Origin: Microbacterium lacus | GTDB taxonomy: Bacteria; Actinomycetota; Actinomycetes; Actinomycetales; Microbacteriaceae | Assembly (NCBI RefSeq): GCF_002812805.1 | Contig: NZ_NMUM01000030.1 | Coordinates: 372,001-436,000 of the forward strand | DNA: 64,000 nt | Direction of reading: 5' to 3' | Shown here: in pieces, positions 1 through 64,000 of the stretch | How positions within the stretch are numbered: position 1 is the stretch's first letter | How the letters are laid out: each line of letters opens with the position of its first letter | The notes under the pieces: generated by a model | The model's input: only the letters and a program-made list of their open reading frames with translations | Told to the model about the DNA's origin: nothing | Database searches by the model: none | Translations under genes and position numbers: made by a program

Positions 1-18
1 ACACAGGAATCCTCTCGG

Positions 19-1050
19 TTATGTGGCTCGCGAAGGGCCTTGTCCGTACAAGGCCGGGCGCTCACGCATCTTCACCACCGTCGGCGAGCCGGTCCGCAAA
101 GCCTCGATGCACGCATCCGTCGCGGCGGCGGCGGCGTACCCATCCCAGGCGTTCGGTCCCGTGACGACACCGTGCAGTGCATCCTCTGCCCAGGCGGTAA
201 GTTCGCGACGATACGCATCCCCGAACCGCACCGTGAAGTCCTTCTCACGGACCCCGCTCGTCCGGAAGTCCAGACTGACCGCGGTCACCGGTGCGTTGGT
301 CAAACGCGCCACGCCCTGACGTCCCACGACATCGCAGCCGATCTCGTATCCGTAACCGGCGCGCAAGAAGACCTCGGCGTACACCATGGCGCCGCGCTCC
401 GTGCGGAAGGAGAAGAACTGCGGGTCCAGCCACTCATCGAGACCGGAACGACCTCCCGTTCCCGTGACGCTGACCTCGGCGATCTCGTCGTCAGCGAGCC
501 AGCGGGTCGTATCTACTTCGTGCACGACGGCTTCGGTCGTGTGCATCGCCGAGGTGAAGTACTCCGGAACGTCCGCCGCGCGGTGGACGTACTGCAGCGC
601 GACGATTTCGCCGAGGTCGCCTGTCTCTACAGCGGCTTTCAACTCGACGAAGGCCGTATCGAAGCGGCGCATGAACCCGACCTGCACGAACCGCCGGCCC
701 GCCGCGATCTCCGCATCGATGATCAGCTCGCAGTCCGCACCCGTGAGCGCGAGCGGCTTCTCGCAGAAGACCGGTTTGCGATGTTCGATACAGGCCAGCA
801 CCAACGACAGATGCGACGCGGCGCTCGAGGCAATGGCGACGGCATCCACATCGTCGGATGCGATCAGCTCTTCCGCGCTTCGCGCGACCCGTACGTCTCC
901 GGGTAGGCCTTCGGCGATCGCGTGAGCCCGGTCGAGGTCAAAGTCGGAGACGGCTACCAGCTCCCCCAGGGCGACCGAACGGGCGATCGTCGCCACCTGT
1001 TCGGACCCCACCATACCGAGGCCGATTACACCGATGCGGAGTCTGTTCAT
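19..1050 (-). CDS. Gfo/Idh/MocA family NAD(P)-dependent oxidoreductase
   Basis: This is a 343-residue protein with an N-terminal Rossmann fold (GVIGLGMVG at residues 7-15), the family CEKP motif at 96-99 that positions the catalytic lysine, and an HEVD motif at 177-180 in the substrate-binding half. The family oxidises or reduces sugars and cyclitols; inositol-2-dehydrogenase-like enzymes are closest in style, but the substrate cannot be read from sequence. I chose the ATG at 1050, preceded by GAGGAAC, over a start 13 codons upstream because the Rossmann strand begins at once. It lies 81 bp downstream of livM on the same strand and may be the last gene of that transport operon, which would suggest it acts on the imported compound. 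Confidence 0.85.
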   Translation of the reverse strand: MNRLRIGVIGLGMVGSEQVATIARSVALGELVAVSDFDLDRAHAIAEGLPGDVRVARSAEELIASDDVDAVAIASSAASHLSLVLACIEHRKPVFCEKPLALTGADCELIIDAEIAAGRRFVQVGFMRRFDTAFVELKAAVETGDLGEIVALQYVHRAADVPEYFTSAMHTTEAVVHEVDTTRWLADDEIAEVSVTGTGGRSGLDEWLDPQFFSFRTERGAMVYAEVFLRAGYGYEIGCDVVGRQGVARLTNAPVTAVSLDFRTSGVREKDFTVRFGDAYRRELTAWAEDALHGVVTGPNAWDGYAAAAATDACIEALRTGSPTVVKMRERPALYGQGPSRAT

Positions 1051-1131
1051 GTGTTCCTCGTTTCCGTGACCTGTCACAATGTGGACCACCCTTCCGGGCG
1101 GCTGTTGTCGAACTACTCGACGCCGGGTGTC

Positions 1132-2259
1132 TCAGCCCACGGTCGGCGGTGCCGCCGCCGCAGGTGGGCTGGACGCCTCCGGCCCGTCACCGTCCCCCGT
1201 CGCGCGCGCCCGCGGCCGCAATACCTGGAACTCGTTCGACCCGAACAGCCCCTGCGGTCGGAGCGCAAGGACCACGATCAGACCGATTCCGAGCGTCAGC
1301 GCCCCGAACTCCGGCATGCGCGGCAGCTGCAACCCGAACAGGAACAGCCCGCTCTCTACCTGACGCGCCAGCTCCTGCCAGATCGCGACGATAGCCGCAC
1401 CGACGATCGCTCCACTGATGCTGCGCACCCCGCCGATCACGGCCATGATCACGACGACGATCGCCGGGTCGATGCTGAAAGTCGTCGGCGAGAATGCCGT
1501 CAGGTAGTGCGCCCACACCGCCCCCGAGGCTCCGGAGAGGAGGCCTCCCAACAGGAGAGCCGGCATACGCACCCGAGTAGGCGAGAGTCCGGAGGACTCC
1601 GCGGCAACGGCGTCGTCGCGCCCTCCGCGAGCCTCCAGGCCCCACCGCGAGAACTTGAATGCCGTGCCGATGAGGGTGATCGCGACCACGGTGAGCCCGG
1701 CGACCGGGATCGTCGTGTCGTAAGGCACCCCCGGAAAGACCATTGCCCCGCGCGTGATCGCCGGCGTCTCGCGCAAGAGATCGGAAACGATGAACATGAG
1801 CCCCAGGCTGACGACCGCGGCGGCAAGTCCCGATACCCGCACGAGCACCGGCCCCGCGATCGCCGCGACCACGGCGCCCGCGAGTCCACCCATGAGCACG
1901 CTGACCCCGAAGCTCACCTCGACACCCGCGAGCCACTCGGGCAGATCGGGCAGAAGACTTGTCCGCGACGCCACGGGGACGGTCAGAACCCCGGAGACAT
2001 AGGCGCCGACGGCGACGAAAGCGAACTGGCCGAAGAAGATCAGGCCCGTGTTGCCCATGATCACCTGCAACGAGACCGTCAGGCAGACGAAGACCAGACC
2101 CGAGACCACGATGGCCTCGAAAGTGCCGCCGGTGGCGGCGTCGATCGCAAACGCGATTGCCACCACGACGAGTGAGATTGCCGTCGGCCCGCCGACCGCG
2201 CTGGCGTATCCCCGCGAGGTCTGCACCCTGTCGGGGAAGAACATTCGTGATCTGCTCAT
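1132..2259 (-). CDS. livM: Branched-chain amino acid-type ABC transporter permease (LivM family)
   Basis: This 375-residue integral membrane protein has about nine to ten hydrophobic segments and the LivM-type stretch GNTGLIFFGQFAFVAVGAY. LivM pairs with LivH to form the membrane channel of HAAT-family importers for branched-chain amino acids, urea or other small amides and acids. Its start overlaps the livH stop by 4 bp, so the two are translationally coupled. The C-terminal tail is rich in Ala and Pro and carries no recognisable domain. The true substrate is uncertain; the neighbouring oxidoreductase suggests it need not be an amino acid. Confidence 0.9.
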   Translation of the reverse strand: MSRSRMFFPDRVQTSRGYASAVGGPTAISLVVVAIAFAIDAATGGTFEAIVVSGLVFVCLTVSLQVIMGNTGLIFFGQFAFVAVGAYVSGVLTVPVASRTSLLPDLPEWLAGVEVSFGVSVLMGGLAGAVVAAIAGPVLVRVSGLAAAVVSLGLMFIVSDLLRETPAITRGAMVFPGVPYDTTIPVAGLTVVAITLIGTAFKFSRWGLEARGGRDDAVAAESSGLSPTRVRMPALLLGGLLSGASGAVWAHYLTAFSPTTFSIDPAIVVVIMAVIGGVRSISGAIVGAAIVAIWQELARQVESGLFLFGLQLPRMPEFGALTLGIGLIVVLALRPQGLFGSNEFQVLRPRARATGDGDGPEASSPPAAAAPPTVG

Positions 2260-3140
2260 TTCGTGGGCACCACCTTGCGTTGAAGGAGTCCGTCCGGTCG
2301 CAGCAGCAAAACCGCGATCAGCAGGGTGTACGTGAGGGCGCGCGTGAGGCCCTGAACGTCACTGGGCAGATATGCGGCCATGAACGAGTCCACGAGTCCG
2401 AGCAGCAGCCCGCCCAGCACGGCGCCGCCGATGTTGCGCAGCCCCCCGAGGACGAGCGCAACGAATGCAACCATCGTGATCTCGAGGCCAGACCGGGGGG
2501 TGACGCTGCCAGCCTTTGCGTACCAGAGGAAGGATGCGATGCAGGCCAGTACGCCCGCGATCACGAGAGCCGTGGTGACGACACGTCGGGTGCGCACGCC
2601 GACCAGGGCGGCGGTCGACATACTCTGTGCCGTCGCGCGCATCTTCAGGCCCAGATCTGTCGCGCGCAGGAGGATGAGAACCCCGCCAAGTGCAACCAGC
2701 GCGACGCTCAGGCTCGTCAGGCTCGCGGCGCTGATTCTCAGATCGCCGAGGACTATCACTCCGCCGAACCAATCCGGGGCAGGGTAAAGCCGCGGTGCGT
2801 CACCGAAGAACAGGACCGCGGCCGCCTGCAGCACGAGTCCGAAAGCGAGCGACTTCAGCATGAGGACCTCGCTTCCGGCCGGACTGCCAACGAGGAACGT
2901 CAGCCGCCCTCCAACCACCGCGATCACCACGACGATGGCCGTCGCGATCAGGAGCGCCGGCAGGAGGGGTATGGCTGCCGTGAGGCTTACCGTGATCGAT
3001 GCGGCCCACATGACGAGCCAGCCATGCGCGAAGTTCGGGAAGGACATGACCGCGCTCACGACGGCAACACCGACCGCGAGGACGGCATACACCCCGCCCT
3101 GGGAGAGACCGTCGAACACGGCCTGTAAGAACTGAATCAC
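2256..3140 (-). CDS. livH: Branched-chain amino acid-type ABC transporter permease (LivH family)
   Basis: This 294-residue membrane protein has about eight hydrophobic helices. It opens with the LivH-typical segment FDGLSQGGVYAVLAVGVAV and contains the family loop around RATAQSMSTAALVGV, which contacts the ATPases. It forms the permease heterodimer with LivM. It overlaps livF by 4 bp upstream and livM by 4 bp downstream, so it sits inside one tightly coupled operon, livK-G-F-H-M. The length is normal and I see no lesion. Because livK at the head of the operon is broken, the transporter may lack its dedicated binding protein. Confidence 0.9.
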   Translation of the reverse strand: MIQFLQAVFDGLSQGGVYAVLAVGVAVVSAVMSFPNFAHGWLVMWAASITVSLTAAIPLLPALLIATAIVVVIAVVGGRLTFLVGSPAGSEVLMLKSLAFGLVLQAAAVLFFGDAPRLYPAPDWFGGVIVLGDLRISAASLTSLSVALVALGGVLILLRATDLGLKMRATAQSMSTAALVGVRTRRVVTTALVIAGVLACIASFLWYAKAGSVTPRSGLEITMVAFVALVLGGLRNIGGAVLGGLLLGLVDSFMAAYLPSDVQGLTRALTYTLLIAVLLLRPDGLLQRKVVPTK

Positions 3141-3862
3141 TCTGCCATCGCCTCCTCGCCAAGGAGCGCGGCGGTGAGAACCCGTTCGTCCTGGAGCATC
3201 TCCGCTCCCCCAGACATGACGATCTCACCGCCGCGCATGACAACGACGTGGTCGGCCAAGTCCACGAGCCGCAGAGGTGACTCCTCGATGACCAGGAGCG
3301 ACACACCGTTCTCTGTGAGCGCACCGAGGATCTCGTACACCGAATCCACGATTGCTGGCGCAAGACCCATCGACGGCTCGTCCACAATCAACACCTGCGG
3401 CGCGGCCGCGAGAGCGCGCCCGATCGCGACGATCTGCTGTTGGCCGCCCGAAAGCGAACCCGCCCGGCTGTTACGAAACGCCGCGAGCGCAGGGATCAGC
3501 TCGAATACGTCCTCCACGGCAGCCTTGCGAGCCGAAGCGGGACGCGTGAGCGCGCCCATGCGGACGTTCTCGGCGGCCGAAAGGCTCGGGAACACCTCGC
3601 GTCCCTGCGGGCAGAGCACGATTCCGAGCCGACAGCGTTCCTGGACGGGCATCTTCGTGATGTCCGCCCCCTGGAAGGTAACTTTTCCCGAAGACGGGAT
3701 GACTCTCCCCGCCACAGCGGATGCGAGTGTCGTTTTTCCCGCGCCGTTCACGCCCGTCAGCGCGGTGACCTGTCCGGCGCCGAGAGTCAGGCTCACGCCG
3801 TGGAGAACGGTGTCTCCCGATCCGTAGCCGGCAATCAGATCCGTTGCTTCAAGCACTGGCAT
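3137..3862 (-). CDS. livF: ABC transporter ATP-binding protein (LivF family)
   Basis: This 241-residue cytoplasmic ATPase has Walker A GVNGAGKTT at residues 37-45, a canonical LSGGQQQ signature and Walker B LIVDEPSMGLAP. The sequence YGSGDTVLHGVS near the N-terminus is typical of LivF rather than LivG. It supplies one of the two nucleotide-binding domains that drive import through LivH/LivM. Its start overlaps the end of livG by 14 bp and its stop overlaps livH by 4 bp. Length and motifs are complete, so the ATPase itself looks functional. Confidence 0.9.
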   Translation of the reverse strand: MPVLEATDLIAGYGSGDTVLHGVSLTLGAGQVTALTGVNGAGKTTLASAVAGRVIPSSGKVTFQGADITKMPVQERCRLGIVLCPQGREVFPSLSAAENVRMGALTRPASARKAAVEDVFELIPALAAFRNSRAGSLSGGQQQIVAIGRALAAAPQVLIVDEPSMGLAPAIVDSVYEILGALTENGVSLLVIEESPLRLVDLADHVVVMRGGEIVMSGGAEMLQDERVLTAALLGEEAMAE

Positions 3863-4589
3863 GTCGCTCTCCCAGATAGCACTCCAGCACTTGCGCGTCC
3901 TTGAACGCTGCGGCCGGGGTTCCGTCGAAAATCAATTGGCCCTGGCGAAGAACGAGCACCCGCGAGCAGACCCGCGCGATGAGGGCCATGTCGTGGTCGA
4001 CCACCAGAGTTCCGACCCCGCGCGACGTAAGATCCGCGATAATCCCGGGCAGTCGCTGCCGTTCGGACAGGTCAAGACCGGCCCCGGGCTCATCCAGCAG
4101 GACGTACCGAGGCTCGCCGTTGAGGACCCTGGCGAGTTCGACCCGACGTCGGTGACCCCAAGAGAGGTCACCGACGCGGGCGTCCACGTCGTGCTCGAGG
4201 CCGAAAGTGCGGGCGATGTCCTGGACGATCGCTTCCGAGCCTCGGCGCCAGCCACCGGCCAGCCGGGCAGACATGGCGATGTTCTCGCGAACGGTCAGAT
4301 CCTCGAACAACCGGAGGTTCTGAAAGTTCCGGGCCAGCCCCGCTTGCGCCCGCGCCCGCATCGAGAACCTCGTGACGTCCTTGCCCTCAAAGGCGATCGA
4401 TCCTTCTGTGGCGTGTAGCAAGCCGGACAGGCAGTTCACGAAGGTGCTCTTGCCGGACCCGTTGGGACCGATCAGGCCGGTGCAGACGCCCTGCGCGAGA
4501 TCGATCGAGACGCCCGACAGGGCCTTGAGCCGCCCGAACGACATCCCCACTCCCCGCGCCGAGACGACCGCGTGGGCGTCAGCGGACAA
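3849..4589 (-). CDS. livG: ABC transporter ATP-binding protein (LivG family)
   Basis: This 246-residue ATPase has Walker A GPNGSGKST at residues 41-49, Walker B YVLLDEPGAGLD and the H-loop VDHD. The signature reads LSWGHRRR in place of the canonical LSGGQ; LivG proteins usually show LSYGQQRR, so this copy is one step further from consensus. The ARNFQNLRLFEDLTV stretch after Walker A is LivG-specific. It is the partner of LivF. It starts only 6 bp after the livK stop, so the two genes were built as one transcript. Confidence 0.88.
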   Translation of the reverse strand: MSADAHAVVSARGVGMSFGRLKALSGVSIDLAQGVCTGLIGPNGSGKSTFVNCLSGLLHATEGSIAFEGKDVTRFSMRARAQAGLARNFQNLRLFEDLTVRENIAMSARLAGGWRRGSEAIVQDIARTFGLEHDVDARVGDLSWGHRRRVELARVLNGEPRYVLLDEPGAGLDLSERQRLPGIIADLTSRGVGTLVVDHDMALIARVCSRVLVLRQGQLIFDGTPAAAFKDAQVLECYLGERHASA

Positions 4590-4595
4590 CGTCGA

Positions 4596-5757
4596 TCACT
4601 CCCCGTCAGTGAGGTTGTACGAGCCAACCTGCTCGAAAGCACCCTCCGGCGTGAATCCCACGACGACGTTGCTGCCGAGGATGTGGCCGTCCTTCCACTC
4701 GTAGACCGTGCGCATCGGCAGTTCGACGTCTTTCTGAGCGAACAGGGCCTTCTCGATGGCCGCTCCGTCCGTGGAGTTCGCGGTCTTGATCGCGTCGAAC
4801 AGTGCCCACATCGACCAGTACGACTCGACGGCCTGGTGGTTCTCCGGGTAGGTGCCCGTCTTCTCCTTGTACTTCTCGACGTACGCCTGAGCAGCTTCGC
4901 TGACGTCCTCGCCTTCGGTGTAGGCGCCGGCGGTGTAGAAGACATTGTCCGTGTGACCGTCCAGCGCGTCGACGATGTTGCGCGTCGCCCACGTCGCGTT
5001 ACCCACCACGGGGGTCTCGACTCCAGCCTTTCGAAGCTGGGCGATCATCGTTGGTGCGTCGGGGTACTGGGTGGCGAGCAGGATCATCGGGTTGTCGGCT
5101 TCGCCGACCGAGCGCTTGATATCGCTGATGACCGCCGAGAAGTCGGTCTGACCCGACTTGAGGACCGAGCTGCCCAGGTCGTCCATATCGTCCCCCGCAT
5201 CTTCGCGGAAGAGACGCTCGACGATGGTGAAGTACGGATAGGCGTCGTTGGTGACGTAGTAGACCGAGTCGTACCCCTGCTCCTTCGCGAATGCCGCCGC
5301 GGTCTTGCCGTTGAGGCTCGCCATGCTCCCGCCGGTGGCGAAGAGCGCTCCGACGCCCGGCGCGTAGTCATCTTCGGAACTCCCCGCCATGCTGAAGATT
5401 CCCTCTTTCTGGGCGACCAACGCAGCCGGCGTGCCGAGGCCCCCTTGGTTGGGCGGAAGGAGCACCTCGGCGCCTGCGGCGATCAACTCGCTGGCGACCT
5501 GCCTGCCGACGGCGGGGTCGGATTTGGTGTCCTGTGTGACGAGCTCGATTTCGCAGCCGTTGATTCCGCCCTCGGCGTTGATCTGTTCGACGGCGAGCTC
5601 TTCGGCGTTCGAGCCAGCCGTGTCGTAGAACGCGAACCCCCCGCTGAGCGCCTTGGCAGAGCCGAGCGTGATCGTGCCGTCTGCGCACAGTTCGCCCGAG
5701 GCGTCGGGCGCGGCGTTGTTGCCGCCGGAACCTCCGCTGCAGCCGGCGAGGTGTCGA
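4596..5757 (-). pseudogene. livK: 5'-truncated periplasmic binding lipoprotein of the liv operon
   Basis: In frame, the sequence reads as a substrate-binding protein of the LivK/Peripla_BP_6 type from a lipobox LAGC (codons at 5739-5750) to the stop at 4596. It runs through TITLGSAKALSGGFAFYDT and an intact C-terminal half ending in SYNLTDGE. Upstream of the lipobox only VRH plus seven more codons remain before an in-frame stop at 5778-5780, with no ATG, GTG or TTG between. The hydrophobic signal peptide and start codon are therefore missing. The first possible start is an internal TTG at 5486, which would give an unexported fragment. The operon promoter was presumably lost too. The rest of the protein shows no frameshift, so the damage is recent or an assembly artefact. 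Confidence 0.85.
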
Positions 5758-5955
5758 ACTCCAGCTGCAGGGTGAGCTCACCCTCGAGCATGTAGGCATA
5801 CTCGGACCCCGGGTGGCGCATCAGTTTGCCTTCGAGCGAGCTGGAGGCGCCCGGCTGATAGGTCACGAGCAGGGCGTCCACGTCATCCTGGCGGCCCATC
5901 GCGAGCCGCTCCCAACGCACCCCGTTCTCCATTTCCCGCCCGGCGAACGACGATG
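5757..5955 (-). pseudogene. Fragment of an XRE-family regulator with C-terminal cupin domain
   Basis: About 65 codons survive, reading GVRWERL, then LLVTYQPGASSS, GKLMRHPGSEYAYMLEGELT and LEFDT. This matches the start of the cupin domain that follows the helix-turn-helix in XRE-cupin transcription factors. The N-terminal HTH and the second half of the cupin barrel are both absent. At its 3' end the frame runs directly into the livK remnant in a different frame; at its 5' end it abuts the LysR remnant on the other strand. It cannot be a working regulator. An ATG at 5932 exists but would give only a chimeric peptide. Confidence 0.7.
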
Positions 5956-6444
5956 CTCCTGGACGGTTCGCTCGACGCCGCCATCATCCGCGGCGAGATC
6001 AGGAGCGACGCCCTGTGGACGTCTCATGTGTGGGACGAGAGGATCGTGGCCGCCCTCCCCGACCACCACCCGTTGGCCGAACGTGCCTTCGCCACCCTCC
6101 CCGAGCTAGCCGCGACCCCCGTCGCGATCGTCGAGAGGTCCGCCAACCCGGCCTTGCACGACCTGCTGAACGCAGCGTTGGCCGGCTCGGGTCGTGTCCT
6201 CACCCCCGGCATCCCCTTCTCGGGAATCGAATCGACGTTCGCCGAACTCGCCACGAGCCGAACGCCGATGTGGACCCCCGTTTTCGAGGGATACGAGGCG
6301 GAGCACTCCTACGAAGGTATGGTGACGCTTCCCGTCGAGCCCGCGCTCTACCTGCCGTCATTCCTCGCGGTGGGACCCCACATCACACGCCCGCTGCGGC
6401 AGTTGTACGTGGATGCGTGCCGCAGCGCGGGTACTCAGGGCTGA
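5953..6444 (+). pseudogene. C-terminal fragment of a LysR-type regulator (substrate-binding domain)
   Basis: The 163 codons read as the second half of a LysR effector-binding domain: LLDGSLDAAIIRGEI, then WDERIVAALPDHHPLA, and near the end LPSFLAVGPHITRPLRQLYVDACR. LysR proteins are about 300 residues; the N-terminal helix-turn-helix, the linker helix and the first half of the effector domain are missing here. The break coincides with the edge of the XRE-cupin fragment. The ATG at 5953 has no ribosome-binding site. The 3' end stops 7 bp from the convergent aldehyde dehydrogenase. It could still make a short peptide but not a DNA-binding regulator. Confidence 0.75.
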
Positions 6445-6451
6445 GCCGGGC

Positions 6452-7834
6452 TCACGCGACCCAGATGGTCTTCAGATTGCAGAACTCCCGAATACCTTCG
6501 ACCGAGAGTTCACGCCCGAAGCCCGAGCGCTTGATGCCACCGAAAGGCAGCTCCGGGTAGGAGATCGTCATGCCGTTGACGAACACCGCGCCGCTTTCTA
6601 GACCGCGCTCCGCGCGGGCGATCTCGTCGGCATCTGTGCTCCAGAACGCCGACCCGAGCCCGAACGGGCTGTCGTTGGCGACCGACAGTGCCTCGTCAAG
6701 GGATGCCACCTTGTACATCGAGGCCACGGGGCCGAAGGCTTCTTCCTCGTACAGGCGCATGTCTGTGGTGATGTCCGCGATGACCGTCGGGGTGTAATAC
6801 CAGCCCCCGGCGACATCATTCCGGCGCCCGCCCGTGACGACCGATGCCCCCTTGACTCGAGCGTCCTCCACGAGCTCCTCGAGCTCACGCAGCCCCGACT
6901 CCGTCGCGAGGGGTCCGATCTCGGTCAGATCATCGGCAGGGTCACCGATGACGAGCGCCGCCATGCGCTCGGCGAAGAGCGCCGAGAACTGGTCATATAC
7001 GTCTTCGTGGATGATGAAGCGCTTGGCGTTGATACACGCTTGGCCGTTGTTGCTCGTCCGGGCCCTGACCGCGGTCTCGACCGCGGCATCGAGCCGTGCG
7101 GATGGCATGACGATGAACGGGTCGGAACCGCCGAGTTCGAGCACGGCCTTCTTCAGCACGCTTCCCGCCGCCGCACCCACGGAGCGACCCGCAGCCTCGG
7201 AGCCAGTCAGCGTGACGGCAGCGATGCGCGGATCGCGGATGACCGCCTCGACTCGTCGAGCCGCGATGAGGAGCGTCGAGAACGCGCCCTGCGGGAAGTC
7301 GGCGCGCGCGAAGAGCTCGCCTATGTAGACGGCGACCTGGGGAACGTTGGACGCGTGCTTGAGCAAGCCTGCGTTTCCCGCCATCAGGGCGGGGGCCGCG
7401 AAGCGCACGACCTGCCAGACCGGATAGTTCCAGGGCATGACGGCGAGCACAACACCCATCGGCTCGAAGCTCGTGCGCGCGGACGACGCAGAAACCGCGG
7501 CCGGGTCGTCGAGCTCCCGGCCCGTCAAGAACTTCTCCGCGTTGTCCGCGTAGAAGCGCATCGCATAGGCGGACTTCGCGACCTCGGCACGAGCCTGCGC
7601 AATCGGCTTGCCCATCTCGGCGGTGATGACGGCCGCGACCTCGTCCGCCTCCGACTCGAGGAGGTCCGCGGCGGCACGCATCCGCTCTGCGCGACCCGCG
7701 AAACCGAGCTCGGCGAGCAGGGGAACCGCGGCGGATGCTGCCGCGATGCGACTCTCGACAAACTCGTCCGAGTCCTCTTCGAACGCGGCGAGTTCGGCGC
7801 CCGACGACGGATTGATACTGCGAATGACAGCCAT
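6452..7834 (-). CDS. NAD(P)-dependent aldehyde dehydrogenase, succinate-semialdehyde dehydrogenase-like
   Basis: This 460-residue ALDH-superfamily enzyme has the oxyanion asparagine in MPWNYP (N136), the general-base glutamate in LELGGSDPF (E233) and the nucleophilic cysteine in NNGQACINAKR (C267). Length and motif spacing fit the short GabD/SSADH subgroup, which oxidises small aldehydes such as succinate semialdehyde to acids. A clear GGAG site precedes the ATG at 7834. It lies 27 bp after the E2 gene on the same strand and so is the last gene of the E1-E2-ALDH operon. The association suggests both enzymes act on one catabolic route that yields a 2-oxo acid and an aldehyde; the actual substrate is unknown. 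Confidence 0.85.
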   Translation of the reverse strand: MAVIRSINPSSGAELAAFEEDSDEFVESRIAAASAAVPLLAELGFAGRAERMRAAADLLESEADEVAAVITAEMGKPIAQARAEVAKSAYAMRFYADNAEKFLTGRELDDPAAVSASSARTSFEPMGVVLAVMPWNYPVWQVVRFAAPALMAGNAGLLKHASNVPQVAVYIGELFARADFPQGAFSTLLIAARRVEAVIRDPRIAAVTLTGSEAAGRSVGAAAGSVLKKAVLELGGSDPFIVMPSARLDAAVETAVRARTSNNGQACINAKRFIIHEDVYDQFSALFAERMAALVIGDPADDLTEIGPLATESGLRELEELVEDARVKGASVVTGGRRNDVAGGWYYTPTVIADITTDMRLYEEEAFGPVASMYKVASLDEALSVANDSPFGLGSAFWSTDADEIARAERGLESGAVFVNGMTISYPELPFGGIKRSGFGRELSVEGIREFCNLKTIWVA

Positions 7835-7861
7835 GGTCTCCTGGTTTCTGGGACGGACGGA

Positions 7862-9223
7862 TCAGATGAGGATCGTGAGCGGATTCTCGATCCGACGTTG
7901 GAACGCGGCGAGCCACGTGGCAGCGACGGCACCGTCCAGAACCCGGTGGTCGGCCGACAGTGTCACGGTCATGACCTGGCCCACGCCGAGCTGGCCCGCG
8001 TCGTCCACGACGGGCACCGCCCGGGCGGCGCCCACCGCGAGGATTCCGGACTGGGGCGGATTGAGGATCGCCGAGAACTCGCTCGTTCCGAACATTCCGA
8101 GGTTCGACACCGAGAAGCTGCCCCCCTCGAGTTCGTTCTGCTTCAGGCGGCCCTCTCGTGCGCGACCGGCCATCTCGGCGACGGTTGCGCTGACCTGGCT
8201 GAGGGACTGGGTCTCGACGCCCCGCAGGACGGGGGTCGTCAGCCCACCCTCGGTTGCGACGGCGACCGAGATGTCGACCGACGAGAAGTGACGGATGCTG
8301 TCACCGTTCCAGATCGCGTTGGCCTCGGGAACCTCGACCAGGGCCGCGGCGACGGCCTTCAGCACGAAGTCGTTCACCGAGATCTTGCGCGGCGCGCTCT
8401 CATTAACCGTCCGGCGCAGCTCGAGCAGCGCATCGACGCGACAGTCGGCCACGAGGTAGAAGTGTGGCACCGTCGACTTGCTCTCGGTCAGGCGCCGGGC
8501 GATCGCCTTGCGCATGCGATCGAGGGGAACGTCGACGAAGGACGCGCCCGCGGTGGATGCGGATGCGGCGGGAGTCGGTGTGGTGGCCGGAGCCGCCGTC
8601 GGCTGCGCTGCGGGCGCTGCGGCGGGTGCTGCGGCGGGTGCCGTCACGGGTGCTGCAGCGAGGTGGCGTTCGAGATCGCGGCGGACGATACGTCCGTGCG
8701 GCCCGCTCCCCCTCACATCCGTGATCTCGACGCCTGCATCGGCGGCAAGGCGGCGCACGAGGGGGCTGGCGAACAGGCGACGGCCCGAGTCAGGTGCTGT
8801 CGCGTCACTCGGGTCCACGGGCGTCGGTGTCGGCGCCTCGGCTGCCTGAGCAGCCGTCGCGTCGTTCTCTTCCACCGGGGCGGCCGCCTGTGCGGCGGGC
8901 TCGGGTTCGGGTTCGGCGGAAGCGGCAGCTCCGGCAGTGACGCCCGCCGCGGCGAGCGCGAGCGCGATGGCAGTCTCGCCCTCGCCGTCGGCCAGCAGCA
9001 CGATGATCGGCTCGCCCACCAACACGCTGTCGCCCTCGGCGACGAGGACACGACCGACCGTGCCGGCCTGTTCGGCAGAGAACTCCACGATCGCCTTGTC
9101 GGTTTCGATCTCGGCCAGCGGCTGGCCCACCGTGACGGAACTTCCCGCCGAGACGAGCCAGGTCTGGATCGCGGCCTCGGTCGCGCCGGCCAACACCTCC
9201 GGCATCCGGATGACGTCAGCCAT
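7862..9223 (-). CDS. Dihydrolipoamide acyltransferase (E2) of a 2-oxo acid dehydrogenase complex
   Basis: This is a 453-residue E2 with three parts in order: a lipoyl domain (attachment lysine K43 in ETDKA), an Ala/Pro/Glu-rich linker and a peripheral-subunit-binding domain around residues 150-190. The C-terminal catalytic domain ends in the HRVLDG active-site motif (H426, D430). It transfers the acyl group made by E1 to CoA. The start is 2 bp from the upstream E1 stop, so expression is coupled. A second Ala-rich linker around residues 195-225 separates the binding and catalytic domains. The acyl specificity (pyruvate, acetoin or branched-chain) cannot be assigned from what I can see. Confidence 0.88.
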   Translation of the reverse strand: MADVIRMPEVLAGATEAAIQTWLVSAGSSVTVGQPLAEIETDKAIVEFSAEQAGTVGRVLVAEGDSVLVGEPIIVLLADGEGETAIALALAAAGVTAGAAASAEPEPEPAAQAAAPVEENDATAAQAAEAPTPTPVDPSDATAPDSGRRLFASPLVRRLAADAGVEITDVRGSGPHGRIVRRDLERHLAAAPVTAPAAAPAAAPAAQPTAAPATTPTPAASASTAGASFVDVPLDRMRKAIARRLTESKSTVPHFYLVADCRVDALLELRRTVNESAPRKISVNDFVLKAVAAALVEVPEANAIWNGDSIRHFSSVDISVAVATEGGLTTPVLRGVETQSLSQVSATVAEMAGRAREGRLKQNELEGGSFSVSNLGMFGTSEFSAILNPPQSGILAVGAARAVPVVDDAGQLGVGQVMTVTLSADHRVLDGAVAATWLAAFQRRIENPLTILI

Positions 9224-9225
9224 GA

Positions 9226-11403
9226 TCAGCCTCCCAATCCTGCGCGCACGGCCTCGAGACCGGCGACGACCTCGGGCGTGCGGGCGATCGCGGCCCGCTC
9301 GAGAACCTTCGAAATGCTCGGGGAAGCCTCTTGCCCGGTGACGCGGGCGATCGGCTGATCAAGCCAGTCGAAGAACCGACGCTGGATCTCGTCCGAGAGC
9401 CACGCGCCGTACGACGTGCCCTGCGCGCCCTGCTCGACGATGAGCACCGCGTTCGTCTTCTTGATGCTGTTGCCGATCGTGTCCCAGTCGATCGAGGCAC
9501 GGTCGAGCCAGCGCAGGTCGATGAGCTCGGCATCCACGCCGGTCTGCTCGATCGCCTCGGCGGCGTCGTGGACCATCGACAGGTAGCTGATGACCGTGAC
9601 GTCGCGGCCCTCGCGCACGATGGCCGCGCTTCCCGGGGGAATGATGTAGTCGAGGTCGCCGACGGGCACCTGGTCTGCCCGTCCGTACAGATCGACGTGC
9701 TCGATCACGAGCACCGGGTCTTCGAGGGCGAGGGCGGCGTTCATCAGACCGACGTAGTCCGTCGCGTTCGATGCGGCGACGATGCGCCAGCCGGGGCTGG
9801 TGGCGAAGATGCCCGCCGGATCCATCAGGTGCTGCGACCCGTAGCCGGAGCCGATCGCGACCTTGGTGCGCAGGACGAGCGGGACGGGGTTGTCTCCGCC
9901 GAACATGTGGCGCGCCTTGCCGATCTGGTTGAACACCTGGTCGGCCGCCACCCACATGAAGTCGGGGTACATGAACTCGACGACCGGTCGGAAGCGACCG
10001 TCGAGCGCGAGGCCCGCGGCGAGGCCGGTGAACGCGTTCTCGCTGATGGGCGTGCCCAGGACGCGCTCGTCGCCGTAGCGCTTCGCCAGGCCCTTGGTCG
10101 CGCCGTTGGTGCCGCCGTTCAGGCGGTGGACGTCTTCGCCCATCACCACGATCCGCGGGTCGACATCCATGCGGCGATCCATCACCTGGGCCACCGCGTC
10201 GACGAACTTCAGCGCGCGGGTCTCTCCAACCGCGCCGAGGGTCGTCAGGCTGGCAAGCTCCTGGCCGTCGCCCCGGACGCCCACGTTGACGAAGCTCGTC
10301 TCGGGCCACAGCTCGGGCTTGATGCGGCGTTTGCCGGCGTTGTCCGGGTCGGGCTGCAGCAGCTCACCGACGGCGTCGGACATCGCGGACTGGACGCGGG
10401 TGCGCAGGTCCGCCACCTGTGCATCGTCGATCAGCCCGCGCTCACGCATCCGTTTCGCCACCAGCTCGAGAGGATCGCGCGCACGCCATGTCGCCTCTTC
10501 GTCCTTGGTGCGGTAGCCGAACGCGCTGCCCGGGTAGGGACCGTTCTGATGGAAGAACCGATACACCTCGGCCTCGATGACCGTCGGGCCACCGCCCGAG
10601 CGCATTACGGCGGCCGCCTCTTGCGTCGCCAGGTAGACGGCGAGGGGGTCCATGCCGTCGACGCGCCACGAGGGGATACCGAATCCCTGCCCACGCACCG
10701 AGAAGCGCGTGTCGGCCGTAATCTCGTCAGCGCGCGTCGACACGGCGTAGAGGTTGTTCTCGATAAAGAACGACACGGGGAGCTTCCAGGCCGCGGCGAG
10801 ATTCATCGACTCGAGCACGGACCCGATCTGCGCGGCGCCGTCGCCGAGATAGTTGATGGTGAGGTCTGACGTGCCGCTGTGCTTCTGGGCCCAGGCGTTG
10901 CCGGTTGCCATGGGCGCTCCGCCGCCGACGATGGCGTTCGTTCCGAGCGCACCTGCCTCGAACCACTGCAGGTGCATGGATCCGCCGCGACCGCGGCAGT
11001 ATCCCTGCGCGAGGCCGAGGATCTCGGCGAGCGTGCGTTGCAGCACCTCTTGGATCACGTCGTTGACCGGCTCGGCGGGATCGATCACACCGCCCGAGAC
11101 GTGGGTCAGCGCCTTGGCCAGGAACTGGTGATGACCTCGGTGCGAGCCGTTCACGCCATCCGCGGAGCGCAGCCCGACGATGGACCCGACCGCGCCGCCC
11201 TCTTGGCCGATGCTGGAGTGCGCCGGGCCATGCACCAAGCCTTCGCCCGCCAGCTCGAGCACGGTCTCTTCGAACGCGCGGATCAGATGCATCTGCGCGA
11301 GCATCGTGCCGAGCAGGGCCGGGCCAGCGGCATCCCAGTCGGCCTGGGTCGTCGTGAGCTCGTACCAGTCCACACCGGTTTGTAGGCGCTTCTTCTTCGG
11401 CAT
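9226..11403 (-). CDS. Fused E1 alpha/beta subunit of a thiamine-diphosphate 2-oxo acid or acetoin dehydrogenase
   Basis: This 725-residue protein joins both E1 subunits in one chain. The alpha half holds the thiamine diphosphate motif GDGAAQ...NN (residues 187-217) and the RGRGGSMH loop. The beta half, from about residue 385, holds VVMGEDV and the RYGDERVLGTPISENAFTG segment of E1 beta. In most bacteria these are two genes. I chose the ATG at 11403, preceded by GAGG, because MPKKKRLQTG begins the conserved part; a GTG/ATG extension of 31 codons is unlike E1. It is the first gene of the E1-E2-ALDH operon, driven from a divergent promoter region. No E3 lies in the window, so the complex must borrow one. 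Confidence 0.87.
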   Translation of the reverse strand: MPKKKRLQTGVDWYELTTTQADWDAAGPALLGTMLAQMHLIRAFEETVLELAGEGLVHGPAHSSIGQEGGAVGSIVGLRSADGVNGSHRGHHQFLAKALTHVSGGVIDPAEPVNDVIQEVLQRTLAEILGLAQGYCRGRGGSMHLQWFEAGALGTNAIVGGGAPMATGNAWAQKHSGTSDLTINYLGDGAAQIGSVLESMNLAAAWKLPVSFFIENNLYAVSTRADEITADTRFSVRGQGFGIPSWRVDGMDPLAVYLATQEAAAVMRSGGGPTVIEAEVYRFFHQNGPYPGSAFGYRTKDEEATWRARDPLELVAKRMRERGLIDDAQVADLRTRVQSAMSDAVGELLQPDPDNAGKRRIKPELWPETSFVNVGVRGDGQELASLTTLGAVGETRALKFVDAVAQVMDRRMDVDPRIVVMGEDVHRLNGGTNGATKGLAKRYGDERVLGTPISENAFTGLAAGLALDGRFRPVVEFMYPDFMWVAADQVFNQIGKARHMFGGDNPVPLVLRTKVAIGSGYGSQHLMDPAGIFATSPGWRIVAASNATDYVGLMNAALALEDPVLVIEHVDLYGRADQVPVGDLDYIIPPGSAAIVREGRDVTVISYLSMVHDAAEAIEQTGVDAELIDLRWLDRASIDWDTIGNSIKKTNAVLIVEQGAQGTSYGAWLSDEIQRRFFDWLDQPIARVTGQEASPSISKVLERAAIARTPEVVAGLEAVRAGLGG

Positions 11404-11450
11404 CCTCGCCTCAACTCCCTCGAACGACCCGGGACATCCCCGACCTGTGC

Positions 11451-11479
11451 AGGTTAGAGGAGGATTTGATCCAATGCAA
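11451..11479 (-). promoter_or_regulatory. Promoter of the E1-E2-ALDH operon with an internal palindrome
   Basis: Reading leftward there is a -35 TTGCAT and a -10 TAACCT with a 17-bp spacer, and the E1 start follows about 48 bp on. The spacer holds GGATTTGATCC (11462-11472), a small inverted repeat placed where a repressor would block polymerase. The divergent GntR regulator is the obvious candidate. The hexamers are seen directly; the regulator assignment is inference. Confidence 0.5.
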
Positions 11480-11524
11480 GCACAAGAAGCAGCCATATCC
11501 TCAAAATCGCGGACAGTTCCTTGC

Positions 11525-11537
11525 TATCGGATACAAT
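11525..11537 (+). promoter_or_regulatory. Rightward -10 element overlapping a TATC-G-GATA palindrome
   Basis: TACAAT at 11532-11537 is one base from the consensus -10 and overlaps the nine-base inverted repeat TATCGGATA at 11525-11533. It lies 44 bp before the VOC gene start. The -35 is weak. The overlap suggests the GntR protein represses its own operon here. Confidence 0.4.
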
Positions 11538-11581
11538 TCGACGATGGGCGGGGATGTGAAGATGATGACACGGAGGTCCTG

Positions 11582-12121
11582 ATGAGCGTTGGCAACGGCA
11601 TACCCGGCCTGCGGGGAACGGATCACATCGGCTTCACCGTGCCCGACCTCGATGAGGCGCACGCGTTCCTCGTCGATGTGCTCGGCTGCGATGAGATCTA
11701 TCGGCTCGGCGCCAAACGGTCGAGCGACGACGACTGGATGCTCACGCATCTCGGCGTCCACCCCCGCACCGTCATCAGCGAGATCCGCTTCTACCGCCTC
11801 GGTCACGGGGCGAACTTCGAGGTCTTCCTCTACGAACCGGCCGACGGGCAGAATCCGCAACCGCGCAACAGTGATATCGGCGGGTTCCACATCGCCCTCT
11901 ACGTCGACGACCTCGACGTGGCGGTCGAGTATCTTCGCAGTAAGGGGGTCGACGTCATGGGGAATCCCACCGCGAGCAAGCAGTCCGCCGAAGGGCAGCG
12001 CTGGATCTATTTCCGCAGCCCCTGGGGCCTCCAGTTCGAACTCGTGAGCTTCCCCGCGGGTAAGGCATACGAAAACTCGTCCGCACGCCTGCTCTGGCAT
12101 CCGGCATACCCGCAACTATGA
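11582..12121 (+). CDS. VOC-superfamily (glyoxalase/bleomycin-resistance/dioxygenase) protein
   Basis: This 179-residue protein has two beta-alpha-beta-beta-beta modules. The first begins GTDHIGFTVPDLDEAHAFL, with a candidate metal-ligand histidine, and the second has GGFHIALYVDDLDVAVEYL and SPWGLQFELVSFP, giving further His and Glu ligands. The VOC fold supports metal-dependent isomerases, epimerases, lyases and extradiol dioxygenases, so the reaction cannot be fixed. The ATG at 11582 has a strong GGAGG site. Its stop overlaps the gntR start (ATGA), so the regulator is co-translated. It is divergent from the dehydrogenase operon and probably belongs to the same pathway. Confidence 0.8.
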   Translation: MSVGNGIPGLRGTDHIGFTVPDLDEAHAFLVDVLGCDEIYRLGAKRSSDDDWMLTHLGVHPRTVISEIRFYRLGHGANFEVFLYEPADGQNPQPRNSDIGGFHIALYVDDLDVAVEYLRSKGVDVMGNPTASKQSAEGQRWIYFRSPWGLQFELVSFPAGKAYENSSARLLWHPAYPQL

Positions 12122-12789
12122 GGACCGAGAAAGATGCCCGCCGCATGAGCCACGGCGCAACCGGCGCAGCCATCGCCGACAGTCTGCGCGAGAGGATCCT
12201 CGCTGGCGCCTACGTGCCCGGCGAGAGACTGCGACCCGACGAAATCGCCGAAGAACACGGCGCAAGTCGCCTGCCGGTGCGCGAGGCTCTCCGCACGCTC
12301 GAAGCCGAGGGGTTGATCGACCTCGTCGCGAACACGGGAGCATGGATCTCGCGCATCACGATGGCGGAGTGCGAAGAGATGTATCAGATGCGAGAACGCC
12401 TCGAGCCGCTTCTTCTGCGCATGAACGTCCCCCACATCACGTCCGCGCTGGGCGACGACCTCGAGGCCCTCGCGCGCTCCATGGAGCAATCCACCGATGT
12501 CGAGAGGTTCCTTCAGCTCGACCGCGACTTCCACCTGTCAAGCCTGAAAGCGATCGAGACACCCGTCCTCGGCCCGACGGTCATGAACCTCTGGAATCGA
12601 ACGCAGCACTACCGGCGGGCCGCGACGCGCCTGTTCTACCTCGAGGAGGACCGCAGCGTCCACCACGACCATCACCTCATCGTCAACGCGATCCGCAACG
12701 GTGACGCCGACGAAGCCGAACAGGTCCTCGCTCGACACATCCGCCGCAGCCGGCTCGAACTCTCGCGGCACCCCGAAGTATTCGGCTGA
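12118..12789 (+). CDS. GntR-family transcriptional regulator with FCD effector domain
   Basis: This 223-residue protein has an N-terminal winged HTH (GERLRPDEIAEEHGASRLPV through TLEAEGLI, residues about 36-68) and an all-helical FCD domain. The expected metal/effector ligands are present: Asp and His in DRDFH, His in the HHDHH cluster and His in LARHIRRSR. FCD regulators usually sense small carboxylic acids, which fits control of a 2-oxo acid dehydrogenase. It overlaps the VOC gene by 4 bp. It likely binds the small palindromes in the 11404-11581 divergent region and represses both directions until the substrate is present (inference). Confidence 0.87.
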   Translation: MRTEKDARRMSHGATGAAIADSLRERILAGAYVPGERLRPDEIAEEHGASRLPVREALRTLEAEGLIDLVANTGAWISRITMAECEEMYQMRERLEPLLLRMNVPHITSALGDDLEALARSMEQSTDVERFLQLDRDFHLSSLKAIETPVLGPTVMNLWNRTQHYRRAATRLFYLEEDRSVHHDHHLIVNAIRNGDADEAEQVLARHIRRSRLELSRHPEVFG

Positions 12790-12868
12790 GCATGGCGACG
12801 GGCGGGCGTCGGCGACGTCGGTCCGTCACACGTTCGAACTTCGCAACCGCGGGTGCATCGTGCCCGGC

Positions 12869-15118
12869 TCACACGGCGACCGCCGAGGCGCGGCTCAGCT
12901 GCATCAACTGCTCCAGCGCCTCCGGCGGGAAGGCGCCGCCGGTGAAGGCGAGGAACTGCCGCATCGGCATGGACTCCACCATCTTCAGCTCGTCCGGGTT
13001 CTTCTCGGAGTGCTTGCGCTGTTCGTCGGTCATCCCCGCGCTCAGCCCCTGCATCAGAACGGGACCGACGACGGGATGCGCGAACCACTCGCCCACCGCC
13101 GACTCGAGGGTCAGCGGACGGACGCGGATGTCTCCGGCCAACGTGATCGTCTGTTCTGCAACGATGCGCGAGACGTCCTCGCCGATCTGGATCGCGTAGT
13201 CGCCCGCGGGCACGACCCATCCGGCCGACTCGATGTCCCAGTACGCGAACGCTCGCCGATCGAGAGCGAACTCGACCGTGCGGGACTCGCCCGGCTCGAG
13301 CCGGACCTTCGTGAACGCGCGGAGTTCGCGGGCCGCCCGGCGCACCGGACCGGCCGTGGTCGATACATAGAGCTGAACGACGTGCTTGCCCGCCACAGCG
13401 CCCGTGTTCGTGACCGTGACCGTCACGGCGGCGGTGTCCGACCCTGTGGTCTCGACCCGCAGGTCGCCGGTCTCGAACGTGGTGTAGCTGAGCCCGTACC
13501 CGAACGGGTAACGCACCGGCTGGGCCGCGGTCTCGTAGTGGCGGTACCCGACCATCACGCCCTCGCCGTAGCGCACGTGACCCTGCTCGCCCGGGAAGTT
13601 GTTCCAGCTCGGGTTGTCCTGCAGACGCAGCGGGATGGTTTCCGCGAGGTGCCCCGACGGATTCACGACGCCGAAGAGCACGTCGGCGATAGCCGACCCG
13701 CCCGCCTGACCGAGTAACCAACCCTCCACGATCGCGTCGACCTCGTCGTGCCACCCCTCGAGCGATACGACGCCCCCGTTGGAGAGCACGACGACCGTGC
13801 GCTCGGCGACGGCCGCGACCTCGCGAATCACGGCGATCTGCGCACCCGGCAACGAGAGCGTCGTCCGGTCGAAACCCTCGGACTCTTCGCGGTCGCTGAG
13901 CCCGGCGAACACGATCGCGACGCCCGCGCCCGAGGCGACCGAGACCGCTTCCCGGCGGTGCTGCTCGGCGCCCTCCGCGTCGGCCAGGACGAAGCCCGGA
14001 GCGTATTCCACACCGATCCCCCGGGCACCGGCGTGCTCGCGGATGCTGTCGAGAGCGGCGTCCGTTCGCGTCGCGTTGATGTGGGAGCTTCCGCCTCCCT
14101 GGAATCGCGGTTCGACCGCAAAAGCACCGACAACAGCGATGCGGGAGGGCGCCCCGAGCGGGAGTGTGGCCTGCTCGTTCTTCAGCAGGACGATGGAGTC
14201 CGCGGCGAGCGTCCGGGCGAGGGCGTGGTGCCCCTCGACATCCAGCTCGCCGCTCGCCGTGTGCGGCAGGCGCGCGAGCTGGACGACGCGGCGAACGGCC
14301 TCGTCCAACACGCTCTCATCCAGCCGTCCGCTCCGCACCGCGTCGACGATCTGCTGATCGGTCGATCCGCCACTGCCGGGCATCTCCAGGTCCATACCGG
14401 CCGCGACTGCCGCCACGCGATCGCTCACGGCGCCCCAGTCCGAGACGACCGCGCCCGCGAAGCCCCACTCGGTACGCAGGACGTCTGTGAGCAGCCACGG
14501 ATTCTGCGACGCATAAACGCCGTTGATCTTGTTGTACGAGGCCATCACGGTGGCCGGTTGAGCCTCGGTGACGACACGCTCGAAAGCGGGCAGGTATATC
14601 TCCCGCAGCGTCCGCTCGTCGACGTCGGAGCTGATCCGCATCCGCTCGTGCTCCTGATTGTTGGCGGCGAAGTGCTTCACGGATGCCCCGGGACCGACCT
14701 CTTGCATGGCCGCCACGTGAGCCGCGCCCAGCACGCCCGAGAGCAGCGGGTCTTCGGAGTAGTACTCGAAGTTCCGGCCGCACAGGGGGGACCGCTTGAT
14801 GTTGACGCCGGGGCCCAGGACGACGGAAACGCCGAAAGCCAGCGCCTCTCGGCCGACGGCAGCGCCCACCTGGCGCGCGATCTCGGGATCCCAGCTCGAG
14901 CCGACGGCGACGGCCGGCGGAAAACAGGTCGACGGCTCGGCGGCGTTGATGCCCAGGTGGTCGGACCCGCCGGTCTGACGACGGATGCCGTGGGGTCCGT
15001 CCGTCAGCACGATGGACGGGATGCCCGCCTCGGGGATCTCCTTCGTGCTCCAGAAGTCGCGCCCGGAGAGAAGCGCTGCCTTCTGCTCGAGGGTCAGGGA
15101 GGTGAGGTCGGGATTCAT
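12869..15118 (-). CDS. Glycoside hydrolase family 3 beta-glucosidase
   Basis: This 749-residue GH3 enzyme has the (alpha/beta)8 domain with KHFAANNQEHER (148-159) and the nucleophile in VVSDWGAV (D227). An alpha/beta sandwich domain follows, then a fibronectin-III-like C-terminal domain. No signal peptide is visible, so it acts in the cytoplasm on imported glycosides. The ATG at 15118 overlaps the stop of the upstream GH78 gene (ATGA), so the two are coupled. An extended frame reaching 15292 has the wrong composition for GH3. With GH78 and the MFS transporter it suggests stepwise hydrolysis of rhamnose-glucose disaccharide glycosides. Confidence 0.9.
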   Translation of the reverse strand: MNPDLTSLTLEQKAALLSGRDFWSTKEIPEAGIPSIVLTDGPHGIRRQTGGSDHLGINAAEPSTCFPPAVAVGSSWDPEIARQVGAAVGREALAFGVSVVLGPGVNIKRSPLCGRNFEYYSEDPLLSGVLGAAHVAAMQEVGPGASVKHFAANNQEHERMRISSDVDERTLREIYLPAFERVVTEAQPATVMASYNKINGVYASQNPWLLTDVLRTEWGFAGAVVSDWGAVSDRVAAVAAGMDLEMPGSGGSTDQQIVDAVRSGRLDESVLDEAVRRVVQLARLPHTASGELDVEGHHALARTLAADSIVLLKNEQATLPLGAPSRIAVVGAFAVEPRFQGGGSSHINATRTDAALDSIREHAGARGIGVEYAPGFVLADAEGAEQHRREAVSVASGAGVAIVFAGLSDREESEGFDRTTLSLPGAQIAVIREVAAVAERTVVVLSNGGVVSLEGWHDEVDAIVEGWLLGQAGGSAIADVLFGVVNPSGHLAETIPLRLQDNPSWNNFPGEQGHVRYGEGVMVGYRHYETAAQPVRYPFGYGLSYTTFETGDLRVETTGSDTAAVTVTVTNTGAVAGKHVVQLYVSTTAGPVRRAARELRAFTKVRLEPGESRTVEFALDRRAFAYWDIESAGWVVPAGDYAIQIGEDVSRIVAEQTITLAGDIRVRPLTLESAVGEWFAHPVVGPVLMQGLSAGMTDEQRKHSEKNPDELKMVESMPMRQFLAFTGGAFPPEALEQLMQLSRASAVAV

Positions 15119-17610
15119 GAGGCCGCTCCGGTCTGCGTGAGGGATCGTTCGAGTTCCGCCCGGAGGGCGTCGGAGGCACCGGGGATGTACTCGAGCAGCG
15201 TCGCGATCGTCATCGCGGCCGCCTCCGGCGCCTTGGCGTCCAGGGGAACCCCCGGAAAGTGGGTGCCGAAGACGTCGGTGAATCGCCGCCATGCCGCGGG
15301 GTCATCGGAAACCTCGCGCAGGGTCGAGTCGAGGCTGAGGGCGACCGGGGCGGGCCCATCCGGCAGCGCGTACGTCCACGAGTGCTCCCCCGCATCCGTC
15401 ACCTCCGCCGTGAGTCCCTCGGGGTGCAGCGGCAGGACGACCTCAGCCGACGTGCCGCGCGGGATCTCGACCGTGACCCGCGCCGAGCCGGAGTCCACCG
15501 CCCACTCGACGCGCACCGGGCCGTGCACCGTGTCGTGGCGCAGCGACGCCGAGGTCAGGTCGCCGCCGGGCCGAGGGGCGATCCGCATGCGGCGGTACCC
15601 GGGTTCGAGCAGGGTCAGCCCCCCGATGGTGCGATGCATCCAGTCCACGACCGCGCCGAGCGCGTAGTGGTTCAGGGAGGTCATGCCCGACGGGTTGATG
15701 GTGCCGTCGGGACGCACCGAGTCCCACCGCTCCCAGATCGTGGTCGCGCCCATCGTGACCGGGTACAGGAACGACGGGCATCCCGTCTCGAGCAGCATCA
15801 GGTACGCCGCGTCGAGGTGCCCCGTCGACGAGAGGGCGTCGGTGACGAGCGGGGTTCCCGCGAAGCCCGTCGAGATCCGGTAGGCGGCCTGCGCGACGAT
15901 CTCGGCCAGCCGGTCACCGGCGTGCTTTTTCTGAGCATCGTCGAGGATGTCGAAGACGATCGCGAGCGCGTAGGCGGTTGCCGTCTCGTTGACGACGCGG
16001 CCGCGGGCGGTGACGTACTCGTCGAGGAATGCCCGCCGAACACGTTCGGAGAGCCGCTCGAACTCGTCGGCATCGTCGGATCGATCCAGGATGCGTGCGG
16101 TCTCGGTCATCTCGCGGGTCGTCCGGCAGAGGTAGGCGGCGGCGACGAGGTGCCGGTCGGTCTTCCCGCCGGCCGGATTGTTCTCGGGCGCGTCCGGGTC
16201 GAGCCAGTCCCCGAACTGGAAGCCCCCGCTCCAGAGGCCGTTCGCATCGAGCGACGCGGCGACCTGACGGATGAACGTGGTCATCGACGCGTACGCATGG
16301 GCGAGGATCTGCTCGTCGCCGTACTCGCGGTACAGGGCCCACGGCAGGCTGACCGCGACATCGCTCCAGAGCGCGGTCGGCGAGGACGGCGTCGAGAGGA
16401 CGTCGGGCACGACCCAGGGCACGAATCCCTTCTCGCGCTGTTCCGCGGCGAGGTCCTGCAGCCACGACCCGAGCACCCCACGCACGTCGTACAGGAAGGC
16501 GGCAGACGGGGTGAAGGCGTTGATGTCCCCCGTCCAGCCGAGGCGCTCGTCCCGCTGCGGACAGTCCGTGGGAACGCCCACGAAGTTTCCGCGCATCGAC
16601 CAGACCGCGTTGGAGTGCAGCTTGTTCAGCAACGGATTCGAGGTCTCGAGCCATCCGGTGCGCGTCATATCGGAGTGGATGACGACGGCCTGGAAATCGT
16701 CGGGCGTGGGGACGCCCGGCCATCCCTCGACCTCCACGTAGCGGAATCCGTGGAACGTGAAGCGCGGCTCCCACGTCTCGCGCCCCTCACCGGCGAGCGT
16801 GTAGCGGTCGGTCGCCCGCGCGGTCCGGATCGTCTCGTAGTCGGGCTCACCGCCCGTCATCACCTCGGCGTGGCGGAGCGTGATCTCGGTACCGGCCGGG
16901 CCCTCGACCGAGATGCGCACCCAACCCGAGACGTTCTGCCCGAAGTCGACGACGGTGCGGCCGGCGGGCGTGCTCAGAATCTCGACGGGAACGAGCGCGT
17001 CGATGCGGCGGATCGGCGGAGCGGATGCCTCGAACAGCGTGTCTGCCGACCAGTCGAACGACTCCACGTCGCCCCAGGCGGAGTCGTCGAAGCCGAAGGT
17101 GTCCCACCCGGTCGGCTCGACCCGGGCGTCGTAGGTTTCGCCGTCGTAGATGCTGTTGACCCCGACGCCCCCGGTGCCCGCCCGAAAGGCGGTGTCGGTC
17201 GCGATCACGTCGACCGAACCGTCGGCGTACTCGAGCTCGAGGTGCAGCCATGCTGCCGGGCGGTCCGCGAAGTGATTGCGCACACCGTCCCAGCCGAGTC
17301 GGCCCAGCGCCCAGCCTTCGCCGAGCACCGCGCCGAGGGCATTGCCGCCGACGACGATGCCCCCGGTCACATCGTGCGTGCTGACCGCGAGCCGGTGACG
17401 GTACGACGTCCACCCGGGCGCGAGGACCTCGGCACCGACCACCTCGCCGTTCAGGTGCGGTTCGATGAGGCCGAGCGCCGTCACCCGCAGAGTCGCGCGA
17501 ACGGGCTGCTCGGCGACCGCGAACTCGCGGCGCAGGTACGCGGCGGGTTCGCCGCTCGCCCCCGTCGAGGTGACGGGGGTGATGAACGCGGCGGACGGGG
17601 CGATGGGCAC
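15115..17610 (-). CDS. Glycoside hydrolase family 78 alpha-L-rhamnosidase
   Basis: This 831-residue enzyme has the GH78 order of domains: N-terminal beta-sandwiches, the VDFGQNVSGW motif (221-230), the catalytic (alpha/alpha)6 barrel opening with CPQRDERLGWTGD (350-362), and a C-terminal beta-domain. The acidic residues of the 350-362 motif are those used in catalysis by the family. A GTG start at 17610 has GAGGAG seven bases upstream. No signal peptide is present. It lies 64 bp after the MFS gene and is coupled to the GH3 gene. It would remove terminal rhamnose from imported rhamnosides, with GH3 taking the glucose; rutinose- or naringin-like substrates are plausible but not shown. Confidence 0.9.
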   Translation of the reverse strand: MPIAPSAAFITPVTSTGASGEPAAYLRREFAVAEQPVRATLRVTALGLIEPHLNGEVVGAEVLAPGWTSYRHRLAVSTHDVTGGIVVGGNALGAVLGEGWALGRLGWDGVRNHFADRPAAWLHLELEYADGSVDVIATDTAFRAGTGGVGVNSIYDGETYDARVEPTGWDTFGFDDSAWGDVESFDWSADTLFEASAPPIRRIDALVPVEILSTPAGRTVVDFGQNVSGWVRISVEGPAGTEITLRHAEVMTGGEPDYETIRTARATDRYTLAGEGRETWEPRFTFHGFRYVEVEGWPGVPTPDDFQAVVIHSDMTRTGWLETSNPLLNKLHSNAVWSMRGNFVGVPTDCPQRDERLGWTGDINAFTPSAAFLYDVRGVLGSWLQDLAAEQREKGFVPWVVPDVLSTPSSPTALWSDVAVSLPWALYREYGDEQILAHAYASMTTFIRQVAASLDANGLWSGGFQFGDWLDPDAPENNPAGGKTDRHLVAAAYLCRTTREMTETARILDRSDDADEFERLSERVRRAFLDEYVTARGRVVNETATAYALAIVFDILDDAQKKHAGDRLAEIVAQAAYRISTGFAGTPLVTDALSSTGHLDAAYLMLLETGCPSFLYPVTMGATTIWERWDSVRPDGTINPSGMTSLNHYALGAVVDWMHRTIGGLTLLEPGYRRMRIAPRPGGDLTSASLRHDTVHGPVRVEWAVDSGSARVTVEIPRGTSAEVVLPLHPEGLTAEVTDAGEHSWTYALPDGPAPVALSLDSTLREVSDDPAAWRRFTDVFGTHFPGVPLDAKAPEAAAMTIATLLEYIPGASDALRAELERSLTQTGAAS

Positions 17611-17674
17611 GATGAAACTCCTCGGAGAGCGGATGTTCGGGGTGCTGATCGTCGACCGATGGACCGGCCGGCCC

Positions 17675-19024
17675 TCAGCGGACGGAGCGCACCTTCAACA
17701 CGACCAGGCCGCCGAGGACCGTGAAAATCCCCGCGACGATGTACAGCAGGGTGTAGTTCTTGTCACCGACCGCCGACGCGCCGACCGCAAGGAACACCGG
17801 GGCGATGAACGGGGCGACGGCCTGCGGGATCGACACGGCGAAGCCGATGATGCCCATGAAGCGTCCCGCGTTCGTATCCTTTTCCGGCAGGACGTCGAGG
17901 ATCAGCGCCTGGTCGACGGCGGCGAACATTCCGATACCGACCGACGTGATGAGCGATCCCGCGTACAGCATGGTGATGTCGGCGGCGAAAGCCATCACGA
18001 TCGCGCCCGCCGCGAACAGGACGGCACCGGCAAGCACGAACAGGCGACGACGGCGGAGCTTGTCGGAAAGGAATCCGCCACCGATCGCGCCGACCGTGGT
18101 TGCGAGGATGCCGAAGAGGCCGAGCGACGCGATGATCGGAGCGACCTCGACGACGTCCACGCCGAGCCTCGACGCGAAGAAGAATGCGGTGAACGTGGTG
18201 TTGAGGGTCAGACCGAAGTAGAAGAGGAAGCGCCCGAGCCAGACCCAGGAGAAGTCGGGGTATGTCCGCGGGTTGTAGAGGTACTTGCTGAAGAGCGTGC
18301 CGAGCGAGAGCGTGTCGGCGAAGCGCGCACCGCGCGTGTCCGCTTCACGCGTGAACAGAACGAACAGGATGACGGCGATGACGCCGATCAGGCCGGGCAG
18401 AAGGAACAGCAGGAGCGCGTTACCCGCGAAGCTGCCCGCGATCACGACACCGACAACGGGAGCCACCTGGGTCGCGAAGCCGGCCAGACCGGCCACCTTG
18501 CCGCGCTGGGTCTCGGAGAGCTTGTCGGCCATCGAGGTCTGCAGATTCTGGAAGACCTGACCCCAACCGATCTGGGCCAGGATCCATCCCGCGCCCAGCA
18601 CCCAGACATTCGGGGCGAGGGCCATGACGACGAGCGAGAGAACGCCGAGCGTCATCCCCGCGACCATGAAGGGCCGACGGCGTCCCCAGCGAGTGCGCGT
18701 GCGGTCGCTCAGGACCCCGAACAGCGGAGCGGTCAGCATGACGGCCAGCGCGCCCGAGCCGGCGATGTAGCCCAGATACTCTTCGCGGCCGGGCGCGAGC
18801 TCGGACAGTCGGATCGACAACGAGATCGCCAGCGGGGTGATGAAGGCGACGAAAACACCGAACTGGCCGAGAACCTGGAACCAGATATACGACGCGCTGG
18901 CCTTCTGACCCGTCGGCGGGACGCTCGGGTCGATCACGACCTCGTCGAGCGCACCGGGAACGGCGGGGAGGGATTGCGGTGCCGCGAGCGGGAAGGCCGC
19001 AGCGTCGTCCGAGTGCATCGTCAT
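17675..19024 (-). CDS. MFS transporter, probable glycoside importer
   Basis: This protein of about 449 residues has twelve hydrophobic segments and the MFS loop signature GVLSDRTRTRWGRRRPFM between helices 2 and 3. That loop is typical of the sugar/glycoside (GPH-like) branch. The ATG at 19024 is preferred because GGAG lies seven bases upstream; a GTG at 19042 has no ribosome-binding site. It is the first gene of the MFS-GH78-GH3 operon. Its promoter and two operator-like repeats lie just upstream, facing the divergent LacI gene. It most likely imports the rhamnoside that the two hydrolases cut. Confidence 0.85.
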   Translation of the reverse strand: MTMHSDDAAAFPLAAPQSLPAVPGALDEVVIDPSVPPTGQKASASYIWFQVLGQFGVFVAFITPLAISLSIRLSELAPGREEYLGYIAGSGALAVMLTAPLFGVLSDRTRTRWGRRRPFMVAGMTLGVLSLVVMALAPNVWVLGAGWILAQIGWGQVFQNLQTSMADKLSETQRGKVAGLAGFATQVAPVVGVVIAGSFAGNALLLFLLPGLIGVIAVILFVLFTREADTRGARFADTLSLGTLFSKYLYNPRTYPDFSWVWLGRFLFYFGLTLNTTFTAFFFASRLGVDVVEVAPIIASLGLFGILATTVGAIGGGFLSDKLRRRRLFVLAGAVLFAAGAIVMAFAADITMLYAGSLITSVGIGMFAAVDQALILDVLPEKDTNAGRFMGIIGFAVSIPQAVAPFIAPVFLAVGASAVGDKNYTLLYIVAGIFTVLGGLVVLKVRSVR

Positions 19025-19053
19025 AGAAGACTCCATTGTCACAATTGCGAGAG

Positions 19054-19111
19054 GATTACTAGCGCGAGCTAGCTTGCAGCAGAGTAGCGGAGACTACTAG
19101 CACGCGCAAGT
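19054..19111 (-). promoter_or_regulatory. MFS-GH78-GH3 promoter flanked by two LacI-type operator repeats
   Basis: Two 20-bp sequences share GA(T/C)TACTAGC(G/A)CG at 19054-19073 and 19092-19111, 38 bp apart; each is an imperfect inverted repeat of the CTAGC type. Reading leftward, -35 TTGCGC (19104-19109) and -10 TACTCT (19081-19086) have a 17-bp spacer. One operator therefore covers the -35 and spacer, and the other lies just past the start point. This is a classic repression layout and the divergent LacI protein is the likely ligand. Confidence 0.6.
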
Positions 19112-19180
19112 TATTTTGCGAGGCACCGTCGGCCGACAAGAGACCAGCCCCTGAAGCAATACCATGAACCCGGAGGATCC

Positions 19181-20176
19181 GTGTCGGACAGGACAGCAGA
19201 GCGACGGGTGACCGCGGCGGACATCGCCCGTGAGGTGGGTGTTTCTCGCGCCACCGTCGGCTTCGTCCTGAACTCGACTCCGGGCCAGACCATCTCAGAG
19301 GCGACCCAAGAGAAGGTCCTGGCCGCAGCGCGACGACTCGGCTACCGCCCGCACCTGGCCGCCCAGGCCCTCGCGAGCGGGCGCAACAGGATCATCCTCC
19401 TCGTGCTCCCCGACTGGCCGATCGACTACAGCATGCGCCGCCATGTCGACGAAGCATCCGCGGCCCTCGACCAAGCGGGTTACTCGCTCGTGACGATGAC
19501 ACCTCATCCGGGCGGAAACGCACGACCGCTCTGGGAGACCCTGCAGCCCGACGTCGTGATGGGAATGCTCCCGTTCGGCGAGGAGCTGTTCGACGAGATC
19601 CGCGCGTCGGGCGTGGGCGCCGTCATCCCGCAGCCGACCGAGTCCACCGAGGACGACGAGCAGCCCTTCAGCTTCAGCCAGGGCCCCCGCCTACAGGTCG
19701 AACACCTCGTCGAGCGCCAGCGCCGACGGCTGGCCTACGCGGCGTCAGCGGATCCGCGCCTCGCCGAACTGGCGGCATCCCGATACGAACTCGCCGCCGC
19801 GACCGCACGACAACACGGCATCGAGGACATCCCACACGCCGCCGTCGACGCCGCGAACGTCCGCGAGATCGTGAGCGGCTGGCGGCAGGCTGGGGTTACC
19901 GGCATCGTCGCGTACAACGACGACGTCGCGGCCCTCGTCGTCGGCGCCGCCCTCCGCGAGGGAATCGCCGTGCCCCGCGACATCGCCGTGATCGGTCACG
20001 ACGACGCTCCCATCTCCAGCGTGTTCGTCCCGTCTCTCTCGACCGTCCACGTCGACGACGAGGGGCTCGGCCGGTACTTCGCCGACCTTGCTCTGGCGGC
20101 CGCCGCCGGCGAGGATCCGCCTCGTCGGCAGCACAGCCCGCAGGTCACTCTGCGGGTGCGCGAGTCGACCGCCTGA
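19181..20176 (+). CDS. LacI-family transcriptional regulator of the rhamnoside locus
   Basis: This 331-residue repressor has the LacI HTH (TAADIAREVGVSRATVGFVLN, residues 11-31), a hinge helix (HLAAQALASGRN) and a periplasmic-binding-protein-like effector domain. The GTG start at 19181 has GGAGG five bases upstream. It is divergent from the MFS-GH78-GH3 operon and the 138-bp region between them carries two operator-like repeats. It probably represses that operon and releases it on binding a rhamnoside or a product (inference). The effector-domain core is slightly short, but no break is seen. Confidence 0.88.
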   Translation: MSDRTAERRVTAADIAREVGVSRATVGFVLNSTPGQTISEATQEKVLAAARRLGYRPHLAAQALASGRNRIILLVLPDWPIDYSMRRHVDEASAALDQAGYSLVTMTPHPGGNARPLWETLQPDVVMGMLPFGEELFDEIRASGVGAVIPQPTESTEDDEQPFSFSQGPRLQVEHLVERQRRRLAYAASADPRLAELAASRYELAAATARQHGIEDIPHAAVDAANVREIVSGWRQAGVTGIVAYNDDVAALVVGAALREGIAVPRDIAVIGHDDAPISSVFVPSLSTVHVDDEGLGRYFADLALAAAAGEDPPRRQHSPQVTLRVRESTA

Positions 20177-20205
20177 TCCGACTGCACATCCTGATCCGAC
20201 TCGGA

Positions 20206-20241
20206 CCGGAGGTCATGACCGGGCTACTGGTTCACCTCCGG
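20206..20241. terminator. Hairpin between lacI and tRNA-Thr
   Basis: CCGGAGGT (20206-20213) pairs with ACCTCCGG (20234-20241) across a 20-nt loop. It lies between the lacI stop and the 3' end of the convergent tRNA gene, where a bidirectional terminator would sit. There is no T-tract, so termination strength is doubtful. Confidence 0.35.
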
Positions 20242-20292
20242 GCCGCGAGCGATTCGCGACGCCAAGCTGCCGCGAGTTGACCTGGGGTTTTG

Positions 20293-20368
20293 TGGAGCCA
20301 CCTAAGGGAATCGAACCCTTGACCTATTCATTACGAGTGAATCGCTCTGCCGTCTGAGCTAAGGTGGC
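20293..20368 (-). tRNA. tRNA-Thr (anticodon CGT)
   Basis: The complement folds as a 76-nt cloverleaf. The acceptor GCCACCT pairs with AGGTGGC, the anticodon arm is ATTCA-CTCGTAA-TGAAT with CGT in the middle of the loop, and the T arm is built on GGTTCGATTCC. The 3' CCA is encoded (20293-20295). CGT reads ACG, the common Thr codon in high-GC genomes. The discriminator base is U. Confidence 0.95.
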
Positions 20369-20398
20369 GCGCGCCGCTTGCGCGATGCACAAGCAACG

Positions 20399-20428
20399 AT
20401 CTTACAGGCTGCCGAGCCGCGCCGTGAA
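20399..20428 (-). promoter_or_regulatory. Candidate tRNA-Thr promoter
   Basis: Reading leftward, TTCACG and TAAGAT are separated by 18 bp, and the tRNA 5' end follows about 30 bp after the -10. TAAGAT is close to consensus; the -35 is moderate. Confidence 0.4.
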
Positions 20429-20567
20429 CTCGCGCGCGACCGCACCTCGACCTGCCACGCCGAGTGCACCGGTTAGTACCGAATGCACCCCTGACGCCCG
20501 GCGAACAGGTGGCGCACTCGGCAACACTTGGCGCACTCGGCACCCCGCGGGCTGCGCGGCGCGGGTG

Positions 20568-22115
20568 CTACTCGCAGAGCCCGTCCGGTGGCACGGTGCC
20601 GTCGATCAGGTACGCCTCGACCGCGTCGTCAACGCACACGTTGCCCTTGTTGTAGCCCGTGTGCCCCTCCCCCACGTTCGTGATCAGGGTGCCGGACTCG
20701 AGCTGTTCGGCCAGGGCCACCGACCAGGCGTACGGGGTCGCGGGGTCACCCGTGGTCCCCACGACCAGGATCGGCGCAGCACCGGCCGCAGCGATCGGTC
20801 CCCGCGTTCCGGTCGGTTCGTACGGCCACACATCACACGGGTCGGGGCCTTCCCAGTACGGCGCGATCGTCGGGGCCTCAGCGTCGATGCGGGCATTGGA
20901 TGCATCCTGATCCGCCTGCGAGCCGTCCACCGGGTAGTCCATGCAGTTGTAGGCGCGGAAGGCCTCGGCAGAGTTATCGGTGTACACACCGCCCTCCCGA
21001 CCGTTGTAGAAGTCAGCCAGCAGGAAGGCCGTCTCGGGATCACCCTGGAGCGCTTCGTTGAGCGCCTGCGTCAGGAAGCCCCAGCTCTCCTGCGAGTACA
21101 GGGCGGCGACGATGGCCGTCACCAGGCTGTCCGCGCCGAGCTCCCGCCCATCGCTGGCGGGAAGCGGCGTGCGGTCGACACTCGCCAGAAGCGCACCGAG
21201 GTCTGCCATCGCCTGATCCACCGACCCGCGGAACGGGCATTCCTGCGTCGTCAGGCAGTCCGCCATGTACGCCCGCAGCGCGTTCTCGAACCCGATCGCC
21301 TGCTCGGTGCCGACCTCGAGACCCGAGATGGACGGATCGATCGCCCCATCCAGCACCATGCGCCCCACGTTCTCGGGGTACAGGTCGGCATACGTCGCGC
21401 CGAGGAAGGTACCGTACGAATACCCGAGGTAGTACAGCTCGTCGTCGCCGAGCACGGCGCGCAGCAGATCCATGTCGCGCGCAGCGCTGACCGTGTTGAT
21501 GAACGGCAGGATGCCCTGACTGTTGTCCTCACAGGCATCGGCGAACGCGGTGTTCCGGTCGGTCAGCTCCGCCTCCCACTCGGCCGAACCTCGCGGGTTT
21601 GCCGGCAGGTCGTAGAGGTAGGCGTCCATGTCGGCGGCGTCGAAGCAGCGCACGGCCGTCGACTCCCCCACCCCGCGCGGGTCGAAACCGATGATGTCGT
21701 AGGACTCCTGCAGCGCGGACCCGACCGCGAAGTCGAGCGAGTCGCGGATGAGCGAGACACCGCTCGCACCGGGGCCGCCGGGGTTCGTCAGGAGGGATCC
21801 GATCCGGTCGGACCCGGTCGCGGCCGAGCGGATGACCGAGAGCCCGATGGTTCCGGCCGAAGGGTCTTCCCAGTCCAGCGGGGCCGCGACCATCGCGCAC
21901 TCGAAGCCGCCGCAGTCGCTCCACGAGACCTCCTGCTCGTAGAAACCGTCGAGCGTCGTCGGGTCTTCTATCGCGGGCGCGGACGAGGTCGCGTCCTCGG
22001 GAATGGCCGCATAGAGGCATCCGCTCAACATCACGGAGGCCGCCACCAGGGCGATCGAGGCACGCAGGATGCGGCCCGCAAGACGTGCGGGGCCGCGGCG
22101 TTCGGTACGGGTCAC
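20568..22115 (-). CDS. Secreted alpha/beta-hydrolase lipoprotein, tripeptidyl aminopeptidase type
   Basis: This 515-residue protein has an Arg-rich N-terminus, a hydrophobic segment and a lipobox LSGC (lipidated C33), so it is exported and anchored to the membrane. The core has the oxyanion segment LTNPGGPGASG, the nucleophile elbow GYSYG (S233) and the C-terminal TAP-like region with GTTGDPATPY and GEGHTGY, which supply the Asp and His. Actinobacterial relatives cleave N-terminal peptides or esters. The GTG start overlaps the holB stop (GTGA), so it is coupled to a replication gene, a positional rather than functional link as far as I can tell. Confidence 0.85.
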   Translation of the reverse strand: MTRTERRGPARLAGRILRASIALVAASVMLSGCLYAAIPEDATSSAPAIEDPTTLDGFYEQEVSWSDCGGFECAMVAAPLDWEDPSAGTIGLSVIRSAATGSDRIGSLLTNPGGPGASGVSLIRDSLDFAVGSALQESYDIIGFDPRGVGESTAVRCFDAADMDAYLYDLPANPRGSAEWEAELTDRNTAFADACEDNSQGILPFINTVSAARDMDLLRAVLGDDELYYLGYSYGTFLGATYADLYPENVGRMVLDGAIDPSISGLEVGTEQAIGFENALRAYMADCLTTQECPFRGSVDQAMADLGALLASVDRTPLPASDGRELGADSLVTAIVAALYSQESWGFLTQALNEALQGDPETAFLLADFYNGREGGVYTDNSAEAFRAYNCMDYPVDGSQADQDASNARIDAEAPTIAPYWEGPDPCDVWPYEPTGTRGPIAAAGAAPILVVGTTGDPATPYAWSVALAEQLESGTLITNVGEGHTGYNKGNVCVDDAVEAYLIDGTVPPDGLCE

Positions 22116-23272
22116 GAGATCCTTCCGGTCGCCGCGGTCACGAGCATGCTCTCGAGGGCGAGAGCCGGCGCGGCATTCTGTTCAAGGTTACGACGGGTCA
22201 CCTGCAGCTGATCCAGCACCGCAAGCGTTCGTTGGGGCGTCCACGCGGATGCGGCGGCACGCAGTTCCGGCTCGAGTTCGACGTTCACGAGGTCGGTGTC
22301 GCGGCCGAACTGCAGCATGACGATGTCGCGGAACATCGACTGCAGGTCGGTGAGGACGCGGTCGATGCCATCTCGGAGGCTCCGCGTGGCGCGACGCTTC
22401 TGGTCTTCGTCGAGGGCACTCAACTGCGAGCGGACCGCGGGCGGCACCGCCTGGCCCTCCGTGACGCCGATCGTGCGGAGGAATTCGGCACGCTCGGTCG
22501 CGTCGCGCTCTGCCGTGAGCGCCTTGGCATCGTCGGTCGCGACCTCGACGATACGAGCGGCGACCGTCACGACGTCCCCGACGTTGCGGACCGCGAGCAC
22601 GGCACGCAGCGTCTCTTCGCGCCTCGCGCGGGCGGATTCGTCCGTGGCGAGGCGCTGGGCCATACCGATGTGCCGCTGCGCGTGCCGTGCGGCCTGCTCG
22701 GCGATCTCGGGCGATGCACCGGTGCGCTCGGCGACGAGGCGCGCCACGTCCGCAACCTCGGGCTCGCGCAGCCGCACCGACCGGACGCGGGAGCGGATGG
22801 TTGGCAGCAGGTCGGCCTCGCTGGGCGCGCACAGAATCCACACCGTGCGCTCGGGCGGCTCTTCGAGCGACTTGAGCAGGACGTTGGAGGTGCGCTCGGT
22901 CATCCGGTCCGCGTCCTCGACGACGATCACGCGGTGACGCCCGAGCGAGGGTGAATATGCAGCGCGCTCGACGAGCTTGCGGGCCTCGTCGATCGTGATG
23001 ATGACACGCTCGGTGCGGAGCGCGGTGAGGTCTGGATGTGTGCCCGCGAGCACCTGGCGCATCGCACCCTGATCGTGCTCGTCGTTCGCGATGAGCGCCG
23101 CGGCGAACGCGTAGGCGAGGGTGGAGCGCCCCGAACCCGGGGGGCCAGTGAGCAGCCAGGCGTGCGTCATCCCCTCGGCATCACCGCTCGCCGCGGCGGA
23201 CAGCGATGCGACGGCGGCGTCCTGACCCCAGACGGCGCCCCAGGGAAGGGCTGCGGGGACGGGGCTGGGCAC
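22112..23272 (-). CDS. holB: DNA polymerase III delta' subunit
   Basis: This 386-residue clamp-loader AAA+ protein has Walker A GPPGSGRST (43-51), a Walker-B-like VIVVEDADRM, the LLKSLEEPPERT stretch and the sensor region TIRSRVRSV. It opens the beta clamp during replication. Two points differ from most HolB. The region at residues 63-82, between the Walker A helix and AGTHPDL, normally carries the zinc-binding cysteines and has none here, and the usual SRC reads SRV. The GTG start begins just before a 168-bp gap to tmk. Confidence 0.87.
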   Translation of the reverse strand: MPSPVPAALPWGAVWGQDAAVASLSAAASGDAEGMTHAWLLTGPPGSGRSTLAYAFAAALIANDEHDQGAMRQVLAGTHPDLTALRTERVIITIDEARKLVERAAYSPSLGRHRVIVVEDADRMTERTSNVLLKSLEEPPERTVWILCAPSEADLLPTIRSRVRSVRLREPEVADVARLVAERTGASPEIAEQAARHAQRHIGMAQRLATDESARARREETLRAVLAVRNVGDVVTVAARIVEVATDDAKALTAERDATERAEFLRTIGVTEGQAVPPAVRSQLSALDEDQKRRATRSLRDGIDRVLTDLQSMFRDIVMLQFGRDTDLVNVELEPELRAAASAWTPQRTLAVLDQLQVTRRNLEQNAAPALALESMLVTAATGRIS

Positions 23273-23358
23273 TCCCCCAGACTAGCCGCGGCGTCCGACG
23301 CATCCCATCGGCGCACAACACTCCGGATGACTTGTCTATTCGGCTCCGCGGAGGTCCG

Positions 23359-23379
23359 TTCGGCCCCGCCGAGGCCGAA
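23359..23379. terminator. Short hairpin between tmk and holB
   Basis: TTCGGCC and GGCCGAA pair perfectly across a 7-nt loop in the 168-bp tmk-holB gap. It has no T-tract. It could slow transcription from tmk into holB or be chance in GC-rich DNA. Confidence 0.25.
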
Positions 23380-23440
23380 TGTTCCGGAATGTTGTCCGCG
23401 CCGGGGCCGCACACCGGCGCGACGCCCTGCCGACCGTGGA

Positions 23441-24094
23441 TTACAGCAGGGGTTCGATACGGGCTCGCACGCGCGCGGCGAGCTCGTCGGCGGTAAGGGT
23501 CGCGTCGAGCACGAGGAACCTCCCCGGCTCGGCCGAGGCCAGATCGAGGAAGGCGGTGCGTACGCGGGTGTGAAAGTCTTCGCGCTCGGCCTCGAGCCGA
23601 TCGAACGGCTTGTCATCGGCGTCGAGTCGGGCTCGCGCGGCAGCCGGATCGAGGTCGAGCAGAATCGTCACGTCGGGCAGTTGCCCGCCCGTCGCCCACA
23701 GCGAGAGGTCCCGCACCTCGGTGGCGTCGAGCACTCGTCCGGCGCCCTGATACGCGACGGATGAATCGAGGTAGCGATCCTGCACGACCACGTCGCCGCG
23801 CTCGAGCGCCGGAAGCACCAGCGTCTGGACGTGCTGAGCACGGTCGGCCGCGTAGAGCAGCGCCTCGGCGCGCGGCGCCACCTCGCCCCGGTGGTGCAGC
23901 ACGATGTCGCGGATCAGCACACCGACCTCGGTGCCGCCGGGCTCGCGCGTGCGGACGACGTTGCGACCGGATGCCTCGAGCCACTCCTGCAGCAGGGCGG
24001 CCTGCGTCGTCTTTCCGGCGCCGTCGCCGCCCTCGAGCGTGACCCACAGGCCCGGGCGCCGGGTTACCGCAGCGCCCCCGGCATCCGTCATCAC
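23441..24094 (-). CDS. tmk: Thymidylate kinase
   Basis: This 217-residue P-loop kinase has GGDGAGKTT (22-30), the TMP-binding DRYLDSSVAYQGAGR motif and the LID segment after DLDPAAARARL. It phosphorylates dTMP to dTDP. The first two codons are GTG-ATG, and the start overlaps the topA stop, so topA and tmk are translationally coupled. The order topA-tmk-holB on one strand is common in Actinobacteria and supports the assignment. Confidence 0.93.
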   Translation of the reverse strand: MMTDAGGAAVTRRPGLWVTLEGGDGAGKTTQAALLQEWLEASGRNVVRTREPGGTEVGVLIRDIVLHHRGEVAPRAEALLYAADRAQHVQTLVLPALERGDVVVQDRYLDSSVAYQGAGRVLDATEVRDLSLWATGGQLPDVTILLDLDPAAARARLDADDKPFDRLEAEREDFHTRVRTAFLDLASAEPGRFLVLDATLTADELAARVRARIEPLL

Positions 24095-26805
24095 TTCTTC
24101 TTGGCCGGCGCCTTGCGGGCGGCGGGCTTGCGAGCGGTGCGCTTGGGCGCGGGACCCTTCGCCCGCTTGTCGGCGAGGATCTGCACGGCACGTTCGAAGT
24201 CGATGTCTTCGACGCTCTCACCGCGCGGGATGGTCGCGTTCGTCTCGCCGTCGGTCACATAGGCGCCGAAGCGGCCGTCGCGGATGCGGATCGGCTTGCC
24301 GCTGACCGGGTCCGCCTCGAATTCCTTGAGCGCACTCGACGGGCGGCGGGCGCCGTACTTCGGCAGGGCGTACACGGCGAGCGCGCCGGGCAGGTCGATG
24401 TCGAAGATCTGCTGCTCGTTCTCGAGCGAACGCGAGTCCGTGCCCTTCTTCAGGTACGGTCCGTACCGGCCGTTCTGCGCCGTGATGACCTCGCCCGATT
24501 CGGGGTCGGTGCCGACCGTGCGGGGCAGTTCGAGCAGGCGCAGGGCCGTCTCGAGGTCGATCGTGTCGACCGACATGCTCTTGAACAGCGAGGCGGTGCG
24601 GGGCTTGGGCGCGACCTCTTTCTTCGCGCCGCGCTTCTTCGGTGCGGGGGCGTCGACGATCTCGCCGGTCGCCTCGTCCACGCCGGCGGGTTCTTCGGGC
24701 TCGAGCTCCTGCACGTAGGGGCCGTAGCGGCCGTCCTTGACGACGATGAGCTTGTGCGTCTCGGGGTGCTCGCCGAGCACACGATCCCCGGCGACGGGTG
24801 CCTCGATGAGCTCCTGCGCCTTGGCGGGGGTGAGTTCGTCGGGCGCGAGATCCTCCGGCACATTCACGCGGCGCGGGTCCGCCTCCGGGTTGGCGGGGTC
24901 GACGACCTCGAGGTAGGGGCCGTACTTGCCGATGCGGAGCGTCACGCCCTCCGATACCGGGCGCGAGTTGAGTTCGCGGGCATCGATCTCGCCGAGGTTG
25001 TCGACGATGTTGCGCAGCCCCGCGTGATCCTCGGATCCGAAGTAGAACTCGCGCAGCCACGACACCCGGCCCTGCTCGCCGCGGGCGATCGCGTCGAGGT
25101 CGTCCTCGAGTGCGGCCGTGAAGTCGTAGTCGATCAGGTCGGGGAAGTTCTCCTCCAGCAGCCGCACGACGCTGAAGGCGATCCAGCTCGGCACGAGGGC
25201 CTGGCCGCGCTTGGTGACGTACCCGCGGTCGAGGATCGTGTCGATGATGCTCGCGAAGGTCGACGGGCGCCCGATCCCCTTCTCCTCCAGCGCCTTGACG
25301 AGGGATGCCTCGGTGTAGCGCGGCTTCGGGGTGGTCTGGTGGCCCTTGGGCTCGACCTCGGTGACCTGCAGCGCGTCGCCGACGGCGACCTGCGGCAGCG
25401 ACTGGTCGTCGGCCTTGTCGGCGTCGCCGCGCTTCTCGTCCCGGCCTTCTTCGTATGCCTCGAGGAATCCCTTGAAGGTGTAAACGGTGCCGGATGCGGT
25501 GAACTCGACGCGGCGCTCACCCGCTGCGACCTCGAGGGTCACGGTGGTGGTCTCGTACTTGGCGTCGGCCATCTGGCTCGCGACGGTGCGCTTCCAGATC
25601 AGGTCGTACAGGCGCTGTTCGTCGCGATCGAGCGATCCACTCAGCGACGCAGGGGTGCGGAAGTGCTCGCCCGAAGGACGGATCGCCTCGTGCGCCTCTT
25701 GGGCGTTCTTGCTCTTGCTCTTGTAGACGCGGGGGTTGAGGGGCACGGCCGCCGAGCCGTACAGCTGCACGGCCTGCTCGCGCGCGGCCTGGATCGCCTG
25801 CGTACCCAGCGACACCGAGTCGGTTCGCATGTAGGTGATGTAACCCTTTTCGTACAGCCGCTGAGCGACGCTCATGGCGTGCTTCGCGCTCATCGAGAGC
25901 TTGCGACCGGCCTCCTGCTGCATCGTCGAGGTCGTGAAAGGGGCGTACGGGCTGCGCGTACCGGGCTTGGCCTCGACGCGGGTGACGGATGCCTCCCCCG
26001 CCGTCTGCACGTCGGTTGCGAGTTGGCGGGCCGCGGCCTCGTCGAGCACGACCACGGCCTTCTTCAGCTGACCCTTGTCATCGAAGTCGGTTCCGCGCGC
26101 GATGGCCGCGCCGTCGATGCGGACGAGTTTGACGCCGAAGGCGGAGGCATCCTTCTCTACCTGAGCCTCGATGTCCCAGTAGTTGGCGCCGACGAAGGCG
26201 ATGCGCTCGCGCTCGCGGTCGACGACGAGGCGCGTGGCGGCGGACTGGACGCGGCCGGCCGAGAGGGCGGCGCCGTTGCTGCCGGAGCCGATCTTGCGCC
26301 AGAGCACGGGCGAGACGTCCCAGCCGTACAGACGGTCGAGGATGCGGCGGGTCTCTTGCGCGTCGACGAGGTCGTGGTCGAGCTCGCGCGTCTTCTCGAC
26401 GGCGGCCTGGATCGCGTCTTTGGTGATCTCGTGGAACACCATGCGCTTGACCGGGACCTTCGGCTTGAGCGTTTCGAGCAGGTGCCACGCGATGGCTTCG
26501 CCCTCGCGGTCCTCATCAGTGGCCAACAGGAGTTCGTCGGCACCCTTGAGCGCTCGCTTGAGTTCGGCGACGGTCTTCTTGCCGCGGTCGCTCTCGACGT
26601 AAAAGGGGGCGAAGTCGTTCTCGATGTCGATCGAGTACTTACCGACCGAGGTCTTCTTCAGGTCGGCGGGGATGTCCTTCTTGTCGGCGAGATCACGGAT
26701 GTGTCCGACAGACGACAACACTTCGTAGTCGTCGCCGAGGTACGACTGGATCGACTTCATCTTCGTCGGAGACTCGACGATGACGAGCTTCTTGCTGGTG
26801 GCCAC
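24091..26805 (-). CDS. topA: DNA topoisomerase I
   Basis: This 904-residue type IA topoisomerase has an N-terminal TOPRIM domain (LVIVESPTK and the acidic cluster ATDEDREGEAIAWHL), the catalytic tyrosine in GYITYMRTDSV and several C-terminal DNA-binding repeats of the form DGRYGPYVQ and NGRYGPYLK. It ends in a Lys/Ala-rich tail (RTARKPAARKAPAKKK) typical of Actinobacteria. It relaxes negative supercoils. I chose the GTG at 26805 because MATSKKLVIVESPTK is the conserved beginning and AAGGA lies upstream. An ATG 11 codons further up is less likely. Confidence 0.93.
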   Translation of the reverse strand: MATSKKLVIVESPTKMKSIQSYLGDDYEVLSSVGHIRDLADKKDIPADLKKTSVGKYSIDIENDFAPFYVESDRGKKTVAELKRALKGADELLLATDEDREGEAIAWHLLETLKPKVPVKRMVFHEITKDAIQAAVEKTRELDHDLVDAQETRRILDRLYGWDVSPVLWRKIGSGSNGAALSAGRVQSAATRLVVDRERERIAFVGANYWDIEAQVEKDASAFGVKLVRIDGAAIARGTDFDDKGQLKKAVVVLDEAAARQLATDVQTAGEASVTRVEAKPGTRSPYAPFTTSTMQQEAGRKLSMSAKHAMSVAQRLYEKGYITYMRTDSVSLGTQAIQAAREQAVQLYGSAAVPLNPRVYKSKSKNAQEAHEAIRPSGEHFRTPASLSGSLDRDEQRLYDLIWKRTVASQMADAKYETTTVTLEVAAGERRVEFTASGTVYTFKGFLEAYEEGRDEKRGDADKADDQSLPQVAVGDALQVTEVEPKGHQTTPKPRYTEASLVKALEEKGIGRPSTFASIIDTILDRGYVTKRGQALVPSWIAFSVVRLLEENFPDLIDYDFTAALEDDLDAIARGEQGRVSWLREFYFGSEDHAGLRNIVDNLGEIDARELNSRPVSEGVTLRIGKYGPYLEVVDPANPEADPRRVNVPEDLAPDELTPAKAQELIEAPVAGDRVLGEHPETHKLIVVKDGRYGPYVQELEPEEPAGVDEATGEIVDAPAPKKRGAKKEVAPKPRTASLFKSMSVDTIDLETALRLLELPRTVGTDPESGEVITAQNGRYGPYLKKGTDSRSLENEQQIFDIDLPGALAVYALPKYGARRPSSALKEFEADPVSGKPIRIRDGRFGAYVTDGETNATIPRGESVEDIDFERAVQILADKRAKGPAPKRTARKPAARKAPAKKK

Positions 26806-26877
26806 GGGGGTCCTTTCTCCGATGCACACCATACACACCGCAGACTGTGAGCCGGGTCGGGGCGGCTCCGCACCCCC

Positions 26878-27198
26878 TCAGCTGCTGGGCGGGCCGGCCC
26901 GCGCCCGCGCGGTCGTCACCATCCCGGCGAACGGCACCTCGACCGTGACGATCGCATCGAGATCGTCGGTGCCGCAGTCGATCAAGCGAGCTCCGAATGC
27001 CTCGGCCACCTCCGCCGCGCGTTGGCACGGCTCACCCGGCAGCGCGCCCGACACGGTGTCGGCCGCGGCGATCGCGGCATTGTCGGCCGCGCCTGCCGCA
27101 CGGCGAGCGACGACCGCCGCCCCGCCCGTCGCGGCGAGCCCGATCGTGAGGGTCGCGGTCGCCAACATCGACCCGACGACCAGAATCGTGCCCGGCAT
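26878..27198 (-). CDS. TadE-like helicase/secretion-neighbourhood protein (Rv3654c type)
   Basis: This 106-residue protein has one N-terminal hydrophobic helix (TILVVGSMLATATLTIGLAA) and a small Ala-rich domain with two cysteines, typical of the short TadE-like protein that ends actinobacterial Tad clusters. It is probably a pseudopilin or pilus-assembly accessory protein anchored in the membrane. It is the last gene of the cluster, and its ATG lies inside copy 1 of a 29-bp tandem repeat that also holds three tiny ORFs. How it is translated may therefore differ from its homologues. Confidence 0.75.
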   Translation of the reverse strand: MPGTILVVGSMLATATLTIGLAATGGAAVVARRAAGAADNAAIAAADTVSGALPGEPCQRAAEVAEAFGARLIDCGTDDLDAIVTVEVPFAGMVTTARARAGPPSS

Positions 27199-27311
27199 CA
27201 GCGACCGCCCGCGGCGGCGCGAGCCATCAGCGACCGCCCGCGGCGGCGCGAGCCATCAGCGACCACCCGCGGCGGCGCGAGTCATCAGCCACCGCCTGCG
27301 GCGGCGCAGGC
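27196..27311 (-). repeat. Four tandem copies of a 29-bp unit spanning a stop-start junction
   Basis: Copies start at 27196, 27225, 27254 and 27283. Each carries TGATG on the minus strand, the overlap that ends one ORF and starts the next. Copies 1 and 2 are identical, copy 3 differs slightly and copy 4, inside the end of the TadE gene, is most divergent. Because 29 is not a multiple of three, each extra copy makes a separate nine-codon ORF rather than extending a protein. Confidence 0.9.
27198..27285 (-). other. Three chained nine-codon mini-ORFs (reinitiation cascade)
   Basis: Between the TadE stop (27285-27287) and the ATG at 27198, each repeat copy encodes an ATG, eight codons and a stop: MTRAAAGGR, then MARAAAGGR twice. 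Every stop overlaps the next ATG as TGATG, so a ribosome could terminate and restart four times in succession to reach the last gene. This follows directly from the sequence; whether it is used is unknown. Confidence 0.6.
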
Positions 27312-27677
27312 CCGGGCGGAAGCGTCGAACCCGGCCGCCGCGAGTCCCGGCACGGCGACGGGTGCGGACAGCGTGACGCACACGAGTCGGTCGCCCTCGT
27401 CGGCCCGCATCGCCGCCGCGCCGGGCACCCTTCCGACGAGGGACTCTGCGAGCTGGACCTCTCCGCGGGCGATCAGGCGTGCCGCATCCGCCGCCGCACC
27501 CTGCAGACGGGCGGTCTGTGCCCCGGCGCTCACGGCGCCGATACCGATCAGGATCAGCAGCAGAGCGGCCGGCAGCGTGACGGCGAACTCGGCCGCAACA
27601 GAGCCTCGATCACCGAGTCGTGCGGTTGGGCAGAGGCGAACGACCCGGCACAGGCGAGCGACCCGGCGCGCGTTCAC
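27285..27677 (-). CDS. TadE-family pilus assembly protein
   Basis: This 130-residue protein has the TadE hallmark GDRGSVAAEFAVTLPAALLLI, in which the Glu in the processing-site context precedes a hydrophobic helix, followed by a short exported domain with two cysteines (LVCVTL and ARACAA). TadE-type minor pseudopilins are processed by a TadV-like peptidase and help assemble Flp pili. The GTG start overlaps the DUF4244 gene stop (GTGA). Its 3' end is the template for the 29-bp repeat that follows. Confidence 0.78.
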   Translation of the reverse strand: MNARRVARLCRVVRLCPTARLGDRGSVAAEFAVTLPAALLLILIGIGAVSAGAQTARLQGAAADAARLIARGEVQLAESLVGRVPGAAAMRADEGDRLVCVTLSAPVAVPGLAAAGFDASARACAAAGGG

Positions 27678-27877
27678 GCCACCGTGAGGGCACGGCGGAC
27701 GAGGTCGGTGAGGATGCCGCGCACCTCGTCGCTGCGCATGATCACGACAAGCAGGCCGGCAAATGCCACGGCTGCCATCGTGGCGATCGCATACTCGGCC
27801 GTGGCTGCTCCGGCGTCGTCCTCGAGCAGTCTGCGGCGTGCGGCGCGAACGGCTCGGGGGGTGAAGGGGTCCTTCAT
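27674..27877 (-). CDS. DUF4244 Flp-pilin-like protein
   Basis: This 67-residue protein reads LLEDDAGAATAEYAIATMAAVAFAGLLVVIM. The DAGAATAEYAI segment, with an invariant Glu five residues into the cleaved helix, is the Flp-type prepilin processing motif. It is probably the major pilin. Its own AGAGAGG ribosome site at good spacing suggests strong expression. It lies 140 bp after the TadB/C-like gene, a gap that holds a tight palindrome. Confidence 0.82.
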   Translation of the reverse strand: MKDPFTPRAVRAARRRLLEDDAGAATAEYAIATMAAVAFAGLLVVIMRSDEVRGILTDLVRRALTVA

Positions 27878-27932
27878 GATGTACCTCTCTATATGTGGTC
27901 GGTTCGAACGAACGGGCCCGGGTCGTGGGCCG

Positions 27933-27947
27933 CAGGGGATTCCCCTG
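27933..27947. promoter_or_regulatory. Perfect 15-base palindrome upstream of the pilin gene
   Basis: CAGGGGA-T-TCCCCTG lies in the 140-bp gap between the TadB/C-like gene and the pilin gene. A perfect palindrome with a one-base centre is more like an operator or processing site than a terminator. It could set the separate expression level of the pilin. Confidence 0.35.
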
Positions 27948-28017
27948 GCACTCATTGCGGCTCTCGGGGGGCGTGAGCGACAACTCGTGCCAGGCGAGCA
28001 ATGCGGTGGTACCTCCT

Positions 28018-28947
28018 CTATAGGGCGGGTAGGGCGGTGGTGCCGAGGATCGACAGCACGAGGGGTGCAACCGACAGCAGCAGGAACGACGGGAGCGTGC
28101 AGACGCCGAGAGGCAGGAGCAACCGGGTGCCGAGCTTGGAGGCTCGCAACCTGCCCTCGACCCGCGCCCGGTGACGGGCGCTCGCCGACTCGGCACGCAG
28201 AAGCTCGACCGCGGGCACGCCGGCCGCTCGCGAGAGCTTGAGCACGTCCTGTACCTCGGCGGGGATGACCGTCTCGGATTCGCCGCGCTCCGCTCCGATC
28301 GCGGCGCGCGCACGCCCGACCTGGACGGCTGCGGCGTCGATCGACACCCCGCCGCTCAGCGCAATCGCGAAGAGCTCGGCGTCGATCCCCGGAAGACCCG
28401 GCCCGGGGCGGGCGCGCCGGATGAGCTTCGCCGTCCAGGCACGCGCCGCGACGACGAGGGCGAGCCCGCCCGCGAGACACACGAGTCCCCTCGGGTCGGT
28501 GAACAGGATGCCGAGGGTGTCAAACCCCAGGGCGATCCCCATCAGCAGCCCCACCACGGGCAGCCACAGCATGAGCCGCGCGGTCGCGGCGGGATCGGCC
28601 AGGGCGACGGTCACGTCGTCGAGCGCCTCGGCCGCATCACGCAGACCGTGCGCGAAGGAGCGCAACGCCTCGGCGAGCGCTGCGCCCACCGCGGACGCCA
28701 CGGCCCATGCCACGGCGAACTCGCGCCACGACTCCCCGCGCGCCGCAATGGCCACCGCCTCGGGCACACCACGTTCGAGGTCGGCGAGGACTGCCGCGGC
28801 CGACGCATCCGTATCGGCGAGATAACGCCACACGACCCGGGGAGCGACACCCGCCTGTACCAGCACCGCGGCCCGCCGCGCGACGTCCGCGACAGCCGCC
28901 GGTCCGCCGTCTGGCGACGCTCGGGCCGTCCGCTTCAGACCAGCCAC
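28018..28947 (-). CDS. Type II secretion F-family protein of the Tad system (TadB/TadC-like, single gene)
   Basis: This 309-residue protein is predicted to hold two halves: an N-terminal helical region rich in Ala (GVAPRVVWRYLADTD onward) and a C-terminal GspF-like region (GGVSIDAAAVQVGRARA). Hydrophobic helices lie near residues 120-140, 150-170 and 280-305. Most Tad clusters carry separate TadB and TadC; here one gene stands where two are expected. It overlaps the TadA gene by 13 bp. It should form the inner-membrane platform that couples the ATPase to pilin assembly. Confidence 0.72.
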   Translation of the reverse strand: MAGLKRTARASPDGGPAAVADVARRAAVLVQAGVAPRVVWRYLADTDASAAAVLADLERGVPEAVAIAARGESWREFAVAWAVASAVGAALAEALRSFAHGLRDAAEALDDVTVALADPAATARLMLWLPVVGLLMGIALGFDTLGILFTDPRGLVCLAGGLALVVAARAWTAKLIRRARPGPGLPGIDAELFAIALSGGVSIDAAAVQVGRARAAIGAERGESETVIPAEVQDVLKLSRAAGVPAVELLRAESASARHRARVEGRLRASKLGTRLLLPLGVCTLPSFLLLSVAPLVLSILGTTALPAL

Positions 28948-30119
28948 GGCGCCTGCTCCATGATTGTCAGCCGATCCCCGTCGAGCGCGAGCCGACCCGC
29001 GCCGACCAGCGCACGACGTCCGTCGCCCATCCGAGCCACGTGCACTACGGCTCCGATCGCGCTGACCGCCTGCCGCGCCAGGGCGACATCGTCGAGACCC
29101 GCCAGCGCCCCGAGCGCCTCCAGCCGGGCCGGAACCTCACGCAGTCCGCTCGCGTGAACCGTTCCCGCTCCGCCGTCGTGGCCGGTGTTGAGTGCCGCCA
29201 AGAGTTCACGCACCTCGTCGCCGCGGCACTCCCCCAGCACGAGGCGATCCGGGCGCATTCGCAGAGCCTCGCGCACGAGCCGCGCGAGGCCGATGCCTCC
29301 CGCACCCTCGAGGTTCGCCTGTCGCGCCTCGAGCGCGACATGGTGCGGATGGGCGATGGTGAGCTCGGCGACATCCTCGATCGTCACGATCCGATCGGAT
29401 GCGGGGGCCTCCGCCAAGAGCGCCGCGAGCAGTGTCGTCTTGCCGCTGCCTGCCGCGCCCGTCACCAGGACGTTGACCCGGTCGGTCACGAGCGAGCGAA
29501 GCCACGGCAGCGCCGCGGGGTGTGCGCGAAACATCTCGCGCCGGTCCAGGTCGTCGAGTGTCGGCCGCACCACCCGCGGGATCCGGATCGACACCGTGGT
29601 GCCGCCCGTCGAGATCGGCGGCAGGACGGCGTGGATCCGGATCCCGGACGCCAGACGCACATCAACCGCCGGACATGCCTCATCGATATGGCGACCGCCG
29701 AGGCCGATCAGTCCGAGCGCGAGTTCGCGAACCGCGTCCTCATCGGCGCGCCACGAGGGATCGCGGACCGCCCCCGCACCGCGATCGACCCAGAGCCCGC
29801 GCGCACCGTTGACGAAGACATCCGTGACCGTCGGGTCGTCGAGATAGGCAGCGAGCGGCGCGAGTTGGGGTGGATGTTCCGTGAACCCAGGCGCGTGGAC
29901 CGTCCCGGATGCGTCCACCCGAGCGGACGCGTCGACCAGAGCGGATGCGTCGACCAGCCCGCTGACGAATCCCGAAGGTGAGGCCCCGGCATTCTGCGTG
30001 CCGCCCGCGAACACGGGCACAAAACCATCCGCTCGCCCGCGGAATGCCGCCACGCCTCGTTCGTTCACGGGTGCACGAACAACGGTGGCCGGTGGCGCGG
30101 GGACAAACGGAGGCGGCAT
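28935..30119 (-). CDS. tadA: Tad pilus assembly ATPase (CpaF/TadA type)
   Basis: This 394-residue secretion ATPase has Walker A GAAGSGKTT, the Asp box TIEDVAELTI, the GECRGDEVRELLAALNTGHDGG motif (Walker B and His box region) and the two Arg fingers expected of GspE-family motors. It powers Flp pilus assembly. The first 80 residues are not family-like: Pro/Ala-rich, then three near-identical VDASA/VDASG units around residues 56-75. The ATG at 30119 lacks a clear ribosome site, so a later start is possible. No TadZ/Ssd-type gene precedes it, unlike the mycobacterial order. Confidence 0.85.
   Translation of the reverse strand: MPPPFVPAPPATVVRAPVNERGVAAFRGRADGFVPVFAGGTQNAGASPSGFVSGLVDASALVDASARVDASGTVHAPGFTEHPPQLAPLAAYLDDPTVTDVFVNGARGLWVDRGAGAVRDPSWRADEDAVRELALGLIGLGGRHIDEACPAVDVRLASGIRIHAVLPPISTGGTTVSIRIPRVVRPTLDDLDRREMFRAHPAALPWLRSLVTDRVNVLVTGAAGSGKTTLLAALLAEAPASDRIVTIEDVAELTIAHPHHVALEARQANLEGAGGIGLARLVREALRMRPDRLVLGECRGDEVRELLAALNTGHDGGAGTVHASGLREVPARLEALGALAGLDDVALARQAVSAIGAVVHVARMGDGRRALVGAGRLALDGDRLTIMEQAPWLV
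29921..29958 (-). repeat. Short tandem repeat coding the VDAS units of TadA
   Basis: Two adjacent copies of an 18-bp unit, differing at one base, and a partial third encode VDASA-type pentapeptide steps. It is an in-frame expansion and alters only the length of the disordered N-terminal tail. Confidence 0.55.
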
Positions 30120-30337
30120 GCAGCGAGGTTAGAGACCCGCGGCCCATCCACGAGCCGCTGTGATGTCGATCCGGGGACCCGCACCGCGACCACCTCGTTG
30201 GGGAGGACGAATGCGGCTGCTATCAGCCCGCGCCGTCCGCACGAGCACATCCCGCCATGCCGCTGCAGAGAACCGACCCGCGGAGTGTTTAACCCGTGTC
30301 GTGCGGATGGCGCACGCACACGGCGCTCGAGGCGCAT
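30120..30337. other. Intergenic leader upstream of tadA, no confident gene
   Basis: I find no convincing coding region here on either strand. A minus-strand frame reads through but lacks a start or family motif. In mycobacteria the ssd gene lies at this place. The tadA promoter probably lies in this stretch but no hexamers stand out. Confidence 0.5.
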
Positions 30338-30432
30338 GGAAAGGAAGGCGGCATCCCGTGGGGGGAACGGGATGCCGCCGAACGACGTCCGCGAGGGGAC
30401 ATCGCAATGCCAGAATCGAATGTTCGGCCGCC
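30338..30432 (-). ncRNA. Candidate 6C small RNA
   Basis: Reading leftward there are two hairpins. The first pairs CGATGTCC with GGACGTCG, with a C-rich loop beginning CCTC. The second pairs thirteen bases, GGCGGCATCCCGT with ACGGGATGCCGCC, around a loop of T and six consecutive C (30347-30379). A pyrimidine tract TTCCTTTCC follows. Two C-loop hairpins ending in a terminator is the definition of the actinobacterial 6C RNA. From memory, the mycobacterial 6C RNA (B11) lies just upstream of the ssd/tad cluster, the same place as here. The 5' end is estimated from a TATGCT -10 near 30440; the first loop has fewer C than the second. Confidence 0.68.
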
Positions 30433-30654
30433 AAAGAGCATACGCACAGAAGTTGGCTTGACGCTGACAAAACGGGCAGATCAGGTGGTATATCAGTCGG
30501 CGGCCTCCCCACAGCGGCACACGACGCGGAAAACACCGCCTCGCAACACCGACTTTCGGCGGTAGTCTCGCCGACGATGACGCCGGTACATTCGCAGTGA
30601 CGACACCCGGCGTCCCGAACGCCGGCGCTGCCACGCACAAAGGAGCGCGCATCC

Positions 30655-32622
<1,968 letters not shown>

Positions 32623-32671
32623 TCACAGGAGCTGCTGCCAGGCGCTACCCCCGCCCTGGCGCTCGGCGCAT

Positions 32672-32737
32672 GTCGGAGATCCGGCGAGGGTCGGATGGGG
32701 TGGATACATCCGATCCGACGTGCGCCGGATCTCCGAC
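32672..32737. terminator. Long nested inverted repeat between convergent genes
   Basis: Fifteen bases GTCGGAGATCCGGCG (32672-32686) pair perfectly with 32723-32737. Inside, GTCGGAT (32690-32696) pairs with ATCCGAC (32713-32719). The structure lies between acs and the convergent membrane-protein gene, so a bidirectional terminator is likely. The nested, near-repetitive arms (GTCGGA appears in both) also resemble a small palindromic repeat element. Confidence 0.6.
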
Positions 32738-32768
32738 GCTCACGTCGGTGCGAGCGCCCGACCGACGC

Positions 32769-33233
32769 CTACTTGCCGTCGATGCGGCGCAGCTGCGACC
32801 CCACGATCACGAAGAGCGCACCAAGCCCGGCGACGAGGGCGCTGACGCCGTAGGCCAGCACAGAGGTCATCAGTGACGTGCGCAGAGACGCCGCGGTCGC
32901 GAGCGCCGCGCTCTGACCACGCAGCTTGCCCTCCTCCGCACTGCCCTTCTCGACGTGCCGGAGCGCCTCGCTGATATCGGCGAAAGTGCGGCCACCCGCC
33001 CCGCGCTCCGCGTTGCCCTTGATCACGACGGCTTCGACGTAGGCCGTCACCGGGTCCTGCACCGGCTTGCCCGCAAGGATCGGGGCGTTGCCGGGCACCG
33101 TGATCTTCTCGGCCCGCAGCTGCCGCGTCACCGCCACCCACGCGCCAGAACCCGCCACCGCGAACAGGGCACCCGCCGCGACCGTGAGTCCGCCGACACG
33201 ACGCAGGGCGGTAAGGGGAGGGAGGGATGCCAT
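32769..33233 (-). CDS. Conserved actinobacterial membrane protein of unknown function
   Basis: This 154-residue protein has a hydrophobic helix near each end (residues about 14-34 and 120-145). Between them is a predicted extracytoplasmic stretch with KITVPGNAPILAGKPVQDP, followed by a small helical region. I recall such proteins in Microbacteriaceae, often mislabelled as dioxygenases, with no known role. It is convergent with acs and stands alone. Nothing in the sequence supports an enzyme. Confidence 0.65.
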   Translation of the reverse strand: MASLPPLTALRRVGGLTVAAGALFAVAGSGAWVAVTRQLRAEKITVPGNAPILAGKPVQDPVTAYVEAVVIKGNAERGAGGRTFADISEALRHVEKGSAEEGKLRGQSAALATAASLRTSLMTSVLAYGVSALVAGLGALFVIVGSQLRRIDGK

Positions 33234-33364
33234 GGGGTGTCCTTTCGGGCGCGGATGTCTCCACGCATCCTGACACGCGGCGCCCCGTTACCGCGCGCTC
33301 GAAAGGGCGTCAACCCCCGGCATCCGTTCACGCGGTTGACACACCGCGCTGTCATGATCGACGC

Positions 33365-34159
33365 ATGAAGCGAGACGTCGGCGCACACATCACCCTCACG
33401 GTCACGGAACCGGCCGAGCTCATCTTTTCGATGGCGGTCGCGGATGGCGCCGACCTCGCATCGGAGCGCATACTCTTCAGCCTGGACGGCGCGGCCGTCG
33501 AGGCCGAGGAGCTGGTCGATTCGCACGGCACGCGCCTGCACCGGGTGGAGGTCGGGACGGGTGAGCTCGAGGCGAGTTATACCGCCACGGTTCTCGGCCG
33601 CTCGGCGGAGGAAGAGCTGATCCCGACCGACCTGATCCGGTACCTGCGGCCCAGCCGCTACTGCGAGTCCGACACGCTCGCGCCGACGGCGGGGGCCGAG
33701 TTCACGGGACTCGGGGGCGTCGACCTTCTCGACGCGGTCAGCTCGTGGGTCGGCACGCGCCTGGCCTACGTGAGCGGATCGAGCCTGCCGACGGACGGCG
33801 CCGTGCGTACACTCCTCGCCCGCCAGGGCGTCTGCCGCGATTACGCGCACCTCTGTGTGGCCCTGCTGCGCGCCCGCAACGTGCCGGCGCGCCTCGTATC
33901 GGTCTACGCCCCGGGCCTCGCGCCGATGGACTTCCACGCCGTCGCCGAGGCCTATGTCGACGGAGCCTGGCACGTCGTGGATGCGACGACCCTCGCCCCG
34001 CGCAGCAGCATGCTGCGAATCGCGACCGGGCGCGACGCATCCGACACCGCCTTCTTGACCACACAGCGCGGGGGTGTCGACTTCCACACGCTCGAGGTCA
34101 CGGCCGTCGCGGATGAGTTGCCGAACGACGACGTGACCGCGCTGGTGCGCCTGGGCTGA
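33365..34159 (+). CDS. Transglutaminase-like cysteine protease-fold protein
   Basis: This 264-residue protein has an N-terminal beta-rich region and a C-terminal transglutaminase-like core. The catalytic Cys lies in RQGVCRDYAHLCVALLRA, the His in MDFHAVAEAYVDG and the Asp in WHVVDATTL. Such domains occur in bacterial proteins that act as proteases, transamidases or peptide modifiers; the substrate is unknown. No signal peptide is seen, so it is cytoplasmic. The ATG at 33365 is preferred because the frame upstream has no ribosome site. Confidence 0.78.
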   Translation: MKRDVGAHITLTVTEPAELIFSMAVADGADLASERILFSLDGAAVEAEELVDSHGTRLHRVEVGTGELEASYTATVLGRSAEEELIPTDLIRYLRPSRYCESDTLAPTAGAEFTGLGGVDLLDAVSSWVGTRLAYVSGSSLPTDGAVRTLLARQGVCRDYAHLCVALLRARNVPARLVSVYAPGLAPMDFHAVAEAYVDGAWHVVDATTLAPRSSMLRIATGRDASDTAFLTTQRGGVDFHTLEVTAVADELPNDDVTALVRLG

Positions 34160-34255
34160 GCGCCTCGGCGGGGCCGCTTCTCGCGTCGACCGCGTGTCAG
34201 CCGCGGCGGATGCCTCCAACTGGCGCCGAAGCGTGAGACCGGGCACGCTGGACAC

Positions 34256-34819
34256 ATGCGCACCTGGATCGTACGGTTCGTCTCGCTGTACCTCTTCAAC
34301 CTCGTCGTGCTGTGGCTGATCGGGCTGCTGCTCGCGTCGGTGCGGGTCGGCTGGGCCGCATTCTGGGGCTCGATCGTACTCACCGCCGCAACCCTGTGGA
34401 TCAAGCCCCTCATCACCTCGTGGTTCCGCGGCATGGCCGCGCGCTCGGCGAATCAGCGCACCAGGATCGGCGAGAAGCTGACGCAATACGTGCTCGTGCT
34501 CATCGTCGCCGCGATCGTGTGGGTGCTCGTCGTGCTGTTCACGTCGGTGCGGGTCGAGGGATGGTTCACCGGATGGATCGTCCCGCCCGTCGCACTGCTG
34601 ATCGCCTGGGCGATCTACGACGCGATCGACGACCGCGTCGAGAAGCGCGCTGGGCACGTGTACGACGCGGCCGCGGCGAAGCTCGGGCGCTCCCCGAAGA
34701 CGGGCGGGACGGATGTCTCGGCACCTGCCATGACGCCCGGTGTCGACGCATCCACTCGCCGTGAACTCAAGGACGGTCTGACCGACGAGCAACGCCGCAT
34801 GCTCGACGAGCTCGGCTGA
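34256..34819 (+). CDS. Phage-holin-family-like small membrane protein
   Basis: This 187-residue protein has four hydrophobic segments (residues about 5-27, 32-50, 76-97 and 106-122), then a charged cytoplasmic tail of about 60 residues ending LTDEQRRMLDELG. The four-helix pattern is that of the holin-like membrane family found as a housekeeping gene in many Actinobacteria, not a sign of a prophage. A rho-independent terminator follows at 34871. Function is unknown. Confidence 0.6.
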   Translation: MRTWIVRFVSLYLFNLVVLWLIGLLLASVRVGWAAFWGSIVLTAATLWIKPLITSWFRGMAARSANQRTRIGEKLTQYVLVLIVAAIVWVLVVLFTSVRVEGWFTGWIVPPVALLIAWAIYDAIDDRVEKRAGHVYDAAAAKLGRSPKTGGTDVSAPAMTPGVDASTRRELKDGLTDEQRRMLDELG

Positions 34820-34870
34820 CCGACCGCTGACCCCGGCCTGAGCATCGGGACCGCACGAGGGCAGGTGATC

Positions 34871-34919
34871 ACACGAAGACAGGCCGATTCGTGATGGATC
34901 TGCCTGTTCTCGTGTTTTT
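34871..34919 (+). terminator. Rho-independent terminator
   Basis: A 14-bp arm ACACGAAGACAGGC (34871-34884) pairs with GCCTGTTCTCGTGT (34902-34915) with two mismatches across a 17-nt loop, followed by TTTTT. It ends the holin-like gene and faces the folD stop at 34955. Confidence 0.7.
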
Positions 34920-34954
34920 GCCTGCACCCATGTGCCTCCGCAGACACCTGGGGG

Positions 34955-35839
34955 TCAGGCGATCGAGCGCTCAGCCGCTTCGACGACGTTGGTCATGAGG
35001 AGTGCGACGGTCATGGGTCCGACACCGCCGGGGTTGGGTGAGAGCCATCCCGCGACCTCGGCAACGGCCGGGTCGACGTCGCCGTAGACGGCGGACTTGC
35101 CGGTCTCGGGGTCCGGTTCACCGCGCGTGACCCCGACGTCGAGCACCGCGGCACCCGGCTTGACGTCCTCCGCCCGCACCAGGTGCTTCACACCCGCGGC
35201 CGCGACCACCACATCCGCCTGACGGATGAACGACGGGATGTCGGGGGTACCGGTGTGGGTCAGCGTCACCGTTGCATTAACCTCACGCCGCGTCAGCAGC
35301 AACCCGATCGAGCGGCCGATCGTCACCCCTCGACCGACGACGACGACATGCTTGCCCGCGAGGTCATATCCGCTGCGACGCAGCAGCTCGATCACCGCAC
35401 GCGGGGTGCAGGGCAGAGGCGACGTGATCTCGTTGTTGACGTTCAGGACGAGTCGCCCGAGGTTCGTCGGGTGGAGGCCGTCGGCATCCTTGTCCGGATC
35501 GATCCGCTCCAGGATCGCGTCGGTGTCGAGGTGCTTCGGCAACGGCAACTGCACGATGTATCCGTGGCAGGCCGGGTCGACGTTCAACCGGTCGATGACC
35601 TCCTCGACGTCCTGCTGGGTCGCGTCACCGGGCAGTTCGATCTGGATCGAGTTCATCCCGATCGCCTCCGACTGACGGTGCTTCATGCCCACGTACAGCT
35701 GCGAGCCGGGGTCTGCCCCCACCAACACCGTCGCGATCCCGGGCGTCACCCCTCGCGCCTTCAATGCCGCCACGCGCTCGGTCAGCTCGGCCTTGATCGC
35801 CGCTGCCGTCGCCTTGCCGTCCAGCTTCTTCGCCGTCAT
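34955..35839 (-). CDS. folD: Bifunctional methylenetetrahydrofolate dehydrogenase/cyclohydrolase
   Basis: This 294-residue enzyme has [14 protein letters not shown] with the catalytic lysine, [10 protein letters not shown], the [11 protein letters not shown] turn and the [11 protein letters not shown] dinucleotide motif. It interconverts one-carbon units between methylene- and formyl-tetrahydrofolate. A GGGAGAG site precedes the ATG. It lies 256 bp downstream of glyA, with which it is commonly paired, so both serve one-carbon supply. The gap holds an AT-rich patch with an IR CTAT-N4-ATAG that may be a promoter of its own. Confidence 0.93.
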
Positions 35840-36095
35840 CGTCTCTCCCGTCGGTCATCCGCGCTTCTTCGCTGCGGCACTGCGCTGTCTCCGACCGTGG
35901 CACTCGGCCCGGTCAAATACCTATGTCGATAGTTAATCTACAGAAGCGGCGTCCGCGGCGATAGGTGTTCACTATTCAGCACATCGCGCCAGATATCCCG
36001 CCAGACCCCCGGAATCCCGGCCCGTCGCGCGACAGCCTCGAACGAGCAGACTGAATTGCGAACGACGCGAGGGCGTCGGATCCCGGGGTCGGTCG
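35840..36095. other. folD-glyA intergenic region
   Basis: No coding frame is convincing in these 256 bases. The low-GC segment around 35915-35945 contains an inverted repeat CTAT-GTCG-ATAG and may carry a folD promoter; no clean hexamer pair is visible. Confidence 0.4.
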
Positions 36096-37370
36096 CTACT
36101 GCTCGAGACCCGGGTACAGCGGGAAAGCCGCCGTCAGCGCGGCGACACGCGTGCGCAGCGCCTCGACATCCGCATCCGGCAGCAGCGCGAGAGCGATGAT
36201 GTCGGCCACCTCGGAGAACTCCGCGTCGCCGAAGCCGCGCGTCGCGAGGGCGGGCGTGCCGATGCGCAGACCCGAGGTCACCATCGGCGGACGCGGGTCG
36301 TTGGGCACCGAATTGCGGTTCACGGTGATGTGGATCTCGTGCAGCAGATCCTCGGCCTGCTTGCCGTCGATCTGCGCGTTACGCAGGTCGACCAGCACGA
36401 GATGCACGTCGGTGCCGCCGGAGCGCACGCTGATACCAGCGCCCGCGACATCCGGCTGCGTCAGGCGCTCGGCCAGGATGTGCGCACCACGGACGGTGCG
36501 CTCCTGACGATCGCGGAACGCGGGCGTCGCGGCCAGCTTGAACGCGGTCGCCTTCGCCGCGATCACGTGCATGAGCGGTCCGCCCTGCTGACCGGGGAAG
36601 ACGGCGGTGTTGATCTTCTTGGCCAGGTCGGGGTCGTTCGTCAGGATGAACCCCGAGCGCGGTCCGCCGATCGTCTTGTGCACCGTGGACGACACGACGT
36701 GCGCGTGCGGGAACGGCGAGGGGTGCAGCCCCGCGGCCACGAGCCCGGCGAAGTGCGCCATGTCGACCCAGAGGTAGGCACCGACCTCGTCCGCGATCTC
36801 GCGGAAGCGGGCGAAGTCGAGCTGACGCGGGTACGCCGACCAGCCCGCGATGATGACCTTCGGCTTGTGCTCGACGGCGAGCGCGCGCACCTCGTCCATG
36901 TCGATGAGGGATGTCTCGGCGTCGACGCCGTACGCGACGATGTTGAAGAGGCGGCCGGAGAAGTTGATCTTCATGCCGTGCGTTAGGTGCCCACCGTGGT
37001 CGAGCGACAGTCCGAGCAGCGTGTCGCCCGGGCGAGCGATGGCGTGCAGCACGGCGGCGTTCGCGGTGGCACCGGAGTGCGGCTGGACATTCGCGAAAGC
37101 CGCACCGAACAGGCTCTTGGCCCGCTCGATCGCGAGCTCTTCGGCCACGTCGACCTCTTCGCATCCGCCGTAGTAGCGACGGCCGGGGTATCCCTCGGCG
37201 TACTTGTTCGTCAGCACCGAACCCTGCGACTCGAGCACCGAAACCGGCACGAAGTTCTCGGATGCGATCATCTCGAGGTAACCGCGCTGGCGGTCGAGTT
37301 CGCGTTGCAGAACCTGTGCGATCTCGGGATCGACTTCGGAGAGCGGGGCGTTGAAGAGCGGATCGGTCAT
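36096..37370 (-). CDS. glyA: Serine hydroxymethyltransferase
   Basis: This 424-residue PLP enzyme has the Schiff-base lysine in [13 protein letters not shown], the active-site GGHLTHG segment and a complete C-terminal domain. It converts serine to glycine and makes 5,10-methylene-THF, the substrate of FolD. The start has GGAGG ten bases upstream. A ZTP riboswitch-like leader precedes it, so expression probably rises when ZTP signals a folate shortage. Confidence 0.95.
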
Positions 37371-37411
37371 TGCAACCTCCAGGACGACGGCATCGGCAGA
37401 AATTCCGCATC

Positions 37412-37485
37412 GGCCCAGGCGAGCGGTCGAATGCCGTAGTCAGTCGCTCCCCGGTGGTCACCCACCCGAACGCCAGTCGCGACAT
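37412..37485 (-). promoter_or_regulatory. ZTP riboswitch (pfl motif) upstream of glyA
   Basis: Reading leftward the leader has an opening stem around GACTGGCG, a GGGTGG-TGA-CCACC hairpin, the conserved GGGGAGCGA and, after a linker, GACCGCTCGCCTGGGC. GGGAG with a downstream CGCCTGGGC is the core of the ZTP/ZMP aptamer, where the two pair as a pseudoknot. glyA is among its common targets. An expression platform before the ATG at 37370 cannot be resolved by eye. Confidence 0.8.
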
Positions 37486-37579
37486 GGCGAGTCTACCGGA
37501 TGCTCCGACATCCGCTCTCTCCGGATGTCCTCCGATGTCGGCCACGAAAACCGCGCCGTAGCGGCCGGACCCGGGGTTT

Positions 37580-37594
37580 GTTAGGTTTCCTTAC
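37580..37594 (+). promoter_or_regulatory. ROK-type operator abutting the GH20 start, with a TAGGTT -10-like element
   Basis: GTTAGGTTTCCTTAC runs up to the ATG at 37595. It shares GTTAGNNNNCCTTAC with the operator at 50585 in front of the ROK regulator. TAGGTT within it is a -10-like hexamer seven bases before the ATG, and no ribosome site is seen. A leaderless transcript controlled by the ROK protein is therefore likely. Confidence 0.5.
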
Positions 37595-39082
37595 ATGATC
37601 CCCTACCCGGCACGCGTCGAGCCCAGCGACGGGGCGCTTTCGCTCGCCGGGGGGCTCGTCGTCCTCGCCGACCCGGGGGCGTCACACGAGGCGCGAGAGT
37701 TGGCACGTTCCATCACGGTGCGCACCGGCCTGACCTCGACGGTTCAGACGACCGATGCATCCGCGCCCCACCCCGGGGCGATCCGGCTGCGCCTCGACCC
37801 GAACGTCGGGCTTACGGCGGAGGCCTACACACTGCGGACGGATGCCTCCGATGCGGAAATCGTCGCCGCAACAACCACCGGCCTGTTCTACGGGGCGCAA
37901 ACACTCGTCCAGGCGATCGAGGCCGGCACCGACGGCGGCACCTGGCACCTTCCCCACCTGACGATCGAGGACACCCCGCGCTTCGCCTATCGCGGCATGA
38001 TGCTCGATGTCGCGCGGCACTTCTTCTCGGTCGAGGACGTGTGCGCCGTCATCGACCGAGCCGCAAGCCTGAAGCTCAACCACCTGCACCTGCACCTCAG
38101 CGACGACCAGGGGTGGCGCCTGCAGATCGACACCTGGCCCCGGCTGACGGGGCCCGAGGCATCCGCGAGCTTCTATAGCAAGGCCGACTACCGGCGCATC
38201 GTCGAGTACGCAGAGACCCGACACATGACCGTCGTGCCCGAGATCGACATGCCCGGCCACACGCACGCGGTCGGCATCGCCTACCCCGAGCTGGTCGAGG
38301 CCCCGGTCATCTCCGACGCACTGCGCGCGCAGGTCGCCGAGCTCGGCCAGCAGCTGCCCGAGTCGGGCGTGCCGTTCACCGGGTGGGCGGTGGGGTTCTC
38401 GTCCCTGCGGATCGGTGACGAGACGGTCGACCGATTCGTGCACGATGTGGTCCGCGAACTCGCCGAGGTGACGCCCGGGCGGTACCTGCACATCGGGGGC
38501 GATGAGGCCCTTGGCACGGCGCCCGCCGACTTCGCCGCCTTCGTCAGCCGCGCAGCCCACGTCGTCCGCGAGGTCGGCAAGATCCCGATCACCTGGCAGG
38601 AGGCCGGGGCGGTCGCCGAGCTTCCGGCGGGCACGGTCGGGCAGTACTGGGGCTTCGTCGCCCCGCAGGATGGCCACGACGACCTCGCGCGTGCGTTCGT
38701 CCGGAACGGTGGCCGAGTCATCCTGTCCCCCGCGGACGCGGCGTACCTCGACATGAAGCCCGACGCCGAGAGCGCCCTGGGGCTCACCTGGGCGAACGGA
38801 CCCACGAGCCTCCGCCGCGCCTACGAGTGGGAGCCACTCGCGGTGGTCGAGGGTCTCACCGAGCGCGACATCCTGGGGGTCGAGGCGGCGCTCTGGACCG
38901 AGACCGTCGAGACCCTCGCCGACATTGACGCCCTCGTCTTTCCGCGGATCGCGGCCGCGGCGGAGATCTCCTGGTCCAACCCGCCCGCGATGTCGGCGGC
39001 GCGCACATGGGAGTCCTTTCGCGAGCGAGTCGATGCGCTCGCACCGCTCTGGCTCGCCGCGGGAATCGGTGGGGCGCGATGA
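37595..39082 (+). CDS. Beta-N-acetylhexosaminidase, glycoside hydrolase family 20
   Basis: This 495-residue GH20 enzyme has a small N-terminal alpha/beta domain, then the barrel with the catalytic Asp-Glu pair in HIGGDEALG, plus MPGHTHAV and SDDQGWRLQID. It releases terminal GlcNAc from chitooligosaccharides or glycans by substrate-assisted catalysis. No signal peptide is visible, so it acts on imported oligosaccharides. It is the first gene of an operon with nagA, coupled by ATGA. The promoter region shares a motif with the ROK-regulated GlcNAc operon at 44-50 kb. Confidence 0.92.
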   Translation: MIPYPARVEPSDGALSLAGGLVVLADPGASHEARELARSITVRTGLTSTVQTTDASAPHPGAIRLRLDPNVGLTAEAYTLRTDASDAEIVAATTTGLFYGAQTLVQAIEAGTDGGTWHLPHLTIEDTPRFAYRGMMLDVARHFFSVEDVCAVIDRAASLKLNHLHLHLSDDQGWRLQIDTWPRLTGPEASASFYSKADYRRIVEYAETRHMTVVPEIDMPGHTHAVGIAYPELVEAPVISDALRAQVAELGQQLPESGVPFTGWAVGFSSLRIGDETVDRFVHDVVRELAEVTPGRYLHIGGDEALGTAPADFAAFVSRAAHVVREVGKIPITWQEAGAVAELPAGTVGQYWGFVAPQDGHDDLARAFVRNGGRVILSPADAAYLDMKPDAESALGLTWANGPTSLRRAYEWEPLAVVEGLTERDILGVEAALWTETVETLADIDALVFPRIAAAAEISWSNPPAMSAARTWESFRERVDALAPLWLAAGIGGAR

Positions 39083-40353
39083 GCTTCATCGTGCACTCGG
39101 CGCGGCTGGTGGCGCCCACACTCGAGGCCGCAACATCAGGCAGCGGGGCAACGTCCGGCATCGTCCGGGACGAATCGGATGCCTGGCTGCGCGTCGAAGG
39201 CGGGCTCATCGTCGCGCAGGGCACGGGTGACTCCTGGCGTGCCGCGGCGCACGACAACGATCGGATCGTGGATGCCGCTGCAACGGCGGGCCCGGGCGCC
39301 GTGCTCACGCCCGGCCTCATCGACATCCACGTCCACGGCGGCGGGGGCGCGTCCTACGACGGCGATCGCGCCGGCGCTCGCGGCGGGTCCCGCGGCACCG
39401 ATGTGCCAGAGGACCCGGATGCCGCGATCGCCCATGCCCTCGCGACGCACGGCGCACACGGCACGACTCGCGCCGTGCTCTCGCTCGTCACCGCACCCGT
39501 GTCCGACCTCGAACAGCGTGTCCGCCGCATCGCGCGGCTCAGCAAGTCTCAGCCGGGCATCCTCGGCTCCCACCTTGAGGGCCCCTTCCTCGACCACGAC
39601 CGCCGCGGCGCGCACGACCCCGCCCAGCTGAGGGCACCGAACACCACCGACCTCGAGCGGCTGCTCGCCGCGGGTGAGGGGACGGTGCGCCAGGTGACGC
39701 TCGCGCCGGAGCATCCGGGTGCGATCGAGGCGATAACTCAGATCGTCGTGGCCGGCGCGGCGGCCGCGATCGGGCACACCGGCGCGGATCTGGCGACCGC
39801 CCGTGCCGCGTTCGACGCGGGAGCCACGATCCTCACCCACGCCTTCAACGCCATGCCGGGCCTGCATCATCGCGACCCGGGGCCCGTGGCGGCCGCGGCG
39901 ATCGACGAACGGGTCACCCTCGAGGCCATCGCAGACGGGGTGCACCTCGACCCCGCGGTCGTGCTCTTGCTGTTCCGCATGGCGCCCGGACGGATCGCCC
40001 TCATAACCGACGCGATGGCCGCGGCGGGCGCGGACGACCGCGACGGAGACTGGGTCCTCGGGGCACGCTCCGTGGAGGTGCGTGATGGCATCGCACGACT
40101 TCGTGGCAGCGACACCATTGCCGGATCGACCCTGACGTCGGACCGCGCGCTGCGGATCGCCATCCGCTCCGGCGTACCCCTGACGGAGGCGGTACGCGCG
40201 CTGACGACGACACCCGCGCGTGCCGTCGGGCACCCCGAACTCGGGACGTTGGATGACGGGGGCCCCGCGGATCTCGTCCTCTGGGATCGGGATTTCCGCG
40301 TCCGCGCCGTGTGGCGCGCGGGCGAACCCGTGCCGCGGGCCGGCGCGTCCTGA
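39079..40353 (+). CDS. nagA: N-acetylglucosamine-6-phosphate deacetylase
   Basis: This 424-residue amidohydrolase has the metal motif GLIDIHVHGGGG, the metal-ligand Glu in GSHLEGPF, HTGADLATA, HAFNAMPGLHHRDPG and the catalytic Asp in ALITDAMAA. It deacetylates GlcNAc-6-P to glucosamine-6-P and acetate. The ATG at 39079 overlaps the GH20 stop; the frame upstream is not needed. Together with nagB at 44.2 kb it completes the path to fructose-6-P, although the two genes are 4 kb apart. Confidence 0.93.
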   Translation: MSFIVHSARLVAPTLEAATSGSGATSGIVRDESDAWLRVEGGLIVAQGTGDSWRAAAHDNDRIVDAAATAGPGAVLTPGLIDIHVHGGGGASYDGDRAGARGGSRGTDVPEDPDAAIAHALATHGAHGTTRAVLSLVTAPVSDLEQRVRRIARLSKSQPGILGSHLEGPFLDHDRRGAHDPAQLRAPNTTDLERLLAAGEGTVRQVTLAPEHPGAIEAITQIVVAGAAAAIGHTGADLATARAAFDAGATILTHAFNAMPGLHHRDPGPVAAAAIDERVTLEAIADGVHLDPAVVLLLFRMAPGRIALITDAMAAAGADDRDGDWVLGARSVEVRDGIARLRGSDTIAGSTLTSDRALRIAIRSGVPLTEAVRALTTTPARAVGHPELGTLDDGGPADLVLWDRDFRVRAVWRAGEPVPRAGAS

Positions 40354-40752
40354 CACCGTCTTCAGCATCCCCATGCCTCGGGTCCGGTTCGCGCCCGTGT
40401 CCCCTTGAGTCCCGCGGCGACGAAATGAGGCGGGGCGTGGATCCGGATCGGCCTCCCCCCGGATGACCACCCGAAAGCCACGCCCCGCGGCTGCGACGTC
40501 CAGCGCCGCAGCGACTTCGCACCATCCCCCCGGAAGGATCGAAGCGCGTCTCTCACCCAAGAGATGCCCATCGAGGGAGTTCATTACGCGAGTTATGGAA
40601 ACTTTTTCGAGTCGTCCGCGTGAGCATCCCTCCCCGTCGCACCGCGGGACGTGGACAATGGAGAGAACTGCGTCATAAAGCGGCCGCCCCTGCGTCTCTC
40701 TGAGTGAGACGAAAATCGGGCACGGCCGACAGGACGAGTACGGGGAATCTGC
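40354..40752. other. 399-bp intergenic region after nagA
   Basis: It holds an 11-bp inverted repeat, GCGGGGCGTGG (40430-40440) with its complement at 40478-40488, across a 37-nt loop, a possible nagA terminator without a T-tract. From about 40580 the DNA is less GC-rich and leads to the sigma-factor start, where a promoter must lie. I see no gene. Confidence 0.55.
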
Positions 40753-41898
40753 ATGGAGAGCGACGAGGTCGACACGACGCCGACAGGCGATGGCGACGCC
40801 GACCTCGTCTTGCGCGCCCGCTCGGGCGACGGCGAGGCCTATGCCGAACTCTGGCGACGCCACTACCGGTCGGGCATCACCGTCGCACGCTCGATCACGA
40901 GTTCTCTCGACCCCGACGACCTGGTGCAAGAGGCATACGCACGGATCTACCAGTCCATCCGCCGGGGCGGCGGGCCCACAGGGTCGTTCCGCGCCTACCT
41001 GTTCACGAGTATCCGCAACACCGCGGCGGGGTGGGGCCGTGCCCGCCGAGAAACCGCGATCGACGAGCTCGACGCCGTCGAAGACCCCGCGTCAACGCCC
41101 GAGGCGACGGCGGACGCACTCGATCGCGGACTGACGCACCGCGCCTTCCGCAGCCTGCCGACGCGCTGGCAGGAGGTGCTCTGGTACTCCGAGATCGAGG
41201 GCATGAAGCCCGCCGAGATCGCGCCCCTGCTGGGGCTCAAGCCGACGGCCGTCGCACAGCTCGCGTTCCCGATCATGGCCCTCGCGGCCATGCCGTCGAG
41301 TCTGATGCCCGGGGCTGTCACCGTCGCGGGCGGGAGCGGTGCGGCGGCGAGCGGCGCGGGCTCTTTCGCGGGCGGCGCGGGCTCTGGCGGCGCGGCCGCG
41401 GCTGCTTCGGGCTCTGGCGCGGCGGCGGGCTCTGGTGCGGCGGCGGGCTCTGCCGCTTCGGGCGCCGGGGGCGCGGTGGTAGGAGCCGCCGCCGCGGGCA
41501 CGGCGACGGCGGGCGCGGCAGGGATCTTCTCGGGCGCGGGGCTTGCGGTCGCGATCGCCGTCGGCGCCGTCGTGACCGGCGGAACCGTCCTCGGGGTCAC
41601 TGTGGGGCCGTCCCTCTTCGCGCCCGCGGCAGCCGAGCCGAGTTCGGCCGCGGCCGTGGCGTCTCCTTCAACGTCATCGGCTCCCTCGCCGTCGGCTCTG
41701 CCGTCCACGGAGTCCACGGATATCCCGATCGACAGCTCATCCAGTCCCGCCGCCGAACCGGTTGCTCCGCTCCCGCCCACGAGCCGGCAGATCCGACCCC
41801 GGCATCGAGCCCGGCGCCGAGCACCGAGCCCGTACCCCCGGCGACACCCGCAGATCCGGTGGATCCCGTCGATCCGGTGGAACCCGTGGATCCCGTAG
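40753..41898 (+). CDS. ECF-type sigma factor with a transmembrane C-terminal extension, frameshifted
   Basis: Residues 17-95 form sigma region 2 (DLVQEAYARIYQSIRRGG) and 115-172 region 4 (RWQEVLWYSEIEGMKPAEI with HTH). After AQLAF at 172 the expected end of region 4 is replaced by MALAAMPSS, an Ala/Gly run (about 185-260) and a hydrophobic helix (about 262-285). A Ser/Pro-rich tail follows. In the relatives I recall, region 4 continues and a zinc-finger domain lies between it and this membrane part, so an internal deletion is likely. From about 41775 the frame leaves the natural reading and ends in a non-homologous tail at 41898. The next frame continues the exported part. As read, the sigma domain is missing its last helix. 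Confidence 0.7.
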   Translation: MESDEVDTTPTGDGDADLVLRARSGDGEAYAELWRRHYRSGITVARSITSSLDPDDLVQEAYARIYQSIRRGGGPTGSFRAYLFTSIRNTAAGWGRARRETAIDELDAVEDPASTPEATADALDRGLTHRAFRSLPTRWQEVLWYSEIEGMKPAEIAPLLGLKPTAVAQLAFPIMALAAMPSSLMPGAVTVAGGSGAAASGAGSFAGGAGSGGAAAAASGSGAAAGSGAAAGSAASGAGGAVVGAAAAGTATAGAAGIFSGAGLAVAIAVGAVVTGGTVLGVTVGPSLFAPAAAEPSSAAAVASPSTSSAPSPSALPSTESTDIPIDSSSSPAAEPVAPLPPTSRQIRPRHRARRRAPSPYPRRHPQIRWIPSIRWNPWIP

Positions 41899-42260
41899 AC
41901 CCCGTAGACCCCGTCGATCCCGTCGACCCGGTCGACCCCGTGGATCCGGTCGATCCCGATCAGCCCACAATTCCCCCGGGCGGGCCCACCGAGTTCTCCG
42001 TCACGAGCACAATCACCCTCGCCGCAGCCACCCTGAACATCTCCGTGGTCGGCGAAGAGGGCGCAACCCTTTCCGTGGACGTCGACGGCGTCACACGTTC
42101 CACCGTCATGCTGGGGCCCGGCGGCGTCGGCGCGCTGTCGGTGCCGTTCTCCCTCGTCGAGTACACACTCGCTCCCGTCACCGTCCGCTACGTCCCGACG
42201 AGCGGATCACCGATCGAGGTCGCGGGTTCGTCCGCTCTCGTCTGGGATCTGACGAACTGA
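41775..42260 (+). pseudogene. Out-of-frame C-terminus of the sigma factor: Pro-Val-Asp repeats and a small beta domain
   Basis: In the +0 frame relative to 41778 the sequence reads HEPADPTPASSPAPST, then about a dozen PVD units (41852-41958), then a compact domain with FSVTSTITLAAATLNISVVG and LSVDVDGVTRSTVMLGPG. It ends VWDLTN at 42260. It continues the exported extension of the upstream sigma gene if one base is restored in the C-rich run near 41772-41778. A stalk of PVD repeats carrying a beta-sandwich suggests a wall-spanning sensor attached to a membrane sigma factor. It has no start of its own. Confidence 0.6.
41852..41958 (+). repeat. Nine-base tandem repeat coding Pro-Val-Asp
   Basis: About twelve units of the form CC(G/C)GT(G/C/A)GA(T/C) follow each other with silent drift; one unit has Glu for Asp. 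The repeat forms an elongated, uncharged-to-acidic stalk. Synonymous variation shows selection on protein, not a fresh expansion. Confidence 0.85.
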
Positions 42261-42282
42261 CCCCCGCTCGTAGACTGGGACG

Positions 42283-42699
42283 ATGACCGATTCGTCCGCG
42301 CTCGACGGCGCACCTCAGCCCGCATCGACCCCCGCGGGTGGTACCGGGCGAGCGCCCGGGATGGTCGAACGGCCCGGCGTGATCGACATCGTGCGGCTGC
42401 TGACCGAACTCGTGGCCTTCGGAACCCTCGCGCTGTGGGGCTTCCTCGCCTTCGCCTTCCCGTGGAACCTCGTCTTCGGCATCGGCACCCCCGTCTTCGC
42501 GATTCTGCTGTGGGCGCTTTTCCTGTCGCCGCGGGCCGTCATCGCGGTGCATCCGTTCGTCGCCGCGTTCATCGAGCTGCTGATCTTCGTGAGCGCGACG
42601 CTCGCCTGGTGGAGCCTCGGCCAGCCGTGGATCGGCCTGGCGTTCGGCGCCGTCGCTGTCGCCACGGGACTCGTGGTCGGAAGACGGCGTTTCGCGTGA
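42283..42699 (+). CDS. YrdB-like (DUF2568) small membrane protein
   Basis: This 138-residue protein has four hydrophobic segments in the second two-thirds, matching the YrdB/DUF2568 pattern (IDIVRLLTELVAFGTLALWG at 39-58 and a final RRR tail). No function is known for the family. The stop overlaps the GTG start of the next gene, so it is co-translated with the oxidase, which may be coincidental packing. Confidence 0.75.
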   Translation: MTDSSALDGAPQPASTPAGGTGRAPGMVERPGVIDIVRLLTELVAFGTLALWGFLAFAFPWNLVFGIGTPVFAILLWALFLSPRAVIAVHPFVAAFIELLIFVSATLAWWSLGQPWIGLAFGAVAVATGLVVGRRRFA

Positions 42700-44105
42700 C
42701 GTCTGATCTCGACATCGCGGTGCATCCCGACGCCGCACCCGAGGGCGATGTCGTCGCGCGTCTGCGCGCCGAGCTTTCGCATCGCGTTGATACGACGGAT
42801 GCCTCGCTCGAGGCCGCCCGGGCCGACAAATCCGGTCATCGCTCGATCGGTCGGCCACTCGCCGTCGTCCATGCGGCATCGGTCGAGGATGTCCAGCGGA
42901 CGATGCGGATCGTGACCGCGACGCGCACCCCGGTCGTCACGCGCGGTGCCGGCACGGGTCTCGCGGGCGCCGCTATGGGCGGGCCGGGCGAGATCGTGTT
43001 GTCGATGCGGTCGATGGACGCGATCCTCGAGGTGCGCCCCGATGACCTGCTCGCCGTGGTCGAGCCGGGGATCATCAACGCCGACCTGAATGCCGCGCTC
43101 GCCGAGTACGACCTGTGGTGGGCGCCGGATCCCGCGAGCCGTGCGATCTCGACGGTCGGCGGCAACATCGCGACAGGCGCCGGTGGGCTGCTGTGCGCGA
43201 AGTACGGCGTCGTGCGCGACGCCGTACTGGGCCTCGACGTCGTGCTGGCCGACGGGCGCCTCCTGCGCCTCGGGCACCGCACCGTCAAGGGCGTGACGGG
43301 CCTCGACCTCACGTCGCTCATGATCGGATCCGAGGGCACCCTTGGAGTCGTGGTGGGCGCAACCCTCAAGCTCCGCCGCCTCGTGCCCGGTGACGTGTGC
43401 ACGGTCGCGGCGACGTTCCGCGACGTGCGCTCCGCGGCGCAGGCGTCGGCGGCCGTGACCGCCTCGGGCGTGCAGCCCGCGATCATGGAGCTGATGGATG
43501 CGACGACTCTCGCATCCGCACATTCCTATCTCGGAATACAGCCGCCCACCCCCGGCGCGGCCCAGTTGATCGTCCAGACCGACGGCCCAGCCGCGGCGGC
43601 CGAGGCGGAGGCCATCGGCGTCGTCCTGTCCGCAAACGGCGGCAACGTCACCGTCACGCGTGACCGGGACGAGGGCGAGCGGCTGCTGACGATCAGGCGC
43701 TCGATGCATCCGGCCATGGAGGCGCTCGGCAAAACAACACTGATCGAGGATGTCTCGGTACCCCGCAGCGCACTCGCGACGATGTTCGATGAGATCGCGC
43801 GCATCGAGCGCGAGTACGACGTGACGATCCCGACGATCGCGCATGCGGGTGACGGCAACCTGCATCCCAACTTCGCGTTCGACGGCGAAGAGGTGCCCGA
43901 CCATGTCTGGGCGGCGGCGGATGCGCTGTTCCGCGCCGCACTCGCGCTCGGCGGCACCCTCACCGGCGAGCACGGCATCGGCACGCTCAAGCGGCGGTGG
44001 CTGGCGGATGAGCTCGGCGACGATCAGTGGGCCCTGCAGCGCGACATCGCGCGGGTGTTCGACCCCCTCGGCATCCTCAACCCGGGCAAGGTCTTCGCGC
44101 CCTGA
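42696..44105 (+). CDS. FAD-linked oxidase of the glycolate oxidase / D-lactate dehydrogenase (GlcD) type
   Basis: This 469-residue flavoprotein has the PP-loop FAD motif TRGAGTGLAGAAMG, the segment STVGGNIATGAGGLLCAKYG that contacts FAD, and the C-terminal motif SGEHGIG-like LTGEHGIGTLKRRW with the catalytic His in AHAGDGNLHP. It oxidises 2-hydroxy acids such as D-lactate or glycolate. A GTG start overlaps the upstream stop. It is preceded by the membrane protein and ends at a hairpin. The exact 2-hydroxy acid is unknown. Confidence 0.88.
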   Translation: MTSDLDIAVHPDAAPEGDVVARLRAELSHRVDTTDASLEAARADKSGHRSIGRPLAVVHAASVEDVQRTMRIVTATRTPVVTRGAGTGLAGAAMGGPGEIVLSMRSMDAILEVRPDDLLAVVEPGIINADLNAALAEYDLWWAPDPASRAISTVGGNIATGAGGLLCAKYGVVRDAVLGLDVVLADGRLLRLGHRTVKGVTGLDLTSLMIGSEGTLGVVVGATLKLRRLVPGDVCTVAATFRDVRSAAQASAAVTASGVQPAIMELMDATTLASAHSYLGIQPPTPGAAQLIVQTDGPAAAAEAEAIGVVLSANGGNVTVTRDRDEGERLLTIRRSMHPAMEALGKTTLIEDVSVPRSALATMFDEIARIEREYDVTIPTIAHAGDGNLHPNFAFDGEEVPDHVWAAADALFRAALALGGTLTGEHGIGTLKRRWLADELGDDQWALQRDIARVFDPLGILNPGKVFAP

Positions 44106-44145
44106 GCTGCGGGTCGAGCGCGAAGCGGGGCAGGTTTCGTGCATT

Positions 44146-44169
44146 TGGGGCAGGTTTCTCCGTGCCCCA
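44146..44169. terminator. Hairpin between the oxidase and nagB
   Basis: TGGGGCA (44146-44152) pairs with TGCCCCA (44163-44169) in the 108-bp gap between convergent genes. The GGGGCAGGTTTC element also occurs once just upstream as a direct repeat. No T-tract is present; it may serve both directions. Confidence 0.4.
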
Positions 44170-44213
44170 CTGCACCTACGGTGCCCCACATCGTGTCTGT
44201 CGGCGTCGTCGGA

Positions 44214-44993
44214 CTACAGCCCCTGCCAGGCCGGCTTGTGCGCCCACGTCTCGCGGTAGTAGCCCGCGAAGCGCAGGGCGGACGCCGCGGCCTCGTCCAC
44301 GACGACGGTCGTGTGCGGATGCAGCTGGATGGCCGACCCGGGCAGCGACGCGGTGAGGGGCCCCTCGACGGCACCCGCGACCGCGGCGGCCTTGCCCACC
44401 CCGAACGCCAGCAGCACCAGGTGCCGTGCGCGCAGGATCGTGCCGAGGCCCTGCGTGATGCAGTGCACCGGAACATCGTCGATCGAGGCGAAGAATCGCG
44501 CGTTGTCTTCCCGGGTGCGCCGGGTCAGGGTCTTCACGCGCGTGCGCGACGCAAACGACGACCCCGGCTCGTTGAACCCGATGTGCCCGTCACTGCCGAT
44601 CCCGAGCAGCTGAAGATCCACGCCGCCGGATGCCTCGAGCTCGGCCTCGTACGCCTCGCCCGCGTGCTCGATCCCCGTCAGCGACCCGTCGGGCACCCCC
44701 ACCCGCTCCGGGTCAAGCCCGAGCGGCTCGACGACCTCGCGCCGGATCACGCTGCGGTAGCTCTGCGGATCGTCGGGGGCCAGGCCCACGTACTCGTCGA
44801 GGGCGAACGCGCGGACGCGCGAAACGTCCCTGCCCGCCAGTCGCTCCACCAGCGACCGATAGACCGGAAGCGGGCTCGACCCCGTCGCCAGGCCCAGCAC
44901 CACGTCGGGGCGCCCGGCGATCAGGCGCACGATCTCGTCGGCGACGAGGGCACCGCCCGTCGCGGCATCCGGAACGATGACGACCTCAGCCAT
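44214..44993 (-). CDS. nagB: Glucosamine-6-phosphate deaminase
   Basis: This 259-residue enzyme has the base Asp in FALDEYVGL, the catalytic cluster GIGSDGHIGFNEPG (Asp, His, Glu) and the substrate phosphate-binding loop ATGSSPLPVY. It converts glucosamine-6-P to fructose-6-P and ammonium. It is the last gene of the ROK-SBP-permease-permease-kinase-nagB operon and overlaps the kinase gene by 8 bp. A TAG stop and a hairpin end the operon. Confidence 0.95.
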   Translation of the reverse strand: MAEVVIVPDAATGGALVADEIVRLIAGRPDVVLGLATGSSPLPVYRSLVERLAGRDVSRVRAFALDEYVGLAPDDPQSYRSVIRREVVEPLGLDPERVGVPDGSLTGIEHAGEAYEAELEASGGVDLQLLGIGSDGHIGFNEPGSSFASRTRVKTLTRRTREDNARFFASIDDVPVHCITQGLGTILRARHLVLLAFGVGKAAAVAGAVEGPLTASLPGSAIQLHPHTTVVVDEAAASALRFAGYYRETWAHKPAWQGL

Positions 44994-45978
44994 GAATCAG
45001 AACCCCTTCCTCCGGCGCTCCCGACAGTGCGGCGCCGAGAGCGGCAGCCGGCGAACCCGGCGGGAGCAATTCCACACGGTCGGCGAGCGCGAGTGAACGC
45101 AGGAAGACGGATGCCTCGGCCACCGCCTCGAGCTCGCGCCGCACGTCGTCGTGCAATCGTGCACCGAGCGCGGTCAGTCCGCCACCGAGAACGACGGTCT
45201 CGACATCCGTCGTGAGGACCAGTATCCGCACCGCCGCCGCGACTCCGCGCGCGAGCTCGCCGCGGAGCGTCAGCGCGAGCGGATCGCCCGACTCGGCCGC
45301 GTCGAAGATGTCCCCCACAGGATGAGTGCCCGGTCGCCCCCACCGTTCGGCGAGCGCGGCGCCCCCTGCGAGGGCTTCGATGCATCCGCGCTGTCCACAC
45401 CGGCACATCGGTCCCGCGGGATCCACGCTGATGTGACCGACCTCGCCGGCCGCGCCGCGCGAACCACGCCAGACCGCGGGCACCGTCTCGCGCCCAGAAC
45501 CCGCCGCAGCTATCGACCCCGCTAGAGAGCCCGTCACAAAGCCCGTCACGATCCCCGCGGCGATGCCCGTCCCGAGGTTCAGGTACCCAATCGACCCCGA
45601 ACCCCCGCGCAACACGGCGGCGCCGAGCGCCGCGGCCCGCACGTCGTTGTCGACGTATACCTGCACCCCCAGCGTCGACGCGACGGTGTCGCCGAGGTCG
45701 AGCGACTCGATGCCCAGGTTGACGGCATGCTCTACCCACAGGGAGCCGGGCGCGATCTGGCCCGGGATGCCGATGCCGACCGACGCGATCTGCGGCGCAG
45801 CCCCCGACGCCTCGGCGCCCAGCTCGGCCCCGAGGTCGGCAACGACCCCGAGGATCGTCTCGACCACGGCATCCGGACCCCACCCCGTGGCGCGGCGCAC
45901 GCGAGCCACAATCGACCCGTCCGGCGCGACGGCGACTCCCTCGGTCTTCGAACCGCCGACGTCCAGCCCGACCCTCAT
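44986..45978 (-). CDS. ROK-family sugar kinase, probable N-acetylglucosamine kinase
   Basis: The protein is about 330 residues with the ATP-binding DVGGSKTEG at the N-terminus, the active-site Asp in VYVDNDVRAAA and the zinc-binding CRCGQRGCIEA near the middle. The ROK family phosphorylates glucose, GlcNAc or mannose. Placed between a chitobiose-type importer and nagB, GlcNAc or chitobiose-derived GlcNAc is the likely substrate. The ATG at 45978 is preferred to a GTG ten codons upstream because MRVGLDVGG is the usual ROK start. It overlaps nagB by 8 bp. Confidence 0.87.
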   Translation of the reverse strand: MRVGLDVGGSKTEGVAVAPDGSIVARVRRATGWGPDAVVETILGVVADLGAELGAEASGAAPQIASVGIGIPGQIAPGSLWVEHAVNLGIESLDLGDTVASTLGVQVYVDNDVRAAALGAAVLRGGSGSIGYLNLGTGIAAGIVTGFVTGSLAGSIAAAGSGRETVPAVWRGSRGAAGEVGHISVDPAGPMCRCGQRGCIEALAGGAALAERWGRPGTHPVGDIFDAAESGDPLALTLRGELARGVAAAVRILVLTTDVETVVLGGGLTALGARLHDDVRRELEAVAEASVFLRSLALADRVELLPPGSPAAALGAALSGAPEEGVLIHG

Positions 45979-46021
45979 CGCCCGGCCCCCGATCGAGGGA
46001 CGGTGCACACCGGATCACCCA

Positions 46022-46969
46022 TCAGCCCTTGACCGCCCCCGAGACGAGGCCGCTCGTCATCCGTCCCTGCACGATGAGGAAGAAGATCACGACCGGCACG
46101 GCGACCAGCGTCGACCCGGCCATCAGCTCGGCCCAGTTCGTGCCGCCGTTCGGGTCGAGGAACGTCCGCAGCCACACCGGAAGCGTCATGGCCTCGGGGC
46201 GCGGGTTGAGCACGAGCGCGAAGACGAACTCGTTCCACGCTTGGATGAAGCCGAACACGCCGGTCGCGACCAGCCCGGGCGCGAGCAGCGGGAACGTGAT
46301 GCGCCAGAACGCCTGCGAGCGGCTCAGCCCGTCGATCATCGCGGCTTCTTCGAGTTCGACCGGCACGCCGTTGACGAAGCCCCGCAGCGTCCAGATCGTG
46401 AACGGCAGGACGGTCGCGATGTAGACCGCTGAGAGCCCGATGATCGTGTTGAGCAGCTGCCATCCGTCGACGAGTCGGAAGGTCGAGATGATCATCGCCT
46501 CGGCGGGAATCATCTGCACGATCAGGATCGTCGCGATGAACGAACCCCGAGCCCGGAAGCGGAACCGCGTCACGGCGAGTGCCGCGAGAAAAGCGAAGAC
46601 GAGCGCCACGATCACGGTGATGAGCGCGATCTGCAGCGAGTTCAGCAATGCCGGCACGAACGGCGCACGGGTCTGCCCGAGGATGATGCTCGCGTAGTTC
46701 TCGAGCGTGCCGTTGTCGGGCCACAGGTGCAGTTCACTCCCCCGCACCTGCCCGTTCGGCTGGAACGAGGTGTTGACCATCCAGTACACGGGGAAGACCG
46801 AGAAGAAGAAGACCACGAGCGCCGCCACACCGGCGAGCAGCGACCCCGTGCGGCGGCGCGCCGAGATCTTGCGGCGCGGCGGGCGTGCAGCGCGGGACGG
46901 ACGCGTCGAACGAGCGGATGCCTCGGCATCCGTCCGCCCAATGTTGCGCCGCGTCGAAACGGCGCTCAT
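46022..46969 (-). CDS. Carbohydrate ABC transporter permease (MalG-like)
   Basis: This 315-residue membrane protein has six hydrophobic segments and the EAA loop LEEAAMIDGLSRSQAFWRIT that binds the ATPase. It forms the CUT1-type importer channel with the upstream permease. Its start overlaps the MalF-like stop by 4 bp. As usual for CUT1 systems in Actinobacteria, no ATPase is in the operon, so a shared MsiK-type ATPase probably serves it. The N-terminal tail is Arg-rich and cytoplasmic. Confidence 0.9.
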   Translation of the reverse strand: MSAVSTRRNIGRTDAEASARSTRPSRAARPPRRKISARRRTGSLLAGVAALVVFFFSVFPVYWMVNTSFQPNGQVRGSELHLWPDNGTLENYASIILGQTRAPFVPALLNSLQIALITVIVALVFAFLAALAVTRFRFRARGSFIATILIVQMIPAEAMIISTFRLVDGWQLLNTIIGLSAVYIATVLPFTIWTLRGFVNGVPVELEEAAMIDGLSRSQAFWRITFPLLAPGLVATGVFGFIQAWNEFVFALVLNPRPEAMTLPVWLRTFLDPNGGTNWAELMAGSTLVAVPVVIFFLIVQGRMTSGLVSGAVKG

Positions 46970-47967
46970 GCGCTCTCCTCCCGCAGGCTTCGGCGAACGT
47001 AGAACAACGAGACTCCGACGAGCATCAGCACGACGATGACCGAGATCGCGCCGCCCGCGCCGAAGTCGCCCGAGCCGAGCGAGACGCGGTAGATGTACAC
47101 CCCGAGCGTGTTCGTCTGGGATGCGAGACCGCCGATCGACTGCAGCGCGTAGATCTGCGTGAACACCCGCAGGTCCCAGATGACCTGCAGGATCGTCACG
47201 ATGATGAGGATCGAGCGGATGTACGGCACGACCACGAGCCGGAACCGTTGCACGGCCCCTGCCCCATCGAGCTGCGCGGCTTCGAGCACCTCATCCGGTA
47301 CCTGCGTGAGACCCGCGTACACCGTGAAGGCAACGAAGGGCACGGCACCCCAGACGATGATGATCGTCGCGACGAAGAAGAAGCTGAGCGGATCGATCAG
47401 CCACGAGTGCCCCTCGAACGGCAGACCGAGCGCGCTGAGAAACGCGTTCAACACCCCGTACTGCGTGTCGAAGATCCAGCCCCAGACAATCGTCGCCGAC
47501 AAGGGCGGCATGGCCCACGCGAGCAGCAGCCCCACCGAGACGAGGGTGCGCAGGCCCGTGCCGAGCCGCCGCATGAGCAGGGCGACCAGGATGCCGAGCA
47601 GCATCGTCAGCACGACACACACGGCCGCGAACAGCACCGAACGGCCGAGCACCTGCCAGAACTCGGCGTCTGTCAGTACGGCGAGGTAATTCGCCAGCCC
47701 GACGAATTCGGGCGGCGCACCGAACACCTGAGCCCGACCGAATTCCTGGAAAGACATGACGAACAGCTGCACGAGGGGCCAGCCGGTGATCACGGCGAGC
47801 ACGAGCAACCCGGGCCCCAGGAGTGCGTAGGGCGTGAATCCGCCGGGCCGGCGGGACCGGCGTCGACCGCCGCGCTGCCGGTCGGGGACGGGTGGTTCGG
47901 GGGCGACGAGCCGCTCTCCCTCGACCGCACTCACGGCCGGGGCGAGTCCGCGGGGGACGCTCGACAT
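46966..47967 (-). CDS. Carbohydrate ABC transporter permease (MalF-like)
   Basis: This 333-residue permease has six to seven hydrophobic segments and the EAA loop VLEAAQLDGAGAVQRFRLVV. It is the partner of the MalG-like protein. The ATG at 47967 has CAGGAGA at good spacing, and the frame beyond it is unrelated. It follows the binding protein by 97 bp. Its charged N-terminus (GGRRRSRRPGG) lies before the first helix. Confidence 0.9.
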   Translation of the reverse strand: MSSVPRGLAPAVSAVEGERLVAPEPPVPDRQRGGRRRSRRPGGFTPYALLGPGLLVLAVITGWPLVQLFVMSFQEFGRAQVFGAPPEFVGLANYLAVLTDAEFWQVLGRSVLFAAVCVVLTMLLGILVALLMRRLGTGLRTLVSVGLLLAWAMPPLSATIVWGWIFDTQYGVLNAFLSALGLPFEGHSWLIDPLSFFFVATIIIVWGAVPFVAFTVYAGLTQVPDEVLEAAQLDGAGAVQRFRLVVVPYIRSILIIVTILQVIWDLRVFTQIYALQSIGGLASQTNTLGVYIYRVSLGSGDFGAGGAISVIVVLMLVGVSLFYVRRSLREESA

Positions 47968-48064
47968 GGGATCTCCTGCTCGGGAGGCGAATGGGCGGGT
48001 GATGAACGAATGAGGGACGGATGCGCGGGGCCGGAGGAGCGCGCGGCTCCCCCGGCCCGCCCGA

Positions 48065-49288
48065 TCAGCCGTTGAGGATCGACTCGATCTGCGTGTCGAC
48101 CTCGGTCGCGAGCGCCGCGACGTCGCCGCCGAGCGCGATCTGCACGAAGAAGTCTTCGAGAACACGCGATGCCTCGACCTCGGCCCAGTTCGGCGACGCG
48201 GGCGTGAGCTTGGCGTTGCTCGCGGCTTCGGTGAAGGCGACGGCCTCGGGGGTGTCGCCGAGCGTCGATGCAAGCGACTTCTTGGCCGGGATGAGGCCGT
48301 TCTCGCCGTAGATCGTCTGGAACTCATCGCTCAGGATGATTGCCAGGGCGCTCTTCGCCAGGTCGGGATTGGCCGACTGGGCGGAGATTCCGATGTTGGA
48401 GCCGCCCGCGAAGACCTGCGCGGCCCCGCCGTCCATGCCCGGGAGGGCGTAGACGAACGGAGCTGCCGGCGGGGTCGCCGTCTCGCACGCGCTGGCGAGC
48501 CCGAGCGCCCAGTTCGGCGCCGAGAACTGCACGGCCTGGTTCTCGCAGTACGGGGTCCAGGGCTCGGCATTGTCGCCGTCCTTCGGTGCGAGCGAGGCGT
48601 TCATCATCAGGTCCTGCACCTGCAGCAGACCCGCGACCGAGGCATCCGATGACAATCGGGCGTCCCAGCTGTCGCCATCCGGGACGGCGATCTCGCCGCC
48701 GTTCTCCCAGATGAAGGGCAGCGCGTTGTACCAGTCCTGGCCGGCGAAGTAGATGCCGGACTTCCCGGGGTTCGCCGCGGCGAGCGCCTTCGCGCTCGTG
48801 ACGTACTCGTCGAGTGTTGCGGGCGCGGCCGTCACCAGGGCGGGGTCGGCGAAGACCACCCGAGCGCCCGAGTACAGGGGCGGAGCGAAGAACTGCCCGT
48901 CGTAGGACCCGGCCTCGACGAAGCCCGGCAGCAGGTCGTCGCCGCCGAGTGCCTCGTACTCGTCCGTGAGGTCGAGCAGGGCGCCCACTGAGGTGAAGGC
49001 GGCCGCCTGGGTGTTACCGAACTCGACGATGTCGGGGCTGTCCGAGCTCGACAGGCTGGTCGTGAGTTTGTCAACGAGTCCGTCCCACGACTGCTCTTCG
49101 ATCACGAGGGTCGAGCCGGGGTTGTCGGCCTCGAAGGTCTCGACGAGGTAGTCCCGAGCCGCTTGCGGGGTGTCCGTTCCGGCTAGCCACACCCGGATCT
49201 CGGCGGATTCCGACGATCCGGCGGTGCAGCCGGCGAGGACGAGGGCGGATGCCCCGAGCAGGGCCATGGCCCCGAGCGTCTTCTTCAT
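48065..49288 (-). CDS. Carbohydrate-binding ABC lipoprotein of the GlcNAc/chitobiose operon
   Basis: This 407-residue extracytoplasmic solute-binding protein has a signal peptide ending in the lipobox LAGC (lipidated C21) and the family-1 SBP fold, with WTPYCENQAVQFSAPNW and a long C-terminal helix region. It captures the oligosaccharide for the two permeases. The ATG at 49288 has AAGGAA. The operon context (ROK kinase, NagB) suggests GlcNAc or chitobiose, but binding residues cannot be read from sequence. Confidence 0.9.
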   Translation of the reverse strand: MKKTLGAMALLGASALVLAGCTAGSSESAEIRVWLAGTDTPQAARDYLVETFEADNPGSTLVIEEQSWDGLVDKLTTSLSSSDSPDIVEFGNTQAAAFTSVGALLDLTDEYEALGGDDLLPGFVEAGSYDGQFFAPPLYSGARVVFADPALVTAAPATLDEYVTSAKALAAANPGKSGIYFAGQDWYNALPFIWENGGEIAVPDGDSWDARLSSDASVAGLLQVQDLMMNASLAPKDGDNAEPWTPYCENQAVQFSAPNWALGLASACETATPPAAPFVYALPGMDGGAAQVFAGGSNIGISAQSANPDLAKSALAIILSDEFQTIYGENGLIPAKKSLASTLGDTPEAVAFTEAASNAKLTPASPNWAEVEASRVLEDFFVQIALGGDVAALATEVDTQIESILNG

Positions 49289-49356
49289 GGTGTTCCTTCG
49301 CGTGTATTGAGTGGTGTGTTGAGTGGGTCGTGCGTGTGTCGATCGGGTGGTGCGGA

Positions 49357-50580
49357 TCACGAGACGCCGAGCTGGCCCGAGAGCACCATGACGGCGGCCC
49401 CGCGCAGAACGATGTCTTGGCCGTGCTGTGTCATCCGCACGCGCACGCCGTCGTGGAACTCGGCGAGCGTGCGGGCGCGCAGGGTGTCGGCGGTCTGTTG
49501 GAGCAGGGGACCGTCGATCAGTTCGGGCGGACCCGACAAGACGATCTCGGATAGATCGAGCGCGCCGACGATGGGCGCGACCGCGATCCCGAGTCGCTCG
49601 CCCGCGTCCCGCAGGATGCCGTCTCTGTCGGTATCTGTGGTCGCCTCGGCCAGGCGGGCTTCCAACGCCGGCACCGACAGCCAGGCCTCGAGGCAGCCGA
49701 CCTTGCCGCACGCACAGCGCGGACCGCCATCCGTCCCGATCGTGACGTGTCCGATCTCACCCGCGGCGAACCGGCTGCCACGGGTCGGCTGACCGCCGGT
49801 GAGCAGTCCCGAGCCGACACCCGCGCCGACCTTGATGAGCATCATGTCGTCTTCCGCGCCGCCGAACGTGTACTCGGCGAGCGCGGCCGCATTGGCGTCG
49901 TTGGCGACGAGAACGGGGAGCTCGAGCGCCGTCCGAAGGCGCGATTCGAGGTCGAAGGCCGTCCACCCGAGGTTCGGAGCGCTCAAGACGACGCCGCGGT
50001 CGTCGACGATGCCGGGTGTACCGACGCCGACGCCCAGCACCGGCGCGAACGAGTCGGCGATCAGGTGACGCGCGAGTTCGATGACGGCCGTGGCAGCGGC
50101 CTCTCCCCCGCCCGGCCGCGGCACTTCGTGACGGGCGACGATCTCGCCGTCGAGCGTGAGCACCGCGCCCAGAAAGGCGGTCGGACCCGAGAGGTCGATC
50201 CCGACGATGCGGTGCGCAGCGCGGTCGATATCGAGCAGGATCGCCGGTTTGCCGGGTCGCGAACCCTCGCGCAGGCCCTGTTCGATCACGAAGCCATCGG
50301 AGATCAGCTCGGCGACCAGGTCACTGATCGTGACGCGGGTGAGCCCGGTTTCGCGCGACAGATCCGCGCGACTCAAAGGGCCGCGGTGAAAGAGCGTCTG
50401 GAGGACGAGCGACCGGTTGTGCCCGCGTCCGTGCTCCGGCAGGACCTTCTTGCCGGGCCGCAGGGAGCGACCGGCCCCGAAAGCCCGTGGAGACGTCGTT
50501 GCCTGCGGCGTGGTGTTCGGGAGCGTGCGTTCGGTCGCGGACTCGGACACCGCGCCGGGGGGCTGCTCGGGGGTCGACAT
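49357..50580 (-). CDS. ROK-family transcriptional regulator of the GlcNAc operon
   Basis: This 407-residue protein has an N-terminal winged HTH (SRADLSRETGLTRVTISDLVAELI) fused to a ROK kinase-like domain with the zinc motif CACGKVGCLEA. It lacks the catalytic context of a kinase and acts as a sugar- or sugar-phosphate-sensing regulator. It is the first gene of the operon, so it controls its own transcript from an operator just before its ATG. The same motif precedes GH20-nagA. The first 55 residues form a disordered, Pro/Thr-rich tail. Confidence 0.9.
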   Translation of the reverse strand: MSTPEQPPGAVSESATERTLPNTTPQATTSPRAFGAGRSLRPGKKVLPEHGRGHNRSLVLQTLFHRGPLSRADLSRETGLTRVTISDLVAELISDGFVIEQGLREGSRPGKPAILLDIDRAAHRIVGIDLSGPTAFLGAVLTLDGEIVARHEVPRPGGGEAAATAVIELARHLIADSFAPVLGVGVGTPGIVDDRGVVLSAPNLGWTAFDLESRLRTALELPVLVANDANAAALAEYTFGGAEDDMMLIKVGAGVGSGLLTGGQPTRGSRFAAGEIGHVTIGTDGGPRCACGKVGCLEAWLSVPALEARLAEATTDTDRDGILRDAGERLGIAVAPIVGALDLSEIVLSGPPELIDGPLLQQTADTLRARTLAEFHDGVRVRMTQHGQDIVLRGAAVMVLSGQLGVS

Positions 50581-50584
50581 GTTT

Positions 50585-50603
50585 GTTAGTAGACCTTACT
50601 AAC
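50585..50603. promoter_or_regulatory. ROK operator upstream of the regulator gene
   Basis: GTTAGTA-GACCT-TACTAAC is a perfect 7+7 inverted repeat ending five bases before the ATG at 50580. Its position at the transcription/translation start suggests a repressor or attenuating block of the entire operon. Reading leftward, TACTAA lies five bases before the ATG and might be a -10 of a leaderless message. Confidence 0.75.
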
Positions 50604-50727
50604 ACGCTCGTTGGCAACCCCTCGTTCATAGTTCGTTCGGATCATTTACAAAACCGTAATCTTGCGTCCTCGCGACGCCGCGCAGAGAGCGCGCATAGGC
50701 TGGGACCTTCACCGAGGGGGAACTGTC

Positions 50728-51195
50728 ATGAATCGACGACTGATCGCGCTCGCGCTTGCCGTGACAGCAACGTTCGGCTTGACCGCGTGCACGGGCGGCG
50801 GGACCGAATCCTCCGAGGGCACCGAGTCTTCGAACAGCGAGTCTTCGAGTGGCGCGAGCGCACCCGAGTCGCAGACCGTGGAAGAGGCCTGCGCCTCGGT
50901 CAACGACACAATCCAGAGCGTCTCTGACGACTTCGAGGGCGTCACCGCCGAACAGCCCGAGGACGCGGCCGCCGCGTTCCAGGCCGCGGCGGATGCCTTG
51001 GGAGACGCGTCCGCAGAGGTCGGAAATGCCGAGGTCGCCGCGCTGCTGCCCGACATCCAGGCCGTCTTCGAGGCTGCCGGAGAAGCGATGACCGCCCTCT
51101 CCGAGGGGGATGCCACCAAGGTCGCCGAGTTGCAGAACCTCGGAACGGACCTGCAGGAGAGCTTCACCGCGTTCCAGGAACTCTGCCTGGAGTAG
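50728..51195 (+). CDS. Small secreted lipoprotein of unknown function
   Basis: This 155-residue protein has a short signal peptide and lipobox LTAC (C21), then a Ser/Glu/Gly-rich linker and a helical domain with two cysteines (EEACASV and QELCLE) that may form a disulphide. Its domain is rich in Ala, Glu and Asp. It resembles small cell-envelope lipoproteins of Actinobacteria. The function is unknown. An AGGGGG site precedes the ATG at 50728. Confidence 0.75.
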   Translation: MNRRLIALALAVTATFGLTACTGGGTESSEGTESSNSESSSGASAPESQTVEEACASVNDTIQSVSDDFEGVTAEQPEDAAAAFQAAADALGDASAEVGNAEVAALLPDIQAVFEAAGEAMTALSEGDATKVAELQNLGTDLQESFTAFQELCLE

Positions 51196-51206
51196 GCCAG
51201 ACCCCT

Positions 51207-51228
51207 CTTTGCGCCGCGTCGCGCAAAG
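51207..51228 (+). terminator. Hairpin after the lipoprotein gene
   Basis: CTTTGCGC pairs with GCGCAAAG across a six-base loop, 12 bp after the lipoprotein stop. There is only a short T run afterwards. It probably terminates or shields that transcript. Confidence 0.5.
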
Positions 51229-51327
51229 TTGCACGCTCGCGCCGAGCACGATAAAGAGTCGTTGCGCCTTCGTTATCAACCCTCGCCTACAATCGAGGCA
51301 CACCCCTCCGCGGGTGAGGGGGGGCCC

Positions 51328-52761
51328 GTGACTGATCTCATCTCGACGCCATCGTCTACTGACGACGATGCGCCGCTGACGCCTGCGCCGCGCGTGGAGT
51401 GGACTCCGGCGCCTCCGCGCAAGCGTCGCCGCTGGCCACTCGCCCTGTGGATCGGTATCCCCGCTCTCGCGCTTGCGGGTGCCGGCGCCTTCTTCGGAAC
51501 CATCCTGATCGCACCTGGTGTCGCCATCGCGGGAGTTCCCGTCGGTGGTCTCACCGTGGGCGCCGCGGCCGAGAAGGTCTCGCAGACCGTCTCGGGAACG
51601 GGCGTCGAGGTGTCCGTCGCCGGCACCACCGCGACCATCACCGGTGCCGATCTGGGAGCGTCGATCGATGCGGATGCGCTCGCGCAGGCCGCCCTCGAAA
51701 CGCACCCGATGTGGCAGGTGGGCGGATGGTTCCCGAGCCCCGACCGCATCGCCCCCGAGGTGGACTCCGCAGAATCGCAGGCGGCCATCGCGAACGCGTT
51801 CGCCGCCGACTGGGTCGAACCGGTCGACGCTGTCGTCGCGTTCGACGCCGCCACGGGCTCCTACGTCGTCACACCCGCGGTGCCGGGGCGCGGGCTCGAC
51901 CACGCCGCGATCGAGCAGGCCTACGAGGCCCGGCTACTCGACCCCTCGCTCCCCCAGGCCTTCGACGGCGAGCTGGTCGCTCTCGAAGCCGACATCACGA
52001 CGGATGCCGCGACATCCCGTGTCGAGCAGCTGAACGCCATGGTCGCGTCGGCGGGCTTCTACGTCGGCGAGGAGCGCACCGTTCCGATCGCCGCGGATGT
52101 GCTCGCTTCGTGGCTGACCCTGACGCCGGATCCCGAACAGGGCACGATCGATATCTCGGCCGACAGTGCGGCGATCCAGACCGTGGTGGACGCGCTGCCC
52201 GCAGCCGTCGATCGCGCGCCTGTCAACGGCGTCCAGGTTGTCAACAAGGCCGGCACGGTCCTGCGCACCGAACAGGCCGGAGCCGACGGACGCGTTCTCG
52301 GCGCGACGGCCGGAATCGCCGCCGGCTTTGCATCGCAGCTCGCGGCCGGTGATGCCGCCTACGCACTCGATGTCGAGGTGACAACCGCGCAGACCACGTC
52401 CGTGGTCCGTGTGCTCGAGGTCGATCTGTCCGAGCAGCGCCTGTATGTGAAAGAGAACGACGTCGTGGTCGACTCGTGGCTGATCTCCAGCGGAGGACCC
52501 GGTTGGGCCACCCGCCAGGGCAACTTCACCGTGAACGCCAAGGTGCGCGTCCAGGACATGGGCAACAGCGAGGTCGGCTATCTGCAGCCCGATGTCGAGT
52601 GGGTCATGTACTTCAGCGGCGACCAGGCCTTCCACGCCGTCTACTGGCGGAACATCTGGGGCACACCGCTGAGCCACGGATGCGTCGGCATGCCGACGTC
52701 GCTGGCCAAGCAGATCTACCAGTGGGCCGACGTCGGCACCGACGTCTGGGTGCACGCGTAA
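51328..52761 (+). CDS. L,D-transpeptidase with N-terminal membrane anchor
   Basis: This 477-residue protein has a charged N-terminus, one transmembrane helix (LALWIGIPALALAGAGAFFG, residues about 41-60), a long exported region with two peptidoglycan-binding-type repeats, and a C-terminal YkuD domain. That domain has the catalytic HGCVGMPTSLA (His-Gly-Cys) and the upstream FHAVYW. It makes 3-3 crosslinks in peptidoglycan outside the cell. The GTG at 51328 follows a GAGGGGGGG run. It is convergent with the ABC exporter 13 bp away. Confidence 0.88.
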   Translation: MTDLISTPSSTDDDAPLTPAPRVEWTPAPPRKRRRWPLALWIGIPALALAGAGAFFGTILIAPGVAIAGVPVGGLTVGAAAEKVSQTVSGTGVEVSVAGTTATITGADLGASIDADALAQAALETHPMWQVGGWFPSPDRIAPEVDSAESQAAIANAFAADWVEPVDAVVAFDAATGSYVVTPAVPGRGLDHAAIEQAYEARLLDPSLPQAFDGELVALEADITTDAATSRVEQLNAMVASAGFYVGEERTVPIAADVLASWLTLTPDPEQGTIDISADSAAIQTVVDALPAAVDRAPVNGVQVVNKAGTVLRTEQAGADGRVLGATAGIAAGFASQLAAGDAAYALDVEVTTAQTTSVVRVLEVDLSEQRLYVKENDVVVDSWLISSGGPGWATRQGNFTVNAKVRVQDMGNSEVGYLQPDVEWVMYFSGDQAFHAVYWRNIWGTPLSHGCVGMPTSLAKQIYQWADVGTDVWVHA

Positions 52762-52774
52762 GCGAACGGCGCGG

Positions 52775-54550
52775 TCAGTTCGACTGCAGCGCGACAAGGC
52801 GGGCGTATAGGCCACCCCGGGCGAGCAATTCGGTGTGGTTTCCGATCTCGGCAATCCGCCCCGCTTCGATGACGACGATGCGATCGGCCCTGCGGACGGT
52901 CGACAGCCGGTGGGCGACGACAAGAGTCGTGCGTCCCGTCCGCGCGCGATCGATCGCCTCGGTGACCTTCGCCTCGGACTCGGGATCCAGCGCGCTCGTG
53001 GCCTCGTCGAGGATCAGGATGCGCGGAGCCCGGATAAGCGCCCGAGCGATCGCGAGGCGCTGCCGCTGCCCGCCCGAGAGACGCGAGCCGCGATCGCCGA
53101 TCGTCGCGTCGAGTCCCTCCGGCTGTCCGTGGACGAGGTCCAGGGCATTCGCCGCCGCGAGAGCGTCGAGCACTTCGCGCTCGCTCCTGTCCAGGTCTCC
53201 GTATGTGACGTTCTGCCGGATGGTGCCGTCGAACAGGGCGGGCTCCTGCGGGACGATCGCGACGTGACGACGGAGTGAGCGCAGATCGAGGTCGGCGAGG
53301 TCGTGGCCGTCGATGAGTACGGCACCCCGACTCGGGTGCACGAAGCCCAGGATCACGTTGACGATGGTCGACTTTCCCGACCCCGAGGGCCCGACGAAGG
53401 CCACGGTCTCGCCGACGCCGATCTCGAGCGTGACGCCGTCGAGTGCGGGGCGCGACGCCTCCGGGTACGTCACGGTGACATCGCGCAGCTGCACGCGGCC
53501 CGTGATTCCGGGAACGGAAGCCTTACCGGCGTTCTCCTCGACGTCGAGCTCTTCCGTCACCTCGGCGATCGAGCGCACCGAGTCCATGCCTCGACTGAAG
53601 ACCGGCGCGACGTTCATCAACATCACGATCGCGTTGGTGAGAACCGTGAAGTACGTCGTGAGCAGCACGACCTCCCCGGCAGAAATCGGAACGAGCTGGA
53701 GCACCGCGGCCGTGGCCGCACCCACGAGGCACAGGAGCCCGAGCACCTGGTAAGAAATCCACGACAGCGCAGCGAAGCGACCATTGAGAACATCGAGCTC
53801 GCGTCCGGCAGCGCGAACGGACGCGGCCCGCGCCGCGACCCGTGACGTCGCGAGATCCTCGAGGCCGTGCCCACGCGTGAGCGGCATCAACGTGGCCATC
53901 TCGTTGACCTGCGCAGAGAGGCGCTCGACCTGACGTCGGAATGCCTCGTTGCGCTGACCGGCGCGACTGCGGATGAAGATGACGAGTCCTGCGCCGACGG
54001 GGATCGTCAAGGCAAATACCACGACGAACTGCGGCACCGTGACCGCTGTGATCACGATCGCGCCGAGCAGAGTCGCGATCGACCCGACCGCGGTCGGGAA
54101 TACCTGTTGCATCGTGAGTTCGAGGTTCTCGACATCTCGGATGATTTTGGTCTGCATGACCGACGCATTCTGGCGGTTGTGATAGCCGAGCGAGAGACGC
54201 TGCATCCGCGCGGCTAGCCCCGAGCGCACGGTGAATGCCAGGGAGCGGGTCGCCGCCGAGGTCAGCCGCACGACGATCATGTTGAACGGATAGTTGAGCA
54301 CGAGAAGCGCGAGCGCCGCCCCTCCCCACATCCACAACCCGTCGACGGGCCCACCGCTCACGACGATGTCGATGATCGCCGCGGTGATCGGCGGCAGCAA
54401 CCAGGCCGGACTGTCCTTGACGACGAAGCAGGCGATCGCCAGCGTCAGTCGGATACGGTGCGGGCGCAGCAGGCGCAGAAAGGAACGCAGCGGCTGCGTT
54501 CGCCGCACGCTGGCCGCGAGCAGTGCCTCGGCGTCGGAGTAGTCCGTCAT
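52775..54550 (-). CDS. ABC-type multidrug/lipid exporter (fused membrane and ATPase domains)
   Basis: This 591-residue half-transporter has six hydrophobic helices in residues about 25-310, then an ATPase with Walker A GPSGSGKST, signature LSGGQRQRLAIARAL, Walker B ILILDEATSALDP and the H-loop VVAHRLSTV. It works as a homodimer or heterodimer to export lipids, peptides or drugs. Only 3 bp separate it from the upstream esterase, so it is transcribed with the esterase rather than with the transpeptidase. What it exports is unknown. Confidence 0.85.
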   Translation of the reverse strand: MTDYSDAEALLAASVRRTQPLRSFLRLLRPHRIRLTLAIACFVVKDSPAWLLPPITAAIIDIVVSGGPVDGLWMWGGAALALLVLNYPFNMIVVRLTSAATRSLAFTVRSGLAARMQRLSLGYHNRQNASVMQTKIIRDVENLELTMQQVFPTAVGSIATLLGAIVITAVTVPQFVVVFALTIPVGAGLVIFIRSRAGQRNEAFRRQVERLSAQVNEMATLMPLTRGHGLEDLATSRVAARAASVRAAGRELDVLNGRFAALSWISYQVLGLLCLVGAATAAVLQLVPISAGEVVLLTTYFTVLTNAIVMLMNVAPVFSRGMDSVRSIAEVTEELDVEENAGKASVPGITGRVQLRDVTVTYPEASRPALDGVTLEIGVGETVAFVGPSGSGKSTIVNVILGFVHPSRGAVLIDGHDLADLDLRSLRRHVAIVPQEPALFDGTIRQNVTYGDLDRSEREVLDALAAANALDLVHGQPEGLDATIGDRGSRLSGGQRQRLAIARALIRAPRILILDEATSALDPESEAKVTEAIDRARTGRTTLVVAHRLSTVRRADRIVVIEAGRIAEIGNHTELLARGGLYARLVALQSN

Positions 54551-54553
54551 CCG

Positions 54554-55519
54554 CTACACGCGCGAGGCAAGGAACGCCGTCTGCGCGAGCCACTGGTAGG
54601 TCGACCCGCCCTCGTGCTCGTTGAAGGGGTAGACCTCGATCGCTTTCTCGCCCGCGTAGCGGTTGTAGGCGGCGAACACGGTCGAAGGCGGGCAGATCGG
54701 ATCGAGTAGTCCCACCGAGAACAGGGCGGGCGCCGCGGCATGCGTCGCCATCGTCGCTCCGTCGAAGTACGACAGGGTGCGAAACACCCGCTCCTGCGCA
54801 CCACGGTGGATCGACAGGTAGCGCACGATCTCGTTGTAGGGGTCGTGGTCGGTCATGCCGACCGCACGCTCGAAGTGGCAGAGGAACGGCACATCGGGCA
54901 TTGCGGCGACGAGCCCGTCGCTGAGCCCCGCGGCGGCCAGCGCGATGCCTCCGCCCTGGCTCCCGCCGCACACCGCGACCCGCTCCGGGTCGACGCGGTT
55001 CATCGTGCGGACGGCATCGATCGCCCGCACCGCATCGGTATAGACCCGGCGATAGTAGTAATCGGCGGGGTCTTCGATCCCCCGAGTCATGAATCCACTG
55101 AACGAGGGGCCCGTGCCGTGCGGATCGGGGGTCGCGCCGCCCGTGCCCCACGCGGAGCCCTGACCGCGCGTGTCCATGAACAGGTAGGCGTACCCGGCCG
55201 AGACCCAGCCGAGCCGCTCGAACGGAAGCCCCCGACCCCCGCCGTATCCGTTGTACTCGACCACCGCCGGCAGGCGGCCCTCGGTGCCGGCGGGGAGCAA
55301 AAGCCACGCCCTGATCGGGTCGCCGGCGAAGCCGGGGAAGGTGACGTCGAAGACCTCGATCGTCGAGAGCGGGCTCTCGACCGGAATCACCTCGACCGGC
55401 ACGTCGTGCGCACGCGCCTCGGCAAGTGTGCCGCGCCAGAACTCGTCGAAGTCCGGCGGGACCGCGATCTCGGGCGAGTACTCGCGCAGGTCGTTCAGCG
55501 GCAGGTCGAAGCGGGGCAT
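54554..55519 (-). CDS. Acetyl esterase of the acetylxylan esterase / cephalosporin C deacetylase family
   Basis: This 321-residue alpha/beta hydrolase has the nucleophile elbow GGSQGG, an Asp in GLLDPICPPST and the His in NEHEGG. The family has the DTRGQGS stretch and acts as a hexamer on acetylated sugars. It is cytoplasmic. Adjacent to a mannan-utilisation locus it may deacetylate acetyl-mannooligosaccharides (inference). It lies 68 bp from the lacI gene on the same strand, so the two may share a transcript. Confidence 0.85.
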   Translation of the reverse strand: MPRFDLPLNDLREYSPEIAVPPDFDEFWRGTLAEARAHDVPVEVIPVESPLSTIEVFDVTFPGFAGDPIRAWLLLPAGTEGRLPAVVEYNGYGGGRGLPFERLGWVSAGYAYLFMDTRGQGSAWGTGGATPDPHGTGPSFSGFMTRGIEDPADYYYRRVYTDAVRAIDAVRTMNRVDPERVAVCGGSQGGGIALAAAGLSDGLVAAMPDVPFLCHFERAVGMTDHDPYNEIVRYLSIHRGAQERVFRTLSYFDGATMATHAAAPALFSVGLLDPICPPSTVFAAYNRYAGEKAIEVYPFNEHEGGSTYQWLAQTAFLASRV

Positions 55520-55587
55520 GTCGTTCGTCTCCAGGGGTCGGGTCGGGGATCGAGTGGGATGAGGCTGGGGGTCGGGCGAGGGCCGGG

Positions 55588-56613
55588 TCAGTGGTCGTCG
55601 CCCGTCGGCGCCGGACGCTCACCGCTGCCGCGCTCGATGATCCACGTGGGCAGCTCGACCTGACGAGTGAATCCCGCCGGATCGCCGATGCGCTCCATCG
55701 CCGCCAGCGCGGCCTGTCGGCCCAGCTCGAACGGGTCGTAGCTGATCACGCTCACACCGATGACGTCCGCGGTGTCAAAGTCGTCGAAGCCGACGAGGGC
55801 CGTGCGTCCGGCTGCATCTCGATCGCGCAGCACCCGCAAGGCTCCGATCGTCATCCGGTTGTTTCCCGCGATCAGGGCGGTCGGCGCGTCCTCGGACGAG
55901 AGTAAGTCGTCCACGATCCTGTCGGGTGGGATCGTCAGGTCGTCCTCGAGCCGCTCCCACCGGGAGCTGTCATGGATGCCGTATTCAGCCAGGGCGTCGC
56001 GGTAGCCACGCAGGCGCTCCTTCTGCGTGTAGACGGATGCCGGATTGCACACGTAGCCGATGCGCCGATGCCCGCGGGCCAGGAGCCGGCTCGTCGCGTC
56101 GAAGACGCCGCGACGGTTCTCGAGCACGATCGAGTCGGCGACGAGGTTGCGCGCCGGCCGGTCGATCGCGATCACGGGGGTTCCGAGCTGACGCTCACCC
56201 TCCAGGTAGGACTGGTCATCGGCGACCGGGATGAGCAGGAGCGCGCCGATGCGCTGCGCGAGGAGCGCGTCGGCGACCCGTTCCTCGCCCTCGGGCGTGT
56301 CGTCGGTCGTCGCCACGACGAGCGCGTGGCCGTGCGCGGCCAGCTCTTTTTCGATACCCGCGGCGACTTTGTAGTAGAAGGGGTTGCCGAGCTCACCCAT
56401 GATGAACCCGATCGTGTTCGTGCCGCCGCCGCGGCGCAGGTTGCGCGCGAGCGTGTTCGGCCGGAAACGCAGCCGCTTGGCCGCCGCGAGCACACGCTCG
56501 GCCGTTTCGGGTGAGACGAGCTCGCGACTCGCGAACACGCGCGAGACCGTCTTCGAACTCACGCCGGCGAGACGGGCGACGTCGTCGAGGGTCGCGCGGT
56601 TCTGAACCGTCAC
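55588..56613 (-). CDS. LacI-family transcriptional regulator of the mannan locus
   Basis: This 341-residue repressor has the LacI HTH (TLDDVARLAGVSSKTVSRVF, about residues 8-27), a hinge (RPNTLARNLRRGG) and the effector-binding domain (NTIGFIMGELGNPFYYKV). A GTG start at 56613 has AGGAAGG seven bases upstream. It is divergent from the SBP-permease-GH2-GH113 operon and the region between holds several palindromes. It likely represses that operon and its own gene, releasing on a mannooligosaccharide (inference). Confidence 0.88.
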   Translation of the reverse strand: MTVQNRATLDDVARLAGVSSKTVSRVFASRELVSPETAERVLAAAKRLRFRPNTLARNLRRGGGTNTIGFIMGELGNPFYYKVAAGIEKELAAHGHALVVATTDDTPEGEERVADALLAQRIGALLLIPVADDQSYLEGERQLGTPVIAIDRPARNLVADSIVLENRRGVFDATSRLLARGHRRIGYVCNPASVYTQKERLRGYRDALAEYGIHDSSRWERLEDDLTIPPDRIVDDLLSSEDAPTALIAGNNRMTIGALRVLRDRDAAGRTALVGFDDFDTADVIGVSVISYDPFELGRQAALAAMERIGDPAGFTRQVELPTWIIERGSGERPAPTGDDH

Positions 56614-56636
56614 TGACTCACCTTCCTGGGATTCCG

Positions 56637-56678
56637 GTTAGCCTAACATCGCTTCGGCATCATGTCGACGTCAGACAT
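56637..56678. promoter_or_regulatory. Palindromes in the lacI-SBP divergent region
   Basis: GTTAG-C-CTAAC (56637-56647) and ATGTC-N7-GACAT (56662-56678) are inverted repeats of LacI-operator size, 24-65 bp from the regulator start. Another, TGAT-AA-ATCA, lies at 56729-56738. Which one binds the regulator cannot be told by eye. Confidence 0.4.
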
Positions 56679-56795
56679 TTCACGGACATCATCACCACCA
56701 CAATGTCGGTTTGCGTCTCAATATTTGTTGATAAATCAGCGCTATAGCCCATGAATGATGCTTCGGACAGACAAAGACAGCGTTGACATTGCGCC

Positions 56796-56824
56796 TTGTG
56801 GATCGCCGCGAATACGCATACTCT
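56796..56824 (+). promoter_or_regulatory. Promoter of the mannan ABC operon
   Basis: TTGTGG (56796-56801) and TACTCT (56819-56824) are 17 bp apart, about 80 bp before the ATG at 56903. TACTCT is also the -10 of the rhamnoside operon. A TTGACA at 56783 has no matching -10. Confidence 0.45.
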
Positions 56825-56902
56825 GGCCCGGCGATACGCCGCGCGACGATGCGGCGGCAACAGCACCTCAGTTCAAAGCTGAACCTGACAAGGAGAGATC
56901 AC

Positions 56903-58219
56903 ATGGCTAGGAAGACACTGGCGGGCATCACACTGCTCGTCGCGACCGCCGTCGCGGTCAGTGGCTGCACGGGTGGTTCCGGCGCCAATGACGCGGACAA
57001 CACGATCGACGGCGAGGTGACGGGCGAGGTGACCTTCGTCACGTGGCGCACCGACCTCGTGCAGGATGGCACCTTCGACGCGTACGCGGAGGAGTTCCAC
57101 GAGATGTACCCCAACGCGACCGTGACGTTCGAAGGCATCACCGACTACGAGGGCGAGTTGAAGACGCGTCTGTCGACGACGAACTACGGTGACGTGCTGG
57201 GCATCCCGAACAGCGTCCAGCCCGACCAGTTCGCCGACTTCTTCGAGCCTCTCGGGGATACCGAAGAGCTCACGGCCGACTACCGATTCCTGGCGCCCAA
57301 GAGCTACGACGGCACGCAGTACGGCCTGGCACTCGGCGGCAACGCCAACGGCATCGTGTACAACACGGCCGTCTTCGAAGAGGCCGGCATCACCGCGCCC
57401 CCCGCCACCGAAGACGAGTGGCTCGCGGCGATGGAGAAGATTCAGGCGAACACCGACGCCATCCCGATGTACACGAACTATAAGGACGGCTGGCCCCTCA
57501 GCCAATGGTCGGGCAACATCGGCGCCGTGACCGGCGACCCCGAGGCCATGAATGCGATGGCGACCGAGGATGCGCCGTGGACTGAGGGCACCGACATCTT
57601 CGCGATCGACTCGCTCGTCTACGACACGGTCGCTGGTGGCTACACCGAGGAAGACCCGCTGACCACCAACTGGGAGCAGTCGAAGGTCGACTTCGCGACC
57701 GGCAAGATCGCCACGATGGCGCTCGGCTCGTGGGCCATCTCGCAACTGCAGGCGGCGGCGACCGACGCCGGCGAGGACCCGTCCGTCGTGGGCTACATGA
57801 CATTCCCCTCGACCGTGGACGGCGCCCAGTACGCGATGGTGGGCGGCGACTACAACCTCGGCATCAACAAGAACTCTTCCGTCAAGGCCGCCGCCATGGC
57901 GTGGATCGACTACCTGATCGAGGACTCGGGGTTCACCGAGTCGCAGGGCATGGTCTCAGCACTGCTGGCCGACCCGTTGCCCGAGAACCTCACCGGGCTC
58001 TCCGACGCGGGTGTTGAGCTCATCGAGCTGAACGCGGCACCGGTGGGGCAAGAGGCACTGTTCACCAACATCGCCGACACCGCCCAGATCGACGTCTGGG
58101 GCAACCTGTACCGCCAGAAGCTCATCGACATCGCGCGCGGCGCCGCCGACGGCGACAAGGAGTCCTACTTCGACGAGCTGAACACCCGCTGGGCCGAGGC
58201 CCGCGCCGAGGTGGGCTGA
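56903..58219 (+). CDS. Carbohydrate-binding ABC lipoprotein of the mannan locus
   Basis: This 438-residue SBP has a signal peptide with lipobox VSGC (C22), the family-1 sugar-binding fold (VTFVTWRTDLVQDGTFDAYA, later GGDYNLGINKNSS) and a typical C-terminal helical segment. The start is fixed by AAGGAGA. It precedes two permeases and two hydrolases, so mannooligosaccharides are the best guess for its ligand. Binding residues cannot be deduced. Confidence 0.9.
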   Translation: MARKTLAGITLLVATAVAVSGCTGGSGANDADNTIDGEVTGEVTFVTWRTDLVQDGTFDAYAEEFHEMYPNATVTFEGITDYEGELKTRLSTTNYGDVLGIPNSVQPDQFADFFEPLGDTEELTADYRFLAPKSYDGTQYGLALGGNANGIVYNTAVFEEAGITAPPATEDEWLAAMEKIQANTDAIPMYTNYKDGWPLSQWSGNIGAVTGDPEAMNAMATEDAPWTEGTDIFAIDSLVYDTVAGGYTEEDPLTTNWEQSKVDFATGKIATMALGSWAISQLQAAATDAGEDPSVVGYMTFPSTVDGAQYAMVGGDYNLGINKNSSVKAAAMAWIDYLIEDSGFTESQGMVSALLADPLPENLTGLSDAGVELIELNAAPVGQEALFTNIADTAQIDVWGNLYRQKLIDIARGAADGDKESYFDELNTRWAEARAEVG

Positions 58220-58285
58220 CCCACGACCATCGCACCGGCCGGGGCGGACGACGTCCCGGCCGGTGCCCGTCGAACGGATGCTGTG

Positions 58286-59314
58286 ATGTCATTCTCCACT
58301 GCCGGGCCCACCGGGACGGGTGCCGCTGGGCCCCTCGTCGCCGTCACCCCCGAGGAGCTCGATCTCGCCGAGATCGCCGACTCCGACCGTCCGCGGCGAC
58401 GTCGCCGCCGACGCCGCTCCGGCGCCGCTGCCGGCGCCCCCGCGGGTCGAGGCCTCCTCGCGTCACTCACCCCCTACCTCTTCATCGGCGCGGCCGTGGG
58501 CCTGCTGCTCCTGTTGACATACCTGCCCGCGGTCAACATGCTGTGGTACTCGGTCACCGACTGGGACGGGCTTGACCTCGACAAGAACTTCATCGGGTTC
58601 GACAACTACGTCGACGTGTTCACCGACCCGCAGATATTCGGGGTGTTCTTCGTCAGTCTCTACTACTTCGCGGGCGCATTCGTGCAGATGGCGATCGCCC
58701 TCTACTTCGCCGCTCTCCTGTCGACGTCGACACGGTTCTCGAACTTCTTCCGCGGCGTGCTGTTCTTCCCGTACCTGATCAACGGCGTCGCGATCGGCTT
58801 CGTTTTCCTCTACCTGTTCCAGCCGGACGGGACACTCGACACGGTGCTGAGCTGGTTCGGGCTGAGCGATCCGCCGCAGTGGCTCGGCGACCCCGACATC
58901 GCGAACTACTCGCTCGCCGGCACCAGCGTATGGCGCTACACGGGCATGAACTTCGTGCTGTTCCTCGGGGCGATCCAGTCGATCCCTGCCGAGTTCTACG
59001 AGGCCGCCGAGATCGACGGAGCGAGCAAGTGGCAGCAGTTCTGGGCGCTCACCTTCCCCGGAATCCGTCGCATCATCGGCCTCACGTTCATCCTCGCGGT
59101 AGCGGGCAGCCTGGCGGTGTTCGAGATCCCCTTCATCATGACCGGTGGCGCGAACGGCACGTCGACGTTCGTCATCCAGACGCTGCAGACGGCATTCAAC
59201 TTCCGCCAGGTGGGCCTAGCGTCCGCCATGGCGGTCGTGCTGCTGCTCATCGTCCTGCTGGTCACCTGGGTCCAGCGCAAACTCTTCCCCGACGAGAAGG
59301 TCGAGCTGTCATGA
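58286..59314 (+). CDS. Carbohydrate ABC transporter permease (MalF-like)
   Basis: This 342-residue permease has six hydrophobic segments and the EAA loop FYEAAEIDGASKWQQFWAL. Adjacent GTG and ATG codons open the gene; I take the ATG. The stop overlaps the next permease (ATGA). The first 60 residues are Arg-rich and cytoplasmic. It is the CUT1-type partner of the MalG-like protein, with the ATPase presumably elsewhere in the genome. Confidence 0.9.
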   Translation: MSFSTAGPTGTGAAGPLVAVTPEELDLAEIADSDRPRRRRRRRRSGAAAGAPAGRGLLASLTPYLFIGAAVGLLLLLTYLPAVNMLWYSVTDWDGLDLDKNFIGFDNYVDVFTDPQIFGVFFVSLYYFAGAFVQMAIALYFAALLSTSTRFSNFFRGVLFFPYLINGVAIGFVFLYLFQPDGTLDTVLSWFGLSDPPQWLGDPDIANYSLAGTSVWRYTGMNFVLFLGAIQSIPAEFYEAAEIDGASKWQQFWALTFPGIRRIIGLTFILAVAGSLAVFEIPFIMTGGANGTSTFVIQTLQTAFNFRQVGLASAMAVVLLLIVLLVTWVQRKLFPDEKVELS

Positions 59315-60216
59315 CCGCCCTGCAGAGCAACCCCGAAACGGCCGTCCCGCTCGGCCCCCCGCGCCGGCGGCGAGGCGGCAGCGACGCCACGATCGCGACC
59401 CGCCGCATCGCGGGAACGACGACCAAGTACGCCTCACTCATCATCGGCGTGCTGTTCACCCTGATCCCCCTGAGCGTCGTGTTCATCGCGAGCTTCAAGA
59501 CGTCTCAGGAGTTCGGTCAGTCGGGCCCGTTCGACGCGCCCGCGAACTGGTTCAACATCGACAACTACGTGACCGCGTTCGAGAAAGGCGGCATGGTCGA
59601 GGGGTTCATCAACACCACGATCGTGCTCGTCTTCTCGCTCGTCGGCACGATCCTGATCGGCACGATGGCCGCTTATGCGCTCGATCGGTTCACCTTTCGG
59701 GGCAAGAAGCTCATCGTCGCCCTCTTCCTGGTCGCGACTCTCATCCCCGGTGTCACGAGCCAGGTCGCCACGTTCCAGATCATCAACGGCCTGGGACTGT
59801 ACGACAATATGGCGGCGCTCGTGCTGCTGTTCATGGGAACCGACATCATCTCGATCTACATCTTCATCCAGTTCATGCAGTCCATCCCCGTCTCGCTCGA
59901 CGAGGCCGCCATGCTCGACGGCGCGAACCGCTGGACGATCTACTGGCGCGTCATCCTCCCCCTGCTCAAGCCCGCGATCGCGACCGTCGTGATCATCAAG
60001 GGCATCGCGATCTACAACGAGTTCTATATGCCCTTCCTCTACCTGCCCTCGCACGAGATGATCTCGACGTCGCTCTTCCGCTTCAAGGGGCCCTTCGGCG
60101 CCCACTGGGAGATCATCGCCGCGGGGACCGTGCTCGTCATCGTCCCCACCCTCATCGCGTTTCTCGTCCTGCAGCGGTTCATCTACCGCGGCCTCACGGC
60201 GGGAGCGGTCAAGTGA
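59311..60216 (+). CDS. Carbohydrate ABC transporter permease (MalG-like)
   Basis: This 301-residue permease has six hydrophobic segments and the EAA loop LDEAAMLDGANRWTIYWRVI. Its start overlaps the MalF-like stop and its stop overlaps the GH2 start (GTGA), so the importer and the first hydrolase are translated together. The ATG at 59311 is fixed by this overlap. Confidence 0.9.
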   Translation: MTALQSNPETAVPLGPPRRRRGGSDATIATRRIAGTTTKYASLIIGVLFTLIPLSVVFIASFKTSQEFGQSGPFDAPANWFNIDNYVTAFEKGGMVEGFINTTIVLVFSLVGTILIGTMAAYALDRFTFRGKKLIVALFLVATLIPGVTSQVATFQIINGLGLYDNMAALVLLFMGTDIISIYIFIQFMQSIPVSLDEAAMLDGANRWTIYWRVILPLLKPAIATVVIIKGIAIYNEFYMPFLYLPSHEMISTSLFRFKGPFGAHWEIIAAGTVLVIVPTLIAFLVLQRFIYRGLTAGAVK

Positions 60217-62663
60217 GCGCCGCACGCGCGCTGCACGAGGGCTGGACCCTTCGCGCGGCGGGGGGACCGGCGCCCGCCGAGATCGCGGACGTCGTCGTCC
60301 CGGCGCAGGTGCCCGGATGCGTCCACGTCGACCTCCTCGCGGCGGGACTCATTCCCGACCCCTACCAGGGCGTGAACGAGGCGCTGCTGGCCTGGATCGG
60401 GCTCGTCGACTGGACCTACCGGACGAGCTTCGACTGGTCGCCCGACGGCCAGACACGCCATGACCTCGTGTTCGACGGCGTCGACACGGTCGCCACAATC
60501 GAGTTCAACGGCACAGTGCTCGGCGATGTGGCGAACCAGCACCGCTCGTACCGCTACGACGTCGGTTCGCTGCTCGTCGAGGGTGAGAACACGATCGAGG
60601 TGCGCTCCCGCGCGCCCGTGCCTTATGCGAACGCCGAGTCGCTGCGACTGGGCGCACGGCCGCGCCCCTATCCGCTCCCGTACGAAGCGATCCGCAAGTC
60701 CGCCTGCAACTTCGGCTGGGACTGGGGCATCGCGACCTTCACGAGCGGGCTGTGGCGCGGTGTGCGGCTGGAGTCGTGGTCGGTCGCTCGGCTCGCCGAG
60801 GTGCGCGTCGCCGCGCTCGTCGACGCGGAGAGCGTGGGCGGCCGCGTCGTCGTGGATGCACGGATCGAACGCGCGACGGATGCGCCGCTATCGCTCGCCG
60901 TGACGGTCGAGGGCGTCACCGAGACGGCCGTCGTGAGCGGCGACCGGGTGCACGTCGAGACGACGCTTGCGAGCGTCGAGCGCTGGTGGCCCGTCGGCTA
61001 CGGTGCGCAGCCCCTGTCGGACGTCACGATCGAGTTGCGGGACGACGGTGCGGCCCACGCATCCGTCCATGACATCGCGCACCGCCGCGTCGGGTTCCGC
61101 TCGCTCCGCTGGGACACGACGCCGGATGCCTCCGGCACACCTTTCACCCTCGTCGTCAACGACGTCCCTGTCTTCGTCAAGGGCGCCAACTGGATCCCCG
61201 ACGATGCCCTTCCGGTGCGCGTGGACCGCGAGCGATACGAGCGACGCTTGCGCCAGGCGACGCGCGCGAACCTCAACCTGATCCGCGTGTGGGGCGGCGG
61301 CATCTACGAGTCCGACGACTTCTACGACCTCTGCGACGAGCTCGGTCTGCTCACCTGGCAGGACTTCCTGTTCGCGTGCGCCGCTTACCCCGAAGAGGAG
61401 CCGATCCGCTCCGAGGTCGCGGCCGAGGCGCACGAGAACATCGTTCGCCTCGGGTCCCACGCGTCGCTGGCCCTGCTCACGGGCAACAACGAGAACCTCT
61501 GGGGGTACGAGGACTGGGGCTGGCAGGCGCGACTCGACGGCCGCACCTGGGGCGCGCACTACTACTACGAGATGCTCCCGGGCTTGGTCTCCGACCTCGC
61601 CCCACACGTGCCATACTCCCCCGGCAGCCCGTTCAGCCCCGGCGGCGAGCACCCGAACGACGAGGCGCACGGCTCGATGCACCTGTGGGAGCAGTGGAAC
61701 AGGCAGGACTGGCTCACCTATCGCGACCACCGGCCGCGTTTCGTCGCCGAGTTCGGCTGGCAGGCGCCACCGACCTGGTCTACCCTGACGCGGTCGCTGG
61801 ACGACGCCCCGCTCACCCCGGAGTCGCCGGGCATGATCGTGCACCAGAAGGCGATGGAGGGCAACGTCAAGCTGACGAACGGCCTCCTGCCTCACTACCG
61901 GGTACCCGACGACATGGAGACGTGGCACTGGGCGATGCAGCTGAACCAGGCCAACGCGGTCGGTGCGGCGCTCGATCACTTCCGCTCGCACGCCCCGCAC
62001 ACGATGGGGGCGATCGTCTGGCAGCTCAACGACTGCTGGCCCGTGACCTCGTGGGCCGCGATCGACGGCGATGAGCGGCCCAAACCGCTCTTCTACGCTC
62101 TGCGCAACGCGTTCGCGCCACGGATCGTCACGATCCAGCCTCGCGAAGATGGTCTCACCGCGATCGCGAGCAACGACACCGCCGAGGCCTGGACGGGTTC
62201 GCTGCGCTTCGTTCGGCGCGACTTCGCGGGAACAGTGCTGGCCGAGGCGAGCGCGCCCGTCGAGATGGCCCCGCACGGACGAACCGAGGTCGTGGTCCCG
62301 GCAGACGTCCGGACGGCGGGCGACGCCGGTTCGGAGGTCCTCAGCGCCGAGCTCGAGGGCGTCCGCGGCGTGTGGTTCTTCGCCGAGGGACGCGACAGCG
62401 CGCTGTCCGCTCCCGAACTGACGATCGACGCGGCGGCCCATCAGGACGGCCTGGATGTCACGATCACGGCACGCACGCTCGTGCGGGACCTGACGCTCCT
62501 GGTCGACAAGATCCGACCCGAGGCCGTCGCCGACGAGGGCCTGGTGACCCTGCTGCCGGGCGAGTCCGTCACGATCCGCGTCGCGGGTCTGACGGAGCAG
62601 GATGCCGCACGCCTGGACGAAGCGGGCATCGTGTGCACGGCGAACGAATTGGTGGCACGATGA
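60213..62663 (+). CDS. Glycoside hydrolase family 2 beta-mannosidase
   Basis: This 816-residue GH2 enzyme has an N-terminal jelly-roll domain, beta-sandwich domains and the barrel with an acid/base Asn-Glu in TGNNENLWGYED and a nucleophile Glu in VAEFGWQAPP. The WDWGI-like segment NFGWDWGIATF is typical of beta-mannosidases rather than beta-galactosidases. It removes terminal mannose from mannooligosaccharides in the cytoplasm. The GTG start overlaps the permease stop; its stop overlaps the next hydrolase. Confidence 0.9.
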   Translation: MSAARALHEGWTLRAAGGPAPAEIADVVVPAQVPGCVHVDLLAAGLIPDPYQGVNEALLAWIGLVDWTYRTSFDWSPDGQTRHDLVFDGVDTVATIEFNGTVLGDVANQHRSYRYDVGSLLVEGENTIEVRSRAPVPYANAESLRLGARPRPYPLPYEAIRKSACNFGWDWGIATFTSGLWRGVRLESWSVARLAEVRVAALVDAESVGGRVVVDARIERATDAPLSLAVTVEGVTETAVVSGDRVHVETTLASVERWWPVGYGAQPLSDVTIELRDDGAAHASVHDIAHRRVGFRSLRWDTTPDASGTPFTLVVNDVPVFVKGANWIPDDALPVRVDRERYERRLRQATRANLNLIRVWGGGIYESDDFYDLCDELGLLTWQDFLFACAAYPEEEPIRSEVAAEAHENIVRLGSHASLALLTGNNENLWGYEDWGWQARLDGRTWGAHYYYEMLPGLVSDLAPHVPYSPGSPFSPGGEHPNDEAHGSMHLWEQWNRQDWLTYRDHRPRFVAEFGWQAPPTWSTLTRSLDDAPLTPESPGMIVHQKAMEGNVKLTNGLLPHYRVPDDMETWHWAMQLNQANAVGAALDHFRSHAPHTMGAIVWQLNDCWPVTSWAAIDGDERPKPLFYALRNAFAPRIVTIQPREDGLTAIASNDTAEAWTGSLRFVRRDFAGTVLAEASAPVEMAPHGRTEVVVPADVRTAGDAGSEVLSAELEGVRGVWFFAEGRDSALSAPELTIDAAAHQDGLDVTITARTLVRDLTLLVDKIRPEAVADEGLVTLLPGESVTIRVAGLTEQDAARLDEAGIVCTANELVAR

Positions 62664-63628
62664 CGACGCTGATCGAACGCCTCGGCGAGCCCATCTGCGG
62701 GATGACCTGGGGCTGGGTGGGCACCCGCGGCACGTGGGCCACCCGCACCGCCGCGGATTCGATGGCGCGGATGGCCGAGCACGCCGTCACCTGGACCGCG
62801 CTGGCGTACGCGGCCGAACAGGCGACACCGTTCTCGACCGACATACCCTTCCGCGACACCCCGACCGTGACCGACGACGAGATCACGTGGGCCATCCGCG
62901 AAGCCAAGCGGCTGGGCATGAAAGTCGTGCTCAAGCCCGTCGTGAACTGCGCCGACGGCACCTGGCGCGCACACATCGGCTTCTTCGACTGGGACGTTCC
63001 GAACGAGCCGAGCTGGTCGGAATGGTTCGCCTCGTACCGGGAGTTCATCCTGCACGCCGCACGGATCGCCGAAGCCGAGGGGTGCGAGATGCTCTGCATC
63101 GGCTGCGAGATGGTTCGCGCCGACGGGCAGGAGGCCCACTGGCGGCGCCTGGTCGCCGACGTGCGCGAGGTCTACGGCGGGCTGGTGACCTACAACTGCG
63201 ACAAATACCAGGAAGACCACGTCACGTGGTGGGACGCCGTCGATGTGATCTCATCGAGCGGCTACTACCCGATAGACGAGTGGGAGCAGCAGCTGGATCG
63301 CATCGAACGCGTGGTCGAAGCATCCGGCAAGCCCTTCTTCTTCATGGAGGCCGGATGCCCCAGCCGCACCGGTTCCGCCCAGCTCCCGAACGACTGGGCA
63401 CTGCCGGGAGAACCCTCGGGTGCCGAGCAACTCACGTACTACCAGGCGATGTTCGCCGCCTGCCGGAACCGGCCATGGGTGGGCGGGCTGATGCTCTGGG
63501 ACTGGCCGGCCGACCTCTACGACGCGGACGCGGCCGCGTGTAACGACGACTACTGCCCGTACGGGAAGCCGGCGGGAACATACCTGCGCGCGACCTATCG
63601 CGCGTGGCACGAGGAGACGAAGCCATGA
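62660..63628 (+). CDS. Glycoside hydrolase, GH113-like endo-beta-mannanase
   Basis: This 322-residue barrel enzyme has WGWVGTRGTWAT at the N-terminus, a first glutamate in CIGCEMVRADGQEAHW and a second in FFFMEAGCPS; in GH113 these are the acid/base and nucleophile. The WLxxMxxWDWP-like end (GLMLWDWPADLYD) also fits. Without a signal peptide it would act on imported mannooligosaccharides. The family assignment rests on memory of these motifs and could be a neighbour clan GH-A family. Confidence 0.75.
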   Translation: MTTLIERLGEPICGMTWGWVGTRGTWATRTAADSMARMAEHAVTWTALAYAAEQATPFSTDIPFRDTPTVTDDEITWAIREAKRLGMKVVLKPVVNCADGTWRAHIGFFDWDVPNEPSWSEWFASYREFILHAARIAEAEGCEMLCIGCEMVRADGQEAHWRRLVADVREVYGGLVTYNCDKYQEDHVTWWDAVDVISSSGYYPIDEWEQQLDRIERVVEASGKPFFFMEAGCPSRTGSAQLPNDWALPGEPSGAEQLTYYQAMFAACRNRPWVGGLMLWDWPADLYDADAAACNDDYCPYGKPAGTYLRATYRAWHEETKP

Positions 63629-64000
63629 GCATCACCGAGCCGGTGGTACTCGCGATCGACGCGGGTCAGACGGCGATCAAAGTGCGGGTCGAACGCGCGG
63701 ACGTCGCCCCGACCGAACGGCTGTTCCCGGGAATCCGGACGCACGAACCCCTGCTGCCACAGCTGGCCGATATCGCGCGTCGAGTCGCAGCCGAGCAGGA
63801 CCTGGCGGTCGACGTCGTCGCCGCCGGCGTCTCGGGCCTGACGAGGATCGAGTCCGACGCGGCGAATCTGCGCAGTCTGCTCGATCTGCCCGTGGACGTG
63901 CGCCGCGTGATCCTCGCGCACGACTCGGTCACATCGTTCCTCGGCGCGCTCGGCGACGGGACCGGCGCGGTCGTCGCCGCCGGCACCGGCGTCGTCACGC
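63625..64000 (+). CDS. BadF/BadG-type ATPase, probable sugar kinase (N-terminal part)
   Basis: The start at 63625 overlaps the upstream stop (ATGA) and the frame is open to the window end, about 125 codons. It reads LAIDAGQTAIKVRVERA (phosphate-1 loop) and, further on, HDSVTSFLGALGDGTGAVVAAGTG (phosphate-2 region), the ASKHA fold of the BadF/GlcNAc-kinase family. In this operon it would phosphorylate a mannose-related product (inference). The C-terminal half is beyond the window. Confidence 0.8.
   Translation, partial: MSITEPVVLAIDAGQTAIKVRVERADVAPTERLFPGIRTHEPLLPQLADIARRVAAEQDLAVDVVAAGVSGLTRIESDAANLRSLLDLPVDVRRVILAHDSVTSFLGALGDGTGAVVAAGTGVVT

Follow-up and report, generated by a model that had tools for sequence, protein, structure and literature searches.

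The gene at positions 40753-42260 (+) of the analysed window, a 64,000-nt stretch of the Microbacterium lacus genome, is probably a young pseudogene: a recently broken ECF sigma factor gene with two lesions. By its layout it appears to belong to the fused sigma/anti-sigma kind and to be ECF52-like, ECF48 and ECF53 being not separated from it here. Relative to Microbacterium sp. BR1 it lacks an internal 291-nt segment, and it carries a one-base frame step further downstream. The two lesions, together with the cut recognition helix of the sigma domain, make the young pseudogene the most likely reading; we infer that function was lost and that the frame step exists in the strain and did not arise as an error in the sequence.

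Gene layout and the fused sigma/anti-sigma family

The window belongs to a 3.49-Mb assembly (G000) of 44 contigs that is 99.98% complete with 0.32% contamination. The features of the gene are the following:

40753-42260 (+), sigma gene, whole span
40753..41268 (+), ECF sigma domain, regions 2 and 4 (Pfam Sigma70_r2 and Sigma70_r4_2; tblastn with BR1)
41268..41269 (+), deletion junction relative to BR1 (alignment with BR1)
41269..41640 (+), Gly/Ala-rich linker with two retained hydrophobic segments (hydropathy scan; BR1 alignment)
41640..41768 (+), Ser/Pro-rich linker, in frame with sigma as far as the frame step (sequence; BR1 alignment)
41760..41780 (+), one-base frame step, approximate place (frames; repeat finder)
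41781..41898 (+), out-of-frame tail after the frame step, to the stop of the 381-residue frame (reading frames)
41847..41958 (+), PVD repeat stalk, second frame (open frame; repeat finder)
41964..42257 (+), predicted Ig-like beta-sandwich domain, second frame, stop at 42258-42260 (AlphaFold2; structural matches; family profile)

The sigma domain covers 172 codons with 93% identity to Microbacterium sp. BR1 (L003), the nearest relative found (tblastn), and its end falls inside the region-4 recognition helix. The two ECF sigma regions characteristic of ECF52 are both found in the window copy (Pfam E 2e-9 for region 2 and 2.5e-6 for region 4), region 4 being truncated (profile coverage 5-46 of 54 vs 5-52 in BR1). 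TIGR02937 matches both copies as well. Hydrophobic segments are kept at residues 174-192 and 264-282 of the window protein (hydropathy scan). The first frame (40753-41898) encodes 381 amino acids and its stop falls within the stalk region, while stalk and outer domain are open in a second frame (41769-42257). The stalk is an array of 9-base units at 41853-41958, for which the repeat finder reported periods of 9, 18 and 27 nt. Compared with the ECF52 layout, the window copy has a proline-rich linker and a PVD stalk, the stalk being out of frame. A profile of the C-terminal domain, built from 17 relatives with the window excluded, recovers the domain of the window copy (E 3.8e-17) in a frame other than that of sigma. 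The preliminary description of this DNA had read the coding order as sigma region 2, region 4, a hydrophobic helix, the PVD stalk and a beta domain, with stalk and domain out of the sigma frame; Pfam, hydropathy and repeats bear out the order, and the open frames and the domain profile confirm the change of frame. No other close copy is present in G000, where the second match is 30% identical.

The corresponding BR1 gene is a single unbroken 596-aa frame that encodes, in order, sigma regions 2 and 4, zf-HC2, hydrophobic segments, the PVD stalk and the Ig-like beta domain (the genome G280 is identical to BR1 over the query). The close relatives found were Microbacterium, the survey being confined to the window's own genus (366 genomes). 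The BR1 sigma plus anti-sigma query matched 268 of these genomes at E 1e-20 or better, and the anti-sigma segment alone matched 265 at E 1e-5 or better. The zf-HC2 domain was recognised in the four relatives scanned, BR1 (E 4.3e-9), L004, L005 and L007. A set of 33 relatives (L003-L007 and L015-L043, minus the duplicate L039) was used for comparison; the HxxxCxxC motif is found in all 33 and RAREGL at the end of sigma region 4 in 32. Hydropathy alone gives three hydrophobic segments in BR1, two of which are kept in the window copy, and at least three in each of the five relatives scanned. If three segments span the membrane, the outer domain would lie outside, and loss of the first one would invert the topology of everything that follows it in the window copy.

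A sigma factor with its own membrane anchor and outer sensor is a known kind, exemplified by ECF52 and SCO4117 of Streptomyces coelicolor, as described in PMC5826349 and PMC8999054; the portion of PMC8103513 available to us does not mention ECF52. The one-protein signalling system envisaged in the preliminary description thus fits the intact relatives, but it is not a new kind and the window copy of it is broken. In the ECF52 model of PMC8999054 and PMC5826349, inhibition is exerted by the fused zinc finger and is ended by proteolysis when a signal arrives from outside. The ancestor of the window gene would have had the domain order of the intact relatives, with the zinc-finger anti-sigma domain after sigma and the hydrophobic segments ahead of the proline-rich stalk and the Ig-like domain. 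Following that literature, the inhibitor of the intact proteins would hold sigma at the membrane until an outside signal causes its proteolytic release (PMC8999054, PMC5826349). For groups ECF48 and ECF53, too, PMC8999054 describes an anti-sigma domain of the zinc-finger type fused at the C-terminus, along with one or two membrane helices. The same source describes IutY of Pseudomonas putida (ECF243), likened here by description, as a sigma factor fused to a membrane anti-sigma and released by proteolysis, with an active truncated form; unlike the proteins studied here, it is an iron-starvation cell-surface signalling protein of Pseudomonas. The window copy differs from ECF52 in having no zinc finger and an outer domain out of frame.

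The full-length AlphaFold model of the BR1 protein (5 sequences) was poor (pLDDT 48.3) and no sigma/anti-sigma docking was obtained. When the anti-sigma segment was searched against the sequences of solved structures, no significant match was obtained; the best two had E 0.41 and E 0.46, the latter being the anti-sigma factor DdvA. In the titles and abstract openings of the Microbacterium papers listed for ECF and anti-sigma factors this protein is not named.

The 291-nt deletion and the frame step

The larger lesion, missed in the preliminary description, is a 291-nt gap between the sigma domain and the linker. The segment absent from the window copy (97 codons, in frame) corresponds to L003 5517-5807, residues 173-269 of the BR1 protein, and about 1 nt is shared at its ends as read from the alignment. 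The lost residues include RAREGLREAW, zf-HC2 (196-229) and the first hydrophobic segment (239-261), so that this first lesion would have cost the protein its inhibitor, its first hydrophobic segment and the last part of the sigma-4 recognition helix. After the junction the window reads F-P-I-M in place of RAREGL, F172 being followed by proline. The RARE of BR1 aligns to FRARE of E. coli sigma E, in which, according to PMC6713349, R176 contacts a −35 element base and R178 contacts the backbone. With the RARE segment deleted and F172 running into a proline, part of the recognition helix seems to be gone from the window sigma along with the inhibitor. Neither a Pfam zf-HC2 match nor a match to the anti-sigma segment was found in the window copy; judged from sequence, its ancestor had the zinc-finger domain typical of ECF52 and the present copy does not.

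Among the 268 genomes with a sigma match at E 1e-20, only G000, G274 and G275 are without the anti-sigma segment, and the sigma matches of G274 and G275 are weak (E about 1e-30). Counted per genome and not per copy, G000 is thus the only one of 266 genomes in which a strong sigma match stands without the inhibitor. The best sigma plus anti-sigma matches listed all extend to query residue 268 or further. Counted per copy the rarity is weaker: in eight genomes (six chosen because their sigma matches outnumbered the anti-sigma ones, together with G030 and with G355, the latter without matches), 7 of 7 best copies span the anti-sigma segment while 3 of the 17 weaker paralogues (31-53% identical) stop before it, at query residue 185-194. 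The three that stop, L104 (G111), L106 (G201) and L107 (G002), are 36-41% identical to BR1; they may represent sigma factors in their own right, or their inhibitor may have diverged. These per-copy counts make absence of the anti-sigma segment less rare and weigh against the broken-gene reading.

The second lesion would be a one-base frame step in the proline-rich linker that severs stalk and sensor from the sigma domain. A missing base had been placed in a C-rich run at 41772-41778. A step of one base does occur at about 41760-41780, but the homopolymer does not: positions 41772-41778 read CCC G CCC, runs at 41760-41780 reach CCC at most and the longest run within 41740-41800 is CCCC. An imperfect repeat spaced 26 nt covers the site (41745-41795, repeat finder). 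Tandem duplication of 26 nt was considered as origin of the frame step, but its copies match at 19 of 26 positions, which makes a recent duplication unlikely; the repeat is better read as a 9-residue protein repeat that is one base short.

The outer domain is in frame in 23 of the 33 relatives. In the other ten, the contig ends inside the gene (seven), the domain is out of frame over a 10-N gap (one) or unrecognisable (one), or coverage is too short (one). Relatives with both a stop codon and an in-frame domain (22/33) are 515-763 residues long, measured from the start of the sigma match, and the expectation that none would end near residue 380 held. Eight extra genomes were added that were chosen for short frames: two of them (G299 and G023) have the outer domain out of frame, one is complete and in frame, and five are cut by a contig end, one of these showing the start of the domain in frame. 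The two out-of-frame loci are L060 (G299, completeness 92%) and L062 (G023, 83%); both genomes match the anti-sigma segment. The contig ends, the N gap and the out-of-frame cases identify the linker as a trouble spot for assembly.

Divergence from BR1 is mostly synonymous in the sigma domain (over 172 codons, 62 synonymous differences against 14 non-synonymous ones; dN/dS 0.05) and in the stalk (18 and 3 over 37 codons; dN/dS 0.024). The ratio is 0.27 for the Gly/Ala linker with the last hydrophobic segment, 0.61 for the beta domain and 0.069 for the neighbouring DUF2568 gene. The low values in sigma and stalk indicate that their frames were maintained over most of the divergence, so that the damage must be recent unless the frame step is an error in the sequence. 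The beta-domain value was considered as a sign of relaxation, a reading rejected because the value is not out of line with those of the closest pairs among the 17 relatives (24 of the 25 closest pairs listed at 0.69-1.40 and one, L024/L030, at 0.20; synonymous sites are partly saturated in these estimates).

Weighing the alternative readings

Three further points count against a pseudogene. The sigma domain shows no sign of relaxed evolution on the window's side: its mean dN to 33 loci (here including both L004 and its duplicate L039) is 0.150, compared with 0.159 for BR1, and the window value is the higher one for 4 of the 33. The deletion is in frame, which has a one in three chance of occurring at random. 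Finally, a sequence error in the linker may be involved, given that the gene is cut by contig ends in 7/33 relatives and by an N gap in 1/33.

This last point leads to the strongest competitor, by which the deletion alone is real and the frame step was introduced in sequencing or assembly; the protein would then run from sigma through linker, hydrophobic segments and stalk to the Ig-like domain with no anti-sigma domain. The frequent assembly breaks in the linker, the two further genomes with the domain out of frame and the constrained look of the stalk codons speak for it. There is also a precedent in PMC5826349, whose authors report a stop in the proline-rich region of the Streptomyces clavuligerus ECF52 orthologue and suspect a sequence error. 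Against it stand the high completeness and low contamination of the assembly, the absence of a long homopolymer at the site and the state of the other window frames, judged unbroken when compared to BR1. For this last comparison, 38 non-overlapping BR1 frames, some of them shadow frames, were mapped to the window and six were flagged as split over frames; in our judgement only the sigma gene is truly broken, the others being three ABC-transporter paralogues and two shadow frames. The reverse scan flagged 5 of 36. On balance an error at the frame step is rather unlikely, if well worth considering.

It is improbable that the truncated protein is functional, loss of the inhibitor leaving a constitutive or dominant-negative sigma factor kept by selection. 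The in-frame removal of the whole inhibitor, the low sigma dN/dS and the unrelaxed window branch agree with such a product, as does the S. coelicolor strain keeping only the first 305 residues of SCO4117, which include the sigma domain: PMC5826349 reports that SCO4117 expression is activated in this strain and that its defect is milder than that of the full deletion. However, the end of the recognition helix is lost and replaced by a proline, at a motif conserved in nearly all relatives, and the low dN/dS possibly reflects mostly the time before the lesions. There is accordingly little chance of a working inhibitor-less ECF52-like allele in one Microbacterium lineage, tied to the membrane by the remaining segments and constitutive or dominant-negative.

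That both differences are assembly errors and the strain's gene is intact can hardly be expected either. The region is G+C rich and repetitive and contig breaks are common in relatives, but no repeat was seen at the ends of the 291-nt gap, unlike what a repeat collapse would give, and the missing segment has no match at E 1e-5 elsewhere in the assembly.

The phase-variable or programmed frameshift switch proposed in the preliminary description, for which the change of frame at a proline-rich junction speaks, is extremely improbable: the frame-shifting homopolymer or short repeat of a phase-variable gene is absent (runs of four bases at most within 41740-41800), copy changes in a stalk with periods that are multiples of 9 nt keep the frame, most relatives have the outer domain in frame, and a change in the linker would not restore the missing anti-sigma domain or recognition-helix end. 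Programmed frameshifting was also rejected on the in-frame relatives and because no slippery heptamer was seen at the junction by eye.

Neighbourhood, outer domain and significance of the family

The following features flank the gene (gene names assigned by eye) or lie elsewhere in the window:

37406-37490 (-), ZMP/ZTP riboswitch upstream of glyA, 50.7 bits
37518-40421, hexosaminidase and nagA, GlcNAc-type
44115-48065, nagB, ROK kinase and sugar ABC permeases, GlcNAc-type
1-26000 and about 17 kb to its left (G000:C36 about 355000-398000), block of high identity to BR1

The gene glyA lies upstream of the sigma gene in L003-L007, which also have the ZMP/ZTP riboswitch, and the DUF2568 gene lies downstream in the window, L003, L004 and L005. 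Hexosaminidase and nagA are found between glyA and the sigma gene in the window, L004, L005 and L006; they were not found at that place in L003 (BR1) or L007. Among the GlcNAc-type flanking genes, four are present in L004, the first two in L005 and L006, and none at this place in BR1. The high-identity block spans ~43 kb at 98-100% identity over two BR1 contigs, other stretches compared being about 70-94% identical, and its right edge is within or near topA (24091-26838, named by eye). The block points either to DNA that recently passed between species or to a fault in the assembly of one of the genomes.

Two possible hairpins with C-rich loops were observed upstream of the sigma gene (window about 40395-40550). 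In one of them four stem pairs were counted over 26 of 35 upstream regions and are standard in 86 of 97 cells, and both sides of the stem show changes; the other nine were removed by eye (other hairpin picked, other layout, duplicate), a choice that favours the stem. The hairpins look like actinobacterial 6C RNA, but an Rfam search of the region upstream of the sigma gene gave no 6C match. The word ATTACGCG is conserved in 24 of the 35 upstream regions of relatives and CGCGTCTC in 15, beside a near-palindrome; these words are possibly a promoter or an operator.

The 98-residue outer domain of the window was modelled by AlphaFold2 with a pLDDT of 86.0 and a pTM of 0.76 (5 sequences) and has seven strands in the model, for which an Ig-like fold is predicted. 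VIA-align rows reach Z 8.4 and are mostly Ig-type domains; as top Z values of 7 to 8 are the rule even when nothing matches clearly, they indicate a common arrangement only. Foldseek gave no match at E 0.001 or better with this model, a weak row being the sensor of the anti-sigma factor RsgI4 (7cg5, E 0.064). No Pfam match was found in the outer domain of the Microbacterium proteins tested. The predicted Ig-like domain would differ from the annotated carbohydrate-binding module of ECF52 (SCO4117); PMC10766802 describes ECF52 and ECF53 proteins with predicted carbohydrate domains. The dN/dS pairs show that the outer domain changes fast between species. A search of the genus with the window's 94 domain residues matched 12 of 198 genomes at E 0.01, the window's own genome included, matches being counted whatever gene family they lie in.

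What looked like a switch is most likely damage to a member of a known family of one-protein signalling systems. If true, an inhibitor lost in nature would offer a way of testing the autoinhibition model that needs no engineered mutant. The intact family is of more interest than the break in the window: it is found in most of the genus genomes surveyed, and its combination of a strongly conserved sigma domain with a fast-evolving, predicted Ig-like outer domain makes it well suited to finding out what sigma factors of this kind sense.
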